Positions 1 to 50,124 of a stretch of 50,124 nt of DNA are shown piece after piece. This DNA comes from Pseudomonadota bacterium (GTDB lineage: Bacteria; Pseudomonadota; Gammaproteobacteria; Burkholderiales; Rhodocyclaceae): contig JAPLQT010000121.1 of NCBI GenBank assembly GCA_026399515.1, forward strand, positions 1 to 50,124. The letters are read 5' to 3'. A program made the position numbers and the translations under genes. Within the stretch, counting starts at the first letter, position 1, and every line of letters begins with the position of its first letter. Under the pieces are notes generated by a model. It was given only the letters and a program-made list of their open reading frames with translations. It was not told the DNA's origin and did no database searches.

Positions 1-809
1 TCGAGCGAATGGTCGAGGCGTTCCGCGGGATCGGCGGAGGGGCGCAGCGGCGGTTTGTCGCGGTTGCTGAGCGGCAGGAAGTTCACGAAACGGCGCAGCA
101 TCAGCAGGGCGTCCACGTCGTTCTCGAAAGCCAGGTCGGCCACACCGGACTTGGTGTTGTGGGTCACCGCGCCGCCCAGTTCCTCGGCCGTCACTTCCTC
201 ATGGGTCACCGTCTTGACCACTTCCGGGCCGGTGACGAACATGTAGGAAGTGTCCTTGACCATGAAAATGAAGTCGGTCATCGCCGGCGAATACACCGCC
301 CCGCCGGCGCAGGGGCCCATTATCAGCGAGATCTGCGGCACCACGCCCGAGGCCATGACGTTGCGCTGGAACACGTCGGCATAGCCGCCGAGGGAGGCGA
401 CACCTTCCTGGATGCGGGCGCCGCCCGAATCGTTGAGGCCGATGACCGGCGCGCCCATCTTCATGGCGTGGTCCATCACCTTGCAGATCTTCTCGGCGTG
501 GGCTTCAGACAGCGCGCCGCCGAACACCGTGAAGTCCTGCGAGAAGACGAACACCATGCGGCCGTTGATGGTGCCGTAGCCGATCACCACGCCGTCGCCG
601 GGGATCTTGTTCTCGGCCATGCCGAAGTCGTTGCAGCGATGTTCGACGAACATGTCCCACTCCTCGAAGGAGCCAGGGTCGAGCAGCAGTTCGATGCGCT
701 CGCGCGCGGTCAGCTTGCCTTTCGAGTGCTGAGCCTCGATGCGTTTTGTTCCCCCGCCGAGACGCGCCTGTTCGCGCATATGTTCCAGTTGCTGAATGAT
801 GTCGTGCAT
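1..809 (-). CDS. pccB: Propionyl-CoA carboxylase beta (carboxyltransferase) subunit, 3' end outside window
   Basis: Carboxyltransferase subunit that moves CO2 from carboxybiotin to propionyl-CoA, giving methylmalonyl-CoA in the cytoplasm. About 270 N-terminal residues are visible; the usual length is about 510, so the C-terminal half lies beyond base 1. The frame starts [20 protein letters not shown] and carries family signatures: [15 protein letters not shown] near residue 30, [14 protein letters not shown] near 70, [13 protein letters not shown] near 125 and [17 protein letters not shown] near 165 (the acyl-CoA/oxyanion region). The ATG at 807-809 follows GGAGAAC at 814-820. It starts only 13 bases after the meaB stop, so it is in the same operon as the mutase and its chaperone. 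An acetyl-CoA or methylcrotonyl-CoA carboxyltransferase is possible from fold alone, but the mutase/MeaB context favours propionyl-CoA. Confidence 0.93.
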
Positions 810-822
810 CGATGTTCTCCAG

Positions 823-1827
823 TTAAGGCTGTTCCTTGAAGCAATCCAGCAGGCGTTCCGCCGCGAGTGTCGGCGGCATCTCTCCCGCTTCGACGGCGGT
901 GGCGAGCTCCGGCAGTTCGCGTCTCACCGAAGGGTGCTGGCGAAAACGCGCATGCAGGCCGGATTCGATCAGGGTCCACATCCAGGCCAACGCCTGGCGG
1001 CGCCGCTTGGTCGCGAACTCTCCGGTTTCCAGCATGGTCTGGCGATAGTCCTCGATGGCCTGCCAGAACGCCGCGATGCCTTGCCCCTGGGTGGCGCTGA
1101 TCTTGAGCACACGAGGCTGCCAGTGCGGCGAGTTCGGCCGCAGCAGGTGCAGCGCCGAACTCATCTGGCGCGCGGCTGATTCGGCCGACTGGGGGTCGAG
1201 ATCGGCCTTGTTGAAGATCACCAGATCGGTCAGTTCGACGATGCCTTTCTTGATTGCCTGCAGGTCGTCGCCGGCATTGGGCAATTGCATCAGCACGAAG
1301 ACGTCGGTCATCGCGGCGACCGAGGTTTCCGACTGGCCGACGCCGACGGTCTCGACGATGATGACCTCGAATCCCGCCGCTTCGCACAGCAGCATCGCCT
1401 CGCGGGTCTTTTCGGCGACGCCGCCGAGCGCGCCGCTGGTCGGCGTCGGCCGGATAAAGGCCTCCTCGCGCCGGCTGAGGCGTTCCATGCGGGTCTTGTC
1501 GCCGAGGATGGCGCCGCCACTGATCGACGACGAGGGATCGACCGCCAGCACCGCGACCCGTCTGCCCTGTTCGACGAGGTGCATCCCCAGGGCCTCGATG
1601 AAGGTCGACTTGCCTACCCCCGGCACGCCGGAGATGCCGATGCGGATCGAGTTGCCGCTATGCGGCAGTACGGCCGCCAGCAGCGCCTGGGCGCGCGCCT
1701 GATGGTCGTGGCGCGTCGATTCGATCAGCGTGATGGCCTTGGCCAGTGGGCGGCGCTGGCGGGCGAGGACGCCCGCCACCAGTTCGGCATCGTCGGCGGA
1801 AAGATCCAGGCCGGGCTCGCTCTTCAT
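823..1827 (-). CDS. meaB: Methylmalonyl-CoA mutase-associated GTPase MeaB (ArgK family)
   Basis: G3E-type P-loop GTPase of 334 residues that escorts adenosylcobalamin into methylmalonyl-CoA mutase and protects the enzyme from inactivation. The Walker A motif GVPGVGKS is at residues 67-74, the switch region ETVGVGQSE at 159-167 and the base-specificity motif NKAD at 206-209. The conserved [12 protein letters not shown] stretch is near 103-114. Length is normal for the family. It lies between the mutase gene (upstream on the minus strand, separated by a dispersed repeat) and pccB. Older annotations call this family LAO/AO transport ATPase (ArgK); the context here makes the mutase-chaperone role clear. 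Confidence 0.96.
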
Positions 1828-1841
1828 GTTAGCGAGAAAAA

Positions 1842-2000
1842 CAGTTACGAAGCGCCCCGTAACCCACGAACACAGCGAGCAATTGGTAGCCCCCGCCTGG
1901 GCGGGGGTTGGGGGTGGGGGCGTGGCCCAAGGCCACTTCCTTCGGGGCGTAAATCCTGTCTTTGAACGATTTCATGGCACGGAGGATGGTCTGATGATCA
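1842..2000 (-). repeat. Dispersed intergenic repeat, copy 1 (GC hairpin plus 48-codon frame)
   Basis: This segment matches 22415-22572 in the same orientation. Both begin (plus strand) with CAGTTAYGAAGCGCCCCGTA and end near GGTCTGAYGAYCA. Inside is an almost perfect palindrome, CCCCCGCCTGGGCGGGGG, at 1890-1907. On the minus strand an ATG at 1975 opens a 48-codon frame (stop 1829-1831) whose product contains APTPNPRPGGGY and ends GYGALRNCFSR. Compared with copy 2 it has a 27-bp insertion encoding APKEVALGH. It lies a few bases beyond the stop of the mutase gene, within the operon, where the hairpin could act as an attenuator or mRNA-stability element. Whether the frame is translated is unknown. 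Confidence 0.85.
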
Positions 2001-2006
2001 CACGAG

Positions 2007-4181
2007 TTAGCTACCAGACGTCTTGTGGGCGGCACGCGCCGTGGAGATTGCCCGCATCACTTCCTTGGCGCATTGCGGGATCGGCGTGCCGGGTCCGAAG
2101 ATGCCCTTGGCCCCCGCCTGGTAGAGGAATTCGTAGTCCTGCGCAGGCACCACGCCGCCGACGAAGACCACGATCTCGCCCGCGCCCTGCTCCTTGAGCG
2201 CCTTGACCAGGGCTGGCACCAACGTCTTATGGCCGGCCGCTAGGGTCGATACGCCGATGGCATGGACATCGTTTTCCACCGCCTGGCGCGCCGCTTCTTC
2301 GGGCGTCTGGAACAGTGGGCCGATGTCAACGTCGAAGCCGAGATCGGCGAAAGCCGTGGCGACTACCTTGGCGCCGCGGTCGTGGCCGTCCTGGCCCAGC
2401 TTGGCGATCATGATGCGCGGGCGGCGGCCTTCGGCAACGGCGAACGCCTCGATCTGTTTCTTGATGTCCATCCAGTCCTTATCCTCCGCGAAGGCGGCGC
2501 CATACACGCCGGAAACGGTCTGATTGTTGGCACGGTGGCGTCCCCAGGCGGCTTCCAGGGAGTCGGAGATCTCGCCGACGGTGGCGCGTGCGCGGCTGGC
2601 CTGGATCGCCAGGGCCAGCAGGTTGCCTTCCCCAGTCTTGGCGCACGTCGTCAATGCCGCCAGCGCCGCCGTTACCGCCTGCCCGTCGCGGCCGGCGCGG
2701 ACGCGGGCGAGGCGTGCGACCTGGGCCTCACGCACGGCGTGGTTGTCCACGTCGAGGAAGTCGATGGCGTCTTCCTGCTCCAGCTTGTACTTGTTCACGC
2801 CGACGATCACGTCCCGGCCGGCGTCGATCCGCGCCTGTTTGCGTGCCGCGCATTCCTCGATCTTCAGCTTGGCCCAGCCGGACTCGACCGCCTTGGTCAT
2901 GCCACCCATCGCCTCGACTTCCTCGATGATTTTCCAGGCCTCGTCGGCGATGTCCTGGGTCAGCTTCTCCATCATGTAGGAACCGCCCCAGGGATCGACG
3001 ACGCTGGTGATGTGGGTCTCCTCCTGGATGATCAACTGGGTGTTGCGGGCGATGCGCGAGGAGAACTCCGTCGGCAGGGCGATCGCTTCATCGAGCGAAT
3101 TGGTGTGCAGCGACTGGGTGCCGCCGAATACCGCCGCCATCGCCTCGATGGTGGTGCGTACCACGTTGTTGTAGGGGTCCTGCATGGTCAGCGACCAGCC
3201 CGAGGTCTGGCAATGGGTGCGCAGCATCAGCGATTTGGGATTCTTTGGGCCGAATTCCTGCATGATGCGCCACCACAGCAGGCGCGCGGCGCGCAGCTTG
3301 GCGACTTCCAGGTAGAAATTCATGCCGATGGCGAAGAAGAAGGACAGCCGCCCGGCGAAATCGTCCACGTCCATGCCGCTGGCCAGGGCGACGCGCGCAT
3401 ACTCCCGGCCGTCGGCGAGGGTCAGGGCTAGTTCCAGCGCCTGGGTCGCGCCGGCCTCCTGGATATGGTAGCCGGAGATCGATATCGAATTGAACTTCGG
3501 CATGTGCTTCGCCGTGTAGCCGATGATGTCGGCGACGATGCGCATCGACGGCTCCGGCGGGTAGATATAGGTATTGCGGACCATGAACTCCTTGAGGATG
3601 TCGTTCTGGATGGTCCCCGACAGCTGTTCCTGGCTGACGCCCTGTTCCTCCGCCGCGACGATATAGCCCGCCAGCACTGGCAGCACCGCGCCGTTCATGG
3701 TCATCGATACCGACACCTGGTCCAGCGGGATGCCGTCGAAGAGGATTTTCATGTCCTCGACCGAGTCGATGGCGACGCCGGCCTTGCCGACATCGCCGGT
3801 CACGCGCGGATGGTCGGAATCGTAGCCGCGATGGGTGGCCAGGTCGAAGGCCACCGAGACGCCCTGTCCGCCGGCGGCCAGCGCCTTGCGGTAGAAGGCA
3901 TTGGAGGCTTCGGCGGTGGAGAAGCCGGCGTACTGGCGGATGGTCCACGGCCGCCCGGCGTACATGGTGGCCTGCGGGCCGCGCACGAAAGGCGCGAAGC
4001 CGGGCAGGGTGTCGGCGTAGGGCAGGCCGGCGACGTCGCCCTGGGTGTACAGCGGCTTGACGGCGATGCCTTCCGGGGTATTCCAGTCCAGCGCATTCAC
4101 GTCGCTGCCCGGCGCGGACTTGGCGGCCGCCTTGTTCCAGGCCTCCAGGGAGGGAATGCGGACTTCCGGATATTTGCTCAT
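2007..4181 (-). CDS. scpA: Methylmalonyl-CoA mutase, full-length catalytic plus B12-binding domains
   Basis: Adenosylcobalamin-dependent mutase of 724 residues converting (R)-methylmalonyl-CoA to succinyl-CoA. The N-terminal TIM barrel contains [19 protein letters not shown] near residue 80, the substrate region [17 protein letters not shown] near 110 and [13 protein letters not shown] near 375. The C-terminal cobalamin domain has DGHDRG at 598-603, with the cobalt-ligating His at 600, followed by the SxL serine at 645 and a GG pair near 675. It is a single-chain alpha-type enzyme rather than an alpha/beta heterodimer. It is the first gene of the mutase-meaB-pccB operon and is divergent from a GntR regulator whose promoter lies in the shared intergenic space. 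The product feeds propionate, odd-chain fatty acid or branched-chain amino acid carbon into the TCA cycle. Confidence 0.97.
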
Positions 4182-4288
4182 GCTCTGCTTTCCTTGCGGG
4201 TGACGTCAGTGCTTTGGCGCCGTGGGTGATGCGAGAGGTCATGTGGCGCCGGGAACTTTACTCTTTACCGGAGTTTGCGGAACGACCC

Positions 4289-4319
4289 TTGACATCGATT
4301 GGACAACATAATACTGTAT
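4289..4319 (+). promoter_or_regulatory. Candidate promoter and operator of the GntR gene / mutase divergent region
   Basis: TTGACA at 4289-4294 is a perfect -35 hexamer, and TACTGT at 4312-4317 follows after 17 bases as a plausible -10. An inverted repeat ATAC-T-GTAT (4311-4319) overlaps the -10, in the style of GntR/FCD operators. The predicted transcription start is only a few bases before the GntR start codon at 4328, suggesting a very short or absent leader. Autoregulation is inferred from position. Confidence 0.55.
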
Positions 4320-4327
4320 CCATAATT

Positions 4328-4993
4328 ATGAATGCAAGCCCACAATTCAGCATCGCCTCCCCGGCCCTTTACCAGCAGGTCGCCGAGCGCCTGCGCACGC
4401 GCATCTACGCGCACGAACTGCCGCCCGGCGGCTGGATCGACGAGCAGGCGCTGGCGCTGGAATACGGCATATCGCGCACTCCGCTGCGCGAAGCGCTCAA
4501 GGTGCTGGCGTCCGAGGGACTGGTGACGCTCAAGCCGAGGCGGGGGTGTTATGTCACCGAGTTGTCCGAAGTGGACCTCGACGAAATCTTTCCGGTGATG
4601 GCGCTGCTGGAAGGCCGTTGCGCGGCCGAGGCAACGCAAAAAGCCACGGACGCCGATTTGAACCGCCTTTCGGCAATTCACGAAGAGCTCGAAGCCCATG
4701 CCAAGAAAGGCGATGTCGATCGCTTCTTCGAAACCAACCACGACTTTCATGCCGCACTGCAACTGCTCGCCGGCAATCGCTGGTTGTCGCAACTGATAGA
4801 CGATACGCGCAAGATGCTCAAGCTGACCCGGCGCGACTCGCTGCGCGTGGAAGGCCGCCTGAAGCAGTCGCTGGCCGAGCACCGCTCCATCCTCAAGGCG
4901 ATACGTCGCCGCGACGCCAACGAGGCCGCGCGCCAGATGCACGACCATCTGCTCTCCGGCCGGGCGGCACTGGCGAAACTGCACGCGCCTTGA
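4328..4993 (+). CDS. GntR family (FCD domain) transcriptional regulator
   Basis: DNA-binding regulator of 221 residues starting MNASPQFSIASPALYQQVAE. The N-terminal winged helix-turn-helix includes EYGISRTPLREALKVLASEG and the wing LKPRRGCYV; the C-terminal helical FCD ligand domain contains FFETNHDFHAALQLLAGN, which has the usual metal/ligand-binding His pattern. A longer frame runs back to 4214, but it would cross the TTGACA promoter, so the ATG at 4328 is preferred even though no clear Shine-Dalgarno is seen. It is divergent from the methylmalonyl-CoA mutase operon and overlaps the crotonase-fold gene. Control of propionyl-CoA metabolism by an acyl-CoA or organic-acid ligand is inferred from the neighbours; the ligand is unknown. 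Confidence 0.9.
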   Translation: MNASPQFSIASPALYQQVAERLRTRIYAHELPPGGWIDEQALALEYGISRTPLREALKVLASEGLVTLKPRRGCYVTELSEVDLDEIFPVMALLEGRCAAEATQKATDADLNRLSAIHEELEAHAKKGDVDRFFETNHDFHAALQLLAGNRWLSQLIDDTRKMLKLTRRDSLRVEGRLKQSLAEHRSILKAIRRRDANEAARQMHDHLLSGRAALAKLHAP

Positions 4994-5778
4994 ACCCGAG
5001 TATCCTTTGCGAGCGTGACGCGAGCGGCACCATCGCCACCGTCACGCTGTCGAACCCGGACAAGCTCAACGCCGTGACCGCGTCCATGTGGCGGGAACTG
5101 ACCCAGGTCATGAGGCGGCTGCACGAGGACGAAGCGCTGCGTTGCGTCGTGATCCGAGGGGCAGGGGCGACTTTCGCCGCCGGCGGCGACATCGAGGAGT
5201 TTCTCAGCCTGCGCAATACCTATGAGCAGGCACGGGTGTACCACGGCGAGTGGGTCGCCGACGCCTTGAATAGCATCGTCGCGTGCCGGCATCCCTGCGT
5301 GGCCATGATCCAGGGTGCTTGCATCGGCGGCGGTCTGGAGATCGCCGGGCAGTGCGACCTGCGCATCGCCGGCGCGTCCGCCAGCTTCGGTGCGCCTATC
5401 ATGAAACTCGGCTTCACCATGGCGCACACCGAACTGGCCGGATTGCTGGCACTGGCCGGGCCGGCCACCGCGCTGGAGATACTGCTGGAAGGACGTCTGC
5501 TGACGGCACCGGAAGCCTATGCCAAAGGATTGCTGACGCGCGTGGTCGCGGACGCTCAGGTCGAGCAGGAGACTTACGCCACGGCACAGCGCATCGTCGC
5601 GGGCGCGCCACTTGTGGCGCGCAGGCACAAGCGCCTGGTGAGCCGGATGAGTAGTAACTCCTCGCCGCTCAGCGCCGACGAAATCCGCGCGAATTACGAC
5701 TACCTGGACAGCGAAGATTACCGGGAAGGCCTGGCCGCCTTTCTCGACAAGCGCCGCCCTCAATTTCGCGGTCGTTAG
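4990..5778 (+). CDS. Enoyl-CoA hydratase/isomerase (crotonase) family protein, atypical active site
   Basis: Crotonase-fold protein of 262 residues. The start is a TTG at 4990 that overlaps the stop of the GntR gene (TTGA), implying translational coupling; no ATG fits the alignment. The CoA/oxyanion motifs are present: AAGGDIEEF near residues 63-71 and IGGGLEIAGQCD at 112-123. Glu117 matches the first catalytic glutamate of enoyl-CoA hydratase. The second catalytic glutamate, normally in FGxPE, is replaced: the sequence reads FGAPIMKLG at 133-141 with Ile at the key site. It may therefore be an isomerase, decarboxylase or other crotonase activity rather than a true hydratase. Methylmalonyl-CoA decarboxylase (ScpB type) is worth considering given the neighbouring mutase, but this is inference. 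Confidence 0.85.
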   Translation: MNPSILCERDASGTIATVTLSNPDKLNAVTASMWRELTQVMRRLHEDEALRCVVIRGAGATFAAGGDIEEFLSLRNTYEQARVYHGEWVADALNSIVACRHPCVAMIQGACIGGGLEIAGQCDLRIAGASASFGAPIMKLGFTMAHTELAGLLALAGPATALEILLEGRLLTAPEAYAKGLLTRVVADAQVEQETYATAQRIVAGAPLVARRHKRLVSRMSSNSSPLSADEIRANYDYLDSEDYREGLAAFLDKRRPQFRGR

Positions 5779-7718
5779 CTAACCCGACCGTAGACGCAGA
5801 CCCGGTTGCGACCGGACCGTTTGGCTTCATACAGGGCGCTGTCCGCCTGGCCCAACACGGTGTCGAGGTTGGCGCCGCCGCCCGTCAGGGTCGATACGCC
5901 TATGGACAGGGTAAGGCGAAGCGGGAGTCCGCGCGCCAATGGCACCTCGATGTTGGCGACAGCAGAACGCAGGCGTTCCGCAACTTCCAACGCACGGTCG
6001 CCGTCGGTTTGCGGCAATACCACGGCGAACTCCTCGCCGCCGATCCGACCGATGCAATCGACATCCCGCAACGCATCCAGGAACAAGGCCCCCAACTTTT
6101 GCAGCACCACGTCCCCGGTTTGGTGGCCGTAGGTATCGTTGATGTTCTTGAAGAGATCGATGTCCATCATGAATATCGACAACGGCCCGCCATAGCGGAG
6201 CATGCGCGCCAGTTCCTGTTCCGCCAGCGCCATGAAATGCCGGCGATTGGCGAGGCCGGTGAGCGGATCGGTCTGGGCCAGCCGTGCCAGTTCCTGCTCG
6301 GCCTTCTTGCGATCGGTAATATCCCGGGTCACGCCGAGTATGGATACCGGGTTGCCGCGATCATCGAGGATGCAGGTGGTGACCACTTCCGTATGTATGA
6401 TGTGTCCGTCACGGTGAGGCTGGTCGACCTCGTTAACACCGGTGAGCCTCGTGCGATCGCCTGCCGCGATTCGGGCAAACATGCTGCGCAAGGAATTGTC
6501 TACGACGATGGCGGATTCCGGCGTGAGCGAGGCCTCCATTGGCTGCGCCATGATTTCGGCCGGTGTATAGCCGCGCAGGCGTTCAACGGAGGGGCTGACG
6601 TAGCTGAATTGCCGTTTGCCGAGATCCAGCGTCCAGATCACGTCGTGACTGTTTTCGGCAAGCAGGCGATAGCGTCCTTCGCTCTCGCGCAGCAGTTGGT
6701 CGGCCTTCTTCCGTTCCGTGATATTCCGCGTCAAACCGAGCAGGCCGGTAATCTGTCCCTTGTTATTGCGCAGGGGTACCGCGTGAGTTTCCAGCCAGCG
6801 ATGAGTTCCCTTCAGGCCGACAATTTCGAACTCCAGCAGCCCTATTTCGCCCTGATTGACACGTCTGCACAAGTCATCGAAGGCCTCCCGGTGTTGGGGA
6901 GCGACGATGCCGGTGACTCTGCGTCCAACCACCTGGTCTTCCGAATCCGCTTCGATCATATCCAGGCCGGCACGGTTCATTTGCAACAGGCTTCCGTCCG
7001 GTCCGATCACTTTGACGCATTCGGGTTCGGTTTCTATGATGGTCTTCAGGGTTCTTTCGCTTTCTGCCAACAGTTGTTCGCTGCGTTCCCTGATCAACAA
7101 CAGGAAGCCGATGCCGCCGGCAATCGCCACCAGGTATGCCGCCAGGAACGCCAGTGTCTGGACCAGGTTGCTCGTCATCAAACCAAATCCGGCAGGAGTT
7201 AACACGGCAAAGCCACTCCGGAACATCAACACCAGACAGAACGCCGCGTACAGGTAAGCAATTCCCCGGCGCAACTGGGAAGCATTGACCATGCGCAGCA
7301 TCGCGGCGGATGCGGTTCCGAACAATGAGATGGTGGCGATTGAAGCCAGCGCGACCCGCAGACTGGGAGTCTCCGCCAACAGCCAAAAGGCCACAGCGCC
7401 GCATCCGGCAAGAATGGCATAGACCATTTCCAGCTGGCGCTGCGTAGGTTCGGCTATTGAGACAGCGCTGACTTCGAGGGCAAAGCCAATGAACAGCAGG
7501 GCATTCCCCACGTCCGCCGAAAGTAGATCCGGAATTTCACCGCGCAGGGCCAGCAACGCCCAGGCTAGCGCTTGCAGCGTCTTGCCGGCAATGAACTGCC
7601 GATACGGACGCGCCATCGCCGCTTCGATCTTGTAGGCAACCAGGATACATGCGGCAATCATGTTGCCGAGACCAAGCAGTGAAATGGCTGTGCGAATATC
7701 CAAAGAAAACTGGATCAT
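5775..7718 (-). CDS. Membrane diguanylate cyclase: 7TM-like sensor, two PAS domains, GGDEF
   Basis: Protein of 647 residues. The first 220 or so form about seven hydrophobic segments and contain LRGEIPDLLS near residue 59. Two PAS domains follow (about 225-350 and 350-480), each ending in an RNITERKKA or RDITDRKKA type PAC signature. The C-terminal GGDEF domain has GGEEF at about 560-564, the metal/phosphate motif DPLTGLANRRHF, and an inhibitory I-site RDVD exactly five residues before GGEEF, so an active, product-inhibited cyclase is expected. No EAL domain is present. Its stop overlaps that of the convergent crotonase gene by a few bases. The signal sensed by the membrane domain is unknown; related domains occur at 29970 and 37224. 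Confidence 0.93.
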   Translation of the reverse strand: MIQFSLDIRTAISLLGLGNMIAACILVAYKIEAAMARPYRQFIAGKTLQALAWALLALRGEIPDLLSADVGNALLFIGFALEVSAVSIAEPTQRQLEMVYAILAGCGAVAFWLLAETPSLRVALASIATISLFGTASAAMLRMVNASQLRRGIAYLYAAFCLVLMFRSGFAVLTPAGFGLMTSNLVQTLAFLAAYLVAIAGGIGFLLLIRERSEQLLAESERTLKTIIETEPECVKVIGPDGSLLQMNRAGLDMIEADSEDQVVGRRVTGIVAPQHREAFDDLCRRVNQGEIGLLEFEIVGLKGTHRWLETHAVPLRNNKGQITGLLGLTRNITERKKADQLLRESEGRYRLLAENSHDVIWTLDLGKRQFSYVSPSVERLRGYTPAEIMAQPMEASLTPESAIVVDNSLRSMFARIAAGDRTRLTGVNEVDQPHRDGHIIHTEVVTTCILDDRGNPVSILGVTRDITDRKKAEQELARLAQTDPLTGLANRRHFMALAEQELARMLRYGGPLSIFMMDIDLFKNINDTYGHQTGDVVLQKLGALFLDALRDVDCIGRIGGEEFAVVLPQTDGDRALEVAERLRSAVANIEVPLARGLPLRLTLSIGVSTLTGGGANLDTVLGQADSALYEAKRSGRNRVCVYGRVS

Positions 7719-7839
7719 CTAGGCTGCCCCCGGCTACTCTCCATCGACTGACTCAGGGTCATGCGGCGAGAGGTTTGGATGCTAACACATGTCATCCAGA
7801 TGCTCCGCCAGCGAGCGGCAGGGTTTCCTGGGCCCGTCC

Positions 7840-8883
7840 TCAAGCCAGCTCCAGGTCGCGCAGCGCTTTCGTCGCCACGACCCGCCCGATCGCGATGCCA
7901 TTCCAGTTCGACAGCGTAGTCTCGCTCAATTGGCGCATGAACCGGGTTTCGTCATCGTCGAGCGCGACCCCGCTCTCTATCAACGCCGCCATCGCCACAT
8001 CGGCGGCGCGCGAAAAACCGCCGTCGTCGACCTTCAGCGCGACGCCCAGACCCCGCTCGGGAAAGGCCGCGCAATACACCCCCTCGGCGCCGACCTTGCA
8101 GAACACCCGTTCGCCCAGACGTTCAATGACACGCGTGTCGAAACGACCGCTGCCGGCCACGAAGAAGGGTGCGCGGGCAACCGCCAGGCGCAGTCGCCGG
8201 GCAGCAAGCGCGTGTTCAGTGCTTAGCCCCACGCCGCTACCAAAGCGCGCGAACCCCAGTGCCAGTTGCCGCAGCGGGATACCGTAGGTGGGGATCGAGC
8301 AACCGTCGACGCCGCGCGGCGCTTGCGCCGAATCGAAACCGGTGGTGGCCTGTAGCGCCGCCGTGACTTCCCGCATGACGGGATGCTCGGGACGGACATA
8401 GCCGCGCAGGAAGTCGCGCGTGCCGGTCCCGCCGCCGAGCATGCAGCCAAAGCAGAGGAAGCCGGCGTGCTTGCCCGAGCAGTTGTTGTGCAGCGCGCAG
8501 ATGCCTTCTCCCGCGCGCTTCATTGCGAGCGCCGTTGCCTCGTGCGAAGGCCAATGCGCGCCGCATTCGAGCGCATCCGCATCCAGGCCGGCGGCTGCCA
8601 GCGTCGCCGCAACGCGTTGCGTATGCTCGGGCTCGCCGCCGTGCGAGGCACAGGCCATCGCCAGCGCTTCGTCGGGCAAGCCAAAGGCATCGGCAGCGCC
8701 GCTCGCCACCAGGGGTAGGGCTTGCAGAGCCTTGACCGCCGAACGCGGAAAGATCGGCCGATCGATGTCGCCCAGTGAGGCAAGCAGTGCGCCGTCGGCA
8801 TCGACCACGGCGAGCGCGCCCCGGTGGAATGACTCGACGGTATCGCCGCGCCAGGTCTCGACCAGCACGGGATTGGATGTCAT
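7840..8883 (-). CDS. L-asparaginase, Rhizobium AnsA type (asparaginase II family)
   Basis: Cytoplasmic enzyme hydrolysing L-asparagine to aspartate and ammonia, of the family unrelated to E. coli AnsA/AnsB. The ATG at 8883 (MTSNPVLVETWRGDTVESFH) is chosen because it places SAVK at Ser48/Lys51 and NNCSGKHAG at Cys135/Lys138, the same numbers as the catalytic Ser-Lys and zinc-site residues I recall for the Rhizobium etli enzyme. Longer starts at 8901 and 8946 are possible. CASHGGEPEH is at 78-87 and GVDGCSIPTYG at about 191-201. Length is 347 residues, normal for the family. It is a stand-alone gene with no visible regulator; nitrogen scavenging is the likely role. Confidence 0.92.
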   Translation of the reverse strand: MTSNPVLVETWRGDTVESFHRGALAVVDADGALLASLGDIDRPIFPRSAVKALQALPLVASGAADAFGLPDEALAMACASHGGEPEHTQRVAATLAAAGLDADALECGAHWPSHEATALAMKRAGEGICALHNNCSGKHAGFLCFGCMLGGGTGTRDFLRGYVRPEHPVMREVTAALQATTGFDSAQAPRGVDGCSIPTYGIPLRQLALGFARFGSGVGLSTEHALAARRLRLAVARAPFFVAGSGRFDTRVIERLGERVFCKVGAEGVYCAAFPERGLGVALKVDDGGFSRAADVAMAALIESGVALDDDETRFMRQLSETTLSNWNGIAIGRVVATKALRDLELA

Positions 8884-9006
8884 CGGGTGTAACTGGGTCA
8901 TCGATTCGGGATGCTGTATCCGCCTGGGATCTGCGCTGTTTATCAACCTGAAGCATTATCCCACGTGCCGCCTGCCAGGTCCGGAGCACATCCCGGAGTG
9001 CCGTTG

Positions 9007-9987
9007 TTATCCCGCCATCGCTTCCACTTGCTGTTTCTCGGAAAGTTTCAGGTCCTCCAGTGTGCGGGTCAGCGCCGCATCGATGGGTGTATGCGGGATG
9101 GTTCCAATCACTCGTTCGAGCTTATCGCCGCACAGACGGTGGGCTTGGTGCCAGAGGTAGCTCATGCGCGCCAGTTCACGCAGCATCGGGTTGAAGATCC
9201 CGGCGATGCGCAACAGTGTCCACGGGATGCCCTTCACAACCGGGGCGGTGGTCGCGGGCAGCAGGCCGCCGCGCCGAGTCGCCCTGGTGATGGCAGCAAC
9301 CAGCGCATCTCCGGTCAGCGTGTGGCCGGGAAAGTGAAAGCTTTCGTGAGGGGCAAGACCGCCGCGCGCTTGCGCCAATAGCACGAAGGTCTGCGCGACG
9401 TCGGGGAGAAAGGCCCAGGCGTGTTCCAGATTTCTCGGGCCGGGATAGGTAATCTCGCCGTTGCCCAAGTTTTTGACGACGGCCTGATCCATCCATGAAC
9501 CTTCGCCCGGCCCGCCGAAGAAATCGCCGGCCCGCACCACGATGCTGCGTGGCGCGCCGGCCCGCATCGCCGTTTCCATGGCGCAGCGTATCTCGCCCTT
9601 GCGGTTTGTCGGGCGCTGCGGAGTTTCTTCGCTGATCTCTGAAGGGATAGGCGAGCCGTAGTTGTAGACGTTGCCGGGCAGCATCAGAGTCGCGCCCAGC
9701 GCGCGTGCAATCGCGATGGCGGCAGCGTTGAGCGGCAGCGCCTCGGCGTTCCAGCGGGTATAGAGGGGATTCATGGCATTGACGACGACGGATGTGCCCT
9801 TCGCGGCTGCGACGACGGCTTCCTGTTCATTGACTGGAATGCCGAGATAACTGACCTGTCCGCCGTGGGAATCGACCAGCGGCCTTCGCGCCTGGGCAAT
9901 GACGTTCCAACCCGCAGCGGAAAATGCGCGCACCGCGACACGGCCGAAGCGGCCGTTTGCGCCCAAGATCAAGACTGATTCGTTCAT
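9007..9987 (-). CDS. NAD(P)-binding epimerase/dehydratase-family protein
   Basis: Rossmann-fold protein of 326 residues in the extended short-chain dehydrogenase / NAD-dependent epimerase superfamily. The nucleotide-binding loop LILGANGRFGR is at residues 6-16. Further signs are VVNAMNPLY near 67-75, a YNYGSP segment near 109-114 where a catalytic Tyr would be expected, and VVRAGDFFGG near 150. The substrate cannot be read from sequence. It is divergent from a LysR regulator across about 95 bases that hold a LysR-type box, so regulation by that protein is likely. It is not part of a recognisable sugar operon; NAD-dependent epimerase is a generic name. Confidence 0.8.
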   Translation of the reverse strand: MNESVLILGANGRFGRVAVRAFSAAGWNVIAQARRPLVDSHGGQVSYLGIPVNEQEAVVAAAKGTSVVVNAMNPLYTRWNAEALPLNAAAIAIARALGATLMLPGNVYNYGSPIPSEISEETPQRPTNRKGEIRCAMETAMRAGAPRSIVVRAGDFFGGPGEGSWMDQAVVKNLGNGEITYPGPRNLEHAWAFLPDVAQTFVLLAQARGGLAPHESFHFPGHTLTGDALVAAITRATRRGGLLPATTAPVVKGIPWTLLRIAGIFNPMLRELARMSYLWHQAHRLCGDKLERVIGTIPHTPIDAALTRTLEDLKLSEKQQVEAMAG

Positions 9988-10050
9988 GTTGCATTTCCCT
10001 CATGGCATAGTCGATGGCGCCATTGTGCAGGGGAGGCCGTCATCTTACAA

Positions 10051-10080
10051 TTGCATATACTTGCATATCGCAAATACATT
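10051..10080 (+). promoter_or_regulatory. Divergent LysR-type promoter region
   Basis: Two head-to-tail TTGCATAT units lie at 10051-10058 and 10061-10068. The second belongs to an inverted repeat TTGC-N5-GCAA (10061-10073) that fits the T-N11-A rule for LysR binding. TTGCAT (10051-10056) and TACATT (10075-10080) with an 18-base spacer form a candidate promoter just before the LysR start at 10082. The same site could control the divergent epimerase gene (start 9987). Confidence 0.5.
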
Positions 10081-10081
10081 T

Positions 10082-10984
10082 ATGAATACCATGCCGTTGC
10101 CGCTCCGGTTCGACTGGACCCTGATGCGCTCGTTCCTGGCGGTCCTGGAGCGCGGCAGCCTTTTGGGCGCGGCGCGTCATCTGGGCGGCAGCCAGCCTAC
10201 GCTGGGCCGGCACGTGGCGGAGCTCGAGCGACAGCTTGGAGTCGCGTTGTTTGAGCGAACCGGGCGCGGCCTGGTGCCAACCACGGTGGCTTGGTCCATA
10301 GCCGATCAGGCGCGTGCCATGGCCGATAGCGCCGAGGCCATCGGACGCACATTGACGGGGCAAAGCAGGCAAATCGCCGGCGTCGTGCGCATCACGGCGA
10401 GCCAGATCGTGGCCACCCACCTGCTCCCGGCGCTGCTCGCCACGCTGCGCGCCGCCGAACCGGGCATCGCCATCGAGATCGTCTCGTCCAACACCATCAG
10501 CAATCTGCTGAGGCGCGAGGCGGATATCGCCATCCGGATGGTGAAACCCGAACAGAAGTCCCTGATCGCGCGGCGCATCGGCAATGTCGGAATCGGCGTT
10601 TACGCACAGCAGGATTACCTGCGCCGTCGCGGCATACCCAGGACGGCGGCCGACCTGCCGCAACACGATCTCATCGGATTCGATCACGACGACGTCATCA
10701 TCCGCAGCTTCCGTGCGCTGGGCCTGTCTATCGAGCGCGACGCATTCGGAATCCGTAGCGATGACCACCTGGTCCTCTGGGAATCTCTGCGCGCCGGGCT
10801 GGGCATCGGCTTCTGCGCCACCTGGCTGGCGGATCGCGAACCGGGGATACGGCGCATCCTGCCGGAACTGGCGATCCCGTCACTGCCGGTGTGGCTCACG
10901 GTGCACCGGGAAATTCGTTCAAGCGCGCGCATCCGGGTCGTTTATGATTTTCTTGCCAAGGCCATACCCGTAGTACTGACATGA
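10082..10984 (+). CDS. LysR family transcriptional regulator
   Basis: Regulator of 300 residues. The start MNTMPLPLRFDWTLMRSF is chosen at 10082, just after the candidate promoter; a second ATG at 10091 is also possible, and a longer frame to 9899 would run through the promoter and the epimerase coding sequence. The N-terminal winged HTH includes GSLLGAARHLGGSQPTLGRH, and the C-terminal domain is the two-lobed effector-binding fold (RITASQIVATHLLPALL, then DLPQHDLIGFD). It is divergent from the NAD-epimerase gene, its most likely target. The inducer is unknown. Confidence 0.9.
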   Translation: MNTMPLPLRFDWTLMRSFLAVLERGSLLGAARHLGGSQPTLGRHVAELERQLGVALFERTGRGLVPTTVAWSIADQARAMADSAEAIGRTLTGQSRQIAGVVRITASQIVATHLLPALLATLRAAEPGIAIEIVSSNTISNLLRREADIAIRMVKPEQKSLIARRIGNVGIGVYAQQDYLRRRGIPRTAADLPQHDLIGFDHDDVIIRSFRALGLSIERDAFGIRSDDHLVLWESLRAGLGIGFCATWLADREPGIRRILPELAIPSLPVWLTVHREIRSSARIRVVYDFLAKAIPVVLT

Positions 10985-11044
10985 GCGGATAGGCGCGGCG
11001 GTCTGCTACCATGGCGCCGCAGATGACCCACAACCGGAGGCGCC

Positions 11045-11401
11045 ATGCCCATCATCACCAACTTGATCATCGTCCTGATCGCATTGCTGCACGTCTATTT
11101 CCTGGTACTCGAAATGTTCCTGTGGGATAAGCCCGCCGGCTTGCGGGCATTCGGCCAGACCCAGGAGGCGGCCACGGCCTCCAAGGTTCTGGCAGCCAAC
11201 CAGGGCTTGTACAACGGATTCCTGGCGGCCGGCCTATTCTGGGGATTGAGCCTCGGCACCGGCGGCACCGCGATCAAGGTGTTCTTCCTGTGCTGCATCC
11301 TGATCGCCGGTCTGTACGGCGCGGCGACAGCCAGCCGCAAGATACTCTTCGTCCAGGCCATCCCCGCGGCGATCGGGTTGGCGCTGGTTCTCTCGGCTTA
11401 A
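11045..11401 (+). CDS. DUF1304 family inner-membrane protein
   Basis: Small integral membrane protein of 118 residues with about four hydrophobic helices (roughly 4-26, 52-70, 76-92 and 98-116). The motif ANQGLYNGFLAAGL at about 55-68 and the early EMFLWDKP segment are typical of DUF1304 proteins, whose function is not established. The ATG at 11045 follows GGAGG with good spacing. Its end overlaps the convergent gene by four bases. It follows the LysR gene by 60 bases, but co-regulation is not evident. Confidence 0.85.
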   Translation: MPIITNLIIVLIALLHVYFLVLEMFLWDKPAGLRAFGQTQEAATASKVLAANQGLYNGFLAAGLFWGLSLGTGGTAIKVFFLCCILIAGLYGAATASRKILFVQAIPAAIGLALVLSA

Positions 11402-11829
11402 GGTTTGATGACGCCCGGAGGAGTGGGGGAAACCTTTTCCCAGCCGCTTGGACATTCCCTGACATACGGGTAATAGCCATTCGGATTCTTGCAGAAATAC
11501 CACCATTGGCTACCCGGCACGCCGAGCGCCGAGAGTTGTGTGCCGTTTTGCGGTGGAGGCGGCATCGAAGTCACCGGTGGGCTGGCGTAGGCCGGTTCAA
11601 CATAATAGGGCTGGACATAGCTGGTTACCGGACCGTAGGGCACATAGGTGACTTGCGGTTCGTAGTAGACGGTCCGCGGTTGCACGGCCGAATAGAGTAT
11701 GGCCGAACCGAGCAGGAAACCGAAGGGACCCCAGAAGTAATCGTGGCGATAGCCCCGGTCGGCCCAGGCGGGCGCCGTGGCGAGCGATCCAGCCGCGATG
11801 ATGGCCAACATGCATGCTCGCAAGTTCAT
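11398..11829 (-). CDS. Small exported Pro/Tyr-rich protein
   Basis: Protein of 143 residues with an N-terminal signal peptide (MNLRACMLAIIAAGSLATAP, probable cleavage after AWA near residue 23). A hydrophobic segment WGPFGFLLGSAILYSA is followed by a low-complexity region rich in Tyr, Pro and Val. The C-terminal motif WWYFCKNPNGYYPYV with CPSGWEKVSPTPP recurs, to my knowledge, in many small secreted proteins of betaproteobacteria, with two cysteines that could form a disulfide. Function is unknown; an envelope or surface location is inferred. Confidence 0.75.
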   Translation of the reverse strand: MNLRACMLAIIAAGSLATAPAWADRGYRHDYFWGPFGFLLGSAILYSAVQPRTVYYEPQVTYVPYGPVTSYVQPYYVEPAYASPPVTSMPPPPQNGTQLSALGVPGSQWWYFCKNPNGYYPYVRECPSGWEKVSPTPPGVIKP

Positions 11830-12071
11830 ATCAAACTCCTCAGGTATTACTCGACGGCGATCCTCCGCCGATGAGTGCGCCGGCGTTTCCGAAGGAGAAC
11901 AGCCGGATAATTCATGCTAGCAAAATAATGTCGATAGCCCAACCGGAATTACACCCCGTAACAATTCCCACCGGCAGGGGAGTCAGCGTCCGGTCGACAT
12001 AGTCACGATGTGACTCGACGACAAGATCCGGACGCAGTCAGGAGACTTGCGTCACGGTTCGGTCGGGCGAC

Positions 12072-12269
12072 TCAGGCGTCGGGAGGCCGCCGGCAATGCT
12101 CGTTGCGCACCAGCATGCGTACGCCGAGCAGAATTAGAATCAAGGGCCAGAATTTCCATAACTGGTGGAGGGTATCGCGATCGATCAGGTCCAGATTCGC
12201 CAACAGGAATATGCTCCCGATAACGATCAGGATCACGCCGCCCACCCAACGACTTTGCTGATTTGCCAT
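12072..12269 (-). CDS. Small two-helix membrane protein (LiaI/LiaF TM-like)
   Basis: Short protein of 65 residues starting MANQQSRWVGGVILIVIGSI, with two transmembrane helices (about 8-27 and 36-53) around a LLANLDLID turn and an FWPLILILLGVRML second helix. This pattern matches the LiaI/LiaF-type transmembrane region found in many small bacterial membrane proteins. A longer start at 12305 is possible, but the ATG at 12269 follows GGATCGATT with better spacing. Function unknown. Confidence 0.7.
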   Translation of the reverse strand: MANQQSRWVGGVILIVIGSIFLLANLDLIDRDTLHQLWKFWPLILILLGVRMLVRNEHCRRPPDA

Positions 12270-12305
12270 AATCGATCCATTCCCGGAAAAGGCCAATAGC
12301 GGCAT

Positions 12306-12713
12306 TCTACAGAGGTGACGGATGAAAATCCGGGTGTACCGCCATTGCCTCTATCGGCGACAGGTTTGGCATGCCGGCCTTGTTGGCGCGCCCGCTGGTG
12401 GGGCATGCAGTGGAATCCATTCAGCTCTGACGGCGGACAATAAGCTTCCCAAAATCCGCTAAGTTAAGCTATGGTTAAGAATATGTGCTGATACTGCATG
12501 CCGTCGTTGATCCTCTGGCGCATGTTACAAATGCCCGGAACGCGGTTGTGAAGAACCCATACTTCGATGAGGGGTGATCGACCAACGTTCGCAGAAAACA
12601 ACCATGAAGAATCGACCGCTTACCGTTGCCCGGCCAGGTTGCCGACAGTCGGGAACTCCAACTCCAACGCATTCAAGCGGACAAATAATCCGCTCGATGA
12701 ACCCGGATACAAA
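12306..12713. other. Non-coding stretch upstream of the chemoreceptor
   Basis: About 400 bases without a convincing gene. An AT-rich patch near 12460-12485 has GTTAAGCTATG followed by GTTAAGAATATG, a short tandem that could be part of a promoter or operator for the chemoreceptor. No sigma-28 (FliA) consensus and no Shine-Dalgarno-led short frame was recognised. Confidence 0.4.
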
Positions 12714-14378
12714 ATGATGTTCGACGAACTCACACTCAAGGCCAAACTTTTCGGTTTAGTTGCCATTGCCTTTCTCCTCGTGGTCGGGATGGCGACATTC
12801 AGTGTGCTGCAACTCAGCAACACGCTGAACGATGAAACGGAAAATTTCGGGCGACTCAACCGCGATGTACAGATTCTTGCACATGTCGGTGGAATGACAT
12901 CCGACTTTCTTAAGGAAGTGAAGGCCACCAAGGACATTTGGCTGCGCGGAACGGATGCGGAGAAGTTGAAGAAGCATAGGCAGGAGTTCGATTCCAATGT
13001 TCAAGGTTTCGATAAGTATGCGGCTCAGGCTCTGCAAGGGCTGAACCAACTGGCGCAAGGACATGAGGGATTCGACGGCTTTATCAGCCGTATGAATGCC
13101 ATGAGCGCCGAACACAAGGCGATGAGCGGCAAGTACCTGGCCGCGATCGAGGCCTATCGTGGCAACGCCTCGGAGTCGGACGCCAGAGTGGCGGGCATCG
13201 ACAACGAGCTCGCCACCCAGCTCAAGGCGTTCCGCAACGATTTCGTCAAATTCGTCGGCGAAAAAGGTGCCGAGAAGATTGCCTTGTCGGAGAAAGGCTT
13301 TCAGCAGCGACGCAACATCATACTGATCTCCTTGTTGATCTCATTGGCACTCTTGGTATTCCTGGCCGGCGTGCTGATTCGCCAAGTGCTGCATCAACTC
13401 GGGGGAGATCCGAAAGTCGTTGCGCAGGTCATCAACACGCTTGCTGGCGGGGATTTCTCGTCGCTCCCGCACCAGGCGGCGGTTTCAGGTAGCCTGCTGG
13501 CAAACGCCCATGGGATGCAGACGCAGTTGCGCGAGATGATCATGGACGTCAAGACCCAAGCTACCCAACTGGGTGAAATGGCTCATCGACTGGCGAGTTC
13601 GGCCCAGCAGATCAGTGGCAACGTCAACCAGGAGTCGGATGCGGTGAGCAATATGGCCGCCACTATCGAGGAGATGAGCGTCTCGACCACGCACATCGCC
13701 GATCAGGGCGGTATTGCCAGGCGCATTGCCAGCGACTCGCGCAGCGACGCCGATCAGGGTGCAAGTGTCGTGACCAAGACCGTCGAGGGCCTGATTGCGA
13801 CGGCGCAGGAAATTGAGCGTGCCGCAAGCGAGGTGTCGCGCTTGGGTGAGGACTCATTGCGTATCAGCGGTTTGGTCGATGTCATCAAGGACATTGCCGA
13901 CCAGACCAACCTGCTCGCCCTGAATGCCGCCATCGAGGCCGCACGAGCCGGCGAGGCCGGGCGCGGCTTCGCGGTGGTGGCCGACGAAGTGCGCAAGCTG
14001 GCGGAGCGTACCGCCAACGCTACCCAGGAGATCAACCAGATGTCGGCGAAGATCGGCGAGGTGGCCAATCATGCACTGAGCGGGATGGACAGCGTGGTCA
14101 ACACAACTCGGCAAGGCGTCGGCGACGCCGAGTCAGCCCAGGCATCCCTCGCCACCATACAGACGAACTTCACCAACGTTACCCAAGCGATCGACGACAT
14201 TTCCGCTGCGCTCACCGAACACACCGCTGCCGCGAACGATCTTGCAAGAAGCACCGAGCGTGTTGCGCAAATGTCCGGCGAAAATTCAAGCGCCGCGCAA
14301 GGCCTGCTGCACCTTGCCAACGATCTGGAAGCCAAGGCCGATCAAATGCGCAGCGGGGTGGATGCGTTCAAGGTTTAG
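12714..14378 (+). CDS. Methyl-accepting chemotaxis protein
   Basis: Chemoreceptor of 554 residues starting [20 protein letters not shown]. Transmembrane helix 1 (about 10-33) is followed by a helical periplasmic ligand domain of about 170 residues, helix 2 (about 205-226, [16 protein letters not shown]) and a HAMP-like linker ([20 protein letters not shown]). The cytoplasmic coiled coil carries the universally conserved signalling tip, from [19 protein letters not shown] to [11 protein letters not shown], at about residues 396-433. It couples to CheA/CheW. No CheR-docking pentapeptide is seen at the C terminus (ends VDAFKV). The ligand is unknown. An upstream extension of the frame to 12567 is not supported. 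Confidence 0.94.
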
Positions 14379-14403
14379 GGGTATGGTGGTCGGCGTCGCC
14401 GCC

Positions 14404-14469
14404 GATTTCGGCCGACACGGATTTCGCTGGTAGCGTGTTGGCTTCCGAGACGACTTCATGCATCGGGAA
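14404..14469 (-). pseudogene. Degenerate fragment of the yicC 3' region
   Basis: These 66 bases align without gaps to 32764-32829, inside the intact yicC gene, in the same orientation; by eye 50 of 66 positions are identical. Read on the minus strand the fragment encodes SEANTLPAKSVSAEI, against REANTLSSKSVSAEI in the intact YicC, the hallmark motif of that family. Similarity fades on both sides (the chemoreceptor stop is at 14378). It has no complete frame of its own and is best explained as a relic of a duplicated or transferred yicC. Confidence 0.65.
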
Positions 14470-14562
14470 TATGCCTGCGTGCCTTCAGCGGCAGACTGCG
14501 AAGGACTTCCGATATACTGCGGTCCCGTCAGATTTGCATACTTGGACAAAGGAGTATCGATC

Positions 14563-15960
14563 ATGCTGCGCCAGATTATGCTGGGTCTGCTCGCCTGCGC
14601 TTTGCCAAGTTTCGCTGCCTGCGCAGTTGAGAACAACCCGCAAATCGAGGCCATCGTGGCCGGAATATCGCCGCAGCGGATTGAAGCGCGGATTCGCAGG
14701 CTGGCGGCGTTTCACACCCGCCACACGCTGTCGGATACGAGTTCCGAAACTCGCGGCATAGGTGCGGCGCGGCGTTGGATCAAGGCCGAGCTCGATCAAT
14801 GCGGCCGGGAGGCCGGCGGCCGGCTGAAGGTATCGTTCGACACTTTCATGCAGCCGGCGAGCCGGCGTATCCCGCAGGCAGTGGAAATCACCAATGTGGT
14901 CGCCGTCCTCCCGGGCACCCAGGCAGCGGCACTCGAGCGTTACTACGTGGTCAGTGGTCATTACGATTCACGCGCGACGGATGTGATGGATGCCGTCAGC
15001 GATGCGCCCGGCGCGAACGACGATGCCTCGGGCGTGGCGGCCATGATGGAGATGGCATGCGTCATGGCGGCACAGCGCTTCGATGCGACGCTGGTCTTCA
15101 TGGCGGTTGCCGGAGAGGAGCAGGGCCTGTTCGGCTCGACGCACTGGGCCGAGCAGGCGGAAAAACAAGGCTTGCATGTGTCCGGCATGATTACCAACGA
15201 CATCATCGGCAGTTCCACCGCCGATGACGGCAAGCGCGACGATCGCTCGGTGCGCTTGTTCGCCAACGGCTTGCCCGCGTTGCTCGCGGCACAAAGCAGC
15301 GCCGCGACGGACGGCTTTGCGCCGCGCGCCAGAAAAGAACTCAAGGCCATCACCCAATCGGGCGGCGAGTTCGATACGCCGACGCACCAGCTCGGGCGTT
15401 ATCTGAAAGAGATCGGCGAGCGCTATGTACCCGGATTTACGGTCAAGCTGATACCCCGCCCGGACCGCTTCCTGCGCGGAGGGGATCATCTGCCCTTCCT
15501 GGAGCGCGGTTATGCGGCAGTCCGGTTCACCGAGCCCGCCGAGGATTATCGCCATCAACACCAGGACATCCGGAACGACAAGGGTGTCCAATACGGCGAT
15601 CTTCCCGAGTTCGTCGATTTTTCCTACGTGGCTCAAGTGACGCGCGTGAATGCGGCGGGGCTTGCCTCGCTGGCATTGTCACCGGCAGTGCCGCAAGAGG
15701 TCGGAATCGAGGTCAGCGAGCTGGAGAACGACACAAGCCTGCGCTGGCGGGCGAATACCGAGCCGGACCTGGCCGGGTACCGCATCCTGTGGCGCGAGCC
15801 TGGCGAAGCCTTGTGGCGTTATTCAACGGATGTCGGCAAGGCCACCCGGCATACGCTCAAGGGAATTTCGAAGGATAATTTCATCTTCGGCGTGGCGGCA
15901 ATCGATCGCGATGGCAACAGCAGCCCTGCAGGTTTCCCGCGCCCGTGGCGACCGAACTGA
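14563..15960 (+). CDS. Secreted M28-family zinc peptidase with C-terminal FnIII-like domain
   Basis: Exported aminopeptidase-like protein of 465 residues. The ATG at 14563 follows AAAGGAG (14548-14554) and opens a signal peptide MLRQIMLGLLACALPSFAAC. Metal ligands of the M28 fold are visible: His133 and Asp135 in HYDSR, Asp153 in GANDDASG, Glu185/Glu186 in AGEEQGLFGS, an Asp in TNDIIG near 215 and a late His in HQHQD. The last 90 residues (from about EVGIEVSELENDTSLRW) form a fibronectin type III-like domain. It probably cleaves N-terminal residues from peptides outside the cytoplasm, which fits the peptide-use genes that follow. It converges on the TonB receptor gene across a bidirectional terminator. 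Confidence 0.9.
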   Translation: MLRQIMLGLLACALPSFAACAVENNPQIEAIVAGISPQRIEARIRRLAAFHTRHTLSDTSSETRGIGAARRWIKAELDQCGREAGGRLKVSFDTFMQPASRRIPQAVEITNVVAVLPGTQAAALERYYVVSGHYDSRATDVMDAVSDAPGANDDASGVAAMMEMACVMAAQRFDATLVFMAVAGEEQGLFGSTHWAEQAEKQGLHVSGMITNDIIGSSTADDGKRDDRSVRLFANGLPALLAAQSSAATDGFAPRARKELKAITQSGGEFDTPTHQLGRYLKEIGERYVPGFTVKLIPRPDRFLRGGDHLPFLERGYAAVRFTEPAEDYRHQHQDIRNDKGVQYGDLPEFVDFSYVAQVTRVNAAGLASLALSPAVPQEVGIEVSELENDTSLRWRANTEPDLAGYRILWREPGEALWRYSTDVGKATRHTLKGISKDNFIFGVAAIDRDGNSSPAGFPRPWRPN

Positions 15961-15972
15961 CCCGAACGAAAA

Positions 15973-16007
15973 AATGGCCCGGCAGGATAGAATCCCGCCG
16001 GGCCATT
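15973..16007. terminator. Bidirectional hairpin terminator
   Basis: Perfect 11-bp inverted repeat AATGGCCCGGC (15973-15983) and GCCGGGCCATT (15997-16007) with a 13-base loop, flanked by an A-run on the left (15969-15974). It sits between the stops of two convergent genes and can serve both. Confidence 0.85.
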
Positions 16008-16028
16008 CACTAACCCGATGTGCCTTGG

Positions 16029-18724
16029 CTACTTGAACGCATAGGCCAAGGTGCCGTAAATAAACCTGCCTCGGACGTCGGTGTAGCTCAAGTCGTAGCT
16101 GCCGACAAACCCGCCGCCATAGTTTGTATACGGCGGGTCGCGGTCCGTCAGGTTCTTGATGCCGAGCGTCAGCTTCGTGGACTTGATTCCCATGTAGGAA
16201 AGCTGGGCGTCAAACGTTTGGTACGAAGACACTTGGCGCGGTGCCACGCTGGCGGCCTGTAGCGCCGTCCTGAGGTCGTTGTAGCCAACCTGGTAGTTTT
16301 CGGACAGCGTTGCAACCCACGGTCCTCTCTCGTAAGTGGCACTGGCGGTATGACGCCAGCGCAGGATGACACCGATGTTCAGGGCGCTGGGGTTGTTGAT
16401 TGCCGAGGTGAAGGATCCGTCGAGGTTCTGGTTGTCGAACCGCGCCATATAGGTGCCGTTGAGGCGCAACGTGACCTTGTTCTCCCCGCGGTTGATCACT
16501 CGGCCTTTCACATCGATGTCCAGGCCGGCGACATTCACCCGGCCCAGATTCGTCAGCGATTGATCGATGCCGGTGATCGGACCGGCGCCGCTGGCGTTGC
16601 CATCAGGCGCGCCGCGGTGAATGTAGCTCGCATAGGCCACCGGGTCGCCGAGGATGGTCGCGATGGGGACGCCTGTTCTGATCACGTCCCTGAGTGCCAT
16701 GACGAAACCATCCATCCCCAGCGAGTAGTCCTTGTTCGGCTCGAACAGGAACCCAAGCGTCGTCGACTTGGACTTCTCCGGCTTCAGCAGGGGATTGCCG
16801 CCGCCGATGGTCACAAACTGGTTACTGCAGTCCTGAATGGTCGCGACGACCACCGGGCAGCGAATGCGGTCGCGTTGCCCGTTGGTGGTGATGCCGCGCG
16901 CTTCCGGCTGGTAGAGGTCGAGAAGGGTTGGGGCGCGGAAGCCGGTGCCGACCGATGCCCGCACCAGGAACGATTCAACCGGCTGCCAGCGGATCGAACC
17001 CTTGGGGTTCACCGTATTGCCGACCTTCTCATAGCTGTCATAGCGAACCGCCACATTGGCCTCGAGATTCTTGAGTATCGGCAGGTTGACCTCCGCAAAC
17101 GCCGAGCCAACGTTGCGCGCCGCGGACACCGGCACGCCGGGAGCGCCAAATCCGGATACGTCGAAGTTCCGGTTGGCGGCGGAGGGGTTGATGTCCATCT
17201 TTTCCTTGCGCAACTCCCCGCCAACGGCGAGGCTGACCATGCCGGCAGGCAGACTATAGAGGTCGCGCGACGCCTTCGCATCGAGGCTGGAAACCGAGGT
17301 CTTGTTGACCGAGAAATTTCCGACGTAATTGCTTGCCATGGCGGAAGCCAAGGCGGTGGGATCGGTCGTCGGACCGAATGGGTTGATCACCCCGGTGTTG
17401 AGGAGGTTCAGGTATTTGTCGGTGAGCGCCCATCCCTGGAGCAAATTGTTGGTTAGTTTGTTTTCGCTGTAAAGAAACCCGGTGTCATACTCCCAACCCA
17501 TTGCCGTGCCTCTGACTCCCGCCACCACACGCGAGTTGTCGGTGATGTCTTCGGTGATCCGTACACCGGTGGGGATGGATCTGAAGAGGAGGACCAGGGG
17601 CTGGCCAGTCAGCTTATTCGCGTTCGCGAACGCCGTCGGGTAGTAGGGGCTGGTCGGCGGCAGCAACGCCCACGCCGACCCGATCAGGCTTTTCAGCTGA
17701 GGAAATGCGGAGTACTGGGTGTTGATCAGGTTCGTCAGCGAAGCGATGTACGCCTGTCCCGCAGGCAGTGCCGCGCCGTTGATCAAGACATGCTGGACAG
17801 TATCGAGGGTCTTGTTTTGGGTATAGCTGCTTTCGATATACCCTTCCGCGGTGGACGAGATGTTGATCCTGGCATTCAAGAACACGTTGGCCTGCTTCGA
17901 CTCCGGCTGTATCGAGACATACGGCGCGTTGTCGTAGCGGCAAAGACCGGGAAGCAGCGGCGACACCAGCGAATACGGCCCGCAATCCGGATAGTTGGGG
18001 GAGACCAGGCTGCCGTTGTTCAAGCGCACGTTGGCCGGGAAGGCGGTGTTGCTGGTCTTGTCCAGTTGTTGGCCGACATTGATGTTGCGCGCGAAGGATC
18101 GATCCGAACCGAATATCGGCTGGACCTTCTGGAAGCCGGCGCCGATATTGACGTTGTATCGGTCCTTGTCGAAATTGCCGAATCCCGAAATCGCCGAGAC
18201 CTTTTCCTCGGTCCCGCCGCCGCTGCGCGTCGGCGCACCAACGGTTGCCGATACTTCAGTGCCGGTAAAATTCTTGCGCAGGATAAAGTTGACGACGCCG
18301 GCCACCGCGTCGCTGCCGTAGATCGCCGATGCCCCATCCTTCAGCACTTCGATCCGGTCGATCGCCGAAACCGGAATCGTACTGATATCGATCGCCGTGG
18401 TGCCAGCCACAGGCGCCGCGCGGCGCCCGTTTATGAGGACCAGCGTTCGCCGCTGCTGGCCGTGGCAGAAACCATTTTCAGCAGTTGCTCTGCATTCGAT
18501 GCACCGGTTCGCTGGATGTCTTCCCGGGTCATGACCTGGACGGGCAACGCCGTTTCCCCATCGATGCGCTTGATCGACGAACCGGTTACCTCGATTCTCT
18601 CGACCCTGGGGGCGGCCGTATCCGTAGACTGTCCATGAGCGGACGTCACAAGCAGCAGTGCCGAGGAAAGACCTCCCCCAAGAATAAGCCCAAGCCGTCC
18701 GCCAATCGGTGTTCTATTAAACAT
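16029..18724 (-). pseudogene. TonB-dependent receptor, broken in the plug domain
   Basis: Outer-membrane active-transport receptor. The 5' part (ATG 18724, signal peptide, TonB-box region VERIEVTGSSIKR, plug motif DIQRTGASNAEQLLKMV) runs into a stop at 18431. The rest continues in another frame: RTLVLINGRR, then VSAIDRIEVLKDGASAIYGS, and a full beta-barrel to the terminal FIYGTLAYAFK at 16029. At the joint (about 18445-18455) the plug segment that normally holds LRGLG and its flanks is missing, so an out-of-frame deletion of probably 20-30 codons is inferred. About 2.4 kb of barrel remains well preserved, so the lesion is recent or a sequencing artefact. Substrate unknown; neighbours suggest peptides or amides. 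Confidence 0.85.
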
Positions 18725-19133
18725 ATCTGGCCTCTTTATCAGGAGCAAAGCATTCGATGGACGGCGCGACATGGATTTCCATTTTCGCCGAATGAATTGG
18801 TGCGGTACTGTCTGCCACGGAAACTTGGATCAACGCGGAACCTGAAACCGAATACACAGTCTGCACAGGCGGCTGGGGCACGTGTAGCGAAAGATGCGAA
18901 TAACGTTACTTTGAATGGGAAAGAATGGACCACCAATGGTTTATCATTCATCAATGCCAGCCGGATAGCAAGCAGATTGACCTCCGCCGGAACCCTGGTG
19001 TTGCAAATAAGACACAATATGGCGAATGCTTTGTATCCGACTGAGCCGCCGCCATTCCTACAAAACAGGATCGGATCGCGTTTTATTCCCGGCAGTGCAA
19101 TTTATTTTCGATTTGAGACTCAGAGGTGAGATT
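18725..19133. other. Divergent intergenic region, TonB receptor / amidase
   Basis: About 410 bases with no supported gene; it is richer in A and T than its flanks. It must hold the promoters for both divergent genes. AGAGG before 18724 and AGAGGTGAG (19122-19130) before 19134 are the ribosome-binding sites. No operator was recognised with confidence. Confidence 0.5.
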
Positions 19134-20747
19134 ATGGATCGCAGAAGATTCATTCGGGTTGGCCTCTTTACCGGTGCAGGCTTCTTGATGAGAGGAAACG
19201 CAATGGCGGCGACGGTACGCAGGGAAGGCGCATTCAACGTCGTGGAAGCAAGCGCGACGGATCTTCAAGCCGCGATGCATTCCGGCACGCTGACGTCGCT
19301 ACAACTGGTGAAGGCTTACCTCGCCCGAATACGCGCCATCGATAAGGCGGGGCCGCGGATCAATTCGATCATCGAATTGAATCCGGATGCCTTGGCGATC
19401 GCGGCAGCGCTGGACAAGGAACGCAAAGTCACCGGGGCGCGAGGTTCGCTGCATGGGATTCCTGTGCTGCTCAAGGACAATATCGCAACGGCCGACAAGA
19501 TGCAGACCACAGCGGGCTCATTGGCCTTATTGGGAGTAAGGCCGCCACGCGACGCCTTCCTGGTCGCCCGACTGCGCGCGGCGGGGGCGGTCATCCTCGG
19601 CAAGACCAACCTCTCCGAGTGGGCCAACATCCGCTCGACGCGCTCCACCAGCGGCTGGAGCGCGCGCGGCGGACTGACTCGCAACCCCTATGCGCTCGAT
19701 CGCAACACCAGCGGCTCAAGCTCCGGTTCGGCTGCGGCAGTTGCCGCGAGCCTAGCCACGCTGGCAGTCGGCACCGAGACCGATGGCTCGATCGTCTCAC
19801 CGTCGTCGATCAACGGACTGGTCGGCATCAAGCCGACGCTCGGGCTCATCAGCCGCAATGGCATCATTCCGATCGCGCACTCGCAGGACACTGCCGGGCC
19901 AATGACCCGTAGCGTAGCGGATGCGGCACTCTTGCTGACGGCGCTTGCCGGCATCGATGCGCGCGATGCGGCGACGGCCGAAAGCGCCGGCCATAGCCAC
20001 GACTACACCCGCTTCCTCGATGTGGACGGTTTGAGGGGTGCGCGCATCGGCGTCGTCCGCAGCTATTTCGGCGGACGCAACGATCTCGTGTCCGCCGTGG
20101 TGGAAGAGGCGCTGCGAGTCTTGAAGGCCAAGGGAGCGATTCTGGTCGACCCGGTTGAACTGCCGAATGCGACCAAGTACGGGCAGACCGAGCTCGACGT
20201 GCTGCTCTATGAACTGAAGGCCGACATGGAAGCCTACCTGGCGGAATTCGCGCCCGGCTCGTCCATCAAGACCCTCAAAGACATTGTCGATTTCAACGAA
20301 AAGAATGCGCAGCGCGAAATGCCGTTTTTCGGGCAGGAACACTTTCTGAAGGCGGTCGCCAAAGGCGGGCTGGACAGCAAGGAATACCGGGATGCGCTGG
20401 AAAACAATCACCGCTACTCACGCGCGGAAGGCATCGACCAGGTGTTGAAGGAACACCAGCTCGACGCGCTGGTTGCGCCCACGAACGGGCCGGCTTGGCT
20501 GACGGATTTCATCAAGGGTGACGCGAGTGGCGGCAGTTTTTCGTCGCCGGCCGCGGTCGCGGGATATCCGCACATCACCGTGCCGGCAGGGCAGGTGAGC
20601 GGATTGCCGGCCGCCATTTCGTTTGTCGGAACTGCATGGAGCGAGCCAACCTTGATCCGGCTGGCCTTCGCCTACGAGCAGGCGACCCGACACCGCCGCG
20701 CTCCCACATTTGCCAAGTCATTGAACCTGCATCCAGCCGGGGGATAA
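19134..20747 (+). CDS. Tat-exported amidase (amidase signature family)
   Basis: Amidase-signature hydrolase of 537 residues. The ATG at 19134 has a strong AGAGGTGAG ribosome-binding site and opens MDRRRFIRVGLFTGAGFLMR, a twin-arginine-type signal, so export of the folded enzyme is likely. The Ser-cisSer-Lys triad is visible: Lys114 in LLKDNIAT, cis-Ser195 in the SGSSSGSAAA loop and nucleophile Ser219 in GTETDGSI. The 24-residue cisSer-Ser spacing equals that of classical members. The substrate (peptide amide, carboxamide or aryl amide) cannot be told. It is divergent from the TonB receptor and next to a gamma-glutamyltranspeptidase and a peptide ABC transporter, which suggests a joint role in using peptides or amides as nitrogen source. 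Confidence 0.92.
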   Translation: MDRRRFIRVGLFTGAGFLMRGNAMAATVRREGAFNVVEASATDLQAAMHSGTLTSLQLVKAYLARIRAIDKAGPRINSIIELNPDALAIAAALDKERKVTGARGSLHGIPVLLKDNIATADKMQTTAGSLALLGVRPPRDAFLVARLRAAGAVILGKTNLSEWANIRSTRSTSGWSARGGLTRNPYALDRNTSGSSSGSAAAVAASLATLAVGTETDGSIVSPSSINGLVGIKPTLGLISRNGIIPIAHSQDTAGPMTRSVADAALLLTALAGIDARDAATAESAGHSHDYTRFLDVDGLRGARIGVVRSYFGGRNDLVSAVVEEALRVLKAKGAILVDPVELPNATKYGQTELDVLLYELKADMEAYLAEFAPGSSIKTLKDIVDFNEKNAQREMPFFGQEHFLKAVAKGGLDSKEYRDALENNHRYSRAEGIDQVLKEHQLDALVAPTNGPAWLTDFIKGDASGGSFSSPAAVAGYPHITVPAGQVSGLPAAISFVGTAWSEPTLIRLAFAYEQATRHRRAPTFAKSLNLHPAGG

Positions 20748-20770
20748 GTCCGACGGGGGTCACCACGTCG

Positions 20771-22382
20771 TCACCACGCCGCAATCGCGCCGTCGGTGCG
20801 CGGTTCAGTGCCGCCGCACAGCACGCCTTCCGCATCGCGCCAGATTATTTGCCCGCGTCCGAATGCCATACGGTTGTTGGACCATGACACCTCATGCCCG
20901 AGCGCGGCCAGGCCATGGAACAGGTGCTCCGGTGTCGAGCGTTCGATGTTGACGCGCTGGGCGCTTTCCCATTCCCAGCGCGGCGCATCCAGCGCGGCCG
21001 GCCTGGGGATTCAGGCCGAAGTCGATGGTGTTCATCACCATCTGCACATGCCCCTGGGGTTGCATGAAGCCGCCCATCACGCCGAACGGGCCGACGGCCT
21101 GGCCGCCCTTGGTAAGGAAACCGGGAATGATGGTGTGATACGGCCGCTTGCCGGGTGCTACGCAATTCGGATGCCCGGCCTTCAAGGAGAAATTGTTGCC
21201 GCGGTTATGTAGGGCGATGCCGGTGCCCGGCACCACCATGCCGGAGCCGAAGCCCATGTAATTGCTCTGGATCAGCGACACCATATTGCCTTCGGCGTCC
21301 GCAGTGCAGAGCAAGACGGTGCCGCCGCGCGACGGTTCGCCCGGGAGCGGACGAATCGCCCGGGCACCGATCAGGGCGCGGCGCTCGTCTGCATAGGCAT
21401 CCGACAGCAGGTCGGCCACCGAGACCCGCATATGGGCAGGGTCGGCAATATGCGCCAGCCCGTCGGCAAATGCCAGCTTCATGGCTTCGATCTGGCGGTG
21501 ATGGGTGAGCAGGGTATCGCGCTCGGCGAAATCGAAGCCCTTGAGGATGTTCAAGGCCATCAAGGCCACCAGCCCGTGTCCGTTGGGCGGGATTTCCCAG
21601 ACATCGTAACCGCGGTAATTGATGCTGATCGGGGCTACCCAGTCGACCCGGTAGGTGGCCAGGTCTTCCGCTTGCAGGTAGCCGCCGGCGGATTGGACGA
21701 ATGCGGCGATGCGTTCTGCCAATGCGCCGCGATAGAAGCTCTCCGCCTTGGTCTCGGCGATCGCCTGCAAGCTATCCGCATGCGCCGCCGAGCGCCAGAT
21801 CTCGCCTGCGTTCGGTGCGCGCTGCGGGGCAAAGGTATCGAACCACGACTTGAAATAATCTTCCTTGAATTGCTCGCGAAACAGTTTGGTCGCTTGCTGC
21901 CAGCCAAAGGCGACCGATGGTGATACCGGGAATCCGTCACGCGCCAGTTCGATCGCGCGCGCCATCGATGTCGCCAGCGGCAATCGGCCGAAGCGTTCGG
22001 CCAGCGCGGCCCATGCGGCCGGGGTTCCCGGCACGGTCACCGGCAACGGCCCGTATTTCGGCATCTCGGCCAGGCCCAGGGCGCCGAGTTTTTCTGGCGT
22101 CAGGCAGCGCGGCGCCGGACCGCTGGCATTCAAGCCATGCAGCTTGCCCTGGTGCCAGACCAGGGCGAAGGCATCGCCGCCGATGCCGTTGGCGCTAGGC
22201 TCCACCACCGTCAATGCGGCGGCGGTGGCGATTGCCGCGTCGATGGCGTTGCCACCGTTCTGCAACACTTGCAGGCCGGCCTGCGCGGCCAGGGGTTGCG
22301 AGGTGGCGACCATGCCCTTGTTGGCGTAGACGACATTGCGGCGCGAGGCGTAAGGATAGTGTAGCGGATCGAATGAGATCAT
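20771..22382 (-). pseudogene. ggt: Gamma-glutamyltransferase family protein, frameshifted near the C terminus
   Basis: Ntn-hydrolase of the gamma-glutamyltranspeptidase/acylase family. It starts MISFDPLHYPYASRRNVVYA (ATG 22382; a TTG at 22385 is also in frame). The predicted self-cleavage Thr is in GGTVLLCTAD, and GIGGDAFALV and GFGSGMVVPGTGIALHNRG are family motifs. After DFGLNPQA the frame shifts: GGCCGGCC at 20996-21003 looks like a 4-bp duplication. The open frame then ends at 20892 in an unrelated tail. In the restored frame the expected ending (LDAPRWEWESAQRV ... GGTEPRTDGAIAAW) reads to a stop at 20771. The last 74 residues or so are thus lost. It is the last gene of the peptide ABC operon, consistent with glutathione or gamma-glutamyl peptide use. 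Confidence 0.88.
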
Positions 22383-22414
22383 CAACGGAGCCCCGGATGG
22401 ATTAGTGTGAAATG

Positions 22415-22572
22415 CAGTTATGAAGCGCCCCGTACCCTACCCCCAAAGTCGGGCACCAGTAACCCACGAGCGCAGCGAGCACCTTGTAGCCCCCGCCCGG
22501 GCGGGGGTTGGGGGTGGGGGCGTAAATACCGTCTTTGAGCAATTTCATTGCACAAAGGTGGTCTGACGACCA
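22415..22572 (-). repeat. Dispersed intergenic repeat, copy 2
   Basis: Second copy of the element at 1842-2000, same orientation, again only a few bases past the stop of the preceding minus-strand gene. The central hairpin is perfect here: CCCCCGCCCGGGCGGGGG at 22490-22507. The ATG at 22548 opens a frame of 48 codons (stop 22402-22404) containing APTPNPRPGGGY and ending GYGALHNCISH. It has its own 27-bp in-frame insertion (WCPTLGVGY) at a different place from copy 1. The element lies between the oppC-type permease gene and ggt and may uncouple their expression. Confidence 0.85.
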
Positions 22573-22578
22573 TGTAAG

Positions 22579-23460
22579 TTACATGTGTTTTGGGTCGAGC
22601 GCATCGCGTAAGCCGTCTCCAAGCAAGTTGAACGAGAGTACCAGCAGGAAGATGGCCAGACCCGGCCAGACGGCCATCCAGGGCGCATTATCCACGTAGT
22701 TCTTGGCCGTATTGAGCATGCTGCCCCAGCTCGGCGCCGGCGGCTGTTGTCCGAGTCCCAGGAAGGACAGGCTGGCTTCGGCGATGATGGCGGCGGCAAT
22801 CGCCAAGGTGGCCTGGACGATCAGCGGCGACAGCACATTGGGCAGGATATGCCGCAGGGCGATGCGCCAGTGCGGATTGCCGACCGCCCGCGCGGCCTCG
22901 ACGAAATCCTCGACCTTTACCGCCAGCACCTGGGCCCGGGTCAGCCGGATGAAAATCGGCGTCGCCGACACGCCGATGGCGATCATCGCATTACTCAGGC
23001 TCGGCCCCAGGAAGGCGGCCAGCGCAATCGCCAGAATCAGGAAGGGCACCGCCAGCATCGAGTCGGTGAAGCGCGAGATCAGGCTATCCGTCCATCCGCC
23101 GACATACGCGGCAAGCAAGCCTATCGGCACGCCCAGCGCCATCGAAATGCCCACCGATACCAGGCCTGCCAGCAGCGATGCACGCGCTCCCCACACCACC
23201 CGCGACAATACGTCGCGGCCGATCTCATCGGTGCCGAACAGGTATTGCATGCTGGGCGCCTTGCGCACCGCGCTCCAACTGGTGGCGATCGGGTCATAGG
23301 GGGCGATGACAGGCGCGAACAGCGCCAGCAGCACGAAAAAAACCACGATCACCAGGCCCAGCATCGCGCCGCGCCGGCGCAGCAGCCGTCGCAAGGCGCG
23401 TCTGGCAGGGCTGGCGGGGTTGACGTTTGGCATCATGGCCTGCGGGGTCGCTGCACTCAT
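22579..23460 (-). CDS. Peptide ABC transporter permease (DppC/OppC type)
   Basis: Inner-membrane permease of 293 residues. After a cytoplasmic N terminus it has the first helix LGLVIVVFFVLLALFAPVI, the family segment FGTDEIGRDVLSRVVWGAR near 75-93 and five more helices. The EAA loop that contacts the ATPases reads EAARAVGNPHWRIALRHILP near 190-209. It starts three bases after the stop of the paired permease gene, with GAGGA as ribosome-binding site inside that gene. It works with the DppB-type permease, two ATPases and the binding protein upstream in the operon. Confidence 0.94.
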   Translation of the reverse strand: MSAATPQAMMPNVNPASPARRALRRLLRRRGAMLGLVIVVFFVLLALFAPVIAPYDPIATSWSAVRKAPSMQYLFGTDEIGRDVLSRVVWGARASLLAGLVSVGISMALGVPIGLLAAYVGGWTDSLISRFTDSMLAVPFLILAIALAAFLGPSLSNAMIAIGVSATPIFIRLTRAQVLAVKVEDFVEAARAVGNPHWRIALRHILPNVLSPLIVQATLAIAAAIIAEASLSFLGLGQQPPAPSWGSMLNTAKNYVDNAPWMAVWPGLAIFLLVLSFNLLGDGLRDALDPKHM

Positions 23461-23463
23461 CGA

Positions 23464-24405
23464 CTATCCTCGCAGACGCGGATTGACGAGGAAGTAAGCC
23501 AGGTCCGCCAGCAGGTTCAGCACGATGTAGACGCTGGAGGTAAACAACACCACACCTTGCACCACGGCGTAGTCGCGATTGAATACCGCATCGACGATCA
23601 GTTTGCCGAAGCCGGGAATCGAGAACACCTGTTCGGTCAGCACAGCGCCGGAGAGCAGCGTGCCGAATTCGAGCGCGCCGAGGGTGATGATCGGCGTCAG
23701 CGCATTGCGCAAGGCATGCTTGAGCACCACGCTGCGCTCGTCCAGACCCTTGGCGCGGGCGGTGCGGACATAGTCGGCATTCAGCACTTGCAGCATGGCG
23801 CTGCGGGTGTGGCGCATCAGCACCGCCGCGATCGCGTTGCCGAGCACGAAGGCCGGCATGATCATCGCCGCCAGGTTGGCTTGCAGATCCTCGAACGGAC
23901 TGACGTAGCCCGAAGCGGGCAACCAGCCGAGCGACACCGAGAACAGCAGGATCATCAGGATGCCGAGCCAGAAGTTCGGTGTCGACAGTCCCCACAAGGC
24001 AATCACGTTGGCGGCATAATCCCAGACAGTATCCTTGCCGACCGCCGACACGATCCCGGCCGGAATGCCGATCACCAGCGCAATCAGCATCGCGATGACC
24101 GCCAGTTCGAGCGTCACCGGCAGCTTCTCCTCGATCAGTCCCAGCACCGGTTGTTGGATGCGCAACGATTCGCCCAGGTCGCCATGGACCACGCCGGCGA
24201 TCCAGTAGCCGTAACGCACCGGCAGCGGTTCGTCGAGATGCATTTTCTTTTGCAGATAGGCGATCACGTTCGGATCCTGGTCCTCGCCGGCCAGGATCAC
24301 CGCCGGATCGCCCGGCAACAATTGCTGCAAGCCGAAGATGATGATCGTGACGAAGAAGATCGTCGGCACGATCGCGGCCAGCCGCTTGAGCAGATAGTGG
24401 AGCAT
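23464..24405 (-). CDS. Peptide ABC transporter permease (DppB/OppB type)
   Basis: Inner-membrane permease of 313 residues starting MLHYLLKRLAAIVPTIFFVT at 24405; a longer open frame to 24999 is antisense-like extension into the binding-protein gene and is rejected. Family motifs: LLPGDPAVILAGED near 28-41, LDEPLPVRYGYW near 57-68, a GDLGESL stretch and the EAA loop DYVRTARAKGLDERSVVLKH near 205-224. About six transmembrane helices. It forms the heterodimeric channel with the DppC-type permease encoded next. Confidence 0.94.
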   Translation of the reverse strand: MLHYLLKRLAAIVPTIFFVTIIIFGLQQLLPGDPAVILAGEDQDPNVIAYLQKKMHLDEPLPVRYGYWIAGVVHGDLGESLRIQQPVLGLIEEKLPVTLELAVIAMLIALVIGIPAGIVSAVGKDTVWDYAANVIALWGLSTPNFWLGILMILLFSVSLGWLPASGYVSPFEDLQANLAAMIMPAFVLGNAIAAVLMRHTRSAMLQVLNADYVRTARAKGLDERSVVLKHALRNALTPIITLGALEFGTLLSGAVLTEQVFSIPGFGKLIVDAVFNRDYAVVQGVVLFTSSVYIVLNLLADLAYFLVNPRLRG

Positions 24406-24431
24406 GTGGGTTCCCGTGGCCGTGCCGCGCC

Positions 24432-25925
24432 TTACATCTTCAGGCCTTGCACCCGCACCAGTCCGTCGGGGATGGCGCGCATGCCGGAGAGCTTCTTGTT
24501 GTACGCCCACAGCCAGTGACGGTGGAACAGGTAGATGATCGGGCGCTCTTTGGCGATTTCCGCCGCCAGTTGCTCGAACAGCTTGAGGCGGGTTGCGTGG
24601 TCGAGCGTGCTGCGCGAGCGGTCGAGCAGCTCGTCCCATTGCGGCTTGCACATGCCGTGGTAATTCAGCGGCTGCTTGCAGCCATAGAAGCTGAACAGAT
24701 TGCCGTCCGGATCGGCACGGCCGCTCCAAGCCAGGACGTAGGCGTCGAACTGTCCCTTGTCGGCCAGGTTGAGCGAGGTGGCGAATTCGGTGGACTGGAT
24801 CTTGACGTCGAAGCCGGCCTCCTTGGCCATGGCCTGCACCACTTGCGCCACCCGCTGGCCATCGGAGGTTGTCGGCGTCATCAGGGTGAAGCTCGGATTG
24901 GTGACACCGGCCTCTTTCAGCAACGCCTTGGCGCGGGCGACATCGCGTTTCGGCATGGGGTTGTTCTTGGCATAGTAGCCATTGCTCGGCGACACCCATT
25001 GATTGCCGGGCTCGGATTCGCCATCCATGGCGACCTGGACCAGGCCGGCGCGGTCCAGCGACAGTTCGAATGCCTCACGCACTCTGGGGTCGCGGCCCAG
25101 CGGGTTCTTTTGGCCGAGATCGCTCTTGGCGACGTTGATGGTGATGCCCTGGTAGCCCAGTTCGGTGATCCGCGAGATGGCGAGCTTGTTGTCGGACTTG
25201 ATAGCGGCGATGTCGGAGGGGGCGACTCTTTCGATGAAGTCCAGTTGCCCGGAGCGCAGGTTGGCCAGCCTTACGGTGGCGTCGACGATGGGCTGGAAGA
25301 CGACTTTGTCGAAATGGATTTCGCCCTTGTTCCAATAGTTTTGGTAGCGCTCGAGGACGATGCGGTCCTGGGCGATGCGTTCGACGAAGCGGAACGGACC
25401 CGAGCAGACCGGCTTGACGCCGAAGTTGGCTGCCTGGGCGGCCTTGGGGGAGACCATCATGCCGGCGCGGTCGGCCAGGACGCTGAGCAGTGGCGAGAAT
25501 GGGGCGCTGAGGTTGATTCTGGCCGTGAGTTCGTCGATCACATCGACCGAGGTGACGGGGGATAGCTCGCCGCGACGGTTGGAACCGGCCAGGTTCTTGT
25601 GCCGTTCTATGTTGAACTTGACCGCGGCGGCGTTGAATTTTTCGCCGTCGTGGAAAGTGACCCCGCTGCGTAACTTCATGGTCAGCGACTTGCTGTCGGC
25701 GGACCATTGGTAAGCGGTTGCCAGTTGGGGAACGATGTTCAGCTTTTCGTCGATGTCGAACAGTTTGTCGCAGAGTGACGCGAAGACGATGCGACCGACG
25801 AAGCTGCGAGCCAGGGTCGGGTCGAGAATGTCGGGGTCCTCGGCCAGGCCGATGCGCAGGGTTTGGGCGTGTGCCAGGGAAGCGGTGATTGCCAGGACCA
25901 GGGCTAGCAGTAAGTTCTTGTTCAT
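24432..25925 (-). CDS. Periplasmic substrate-binding protein of peptide ABC transporter (SBP family 5)
   Basis: Extracytoplasmic solute receptor of 497 residues. The ATG at 25925 has GGAG upstream and opens a signal peptide MNKNLLLALVLAITASLAHA cleaved before QTLRIG. Family 5 signatures are present: DPDILDPT near 30, LRSGVTFHDGEKFNA near 82-96, and CSGPFRF near 171. No lipobox is seen, so it is a soluble periplasmic protein. It sits between the ATPase genes and the permease genes. Whether it prefers dipeptides, glutathione or another peptide-like ligand cannot be settled from sequence; the linked gamma-glutamyltranspeptidase hints at gamma-glutamyl peptides. Confidence 0.94.
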   Translation of the reverse strand: MNKNLLLALVLAITASLAHAQTLRIGLAEDPDILDPTLARSFVGRIVFASLCDKLFDIDEKLNIVPQLATAYQWSADSKSLTMKLRSGVTFHDGEKFNAAAVKFNIERHKNLAGSNRRGELSPVTSVDVIDELTARINLSAPFSPLLSVLADRAGMMVSPKAAQAANFGVKPVCSGPFRFVERIAQDRIVLERYQNYWNKGEIHFDKVVFQPIVDATVRLANLRSGQLDFIERVAPSDIAAIKSDNKLAISRITELGYQGITINVAKSDLGQKNPLGRDPRVREAFELSLDRAGLVQVAMDGESEPGNQWVSPSNGYYAKNNPMPKRDVARAKALLKEAGVTNPSFTLMTPTTSDGQRVAQVVQAMAKEAGFDVKIQSTEFATSLNLADKGQFDAYVLAWSGRADPDGNLFSFYGCKQPLNYHGMCKPQWDELLDRSRSTLDHATRLKLFEQLAAEIAKERPIIYLFHRHWLWAYNKKLSGMRAIPDGLVRVQGLKM

Positions 25926-25997
25926 CGAGTTTCTCCGTTTTAAGTTGAAGTTCTCCACTTCGTTGGCACCGCCGGGGGTCACAACGCCGCTGCATCG

Positions 25998-27041
25998 CTA
26001 CCCGCCCCGAAACGCACTCTGCAAGCGAACCAGCCGCTCATTCACCACCACTCTCTCCACTACCCCCTGCGGCGCCATGATCTCCTGCCAATAATGACAC
26101 GCCACCGAATGCCCCTCAATCGCCCTCAATTCCGGAACTTCCTGAGCGCACCGCTCCCGCGCATACGGACACCTGGTCCTGAAGCGGCATCCGGAGGGTG
26201 GATCGATAGGATTAGGCACATCTCCCTGCAATAGAATCTGCTCGCGCTTGAGCCCCGGTTCCGCTATAGGTATCGCCGACAACAAGGCCTGCGTATAGGG
26301 ATGTCTGGGCGCTGCAAACAGACTCCGCTTGTCCGCATACTCGACTATCTGCCCCAGGTACATCACCGCGACATGTGTAGCGATATGCTTGACCACCGCG
26401 AGGTCATGGGCAATGAACACGTACGCCAAGCCCAGCCGTCGTTGCAAGTCCTGTAACAGGTTCACGACCTGCGCCTGGATCGATACATCCAGCGCAGACA
26501 CCGGCTCGTCGCAGACGATCAGGCGCGGTTCGACCGCCAGCGCCCTGGCGATACCGATGCGCTGCCGCTGGCCGCCGGAAAACTCATGTGGATAGCGCTG
26601 CAAGTACTGCGGCGCGAGTCCCACCAGATTCAGCAGCTCGGCGGCCCGCTCCCGCTCCCGTCCGCGCGCCAAGCCATGCAGGGCTAGCGGTTCGGCCAGG
26701 GTCTGCTCCACCGTCATGCGTGGATTGAGCGACGAATACGGGTCCTGAAAAATCATCTGCAACTCGCGCCGCCTGGCGCGCATGCGCTCCGGCGCCAGCG
26801 TCATCAAGTCCTCGCCATCGAACCACACCTTGCCGGCGGTGGCGTCCAGCAAACGCAGCACCAGGCGCCCTACCGTAGACTTGCCGCAGCCGGATTCGCC
26901 GACCAGTGCCATGGTGTCGCCGGCGTCGAGTTCGAAGTTCAAGCCATCGACGGCATGCACGACCGCAGTCTGGCGGCCGAACAGGTGACGCCGGATCGGG
27001 AAATGCTTGACTAGGTTTTCGACCCGCAGCAGCGCGCTCAT
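25998..27041 (-). CDS. Peptide ABC transporter ATP-binding protein (DppF/OppF type)
   Basis: ATPase of 347 residues. Walker [10 protein letters not shown] near 48-56, Q-loop [15 protein letters not shown] near 94-108, ABC signature [17 protein letters not shown] near 152-168, Walker [13 protein letters not shown] and the switch His in IAHDLAVV. The C-terminal oligopeptide/dipeptide extension contains the Cys cluster [15 protein letters not shown] near 284-298, typical of family members that bind an iron-sulfur cluster. Its start overlaps the stop of the preceding ATPase gene by four bases (ATGA), showing translational coupling. Confidence 0.95.
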
Positions 27042-28039
27042 GCCACCAGCTCTATTTCTGCATCGGCCTCAAGCGGTGCGCGCCAACAGGCGGCTGAGTG
27101 GCCGTCGCCGAGATCGACCAGGGGCGGCGCGGCCTGAAGGCAGCGGTCGGCGGCGAACGGACAGCGCGGCGCGAAACGGCAGCCCTGTATCTCGGTCATC
27201 GGCGTCGGCACCTGGCCCTCGATGGCATTCAGCCTGTCTTGCACCAGATGCAACTGTGGTATCGAGCCCAGCAAACCGATGGTGTATGGATGCTGCGGAA
27301 GCGCAAACAGGCGCTCGACGTTGGCACGCTCGACGATCAGGCCGGAATACATGACCACTACCTCGTCGGCAAGCTCGGCTATCACACCCAGATCATGCGT
27401 GATCAGGATGATCGCGGTGCCGGTCTCTTCGCGCAGGGTGCGCATCAGGTCGAGCACCTGGGCCTGGATCGTCACATCGAGGGCGGTGGTCGGTTCATCG
27501 GCGATGAGCAAGCGCGGCTCGCACGAGAGCGCCATCGCGATCATCACACGCTGGCGCATGCCGCCCGACAGCTTGTGCGGATATTCATCGATGCGCCGCT
27601 CCGGTGACGGAATGCGTACCCGCCGCAGCATCTCGATCGCGTGCGCGCGAGCATCCGCGTGGCTGAGGTCGCGGTGGCAGCGGATGCCTTCGATCAACTG
27701 GTCGCCTATGGTGAAGGCCGGATTCAACGAGGTCATCGGTTCCTGGAAGATCATCGCCATCCGGTTGCCGCGCAAGGCGCGCATCTCAGCCGGTGTCAGC
27801 GTCGCCAGGTCGCGGCCTTCGAAGCGGATCGAACCGGCGGCGATGCGGCCTTGTCCTTTCGGCAGCAAGCCCATGATGGACAGCGAGGTCACGCTCTTGC
27901 CGCAGCCGGATTCGCCGACGATGCCCAGCGTGCGACCGGCCTCGACCGAGAAACTGATGCCGTCCACCGCGGCGAATTCGCCGCCGCTTTCCAGTTTGAA
28001 GCTGGTGCGCAGACCGCTGACTTCCAGCAGGGCTGTCAA
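27038..28039 (-). CDS. Peptide ABC transporter ATP-binding protein (DppD/OppD type)
   Basis: ATPase of 333 residues, first gene of the five-gene transporter operon (DppD, DppF, binding protein, DppB, DppC). Start codon is TTG at 28039; it reads [20 protein letters not shown]. Walker [10 protein letters not shown] near 42-50, Q-loop [12 protein letters not shown], signature [15 protein letters not shown] near 153-167, Walker [13 protein letters not shown], switch His in ITHDLGVI, and the C-terminal Cys motif [15 protein letters not shown]. The TTG overlaps the stop of a small upstream frame (see 28036-28164). Confidence 0.95.
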
Positions 28040-28164
28040 ATTCCCGCTCCGCCGCGCACGGGTCGAAAGCCTTCGATCCCGGCCGCTATCGGCGCCGGGG
28101 CACCGATGTCGTCCAAGGGATAAGGCAAGCTTGTCCTCGGTCTTGTTCCCAGCGTATTGCCCAT
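28036..28164 (-). other. Possible 42-codon leader frame upstream of the peptide transporter operon
   Basis: An ATG at 28162-28164 opens a 42-codon frame starting MGNTLGTRPRTSLPYPLDDI and ending [10 protein letters not shown]. Its TGA overlaps the TTG start of the ATPase gene (TTGA). The coupling geometry is like that of real gene pairs, but no clear ribosome-binding site or homologue is recognised, and it may be chance or the relic of a lost gene. The rest of the 285-base gap to the serpin gene shows nothing definite and should hold the operon promoter. Confidence 0.25.
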
Positions 28165-28324
28165 GATCCTGTAGGGGCTTCCCCCCGCCTCTTTGGAGAC
28201 GTTCCGGTCGATTCGATTATGTCCTGGAATTACACCACACGCCCGGCGATTCGGAAACGGCTTTCTTTCGATATCAGCTTCATTTCCAGGCGGATGCGCA
28301 TGGCGGCATCGGACCGGCGGTGCA

Positions 28325-29995
28325 TCAAGACTTGGGATCGACCACGCGACCGGAGAAAACGATGGTGTTGGTCTTCTTGTCCAGGACGAACAAGAGGAAA
28401 GGCCGGTCCGCCCTGAAGGAGATCGTCGGCGCCTGGGGTACCGAGGTCGTGCCCATTATCACCCCGGTCGCGGCGGCTGCTTCGGTGCCGTTTTCGTCGA
28501 CGTCGGCAAAGCTCTTGTGGACAATGTCCTGGATGAGCAGCGCTTCGCTGGTACTGATGCCCGTGAAGTCCGCCCGGTCCGTGAAAGCGGTTTGCATGCC
28601 CAGGGACTGCATCGCGGCCTTGACGCTGAAACTGCCATCGACCTTGAATTTCGGCAGGCCGAGACGGACGTACTGATTTCCCAGCGCGGCCAGGACGGAA
28701 TTGAACGTGGTGACATCGAAGGCTTGCTCGAACTGAGTGTAGCGCCCGGCTGCCGGCAGTATCACCAGCATCCCGAGTTCCCCGCCGTCATAGGGCAGCT
28801 CGGCCGCCTGATAATCGGCGCCGGCTGCATAGGGCAAGACGAGATCCTGATTCATCATGTCCACCGGGACAGTGGCGGCATCCAGCCGGTTGAAGGGCGC
28901 ACTGGCGGTCGCATACTTCTGGAACTTGCTCTGCCATGCGGCATTGAAATAGACGGCATTGACCAGCACCAGTCGCGTATCCGGTGTTAGAGATCCTTGC
29001 GGGAGCAAGTCCTTGATGCGCTGCTCGGTCTTGCGCGCCACCCAGTCGTTGATCAGCGTCCGGCTCGGCTCGGGGGCGGTGCGAAAATCGACGAGGTTCA
29101 TTCCGGCGCCGTAATACTGGGTAAGAGTGTCGAGGAAAGGCGCTTCGAAGCGGCTCCGGGCATCACCCCACAGCGAATTCGAGACGCTCAGGCGGAAGGG
29201 CTGGCCATCCTTGCCTTGTGCGCCCTGGCCGCGGCTCATTAGTTGAAGGTCGAGCCAGCCGAAGGCGGGATGCAGGCGCTCCTGGGGCAGGGAGAAATGC
29301 AGCGCCCCGGCCATTTCACTCGCCGTGGCGCCATGGGCGCCGGCGTAGGTCATCGCCAGCGCCACCGAGACGCTGAGCGGCGAGAAGAAAATATTTCCGG
29401 CGCTTTGCGCCGGATCGCTTACCAGCTTCCGATAGAGGTCGAGCGCGAAGGCGGTGTTGCCCGATGCCAGCGTCGTCTTGTCGGTGTCGGATACATTCGG
29501 CGCGGCGACGCGTTGCAGGCTGGAACGAAGCACCGTGACGGGATCCGGAAAGACATATATCAGGCCGTACTTCCCGTTCGCCAGCATGTCGGCTTCGTTG
29601 AGACCGTATCCCAGGATCACCTGCGTCCCGACGAGGGACAACGAATCCAGGTTACGCGCAACTTCGATGCTGCGGCTCGTCAGCGATCCCGTCGAGTAGA
29701 CCGGGATAGAGCCGCCCAGCCAGGCAACCCAGAATGACCCATTGTGGGCATACCATCCGCCGTTGAAGTTTGCCAGGAGATAGACGTTGCCATGTTGTCC
29801 CGCATCCGCGTCGCCGACATTCAGGTTTGCGGTGATCGTCAGGCTGCCGGACGTGCCGCTGGTGGTCGCCGTGAAGGATGGCATTTGAGCCGCAAACGCC
29901 GCAGCTCCCCACCACAGCGAAACGGCTATCAGCCACGCCAGTAGGCGGCCGTATTCGCTTGCATGGATGCTAGGCGGCCGCCGGACATGCGTCAA
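28325..29995 (-). CDS. Exported serpin with additional N-terminal domain
   Basis: Protein of 556 residues. A TTG start at 29995 is supported by CAGGA about eight bases upstream; no ATG fits. A signal-like helix (GRLLAWLIAVSLWWGAAAFA, about 16-35) is followed by a 115-residue beta-rich domain without a name I recognise (LTITANLNVGDADAGQHGNV, GYGLNEADMLANGKYGLIYV). The serpin fold runs from about 175: FSPLSVSVALAMTYAGAHG, LVLVNAVYFNAAW, and the hinge/reactive loop DENGTEAAAATGV with the loop extending to about residue 524, then FRADRPFLLFVLD. The Ala-rich hinge predicts an inhibitory serpin; the P1 residue is uncertain (Thr/Ser/Val stretch). Its start overlaps the GGDEF-EAL gene by 26 bases. 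Confidence 0.9.
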   Translation of the reverse strand: MTHVRRPPSIHASEYGRLLAWLIAVSLWWGAAAFAAQMPSFTATTSGTSGSLTITANLNVGDADAGQHGNVYLLANFNGGWYAHNGSFWVAWLGGSIPVYSTGSLTSRSIEVARNLDSLSLVGTQVILGYGLNEADMLANGKYGLIYVFPDPVTVLRSSLQRVAAPNVSDTDKTTLASGNTAFALDLYRKLVSDPAQSAGNIFFSPLSVSVALAMTYAGAHGATASEMAGALHFSLPQERLHPAFGWLDLQLMSRGQGAQGKDGQPFRLSVSNSLWGDARSRFEAPFLDTLTQYYGAGMNLVDFRTAPEPSRTLINDWVARKTEQRIKDLLPQGSLTPDTRLVLVNAVYFNAAWQSKFQKYATASAPFNRLDAATVPVDMMNQDLVLPYAAGADYQAAELPYDGGELGMLVILPAAGRYTQFEQAFDVTTFNSVLAALGNQYVRLGLPKFKVDGSFSVKAAMQSLGMQTAFTDRADFTGISTSEALLIQDIVHKSFADVDENGTEAAAATGVIMGTTSVPQAPTISFRADRPFLLFVLDKKTNTIVFSGRVVDPKS

Positions 29996-32423
29996 AATAT
30001 TCGTCCTGTGGAGGTAAGGCCAGCCGCGTCATAAACTTCTCGAACTCATCCAGCGGCAACGGGCGGCTAAACAGATACCCTTGATAGGCATGGCAGCCCT
30101 GGCTGGCAAGGAACGCCCTCTGTGCTTCGATTTCCACTCCCTCGGCGATGACGGCCAGACCCATGCTCCGGGCCAGGGCTATCACCATCTTGGCAATTGC
30201 CGAATCGTTGGTATCGACGAGAATATCCCTGACGAAGCCCTGGTCGATTTTCAATTGATCAAGCGGCAGCCGCTTCAGGTAAGAGAGCGACGAATAGCCC
30301 GTACCGAAGTCATCCAGCGAGAACCCCACCCCTTTTTCCTTCAGCGCCATCATCTTGGTGATGATGTCTCCTACATCATTCACCAGCAGACTCTCGGTCA
30401 GCTCCAGCTTCAGACGTTGCGGGTCGGCCCCGGTGTGGTCAAGCACCGCCAGCACCTGGTCGACGAAATCGCGGTGGTGAAACTGGCGGGCGCTGACATT
30501 TACGGCGATGGTCAGACAGGCCATTTCCGGCCGGACCGCCCAAGCCGCCAGTTGCCGGCAAGCGGTTTCCAACACCCAAATGCCCAAGGGCAGGATCAAG
30601 CCGGTTTCCTCGGCCATGGGAATGAATTCAAGCGGAGACACCAGTCCTCGCAGCGGATGTTGCCAGCGCACCAGCGCCTCCACGCCCGTCAGGCCTCCCT
30701 CGCCGTCCACCTGGGCCTGATAGTAAAGATGGAACTGATCGTGCAGGACAGCCTCATGCAAATCGGCTTCCAGTTCGGCACGAATCATGACCTCGGCCTG
30801 CATCTTCGGATCGAAGAAGCGCAGCGTGTTGCGGCCCGCCGCCTTGGCCTGGTACATGGCCAGATCGGCCCGTTTCAGCAGCTCGTCGATGGTCTCCAGA
30901 TGATCGGCGAACAAGGTGACGCCGATGCTGGGGGTGGAGTGATAAGCGTGACTGGCGAGCTGGAAAGTCTGATTGAGGGCGGCGATAATCTTTTCGCCGA
31001 CGCTCTTGGCCTGGGCGACGGCTTCATGAGGGTGCTCGCTCAGGTCTTCAAGCATCACCACGAACTCGTCGCCCCCCAGGCGGGACACCGTGTCGCCCTC
31101 GCGCACGCAGGTGACCAGACGCTGGGAGACCTGTTGCAGCAACAGATCCCCGATGTCGTGGCCGAGAGTGTCGTTGAGGGTCTTGAAATTGTCCAGATCG
31201 ATAAACAGCAGCGCGCCATATCTCTTGTTTCGGGCACTGGATGCCAGCGCTTGTTTCACCCGGTCGAGCAGCAGCCTGCGGTTGGGCAGGCGAGTCAGGG
31301 GGTCATAGAAAGCAAGATTATTGATCTCGTCTTCGGCTGCCTTGCGCGAGGTGATGTCGGTGAGCGTCGCAACGTAGTGCGTGACTTTACCCCGGCCGTT
31401 CTTTACCGCCGCGATGGCCAGCCACTCGGGAAACACCTCTCCATTCTTGCGCCGGTTCCAGATTTCACCCTGCCATGCCCCGCTCCTATGAACGCTTTTC
31501 ATGATCGCGGCGAAAAAGTCGGCGTTGTGACGGCCGGAATTGAGCAGCCTGGGTGTTTGGCCCACGGCCTCCTCGGCGGAATAGCCGGTGATCTCGGAGA
31601 AGGCCCGGTTGACGCGCAGGATCACTTGCTCGGCATTGGTGATGAACATGCCTTCCTGGGCTTCGAAAGCGGTGGCGGCGATGCGCAGTTGTTCCTCGGT
31701 GTTTTTGTGCTCGGTAAGGTCGCGCTCGACCAGGGTGCGGTAGCGGTCTTCGCTCGCGATGAACTGACGGTGCGTCTGTCGCAACACCAGCAAGGGCAAG
31801 CCGATGCCGAGGACAACGTTCAGTCCGATCTCGACGACCAGCGAAAACGTCTGGATCGGACTGGCGAGCGCCATGAAGTCTTGACCCTCCGGCGCCATGA
31901 ATAAGGTCAAGACAGCTCGAGCGCTCAGAAAGAGTGCGGCCGTCAGGTATGCCGCGGCAACGAACCAGCGTATCAATCTGTCGCTGCGGTCGCCCGCTTG
32001 GAGCAAGACGATGGCGCTCGGGAAGGTGACTGCCGCGATCGCAATGGAGAACACCACGATGCGGGCCGCCAGGCTCGGCATCAGGTAAGTGAAACAGCAA
32101 GATGCGACAGCGGTGGCGACCACGAGAACAAAGGGCCAAGAGAGTTTGTTCGTCCTCCCTTGGAAAGCCCGGTTGCCAAGGTAAAACCATACCGCGCCGA
32201 TGAGCAGCAAGGTGTTTGCCCCAACGATGGAAAGCAGGTCCGGAATGATTCCGCGTAGCGCCACGAGAACGAAACCGGCGCCATTGGCCGTCGCACCCAT
32301 GGCCCATAGGCTCAAACCGGGATTTTTGGCGGTGGTCCGATTGACAAGCTGTAGGCCGAGCGCCAACAACAGGCTGCTGACCATGGTGAGAAAACTCAGG
32401 GTACGGATATCGAGGGTTAACAT
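29970..32423 (-). CDS. Membrane GGDEF-EAL protein with PAS domain
   Basis: Cyclic-di-GMP turnover enzyme starting MLTLDIRTLSFLTMVSSLLL at 32423 (817 residues). The first 235 form about seven membrane helices and contain LRGIIPDLLS, the same motif as in the cyclase at 5775. A PAS domain follows (TAFEAQEGMFITNAEQ to TDITSRKAAED). The GGDEF domain keeps GGDEF and an I-site REGD five residues before it. The EAL domain keeps GVEALVRW, NVSARQF, LELTESLL, DDFGTGYSSL, KIDQGF and EGVE, so both activities are plausible. The longer frame to 32519 is not supported. The downstream serpin starts inside its last codons, suggesting coupled expression. Confidence 0.93.
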   Translation of the reverse strand: MLTLDIRTLSFLTMVSSLLLALGLQLVNRTTAKNPGLSLWAMGATANGAGFVLVALRGIIPDLLSIVGANTLLLIGAVWFYLGNRAFQGRTNKLSWPFVLVVATAVASCCFTYLMPSLAARIVVFSIAIAAVTFPSAIVLLQAGDRSDRLIRWFVAAAYLTAALFLSARAVLTLFMAPEGQDFMALASPIQTFSLVVEIGLNVVLGIGLPLLVLRQTHRQFIASEDRYRTLVERDLTEHKNTEEQLRIAATAFEAQEGMFITNAEQVILRVNRAFSEITGYSAEEAVGQTPRLLNSGRHNADFFAAIMKSVHRSGAWQGEIWNRRKNGEVFPEWLAIAAVKNGRGKVTHYVATLTDITSRKAAEDEINNLAFYDPLTRLPNRRLLLDRVKQALASSARNKRYGALLFIDLDNFKTLNDTLGHDIGDLLLQQVSQRLVTCVREGDTVSRLGGDEFVVMLEDLSEHPHEAVAQAKSVGEKIIAALNQTFQLASHAYHSTPSIGVTLFADHLETIDELLKRADLAMYQAKAAGRNTLRFFDPKMQAEVMIRAELEADLHEAVLHDQFHLYYQAQVDGEGGLTGVEALVRWQHPLRGLVSPLEFIPMAEETGLILPLGIWVLETACRQLAAWAVRPEMACLTIAVNVSARQFHHRDFVDQVLAVLDHTGADPQRLKLELTESLLVNDVGDIITKMMALKEKGVGFSLDDFGTGYSSLSYLKRLPLDQLKIDQGFVRDILVDTNDSAIAKMVIALARSMGLAVIAEGVEIEAQRAFLASQGCHAYQGYLFSRPLPLDEFEKFMTRLALPPQDEYFDACPAAA

Positions 32424-32694
32424 TTTGTCGCCGACTGAAAAAGCCAAATCGTATGATCTGGCCGCCTGATCCGTGCATCGAATCGCACGGCAATGACCCA
32501 ATGCCGTTCGGGACAACAAAATCCACCAAGGACCGAAAGGGCTCCCTTGGTGGCGTGATGCCGATCAGGAACGACACATTGGGAGCATGGTAGACGAGCT
32601 TGTGCGGTGCTCAGTTGATATTCGTCAACCTTGCGTAGGTAAGCTGTTATACCCGCGACACCACGGCAACGCACCCCGGATGCACTGACAGGCG

Positions 32695-33567
32695 CTACTC
32701 CAGATTCTGGATCTGCTCCCGCATCTGCTCGATCATCAGTTTCATTTCCAGGCCAATCGCGGTGATTTCGGCGGACACCGATTTCGACGACAGGGTGTTG
32801 GCTTCGCGATTGAGTTCCTGCATCAGGAAATCCAGGCGCTTGCCGACGGCCCCGCCTTTCTTCAGGACGCGTTCGAGTTCGCTCAAGTGAGTCGCCAGGC
32901 GCGACAATTCTTCGGCGATGTCGATGCGCGTGGCATATACGCCGATCTCCTGGCGAATGCGTTCCTCGTCGAGGTTGGCCACCGCTTCGCGCAGCTTGGT
33001 CGACAGGCGCTCCTGGTATTCCGCCAGGGCGCGGGGCAGCAGCGGTTCCGCCTGAGCCACCAGCTCGCGCATGCGGGCAACGCGTTCCAGGATCATCGTC
33101 GCCAGCTTGTCGCCTTCGCGCGCACGCGTCGCGACGAACTCGTCGAGCGCGGTCGCGGCCAGCGCCAGGCATTCGCTTTGCAGGGTTTCCTGGTCCACCG
33201 CCTGATCGCCGAGCATGCCGGGCCAGCGCAAGACTTCGGCCACGGTGAGGGGCGCCGCATCCGGCAGGACGGCGCACACGCTGCCCTGCAAGACGGCCAG
33301 TTGCGCCAGCAGTTCCGGGTTGGCCGCCAGTTCACGCGCGCCGGCTGTCGCGGATGACGGCATCAGGCCGCCGCGGCATTCGAACTTGCCGCGCCCGACA
33401 CGTGCCGCGATCAGCTCGCGCAAGGGCATTTCCAGGAAGCGCAGTTCCTCGGCGACGCGGAAGCTGATATCGAGGTAGCGCGAATTGACGCTTTTCAGTT
33501 CCAGATGCAGGATTGCGGATCCAAGATCGCGTTGAACCGCGGCGTAGCCGGTCATGCTGTATATCAT
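32695..33567 (-). CDS. yicC: YicC family protein (endoribonuclease family)
   Basis: Protein of 290 residues starting MIYSMTGYAAVQRDLGSAIL, with the family N-terminal motifs SMTGYA and ELKSVNSRYLDI and the C-terminal signature LDFLMQELNREANTL followed by SKSVSAEI and MIEQMREQIQN. YicC proteins are conserved RNA-directed nucleases in proteobacteria. Often gmk lies next; here a Ser/Thr kinase gene is divergent instead. A degenerate relic of its 3' region lies at 14404-14469. Confidence 0.93.
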   Translation of the reverse strand: MIYSMTGYAAVQRDLGSAILHLELKSVNSRYLDISFRVAEELRFLEMPLRELIAARVGRGKFECRGGLMPSSATAGARELAANPELLAQLAVLQGSVCAVLPDAAPLTVAEVLRWPGMLGDQAVDQETLQSECLALAATALDEFVATRAREGDKLATMILERVARMRELVAQAEPLLPRALAEYQERLSTKLREAVANLDEERIRQEIGVYATRIDIAEELSRLATHLSELERVLKKGGAVGKRLDFLMQELNREANTLSSKSVSAEITAIGLEMKLMIEQMREQIQNLE

Positions 33568-33662
33568 GGTGGGGGGTTCCGGAGTGGCAGTGTTAGAGGT
33601 GACAGCGGCGGAGGCGCCGCCGCCGGGCTAAGGGATTCGGGAGATAGTGTAACCTTCGCGTC

Positions 33663-34604
33663 ATGCTGCTACAAACTATCATACAGCCCTTGCCGCCAGG
33701 CACCCGGCTGGGCGACTACCGCATCGAGAAGCAATTGTCGCAGGGCGGCTTTTCCATCGTCTATCTGGCTCGTGACGCTCAGGACCTGCCGGTGGCGATC
33801 AAGGAATATCTTCCCGCCCGGTTCGCCCAGCGCAGCGGGGAGGACCCGAACCCCGTCGTCGGCGCGGAACACCAAGCGGCCTTCAACCAGGGCATGATGA
33901 GTTTCTTCGAGGAGGGCAGGGTGCTGGCCCAACTCGATCATCCCAACGTGGTGAGGGTGCTCAACTTCTTCCGCGCCAACCAGACAGCTTACCTGGTGAT
34001 GCGCTACGAACGCGGCCGCACGCTGCAGGAACATATTCGAAAGCATACCGGCGAGCTCGGCGAAAGCTTCATCCGCAATGTCTTCGTGCGCCTGCTCAAC
34101 GGCCTGCGCGAAGTCCATATGCACAAGCTGCTGCACCTCGATATCAAGCCGGCGAATATTTATCTGCGCCGCGACGGCCATCCGGTGCTGCTGGATTTCG
34201 GGGCGACCCGGCAAGGTCTGGGCGTCAGCGATTTCACCCTGACCGCCGTGCATACCCGCGGGTTCGCCGCGCCGGAACAGATGGGTTCGGGCGAGGCACA
34301 GGGTCCTTGGACCGACATCTATGGCGTCGGTGCCACGCTGTATTCCTGCCTGGCCAAAGGCGCCCCTCTGTCCGCCGACCTGCGCCTCCAAAAAGATGAA
34401 CTGCAGCCTGCCTTGCAACGCTGGCACAAGCAGTATTCCCCGCAACTGCTGGAACTGATCGACTGGTGCATGAAGCTGCACATCGTCGAGCGCCCGCAAA
34501 GCGTGTTCGCCTTGCAGAAAGTGCTCAGCGGAGAGTTGCTGGATCTGGTCGATCCGGCATGGTTCGAGGTGCCGGTTGAGAACAAGTCGACAGACATGAA
34601 GTGA
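33663..34604 (+). CDS. Serine/threonine protein kinase, non-RD type
   Basis: Hanks-type kinase of 313 residues. Gly-rich loop [14 protein letters not shown] at 25-38, ATP lysine Lys47 in PVAIKEYLP, catalytic loop HLDIKPAN at 158-165 with Asp160 as base, DFG at 178-180, and FAAPEQ as the APE motif near 201-206. The catalytic loop has Leu instead of Arg before Asp (non-RD), so activation-loop phosphorylation may not be the switch. No transmembrane or PASTA part; it is cytoplasmic. No PP2C phosphatase gene is adjacent. It is upstream of rph-rdgB-hemW on the same strand. A GC hairpin (GCGGCGG / CCGCCGC, 33605-33623) lies between it and yicC. Confidence 0.93.
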
Positions 34605-34692
34605 GTGTCGGCGCTCACGATTGTTGCCGCGAATATCAGTCGTCAACGAATATAATCACGCCGGGCAAATCGGCCCGCTTCAGGTACTTCCC

Positions 34693-35427
34693 ATGAATCA
34701 GACGACAGTCCGCCCCTCGGGGCGGAAACCCGACGAATTGCGCGCCGTGCGCATCACCCGCCAATTCACCCGCCATGCCGAAGGCAGTGTGCTGGTGGAG
34801 TTCGGCGATACGCGCGTGTTGTGCACCGCCAGCGTCGAGGAGACCGTGCCCGGCTTCTTGCGCGGCAAGGGCCAGGGCTGGGTGACGGCCGAATACGGCA
34901 TGCTGCCGCGCGCCACCCACACCCGCTCCGCCCGCGAGGCGGCCAAGGGCAAGCAGAGCGGGCGCACTCAGGAGATCCAGCGCCTGATCGGCCGCAGCCT
35001 GCGCGCCATCACCGATCTCGGCGCGCTCGGCGAACGCCAGATCACTCTCGATTGCGACGTGTTGCAGGCCGACGGCGGCACCCGCACGGCAGCCATCACC
35101 GGCGCCTGCGTGGCCTTGCATGACGCCATCGACCACCTGCTCGCCGCCGGGAAGCTGGCGCAGAGTCCCTTGCGTGACTTCGTCGCAGCGGTTTCGGTCG
35201 GCATCGTCGCCGGCGTGCCGGTGCTCGATCTCGACTATCCGGAGGACTCGAGCTGCGACACCGATATGAATGTGGTGATGACGGGCAGCGGCGGCATCGT
35301 CGAGGTGCAGGGCACGGCCGAAGGTCCGCCTTTCTCCCGCGCCGAACTGGATGCCCTGCTGGCGCTGGCGCAGGCCGGCATCGCCAGGCTGATCGATACG
35401 CAACGGGCGGCACTTAAACGAAACTGA
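34693..35427 (+). CDS. rph: Ribonuclease PH
   Basis: Phosphorolytic 3'-to-5' exoribonuclease that trims tRNA 3' ends; 244 residues. It starts [19 protein letters not shown] at 34693. Family signatures: [20 protein letters not shown], the phosphate/RNA-binding [16 protein letters not shown] near 95-110, [20 protein letters not shown] near 118-137 and [14 protein letters not shown] with the metal-binding Asp residues. Length is normal (about 240). It is followed after 18 bases by rdgB, then hemW: a compact operon. Confidence 0.97.
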
Positions 35428-35445
35428 GACGAAACTGAACCACCC

Positions 35446-36036
35446 ATGAAGAAACTCGTATTGGCGAGCAACAACCCGGGCAAGCTGCGCGAGTTCGCCC
35501 AGTTGCTCGCTCCGCTGGATTTCGAGGTGAGGCCGCAGGCAGACTTCGACATCCCGGAGGCCGAGGAGCCGCATCGCACCTTCGTCGAGAACGCGCTGGT
35601 CAAGGCGCGCCATGCCGCGCGCCTGTCGGGCCTGCCGGCGCTGGCCGACGATTCCGGGCTGTGCGTCGAGGCGTTGGGCGGTGCGCCGGGCGTCTACTCG
35701 GCGCGTTACGGCGGGGAACCGAAATCCGATGAACGCAACAACGCCAAACTGCTCGCGGAACTTGCCGGCCAGAAAAATCGACGCGCTCATTATGTGTGCG
35801 TGCTGGTGCTGATGCGTCACGCCGACGACCCCCAGCCTATCGTCGTCGAAGGTGAATGGCATGGTGAAATCCTGAACGCGCCGCGCGGCACTGGCGGCTT
35901 CGGCTACGACCCCTTGTTTTTCGTGCCGGAATTCGGTTGTTCGTCCGCCGAGCTGCCGGCTGACCAGAAGAATGCCATCAGCCACCGAGGCAAGGCGCTG
36001 CAGTTATTGATTGCTCGGCTGCGTCCAGCCACTTGA
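35446..36036 (+). CDS. rdgB: Non-canonical purine NTP pyrophosphatase (RdgB/HAM1)
   Basis: House-cleaning enzyme hydrolysing dITP, XTP and ITP to monophosphates; 196 residues. SNNPGKLREF is at 8-17, TFVENALVKARHAA at 45-58, the catalytic DDSGL at 68-72 and GAPGVYSARYGG at 79-90; the C-terminal signature GFGYDPLFFVPE and SHRGKAL are present. The ATG at 35446 lies 18 bases after rph. Confidence 0.97.
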   Translation: MKKLVLASNNPGKLREFAQLLAPLDFEVRPQADFDIPEAEEPHRTFVENALVKARHAARLSGLPALADDSGLCVEALGGAPGVYSARYGGEPKSDERNNAKLLAELAGQKNRRAHYVCVLVLMRHADDPQPIVVEGEWHGEILNAPRGTGGFGYDPLFFVPEFGCSSAELPADQKNAISHRGKALQLLIARLRPAT

Positions 36037-36043
36037 ACTGAAA

Positions 36044-37261
36044 GTGCGCGTCATCCCGATAGCTGTAGCGCCAGCCGCTGCCGCCAGCGAAGGCGCCACC
36101 ACACGCCTGACCGCGCTGCCTCCGCTGTCGCTGTACATCCACTTTCCCTGGTGCGTGAAGAAATGCCCGTATTGCGATTTCAATTCGCATGAAGCCAAGG
36201 GTGGTGTCGGCGCAATTCCTCAGGATGACTATGTGGCCGCCTTGATCGCCGATGTCGAAGCGGCGCTGCCGAGGATCTGGGGGCGCCGCATCGTCAGCGT
36301 GTTCATCGGCGGCGGCACGCCCAGCCTGCTGACGACGGACGCGCTGGATGCGTTGCTGAAGGCGCTGCGCGCACGGTTGCCGCTGCTGCCGGAAGCCGAG
36401 ATCACCCTCGAAGCCAACCCCGGCACTGTCGAGGCCGGCAAGTTCGCCGCCTTCCGCGACGCCGGCATCAACCGGCTATCGCTGGGCATCCAGAGTTTCG
36501 ACGATCGCCACCTGGCTGCGCTCGGCCGCATCCATACCGCCGCCGAGGCGCGGCGCGCGGTCGATCTGGCTCTGCGCCATTTCGACAACGTCAATCTCGA
36601 CTTGATGTACGCCCTGCCGCGGCAGACCCTGGCCGAGGCGCAGAGCGACATCCGGACCGCCGCCGGTCTCGGGGTCGCGCATCTTTCCGCCTACCACCTT
36701 ACCCTGGAACCGAACACGCCTTTCCATCACACCCCGCCGCCGCTGCCCGATGACGACCTGGCGGCCGACATGCAGGAGATGGTCGAGGCGACGTTGGCCG
36801 GCACCGGATACCAGCACTACGAAACTTCGGCATTCGCCCGCCCCGGGCGGCGCTGCGCGCACAACCTGAATTACTGGCTGTTCGGCGATTACCTGGGTAT
36901 CGGGGCCGGCGCCCACGGCAAGATTTCTTCGCCGGACTCGATCACTCGCGAAGTCCGCCGCAAACATCCGCGCGACTATCTGGATGCCGCCGCGCGGGGC
37001 GAGTTCGCCGTCGAACAGAAGGTGGTCGACGCCGACGAACTGCCTTTCGAGTTCATGATGAACGCATTGCGGCTGACCGAAGGTCTTCCACCGCGCCTGT
37101 TCCAGGAACGCACCGGCCTGACACTGGCGTCAATCCAGGATCGACTGGGCGCGGCGCGGCGCGAAGGCCTGCTGGAAATTTCGGCGGAGCGCATCGCCCC
37201 GAGCGCCAGCGGCCAGCGTTTTCTCAACCAGTTGCTGCTGGGATTCCTGCCTGATCGTTGA
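36044..37261 (+). CDS. hemW: Radical SAM heme chaperone HemW
   Basis: Radical SAM protein of 405 residues related to oxygen-independent coproporphyrinogen oxidase but acting in heme delivery. The start is taken as GTG at 36044, eight bases after rdgB; it gives an N terminus RVIPIAVAP like betaproteobacterial relatives. The cluster-binding CxxxCxxC is WCVKKCPYC with Cys37, Cys41 and Cys44. Other motifs: FIGGGTPSLL, EANPGTVE, NRLSLGIQSF and DLMYALPRQT. The HemN-specific extra N-terminal segment is absent, so HemW rather than HemN is the call. Its 3' end overlaps the convergent GGDEF gene by 38 bases. Confidence 0.94.
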   Translation: MRVIPIAVAPAAAASEGATTRLTALPPLSLYIHFPWCVKKCPYCDFNSHEAKGGVGAIPQDDYVAALIADVEAALPRIWGRRIVSVFIGGGTPSLLTTDALDALLKALRARLPLLPEAEITLEANPGTVEAGKFAAFRDAGINRLSLGIQSFDDRHLAALGRIHTAAEARRAVDLALRHFDNVNLDLMYALPRQTLAEAQSDIRTAAGLGVAHLSAYHLTLEPNTPFHHTPPPLPDDDLAADMQEMVEATLAGTGYQHYETSAFARPGRRCAHNLNYWLFGDYLGIGAGAHGKISSPDSITREVRRKHPRDYLDAAARGEFAVEQKVVDADELPFEFMMNALRLTEGLPPRLFQERTGLTLASIQDRLGAARREGLLEISAERIAPSASGQRFLNQLLLGFLPDR

Positions 37262-38444
37262 CCGGCGCGTCAGCCGCGTATTCGACGCGGTTGCGCCCCG
37301 CCGCCTTGGCTCGATACATCGCTTCATCCGCCAGGCCGATCAGGCGATCCAGGCCGGTTTTGTAATCGCCGACCGCCACGCCGATGCTGACGGTAATGCG
37401 GATAGAGCTATCCTGTCCCTCGATGATGACGGGAGTCTTCGCCACGGTGGCACAAATGCGTTCGGCCACCATCAGCGCGGTATCGCGCGAAGTGTCGGGC
37501 AACATGACCATGAACTCCTCGCCGCCATAACGACCGAAGATGTCCTGACGTCGCAGACAGGCTTGGGCGATCCCGGCAAAGCGCTGCAATACCAGGTCGC
37601 CCACCTGGTGGCCGTGGCTGTCGTTGACCGTCTTGAAGTGGTCCAGATCCACCATCAGCAGGACCATCGGCTGGCCTGAGCGTCGGCCGCGCGCCTGTTC
37701 CCGCTCGGCCAGGTCGATGAAGGCGCGGCGGGCGAATGCCCCGGTCAGGGTATCGTGCCCGGCGAGATACTGGAGCGCTTCCTTGAGCCGGTCGTTGGCC
37801 ATCAGGATCAGCCCGACCGCCATCAACAGGGTGCCCAAGGAGTAGCCCGAAAGGTCCGCTTGATAGAGCTGCTGGCTCAAGGTGGCTGTTAGCAAATCGG
37901 CCGGGGGTGGTTCGACCCAGATCGCCAAGGCCACCCGTGCCAGGGATATCAGGGTTTCCGCAAAGAAGAACAGGGTGGCGAAACCGTCGCCGAAACGCAG
38001 CTTGTGACCTGGGCGCCCCTTCAGGACAGCTATCAGGCAAAGGCCGAAGAGCAAGGCGGTGGTGCCGGGAACGATAATCACACGCGCCCGGAAGCTGTAT
38101 TCGAAGTGAGTAAAGTAGACCAGCGACAGCAGGTTCAGCAGCATTACCGCGACCAGCAGGCGGGTGGGGATGGCGCGGTCGTTGAAGCGCAGCAAGCCGA
38201 TATAGACCATGGCAATGCCGGCTTCGATGGCCAGGCTGCCGAGCACGATGGCAACGAAGTCCGGAAGCATGCCGCGCAAGCCGTTGAACAATGCCGCGAC
38301 GAATATCAGGGCGCAGCCCATGCCCCATTCGCGCAATCCGCGGATGTCGGGCGGAAAGCCCCGCGCCTGGAACAGCAGGACGATCGCCGCCAGAAACGCC
38401 GAGACCAGCGTGCCGACGACCAGGACCAGCGGGTCGGGCTGCAT
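37224..38444 (-). CDS. Membrane diguanylate cyclase (7TM-like sensor plus GGDEF)
   Basis: Protein of 406 residues starting MQPDPLVLVVGTLVSAFLAA. About seven membrane helices fill residues 1-220, with NGLRGMLPDFVA at about 54-65, matching the motif in the GGDEF proteins at 5775 and 29970. The GGDEF domain follows directly with no PAS: DTLTGAFARRAFID, then GGEEF with I-site RRQD five residues before it, so an active cyclase with product inhibition is expected. A longer frame to 38729 is antisense to trmB and rejected. It starts five bases after the trmB stop, so it is the last gene of the thiS-thiG-trmB transcript and may be co-expressed with it. Confidence 0.92.
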   Translation of the reverse strand: MQPDPLVLVVGTLVSAFLAAIVLLFQARGFPPDIRGLREWGMGCALIFVAALFNGLRGMLPDFVAIVLGSLAIEAGIAMVYIGLLRFNDRAIPTRLLVAVMLLNLLSLVYFTHFEYSFRARVIIVPGTTALLFGLCLIAVLKGRPGHKLRFGDGFATLFFFAETLISLARVALAIWVEPPPADLLTATLSQQLYQADLSGYSLGTLLMAVGLILMANDRLKEALQYLAGHDTLTGAFARRAFIDLAEREQARGRRSGQPMVLLMVDLDHFKTVNDSHGHQVGDLVLQRFAGIAQACLRRQDIFGRYGGEEFMVMLPDTSRDTALMVAERICATVAKTPVIIEGQDSSIRITVSIGVAVGDYKTGLDRLIGLADEAMYRAKAAGRNRVEYAADAPVNDQAGIPAATG

Positions 38445-38449
38445 GACGA

Positions 38450-39127
38450 TCAGGTACGCCGCCGGAACACTACATCCCAGACGCCGTGGCCCAGGCGCAG
38501 GCCGCGGCTCTCGAACTTGGTCCGCGGGCGGTAGTCGGGGCGCGGTGCAAAGTCGGCGGCGGTATTTTCCAGCAAGGGTTCCGCCCCCAGTACTTCGAGC
38601 ATCTGCTGTGCGTATTCCTCCCAGTCCGTGGCGCAGTGCAGGATGCCGCCGGGAATCAGGCGTTCGGCGAGCAGTTGCACCAGCGGCGGCTGGATCAGGC
38701 GGCGCTTGTGGTGGCGTTTCTTCGGCCACGGATCGGGGAAGAAGATGTGGACCGCGGCCAGCGATGCCAGCGGAATCATGTCGCGCAATACTTCCACGGC
38801 GTCGTGCTGGATGATGCGCACATTGCCCAGCTCGCGCTCGGCGATCTCCTTCAGCAGTCCGCCGACGCCCGGCGTGTGCACCTCGATGCCGAGATAGTCG
38901 TTTTCAGGATGGGCGGCGGCGATGCTGGCGGTGGTCTCGCCCATGCCGAAGCCTATCTCCAGGATTATCGGAGTGCCGTCGCGGCCAAAGGCGGCGGCAA
39001 GATCGAGCGGGGCCGGTCGGTAGGGGATGCCCCACAACGGCAGTCCCTGCTCGTGATGGCGTTGCTGGGCTTGGGTGACGCGTCCCTGGCGCAGGACGAA
39101 ACTGCGGATGTGCTGCGCCAGGATCAT
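38450..39127 (-). CDS. trmB: tRNA (guanine-N7-)-methyltransferase
   Basis: Methylates G46 of tRNA using S-adenosylmethionine; 225 residues starting [20 protein letters not shown] at 39127. The SAM-binding motif EIGFGMGE is at 57-64 and the TrmB signature [16 protein letters not shown] at 129-144. Its ATG overlaps the thiG stop (ATGA), so it is translationally coupled. The C-terminal [17 protein letters not shown] is also typical. Confidence 0.97.
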
Positions 39128-39909
39128 GTGATCAGGCCGCTGGTCGGAGAGCTGGGGCTGGCGGCGTACAGCTTCTTCGGCATCCGCCCGGCCAGCCATG
39201 CCTCGCGGCCGGCCTCGACCGCCTTCTTCATAGCGCCGGCCATCATCACCGGATCCCTGGCCAGGGCGATGGCCGTATTCATCAGCACCCCGTCGCATCC
39301 CAGTTCCATGGCGATCGCCGCGTCCGAAGCGGTGCCGACGCCGGCATCGACCAGCACCGGCACCTTGGCGTTTTCGATGATCAGCTTGAGATTCCACGGA
39401 TTGAGGATGCCCATGCCCGAGCCGATCAAGGATGCCAATGGCATCACCGCGACGCAGCCTATTTCTTCAAGCAGCTTGGCCTGGATCGGGTCGTCGCTGC
39501 AATACACCATCACCTTGAAGCCGTCCCTGACCAGGGTTTCCGCCGCTTTCAGGGTCTCAGGCATGTGCGGGAACAGGGTGTTCGGATCGCCAAGCACTTC
39601 CAGCTTGACCAGGTCGTGCCCGTCGAGCAGTTCGCGCGCCAGGCGCAGCGTGCGCACCGCGTCGTCGGCGGTATAGCAGCCGGCGGTGTTGGGCAGATAG
39701 GTGTAATCGGAGGCCGGCAATACGTCCAGCAGCGACGGCTGGCCCGGTTCCTGGCCGAGGTTCATGCGGCGGATCGCCACTGTCACGATCTGCGCGCCGG
39801 AGGCGTCGATGGCCGCCTTGGTTGCGGCGAAGTCCTTGTATTTGCCGGTGCCGACCAGCAGGCGCGACGTGTAGGCCTTGCCGGCGATGATCAATGGGTC
39901 GTTGTTCAT
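39124..39909 (-). CDS. thiG: Thiazole synthase ThiG
   Basis: Forms the thiazole phosphate of thiamine from DXP, dehydroglycine and ThiS thiocarboxylate; 261 residues. TIM barrel with [11 protein letters not shown] near 17-27, Schiff-base Lys102 in [10 protein letters not shown], and the phosphate-binding [20 protein letters not shown] near 203-222. It is 18 bases downstream of thiS and overlaps trmB by four bases. No TPP riboswitch was recognised upstream of the operon. Confidence 0.97.
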
Positions 39910-39927
39910 GGTGGTTTTGAGTGGAGT

Positions 39928-40140
39928 TTATCCGCCGCCGACGGCGACGACGATTTCGATGCGGGTGCCGGGCTTGATCACAGTCTCTGCGTGCCTGCTC
40001 TTCGGCACGATCTCGCCGTCCATTTCGACCGCGACACGCTTGCCGGCATAACCGAGATCTTCAAGCAGTTGCGCCACGCAAGTCTTCGCTTCGAGGCGGC
40101 GTGCTTGGCCATTGAGGGTAAATTGAACCTGGGCATCCAT
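39928..40140 (-). CDS. thiS: Sulfur carrier protein ThiS
   Basis: Ubiquitin-like sulfur carrier of 70 residues, starting MDAQVQFTLNGQARRL and ending in the required C-terminal Gly-Gly (VAVGGG), which is thiocarboxylated and donates sulfur to ThiG. RVAVEMDGEIVPKS is the usual central motif. First gene of thiS-thiG-trmB. The upstream 120 bases to the tRNA gene show no TPP-box pattern. Confidence 0.93.
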   Translation of the reverse strand: MDAQVQFTLNGQARRLEAKTCVAQLLEDLGYAGKRVAVEMDGEIVPKSRHAETVIKPGTRIEIVVAVGGG

Positions 40141-40264
40141 GGAGGAAATTCTAACTTAGAAATGGCCTCATTTCCGGCATCGCCGATAGCCGGTGCTACG
40201 AATTCGCTGTCGGATCTTCGACCGCAACCGTAGCGTCATGGACCGTAGTAAAATTGCGCTTAGA

Positions 40265-40338
40265 GCGGGCGTCGTATAATGGTAATACCCTAGCTTCCCA
40301 AGCTAGAGCCGTGGGTTCGATTCCCATCGCCCGCTCCA
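40265..40338 (+). tRNA. tRNA-Gly (anticodon CCC)
   Basis: Full cloverleaf of 74 nt with encoded CCA: acceptor GCGGGCG (40265-40271) pairs with CGCCCGC (40328-40334), discriminator T, then CCA. Anticodon stem CTAGC/GCTAG with loop TTCCCAA gives anticodon CCC at 40297-40299, reading GGG. T arm GTGGG-TTCGATT-CCCAT. A TAAAAT at 40249-40254 may be its -10 box. Confidence 0.95.
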
Positions 40339-40387
40339 GAAACTCTTCCATGAACGTCCTAACCAAGGCTGGAAAACCAGGCAAACA

Positions 40388-40404
40388 AAAGGCATATTGC
40401 CTTT
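40388..40404 (+). terminator. Hairpin terminator after tRNA-Gly
   Basis: Perfect 7-bp stem AAAGGCA / TGCCTTT with a TAT loop, followed by CTTG. Position 50 bases after the tRNA fits a terminator, though the T-run is short. Confidence 0.6.
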
Positions 40405-40490
40405 CTTGCGTCCTACGTGGTTCCAATTGATCTGTTGCAATCCGCCTGTTTGAGGACGCTACAGGATTTCTTCAAGCTCTTATATCTATC

Positions 40491-42800
40491 GTGCACACGC
40501 TTGATTTACTGAATCAACCAGAATCCGGCCAGATTGACCAACTGGTAACGTTGTTCAATCGGGGGCAATACGCAGAAGCTGCAGCCCTCGCCGGAGAGAT
40601 GACTGTGCTGTTTCCGAGGTACAGCGTCGGCTGGAAGGTATTGGGTGCGGTGCTAAAGCAGGTCGGGCGAACCTTGGATGCGTTGGCACCAATGCAAAAA
40701 GCGATAGTGCTGGCGCCAAGTGACGCCGTGGCGCACAGCAATCTTGGCGTTACCCTCAAGGATATGGATCGTCTGGACGAGGCCGAGACCTGTTGCCGCC
40801 GGGCTCTCGAGATTAGCCCCAATTATGCCGACGCATATTACAACCTCGGAAATGCCCTCAGCGGTCTGGGTCGGCTAGACGAGGCCGAGGTTCATTACCG
40901 CCATGCTCTGGGGATCAAGCCGGATTACGCTGACGCGCACACCAATCTGGGTGTTGTCCTAAATGACCTTGGCCGGATAGACGACGCCGAGCTCACATAC
41001 CACCGAGCTCTGCGGATCAACCCCGATTGCGCAGAGGCGATTAACAACCTGGGCGTGGCCCTCAAGCATCTCGGTCGGACAGATGAGGCGGAGGTCAGTT
41101 GCCGTCAAGCCCTGACGATCAAACCCGATTACGCCGATGCCCACCGCAACCTGGCCGTTATTCTCGAGGATCTGGGTCATCATGCCGGGGCCGAAGCCAG
41201 TTGCCGCCGATCTCTGTGCACTAAACCGAATCACCCTCAGACACATTACAACTTGGGTAATACCCTCAGTAGCCTCGGTCGGCTAAGCGAAGCCGAAGCA
41301 AGCTACCGCCGAGCTCTAGCCATCAAACCCGATTACATCGATGTGCATAACAACTTGGGCAACATCATCAAGGATATGGGCCGCCTTGACGAGGCAGAAG
41401 CAAGCTACCGCCGGGCTCTCAGGATCAACCCGGACTTTGCGGAGGGGCAAAGCAATCTGGGCATCGCGCTTAAGGAAAGCGGACAGTTGGATGAGTCGAT
41501 TGCTTGCTTTCGGGCCGCAGTGGCACTTGACCCGAGCAACACACGTTTTCATAGCAACCTCGTCTATACGATCTATTTTCACCCTACGTTCGATGAACGA
41601 GCAATACTCGATGAAGCAAGGAATTTCGGTTTGACACATTGCTCATCCGGATATGCAACACGCAATTCGCTTGCAAGGGGAGATCGATTGTCTGAAAGGC
41701 AACTGCACATTGGCTATGTCTCACCGGACTTCAGAAACCATTGCCAGTCACTCTTTACAATCCCATTATTGTCGAATCACGACCGCACGAAGTTCAAAGT
41801 ACATTGCTACGCCCAAGTAAGACAGCCTGACGAAATCACTAAGCGCTTGGCTACCTACGCCGACGTATGGCGACCTACGATTTGTCAAAGTGACGAGCAG
41901 CTCGCAACCACCATCGCCGGTGATGGCATAGATATCTTGGTTGACCTGACGATGCATATGGCTTACGGACGCCCCGCGTTGTTTGCACAAAAACCTGCGC
42001 CTATTCAAATCGCCTGGTTGGCCTATCCCGGCACCACGGGAATCCCGGCAATGGACTACCGTCTTACCGACCCATGGCTGGACCCCCCCGCGCTTGGCGA
42101 CGACCGTTACACCGAGACATCGATTCGCCTACCAGATTCCTTTTGGTGCTATGCGCCCTTGATTCCCCGCATGGAAACTGGCCCTTTGCCGGCGCTGACG
42201 GCCGGGCATATCACCTTCGGATGTCTCAATAACTTCTTTAAGGTCTCTGACGATACTCTGCGTCGCTGGAGCCGGGTAATGGTAGCGATGCCATCGTCAA
42301 GACTTATCTTGCTCACGCCGCCAGGATCTCCAAGGAAGAGAGTCCTGGAGTTATTCGGTCGATATGGTGTCGAGGCCGGACGCATCGAGTTTGTCGGACG
42401 CCAGCCGCAGCCTCAATACTTGCAAACATATAATCGCATTGATCTTTGCCTGGATACGTTGCCCTACAACGGACATACCACGAGCATTGACTCTTATTGG
42501 ATGGGTGTGCCGGTGATTACTCAAGTTGGGCACACCGTTGTTGGACGAGCGGGTTGGAGCCAACTAAATAACCTGGGTCTGCCCGAGTTGGCCGCCTTTG
42601 ACGAAGAGACTTTCGTCAACATTGCCGTCGCGACCGCGACCGACTTGCGGCGACTAAGCGAACTGCGACAATCACTGCGTAAGACTCTAGAGGACAGTCC
42701 GTTGATGGATGCGAAACGCTTCACCCGCGCAATGGAGAATGTGTATCGTCAAGTTTGGCGAAGCTTACACTCCACGTCTGGAAACGATGGGTCTGACTGA
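40491..42800 (+). CDS. TPR-repeat O-GlcNAc transferase-like glycosyltransferase (SPINDLY/GT41 type)
   Basis: Cytoplasmic protein of 769 residues. About nine 34-residue TPR units fill residues 35-365 (repeating pattern LGRLDEAEASYRRAL, IKPDYADAHNNLG), seen also as tandem DNA repeats of about 102 bp. The C-terminal GT41 catalytic part has HIGYVSPDFRNH near 405-416, AWLAYPGTTGIPAMDYRLTD near 504-523, FGCLNNFFKVS near 578-588, LDTLPYNGHTT near 657-667 and a late GRAGWSQLNNLGL. It should transfer a sugar from a nucleotide sugar to Ser/Thr of a protein; the target is unknown. The start is GTG at 40491 with no clear ribosome-binding site. Codon use is visibly less GC-rich than in neighbours, and it lies next to a tRNA gene, which suggests horizontal transfer. 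Confidence 0.9.
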   Translation: MHTLDLLNQPESGQIDQLVTLFNRGQYAEAAALAGEMTVLFPRYSVGWKVLGAVLKQVGRTLDALAPMQKAIVLAPSDAVAHSNLGVTLKDMDRLDEAETCCRRALEISPNYADAYYNLGNALSGLGRLDEAEVHYRHALGIKPDYADAHTNLGVVLNDLGRIDDAELTYHRALRINPDCAEAINNLGVALKHLGRTDEAEVSCRQALTIKPDYADAHRNLAVILEDLGHHAGAEASCRRSLCTKPNHPQTHYNLGNTLSSLGRLSEAEASYRRALAIKPDYIDVHNNLGNIIKDMGRLDEAEASYRRALRINPDFAEGQSNLGIALKESGQLDESIACFRAAVALDPSNTRFHSNLVYTIYFHPTFDERAILDEARNFGLTHCSSGYATRNSLARGDRLSERQLHIGYVSPDFRNHCQSLFTIPLLSNHDRTKFKVHCYAQVRQPDEITKRLATYADVWRPTICQSDEQLATTIAGDGIDILVDLTMHMAYGRPALFAQKPAPIQIAWLAYPGTTGIPAMDYRLTDPWLDPPALGDDRYTETSIRLPDSFWCYAPLIPRMETGPLPALTAGHITFGCLNNFFKVSDDTLRRWSRVMVAMPSSRLILLTPPGSPRKRVLELFGRYGVEAGRIEFVGRQPQPQYLQTYNRIDLCLDTLPYNGHTTSIDSYWMGVPVITQVGHTVVGRAGWSQLNNLGLPELAAFDEETFVNIAVATATDLRRLSELRQSLRKTLEDSPLMDAKRFTRAMENVYRQVWRSLHSTSGNDGSD

Positions 42801-42833
42801 GATCTACCGGGACACTGACCTGACTGGTTTTCT

Positions 42834-42865
42834 CGGGCCAATTCGATCTGGAGATTCTTGGCCCG
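42834..42865. terminator. Inverted repeat between convergent genes
   Basis: CGGGCCAA (42834-42841) and TTGGCCCG (42858-42865) form a perfect 8-bp stem with a 16-base loop, between the convergent stops of the GT41 gene (42800) and the receiver gene (42903). No T-run follows on either strand, so terminator function is only suggested by position. Confidence 0.4.
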
Positions 42866-42902
42866 GCCATCTTGCGTAGGTTGCTTTCCGCTGCTGTTTT
42901 GC

Positions 42903-43316
42903 TCAAGCGGAAGGGTCTCGAATGCCGAGTACTGCGCTGAAATAGGTCTGGTTCTGGCATACCTTTCGAATAGCCTGAAGCAGTTCAGTCCCGGCGTCCG
43001 ATTTCACGACATAGCCATGAGCGCCGGCTTCGATCATTGTGGCGACACGACGCTGGTCCCGATGGGCCGAAAGGCCGATGACCTTTACGTTCGGGTATTT
43101 GGCGAGAAGCTGCCGCGTCGCTTCGACGCCGTTCAACCCAGGCATGGTCAGATCCATGCACACCACATCCGCGCGGCTCTCGCCTACCATCCTAAGAACG
43201 TCGTTGCCGTCGATCGCCTCGCCGACCACCTCGATGTCGGGGGCCAGTTCCAAAACCATATGCAGCGCATCTCGTAGCAGCGCGTGGTCATCAGCCAGCA
43301 ATACACGCAATTTCAT
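42903..43316 (-). CDS. Receiver-only response regulator (NarL type lacking its HTH)
   Basis: Protein of 137 residues starting MKLRVLLADDHALLRDALHM. The receiver is complete: acidic pair near 9-10, phospho-acceptor Asp in VVCMDLTMPG near 55, Thr/Ser switch in GLSAHR and Lys in YVVKSDAG near 105. The linker ends GIRDPSA and a stop follows exactly where NarL/LuxR-type relatives continue into a DNA-binding domain, and no HTH is found in any frame beyond 42903. It is therefore either a natural single-domain regulator or a truncated gene next to the probably foreign GT41 gene. A kinase partner may be the one at 44912. Confidence 0.85.
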   Translation of the reverse strand: MKLRVLLADDHALLRDALHMVLELAPDIEVVGEAIDGNDVLRMVGESRADVVCMDLTMPGLNGVEATRQLLAKYPNVKVIGLSAHRDQRRVATMIEAGAHGYVVKSDAGTELLQAIRKVCQNQTYFSAVLGIRDPSA

Positions 43317-43707
43317 GAGGATCTCGCAACAAATTTCCCGACGAAGGCTAGCAGGAGTTGCACCTTTGATGTGTCAAAACTCGGCCTGACGCGTGGCGGA
43401 AAGGCCCGGCAAATAGTTGGCCCGGAAATCGTAGCCAGCGCTTGTCAGCGTCCCAAAAAAAAGCGGGGATAGAACGTTTGCTCCATCCCCTCAACCATGC
43501 ACTACTGGAGGAAATACATGTGCGACTATATTTGCAGCGATTCAAGACCGCATCCCCTATTTGGGGTAGGTTTCCAAACTTGATTCCGGTGCTGGATTGG
43601 CGCCGACATGGGACTAGGGGAAAGAGGAATTGCGCTGCTAAAGCATTTATAGCAAGACCGGCTGCCGCCAATTCGCGATCAAATTGCCGCGAGCACCGGT
43701 TTGGAAT
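43317..43707. other. Non-coding stretch with palindromic operator-like site
   Basis: About 390 bases without a supported gene. The main feature is a CCCTA-TT-TGGGG site at 43555-43566 (listed separately). An A-run (AAAAAAAA, about 43457-43464) followed by GCGGGG is also seen. No coding frame has family resemblance. Confidence 0.45.
43550..43573. promoter_or_regulatory. Operator-like palindrome, site 1
   Basis: Core CCCCTATTTGGGGTAGG at 43554-43570, preceded by GCAT and followed by TTT. It is nearly identical to the site at 44140 and lies about 235 bases upstream of the receiver-only regulator gene (start 43316). Confidence 0.5.
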
Positions 43708-44064
43708 TCACAGCCAGAGGGACGGCGAATCCTTGGTGGCGGCGGTCTCGAAGAACGCGATGAGCCGCTCCATGTCATCGGCCAGTTCGTTGGGAAGGCG
43801 CTGGCGATCCAGGACACCGGTTGCAACCGCGGAAGCGACCAGCGCCCTGTCGTCCCCCGTTTCGTAGCGCATGAAGATTTCGCGCGCGGTACGTTGATGG
43901 AATCGGTGGATGATGCCGCTCAATTCATGACTGTCGATCTTGCCAAGCCGCCAATCGTCAAAGGATTCCGCAAGCGCCGACAGGGCACGGCTTAGTTCCT
44001 CCTCGTGGGCTTGCCGCGCAAGCTTGGGAAGCAAACTCTTGAGGTTCGTCAATGTCTTTGCCAT
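43708..44064 (-). CDS. Small helical protein of unknown function
   Basis: Protein of 118 residues starting MAKTLTNLKSLLPKLARQAH at 44064; longer frames to 44337 cross the palindromic site and the regulator gene and are not favoured. Mostly helical and charged, with EELSRALSALAESFDDWRLG, then ELSGIIHRFHQRTAREIF near 54-71 and ADDMERLIAFFE. I recognise this as the pattern of small conserved hypothetical proteins, without a named function. No signal peptide or membrane helix. Its upstream region shares the operator-like site 2 with the divergent LuxR-type regulator, so it probably belongs to that regulon. Confidence 0.7.
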   Translation of the reverse strand: MAKTLTNLKSLLPKLARQAHEEELSRALSALAESFDDWRLGKIDSHELSGIIHRFHQRTAREIFMRYETGDDRALVASAVATGVLDRQRLPNELADDMERLIAFFETAATKDSPSLWL

Positions 44065-44139
44065 CTTGTTCTGTGAAAATCGAGTTGCGACGGGCTTTTG
44101 TGGGGAATCGGCACACGATAAGCCAAACAGTAGTGATTG

Positions 44140-44163
44140 GCATCCCCTAAATAGGGTAGGTTC
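44140..44163. promoter_or_regulatory. Operator-like palindrome, site 2
   Basis: CCCTA-AA-TAGGG at 44145-44156, a perfect inverted repeat with 2-bp spacer, in the context GCATCCCCTA...GGGTAGGTT shared with site 1. It lies between the divergent starts of the small helical protein (44064) and the LuxR-type regulator (44258), a classic place for autoregulation. Confidence 0.6.
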
Positions 44164-44257
44164 GCACCGCGCACCCGTCTGGCGGCCGAGAACCCTTGAG
44201 GAAAGCCGTCGCTCAAAGCCGAGTGACCCGCAAGGTGATTCCGAAGGATGCCGTTTC

Positions 44258-44902
44258 ATGCAGGATGACCGTCTTACCCCGTTTGCTCTCGTCGTCGAGG
44301 ACCATCCGCTGGTCGCGGATTCGCTGATAGCCTGCATCCGCGACTGTGCCCCCGGGCTGGAGGTTCACAGCGCGGAGTCCCTTCGGGCGGCGCTGCATAT
44401 CCTCGCGCGGCGGCCTTCGCCCCTGCTGATCATTACCGACCTGGCGTTGACCGACACCAAGGGTACCCAGGCTGTCAGAAGCCTGCGCGAGGCGGCACCC
44501 GAGACGCCCTTGCTGGTTTTCACCGCGCTGGACGATCCGATGCTCCGCAGCGAGGCCAAGGAACTCGGGGCGAGCGGCTACCTCATCAAGAGCACGTCGA
44601 CGCAGACGCTGCGGGACGAAGTTCGGGCTGTCATCGGCATGCATCCCGCCGGGCAACCCGTTCCTCCTGAAGGTGCCGGCAAGCTGAACCGACTGCTGAC
44701 GCCAAAACAGCTCGCGGTAATTGAAGAGTTGGTCGCGGGTCGCAGCAACAAACAAATCGCAGCGCGCTTGAATCTCAGCGACGAAACAGTCGGCTCCCAC
44801 ATGAAGGAAATCCTCAGCCGGCTGGGCGCAAGAAATCGTACAGAAGCAGTTGTCCGCTACCTCCAGATGATCAACCAACCCAGTGAACAAAGCAGAGGCT
44901 GA
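44258..44902 (+). CDS. LuxR/NarL-family response regulator
   Basis: Response regulator of 214 residues starting MQDDRLTPFALVVEDHPLVA at 44258, with GAAGGA eight bases upstream; the frame to 43940 is rejected. Receiver: acidic pair near 14-15, phospho-Asp in IITDLALTD near 60, Lys in GYLIKSTS near 111. C-terminal LuxR HTH: LTPKQLAVIEELVAGRSNKQ then IAARLNLSDETVGSHMKEIL. Its stop directly abuts the start of the histidine kinase gene, so the two form a two-component operon. Confidence 0.93.
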   Translation: MQDDRLTPFALVVEDHPLVADSLIACIRDCAPGLEVHSAESLRAALHILARRPSPLLIITDLALTDTKGTQAVRSLREAAPETPLLVFTALDDPMLRSEAKELGASGYLIKSTSTQTLRDEVRAVIGMHPAGQPVPPEGAGKLNRLLTPKQLAVIEELVAGRSNKQIAARLNLSDETVGSHMKEILSRLGARNRTEAVVRYLQMINQPSEQSRG

Positions 44903-44911
44903 GTGTATTGT

Positions 44912-46834
44912 ATGAGGCGCGCGCTGCTGCGTTTTGTTGCCTGTAGCCTGGGATGCATGGCCCCGGTGGTTCAAGCCATGGCTCCTGTACCTGTCGATCT
45001 CACGCCCGAAGCGGAGCGAGTTGCGGTATGGCAGGCGCTGCGTGTCGTGGAGGTTGCCGATCGACAAGTTACGCCCGATCAGGCGGCGGAACTGGCAGCC
45101 GGGAGCGAAGCCTCAGGCGTAGACAGCCCGGACCGCGTGCACGGGCGCGGCACGTCGCCCCATTGGGCACTATTCTCTCTGCATAATACGGGAGCGTCGG
45201 TGCTGCTGCGCCTGCTCGCGCTGGAGACCACCACCCAGTACGATACCCGCCTGTTCGAGCGCGACGACACAGGCATCTGGCATCCTGTCAAGTCGCTGGC
45301 GGACACCGCCGACGGCCGTCTCGGCGGCGGGACCACCTTTCCGGTCTGGGCGTTGCAACTGCCTCCCCGGCAGACTAGCGAACTGTTGCTGCGGATCGAG
45401 GGCCCGGCCATCGTCCGCTTTCCATTGTTTGTCTACCACCCGAGGAATTTCGCCGAACGGGGACGCACGCTTCATGTGGCAATCGGCATCGCGCTGGGGA
45501 GTTGCCTGTTAATCGTCGTCTACATTGGATCTCGACGCCGCTATCTCGATGACCGATCGGCGCCCCTGTTTATCTGCATGATGATCGCCGATTTGGTGGG
45601 CGCATTGTGGTTGTCGGGCTTTCTGAGCGAGTTGTTCCCCGCCGTGCCGGAAAGCGCTCTCAGTTCGATAGGGTTTGCGGCCTATGCAGTCTTATTGGGC
45701 TGCGGCAGTCTGCATGCCCGCATCTACCTGAGTTCCGCCACCTGGACGCCAAACGGCGATCGCTTGTTGCAGATCCTTGCCTGGATCTCGCTTGGGCTGG
45801 CGCCGTGGTTTCCCTTGGTGTTTCCGGTCGCCGCCAGAATCCTTGTTGTTTCGGGTGGAACAACGATCGCTCTGATCCTGGTCGTCGTTTCCGCGCTGGC
45901 CGCACGCAGGAGAATTCCTCTCTCCGGATTCATCGCCGCAGCCTGGTTGGCTTATCTGCTGGTGGGTTCATTGTTTCTGATCGCGCGGACCGTCGACAAT
46001 CCGCTGCTGTGGTCACCAAGCACGCTTCCCCTGATGCAGGCTACCGCGGTCGCGATTCTTTTCGGATCCGCCATGAGCCAGCGCCTGATGCGGCAAAGAG
46101 ATGCGCTGGCGGCGGCGCGCCAGGAAGCCGTGATGCAGCAGCAGAAGCAGGCGGCAATTATGCACGAGCGCGGCCTGCTGTTTGCGGCCACCAATCACGA
46201 CCTGCGCCAGCCCCTGCTCGGGGTCGGCCTGTTTGTACAACTGTTCAAATCGGCGCGCACTCCCGAAGAACGGGACGCGTACTCGGCGAAGCTGGATATG
46301 GCGCTCAAGGAGGTCGACGATCTCCTGGTAAACATCCAGCAACTCGCGTCGGTCCACGAAGCCTCGCATCGCCCGGCCCTGGAGACGGTGAGACTCGACG
46401 CCGTGCTGGCGCCGTTGATCGAGGAGTATCGGGGGCGATCGGAGTACAAGCAGCTCACCATCCGCTATGTGCCGTCGCGACTGACCATCACGACTCATGT
46501 TCCGTACTTTCAGCGCATCGTCCGCAACGCGCTCTCCAACGCCATCCGCTATTGCGACCGGGGAGACCGGATACTGGTCGGCTGCCGGCGCGGAGGCGGG
46601 TTGCGTCTGGTCGTCAGGGATACCGGCCGCGGCATGACCGAGGAGCAGATCGAACGGGCGTTTGACGCGTTTCAGCGTTTCGACTCCGAAGGGTCCATCG
46701 AGGAAGGATTCGGCCTGGGCTTGTTCAGCACCAAGAGTCTGGCCAATGCCCTGGGGCTGGCGGTCAGCCTGCACCGCCACGATGGACGTGGCACCGAGTT
46801 CAGAATGCTGATGCCGCCCGGCGACGCGCTCCCG
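44912..46834 (+). CDS. 7TMR-DISM sensor histidine kinase, own stop codon lost
   Basis: Membrane histidine kinase. Start is ATG 44912 (MRRALLRFVACSLGCMAPVV, signal peptide) or GTG 44903. An extracytoplasmic 7TMR-DISMED2-like domain (about 25-185; SPHWALFSLHN, PVWALQLPP) precedes seven membrane helices (about 190-395). The kinase core has H-box NHDLRQPLLG with His429, N-box RNALSNAIRY, G1 DTGRGM and G2 GFGLGLFSTKSLANALG. The domain is complete to GTEFRMLMPPGDA, but no stop follows: at about 46829-46834 the sequence passes into the antisense of the convergent GGDEF-EAL gene, and the frame stays open to 48349. The given end is the point where homology stops. If translated as is, a tail of about 500 meaningless residues would follow. 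Confidence 0.85.
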
Positions 46835-49357
46835 GTAATAGCCCTGCGCCGTATTGCAATTCCAGCCCTGCAAGAGCCTGGCCTGCTCGACGGTTTCCAC
46901 GCCTTCCGCGACGATCTGCATCCCCAGGTTGCGGCCCAGGTCGATCACCGTCTTGGCAATCGCCACATCCGACGGGTCCGTGACGATGCCGTTGATAAAC
47001 GACCTGTCGATTTTGAGCACGCTGATGGGCAGGCGTTTGAGATAACTCAGGCTGGAAAATCCCGTGCCGAAATCGTCCATGGCAATGCTCAGCCCAGTCG
47101 CATTCAGTTTTTGGAGCAGCAGTATGGTTTCTTCCGGATTATCCACCGCCATGCTCTCGGTAATCTCCAGTTCCAGAAAATACGGGGCCAGGTCATTTGC
47201 CGAGAGCGCAGTGTGAATGGAGTCGACGAAGGCCTTGTGCCTGAACTGGCGGGCGGAGATGTTCACCGCCATGCGGATCGGCGAGATGCCCGCCTCGCGC
47301 CATTCGCGGGCCTGGGCACAGGCCGTATTCAATACCCACTCGCCGATGGGAACGATCAGGCCGGACTCTTCGGCGATGGAAATGAACTCGTCGGGCGGCA
47401 CCATCCCCCGCTCGGGATGTTGCCAGCGGATAAGCGCCTCCATTCCGGAAATCGCGCCGGTGTTCAAGTCGATCTGCGGTTGATAGTGGAGCAGCAACTC
47501 CCGGCGCTCCACCGCATGGCGCAACTCCGCCTCCAGGGTGAGCCGCTGCCGCAGCAGCGTATTCATCTCCTGCCGGTAGAACGCGTAGCGATTGCGCCCG
47601 CCGTCCTTGGCGCGATACATGGCGGTGTCCGCATGCATCAGCAGGGTTCCGGCATCCCTTCCGTCTTTCGGATACAGGCTCGCTCCTATGCTGCAAGACA
47701 CATGCAGTTCGAGCCCGGCGACGTGGTAGAGGCCGGACACATTGGACATGATTCTGCCGATGGCGACCATCGCGTCGTTTTCCGTCTGGTCCTCCGCCAG
47801 GACCAGCACGAACTCGTCGCCGCCTGGCCGGGCGACGGTATCGACATCGCGCACGCAAGCGCTGATTTTTTTCGCCACTGCCTGGAGCAGCTGGTCGCCG
47901 ACCGCATGGCCGAGACTGTCGTTGATGTCCTTGAAATGGTCGAGATCGACGAAGATCACGGCCACCGTCTTGTCATGCCGCTCGGCCAGCGCGATCGCAT
48001 GTTCCAGGCGATCGTTGAGCAGGAGACGATTGGCCAGCCCGGTCAACGCATCATGGTTTGCCTGATTTTCGAGTTCCGCCTGGTAACGTTTTTTCTCGGT
48101 GATATCCCTGCCGACGCCACGATAGCCCTTGAAATTCCCTTGGTCGTCGAAGATCGGGATGCCGCTGGCGCTGTACCAGCGGATACTCCCATCCTTCGCC
48201 CGGAATTGATATTCCCAGTTCTTGAACGGCAGGTGAGCCTCCAGCAGCGCCCTGTGCGCCGCCCACTGCTCGTCGCTGATGCCGATGATCGGCAGTTCCC
48301 AACGGGTTATACCGACATGGCTTTCGGCCGGAACACCGGAGAACTTTAGATTGGTGGTGCGGCTGGTGTAGCGGAAATGTTCGTCCTGCTCCCAGATGGA
48401 ATCCGACGAAATTTCGGTGAGATTGCGAAACCGTTCTTCGCTCTCGTTCAAGGCCTGTTCGACGTTTTTGCGTTCGCTGATGTCGATGATCATCGCGACG
48501 AAATATTCCGGTTCGCCAAGCTTGTCCCGTACCAGGGAAATGCTCAGATCCAGCCACACCGCCTCGGCATTCTTGTTGACGAAGCGAATTTCGCGGTTGA
48601 AGCCGCCGATTTTTCCGGCCACCAGGTCCGCCAAACCCCGCCTGTCCGGTTCGACATCCTGTTCATGCGTAATATCGAAGATTTTGTAGCCGAGCATTTC
48701 CTTGCGGTTGTAGCCGGTGATTTCACAGAGTTTCCGGTTGACCTCGAGAAAGCGCCCTTCCAGGTCCAGGCGTACCACGCCGACCGGCGCGTTTTCGAAG
48801 GTCGCCTTGAAGCGCGTCTCGCTGTCTCGCAGGCGCTTGCTTTCGAAGTGGGAATACGTGTCGAGCGCGATGCCCATGTCGAAAAACACGATCTTCAGCA
48901 GGGCATTGATGGCCTCGCCAAGTCCGCCCGTGTCTCCCACCTTGGCCCGGGAGAGGAGATCGACGATCTCGGTGAGGTATTTGCGGTAGGCGCCCAGATA
49001 CCACTTGGGTGGCAGGCTGATTCTCTGGTGTGCCATGCCCACCTTCAAGCGGTCGAGGATGTAGTTCTCGCCGTAGTCGCCCTCGGTCAGGGCGCTGAAA
49101 TAGCGCGCCTGGACTTGCTTCAACTGTTGCAGCACCGGACCTTCCGCAACATAGGCTTGCAGCGGCGCGAACTTGAACAGGTGGTCGTAGAAGGCGTCGG
49201 TAAAGCTTTCGCGCTGCGGCTCCAGCAGCGCGTGCAGCGCCTTCAGGACGGCGACGTCGTGCTCCTCGAACTCCAGGAAGCGCCAGCGTTCGTCGATCTC
49301 CTCGCTGCCCAGGCCGATTTGCGCAGCGATGTTCAAGGTTTCCAAAATATCGGACAT
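46835..49357 (-). CDS. Globin-coupled oxygen sensor PAS-PAS-GGDEF-EAL, EAL domain clipped at its end
   Basis: Cyclic-di-GMP enzyme with ATG 49357 (CAGGAG upstream), MSDILETLNIAAQIGLGSEE. The N-terminal 165 residues are a globin-coupled sensor; VGMAHQRISLPPKW puts the proximal heme His at 110. Two PAS domains follow (NAPVGVVRLDLEGRFLEVNR; SSDSIWEQDEHFRYTSR), then GGDEF with an I-site RDVD five residues before it, then EAL with EALIRW, NISARQF, ELEITES, DDFGTGFSSL, KIDRSF, EGVE and CNTAQGYY. After QGYY the usual FSRPLP ending is absent: the frame enters the antisense of the histidine kinase and stays open to 46013. All catalytic residues precede the break. It probably senses O2 and sets cyclic-di-GMP. 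Confidence 0.88.
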
Positions 49358-49418
49358 TCTGCTCCTGTGGGGTTGGCCATAACGACCGTTGTCGTCGTTC
49401 CGCCAAGCGCAAAATTTC

Positions 49419-49471
49419 AGCACATACGCAATAAGCTATCAATTTGGTAAGCACATATGCAATAAACTACC
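49419..49471. repeat. Pair of 22-bp direct repeats in AT-rich intergenic region
   Basis: AGCACATAYGCAATAA followed by RCTAYC occurs at 49419-49440 and 49450-49471, with 19 of 22 bases identical and start-to-start spacing of 31 bp (about three helical turns). It lies upstream of the globin-coupled sensor gene (start 49357), so it is a candidate binding site pair for a regulator of that gene. Confidence 0.6.
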
Positions 49472-49496
49472 GTACTTTAAATATAAAAGTTATACC

Positions 49497-49530
49497 TATA
49501 AATGGGTAGCAATATCATTTATATGGGTAG
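49497..49530. repeat. Second repeat pair, ATGGGTAG 21 bp apart
   Basis: TATAAATGGGTAG (49497-49509) and TTTATATGGGTAG (49518-49530) share ATGGGTAG with 21-bp spacing (two helical turns). The sites lie between the sensor gene and the WYL regulator gene in a strikingly AT-rich stretch. Probably regulatory; no protein is assigned. Confidence 0.5.
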
Positions 49531-49581
49531 TAGCCTTGTTTATGATGGGGGATCCGATGGCTCAAACCGCGGTTCGCCCCT

Positions 49582-50124
49582 CTAGCGGGCGTAAGCCGCA
49601 CGCGCCGCGTCGAGTTCCAGTTTGACTGCTTGCCTTAGCGCGGGTGGTTCCAGCACCTCGACTCCGGAACCGTGGCGCAGGATGTCCATGACCAGTTCCG
49701 TCGGGTTGGAGTAAGGCAGTTCGAGCAGGAAATGACCGTCGGCCTCGGTATGCGACTTCTGCCGCGGATGCCACTGCTCGGCGGCGACCCAGCGGGCGTG
49801 CGATGGGGTAAATCGCAGTTTCGCCCAGGCCACCACGGCGCCTGAAAATATCCCGTAGCCGGCGCCGAGAACGGTGTCCAGGTCGCGTTTGGCGATCTCC
49901 TTGACTTTCTTGTCGACATGCTCCGCGTGGCGGATGGCATCCACCGCAAAACTGCGGACTTCCTCACGCAGGTGGCACCAGGCGTCCATATACCAGTTGT
50001 CCCGGTAATAGATCAGGCGCTGCGGCGACACTTCACGTTCGGTCTCCTGGCCGGAGCCGCGGTTGTAGTGGCGGATGAACAGGCGCCGGCGTTTCAGCAG
50101 CGTCGACGCGATCAGGTCGAAATA
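49582..50124 (-). CDS. WYL-domain transcriptional regulator, 5' end outside window
   Basis: C-terminal 180 residues of a regulator; the frame is open to the window edge (reading YFDLIASTLLKRRRLFIRHY). The ligand-binding WYL domain is recognisable: SPQRLIYYRDNWYMDAWCHL with the core Trp-Tyr, then REEVRSFAVDAI and the C-terminal extension typical of YafY/PafC-like proteins (TELVMDILRHGSGVEVLEPP). The HTH must lie upstream of the window. WYL proteins often bind nucleic-acid-related ligands; the target here is unknown. It ends in AAYAR at 49582, facing the repeat-rich region. Confidence 0.88.
   Translation of the reverse strand, partial: YFDLIASTLLKRRRLFIRHYNRGSGQETEREVSPQRLIYYRDNWYMDAWCHLREEVRSFAVDAIRHAEHVDKKVKEIAKRDLDTVLGAGYGIFSGAVVAWAKLRFTPSHARWVAAEQWHPRQKSHTEADGHFLLELPYSNPTELVMDILRHGSGVEVLEPPALRQAVKLELDAARAAYAR

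Follow-up and report, generated by a model that had tools for sequence, protein, structure and literature searches.

Gene organization at the locus

The window, i.e. the whole stretch of DNA analyzed, comprises bases 1 to 50,124 of a contig of 119,369 bases that belongs to a draft genome of 5.3 Mb in 139 contigs. Towards its right end a response regulator and a 7TMR-DISM histidine kinase, both encoded on the plus strand, face a minus-strand sensor with the organization Protoglobin-PAS-PAS-GGDEF-EAL, as defined by the open reading frames and their Pfam matches (Table 1). The list of open reading frames bears out an earlier sequence-only reading of this DNA, according to which the two convergent genes read through each other: the kinase frame is open from 44903 to 48349 (+) and codes for 1148 aa, the sensor frame is open from 46013 to 49423 (-) and codes for 1136 aa, and their overlap amounts to 2331 nt, stops excluded.

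The kinase combines 7TMR-DISM and HATPase_c domains, while its HisKA region scores under the cut-off (20.6 vs 26.9 bits). The sensor carries an amino terminal globin domain (Protoglobin, E 5.5e-34) together with a GGDEF and EAL output module, which is the arrangement of globin-coupled sensors. Both proteins match known globin-coupled c-di-GMP sensors and 7TMR-DISM histidine kinases in domain content, with the difference that the EAL domain of the present sensor has no carboxyl terminal end. Terminator-like sites between 44500 and 50124 show no excess over chance (four, against a shuffle mean of 5.1), and none is listed between 46000 and 47700.

Table 1. Features of the kinase/sensor locus and of the block around it (positions in the window).
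Feature	Position	Strand	Evidence or remark
tRNA-Gly (CCC), left border of variable block	40265..40338	+	ARAGORN; counterpart in G002
Receiver domain without output domain	42903..43316	-	Pfam, translation
Response regulator (receiver + GerE/LuxR HTH), directly 5' of kinase	44243..44902	+	Pfam
7TMR-DISM histidine kinase, homologous part	44903..46828	+	Pfam; 68% identity to G071 kinase
Sensor-frame read-through tail, antisense of kinase	46013..46834	-	No Pfam match; mirrored codon-position GC
Joint, stretch before EAL match	46808..46834		27 nt by pairwise alignment, 15 nt (46820-46834) by HATPase_c profile
Kinase-frame read-through tail, antisense of EAL/GGDEF	46829..48349	+	No Pfam match; mirrored codon-position GC
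Globin-coupled sensor Protoglobin-PAS-PAS-GGDEF-EAL, homologous part, truncated after QGYY	46835..49423	-	Pfam, alignment, model
WYL/WCX regulator, right border of variable block, runs into N run	49582..50124	-	Pfam; 82% identical DNA in G002

The 3' ends of the two genes

Relatives of the kinase outside its own genome are found in two of 101 family genomes at E <= 1e-50, namely G071 (68% identity) and G075 (33%), and at E <= 1e-100 the only one of 399 genomes of the order with a match is the own genome. The G071 kinase is also preceded by a similar response regulator (open reading frame list, judged by eye). Homology of the kinase ends between 46807 and 46819: the pairwise alignment with the G071 protein (68% over 633 positions) stops at residue 635, i.e. 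at 46807, and the HATPase_c profile (positions 6-109 of 111) fits residues 536-639, reaching 46819. Past the motif GTEF the G071 kinase continues with SIALSASGTP and stops after 10 residues, the G075 kinase continues past the counterpart GSCF with RVLVPRPVSMER and stops after 12 residues, and the present kinase has RMLMPPGDALP after GTEF and runs on in a frame with no stop there. The absence of a normal kinase stop had been claimed before and is upheld by this comparison. The product exceeds its relatives in length (1148 aa vs 641 aa in G071 and 623 aa in G075) and its extension is absent from both of them, which end normally, orthologs being few overall. By these alignments the kinase appears to have lost little more than its stop codon. 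Note that in G071 the 3' end of the kinase gene shares 21 nt with a convergent gene of the AcrB family (L022 1480-1500).

The EAL profile (positions 2-232 of 236) matches the sensor to residue 863, and a genome-wide EAL search places the end of the match at 46835. In EAL domains the tail forms the last helix of the barrel. All 17 aligned EAL relatives, chosen from 80 loci of a GTDB scan, have QG-x-x followed by F or Y and then by S, A or G, whereas the sensor carries RERVAG where their usual tail starts. A tail that starts with F or I, as the motif used for the own genome demands, is found in 24 of the 28 other EAL loci examined there; of the four loci without it, one is a gene interrupted by Ns and the other three lack the motif. 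The tails measure 16-23 residues in 15 of these 24 loci and span 7 to 224 residues in the remaining ones. Judged from this comparison, the sensor has probably lost 16-23 carboxyl terminal residues of its EAL protein. In an AlphaFold2 model of the EAL domain plus read-through tail the EAL part is confident and 214 of 517 residues, nearly all of them in the tail, score below 50; as the alignment has no depth over the tail, the model contributes little here. In the own-genome EAL gene broken by Ns (L147; G000 C129, about 9349-10069; X in the L135 translation) the last profile positions are matched separately.

Homology thus ends at the joint on both sides and the EAL tail is missing, in accordance with the sequence-only reading. 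The alignment to relatives that it had proposed for finding the missing segments succeeded for the ends of the kinase (in G071 and G075) and for the start of the EAL tail, but it yielded no close sensor ortholog: the best full-length relative of the sensor among the 101 family genomes has 38% identity, and the best 80 of 580 relatives in the GTDB scan include none that is close, their best segments reaching 34-49% identity.

The joint in the assembly

The joint itself is probably present in the organism. The sequence, read directly, has no Ns there, and the HATPase_c profile leaves just 15 nt before the EAL match. Region 46500-47200 has 11 matches in the own genome, of which only the locus itself crosses the joint while the other 10 start past it. 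Tetranucleotide usage of both flanks is like that of the contig, 83 of 208 and 26 of 209 windows being equally or more distant. These four observations speak against an assembly artefact or strain chimera, in which the joint would exist in no cell and both genes would end normally. We regard such an origin as distinctly less probable than a joint in the organism, albeit a serious contender. It is favored by the draft state of the genome (139 contigs), by another EAL gene broken by Ns, by the 30 EAL matches of the genome and by an N run of 71 bases (50125-50195, contig C6; a gap or a masked stretch) found 3.3 kb from the joint. The otherwise open state of both genes is also what an unbroken locus would show. 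In addition, up to 27 nt at the joint lie outside the pairwise alignment, and a join via a short shared word is conceivable, though unlikely. No genome holding the joint was found among the 101 family genomes, the 399 order genomes and the best 80 of 580 relatives in the GTDB scan, nor was a second genome with the intact arrangement found in the relatives searched. The repeats around the joint consist of one 19-nt pair (79%) whose starts are 577 nt apart and which does not lie at the joint.

An error of single bases near 46830 that conceals a normal kinase stop would be another cause of the open kinase frame. An out-of-frame TAA TAG at 46836-46841 does lie near the stop positions of the G071 and G075 kinases. 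However, these triplets are the EAL Tyr-Tyr codons read on the opposite strand and would occur in any case, and the missing EAL tail would be left unexplained, which makes this cause highly improbable.

An insertion into the EAL gene that displaced its tail to another place on the contig was also considered and rejected: a motif scan of the 119 kb gives four matches, and the sole EAL tail among them belongs to the intact EAL gene at 30071. No partner copy of the missing tail was found when the genome was searched for an orphan EAL tail with a 19-position model, which also missed real tails such as that of L123. Of its 23 matches with E values up to 10, 14 are strong and come from rows of the query itself, and nine are weak (E 0.3 to 6.3).

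The read-through tails and the openness of antisense frames

Neither tail has a match to a Pfam family at E up to 0.1. The kinase has a codon-position GC of 0.66/0.48/0.75 and the sensor one of 0.62/0.38/0.78. The values become 0.78/0.40/0.63 in the kinase tail (46835-48349) and 0.80/0.44/0.69 in the sensor tail, each tail mirroring the opposite gene as an antisense frame should. A coding signature of both frames, which would mark a functional overlap, is thus not seen in the overlap, where GC is mirrored and Pfam matches are missing.

Codons of kinase and sensor share one register, in which, among sense codons, just TTA, CTA and TCA turn into stops on the opposite strand. They account for one of 863 codons in the sensor and six of 642 in the kinase. 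Each frame runs on through the other gene because both genes have few of these codons. Once the kinase frame is in register the sensor frame is in register too, and therefore the two open frames represent a single coincidence of about 1 in 3.

The length of the frames was compared with that found in the 24 other EAL genes of the genome when entered in register at the equivalent point. The antisense frame stays open for at least 504 codons in four of them and for at least 200 codons in nine; their median run is 153.5 codons, which puts 504 on the long side. The two other antisense frames of the same genes have median runs of 1 and 25.5 codons before they close. The right register is required for the long frames of the joint and, given this register, their length is long-sided yet not rare.

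Similar overlaps are common on the contig. It has 120 stretches that stay free of stops for 300 codons or more, and 37 pairs of these overlap on opposite strands by 900 nt or more; the overlap of kinase and sensor comes second. The longest one (2442 nt) lies over a DUF3683/FAD-oxidase-type gene that has domains on one strand only, its 840-residue antisense frame giving no Pfam match. The GGDEF-EAL gene within the stretch 29973-32564 of the window has an opposite-strand overlap of 1884 nt and no Pfam match in its antisense. Kinases that have their own stop behave alike: that of G075 features an open antisense frame of 605 residues (L023 1474-3291, -) and that of G071 one of 211 residues with 54% identity over 210 positions to the tail of the sensor. 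Note that in G071 the in-register frame that enters at the kinase 3' end is soon stopped, at antisense-stop codons 635 and 613 of 642. The length of both open frames is within the range given by other genes of the genome. The 2.3-kb read-through noted in the sequence-only reading is not special: four of 24 other EAL genes, if joined at this place, would yield a frame of equal length, and the same contig has a 2442-nt overlap. The long overlapping frames most likely represent no new giant proteins but an ordinary consequence of codon usage.

This bears directly on the proposal that the tails, or antisense transcripts, tie oxygen/c-di-GMP sensing to the two-component system in a functional unit, fused or mutually antisense. 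In its favor, the two frames remain open and, terminator-like sites being no more frequent than chance, the transcripts of the two genes may extend into one another. Against it, the tails lack Pfam matches and bear the codon signature of the opposite strand, antisense frames are also open in kinase relatives with normal ends, overlaps of this kind are common on the contig, and the two kinase relatives found both end normally. Such a unit is therefore a remote prospect, and the giant chimeric proteins and the sensor/two-component link that had been suggested are left unsupported. We give equally little credence to the reading that a live, fixed joint has made the two genes into a pair whose transcripts are antisense to each other over 2.3 kb and whose proteins are extended, so that expression of the sensor and of the two-component system would be opposed.

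A joint between convergent signaling genes

We consider it rather probable that a single deletion or recombination joint (46808-46834) formed between the two convergent signaling genes within a variable block, with the long frames as a by-product. This joint, in the block beside tRNA-Gly, would have removed the kinase stop, probably 16-23 EAL residues and anything between them, and would have fallen in codon register by chance (about 1 in 3). Most likely the resulting kinase would have its catalytic core complete, the EAL domain of the resulting sensor would be damaged, and both proteins would end in a meaningless tail. Meaningless protein tails are often degraded. One deletion that removed both 3' ends, as first proposed, remains the simplest reading and agrees with where homology ends; the likeliest origin is a real deletion or recombination. 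The frames, their common register, the ends of homology and the controls are direct results; the presence of the joint in the cell, its nature as a deletion and the fate of its products are what we infer here.

Convergent overlaps generated by 3' extension are a known class, in which many cases are errors: Palleja, Harrington and Bork (2008, PMC2478687) assign 124 convergent overlaps to 3' extension and leave 54 as possibly true. The present locus shares with the overlaps described there a convergent pair, a lost stop codon and a frame that continues into the neighbor, and differs from that class, as that paper presents it, in that one joint extends both genes at once and the overlap reaches 2.3 kb. 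Long antisense open reading frames are frequent, primarily due to codon usage (Merino et al. 1994, as cited in PMC3454372). The frames reported here are likewise long and open in antisense but, unlike those in that citing account, they are attached to real genes through the joint and resemble carboxyl terminal extensions. If real, the locus would illustrate cleanly how one in-register joint, in a genome with a GC content of about 60%, creates a pair of very long apparent genes in a single step. It would also caution against relying on gene callers, which would probably annotate proteins that are too long or omit one of the genes. It says nothing new on signaling unless the tails prove to be expressed.

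The variable block

The region between tRNA-Gly (CCC) and the WYL regulator differs between two genomes. Its borders are defined by comparison with one genome, G002, which is of the same genus and has MazE/PemK-like and radical-SAM genes (~1.9 kb) between the counterparts of tRNA and WYL gene. In the window the 9.2-kb block codes for a TPR/glycosyltransferase-41 protein, a receiver without output domain, the response regulator and kinase, and the sensor. A search for an att-like repeat of the tRNA end returns only the tRNA itself, so that "island" is too strong a name for the block. The GC content of the block (40339-49581) is 0.580, against 0.624 and 0.636 on its flanks. The gene of the receiver protein has its stop soon after the receiver domain and may be a second 3'-truncated regulator in this block.
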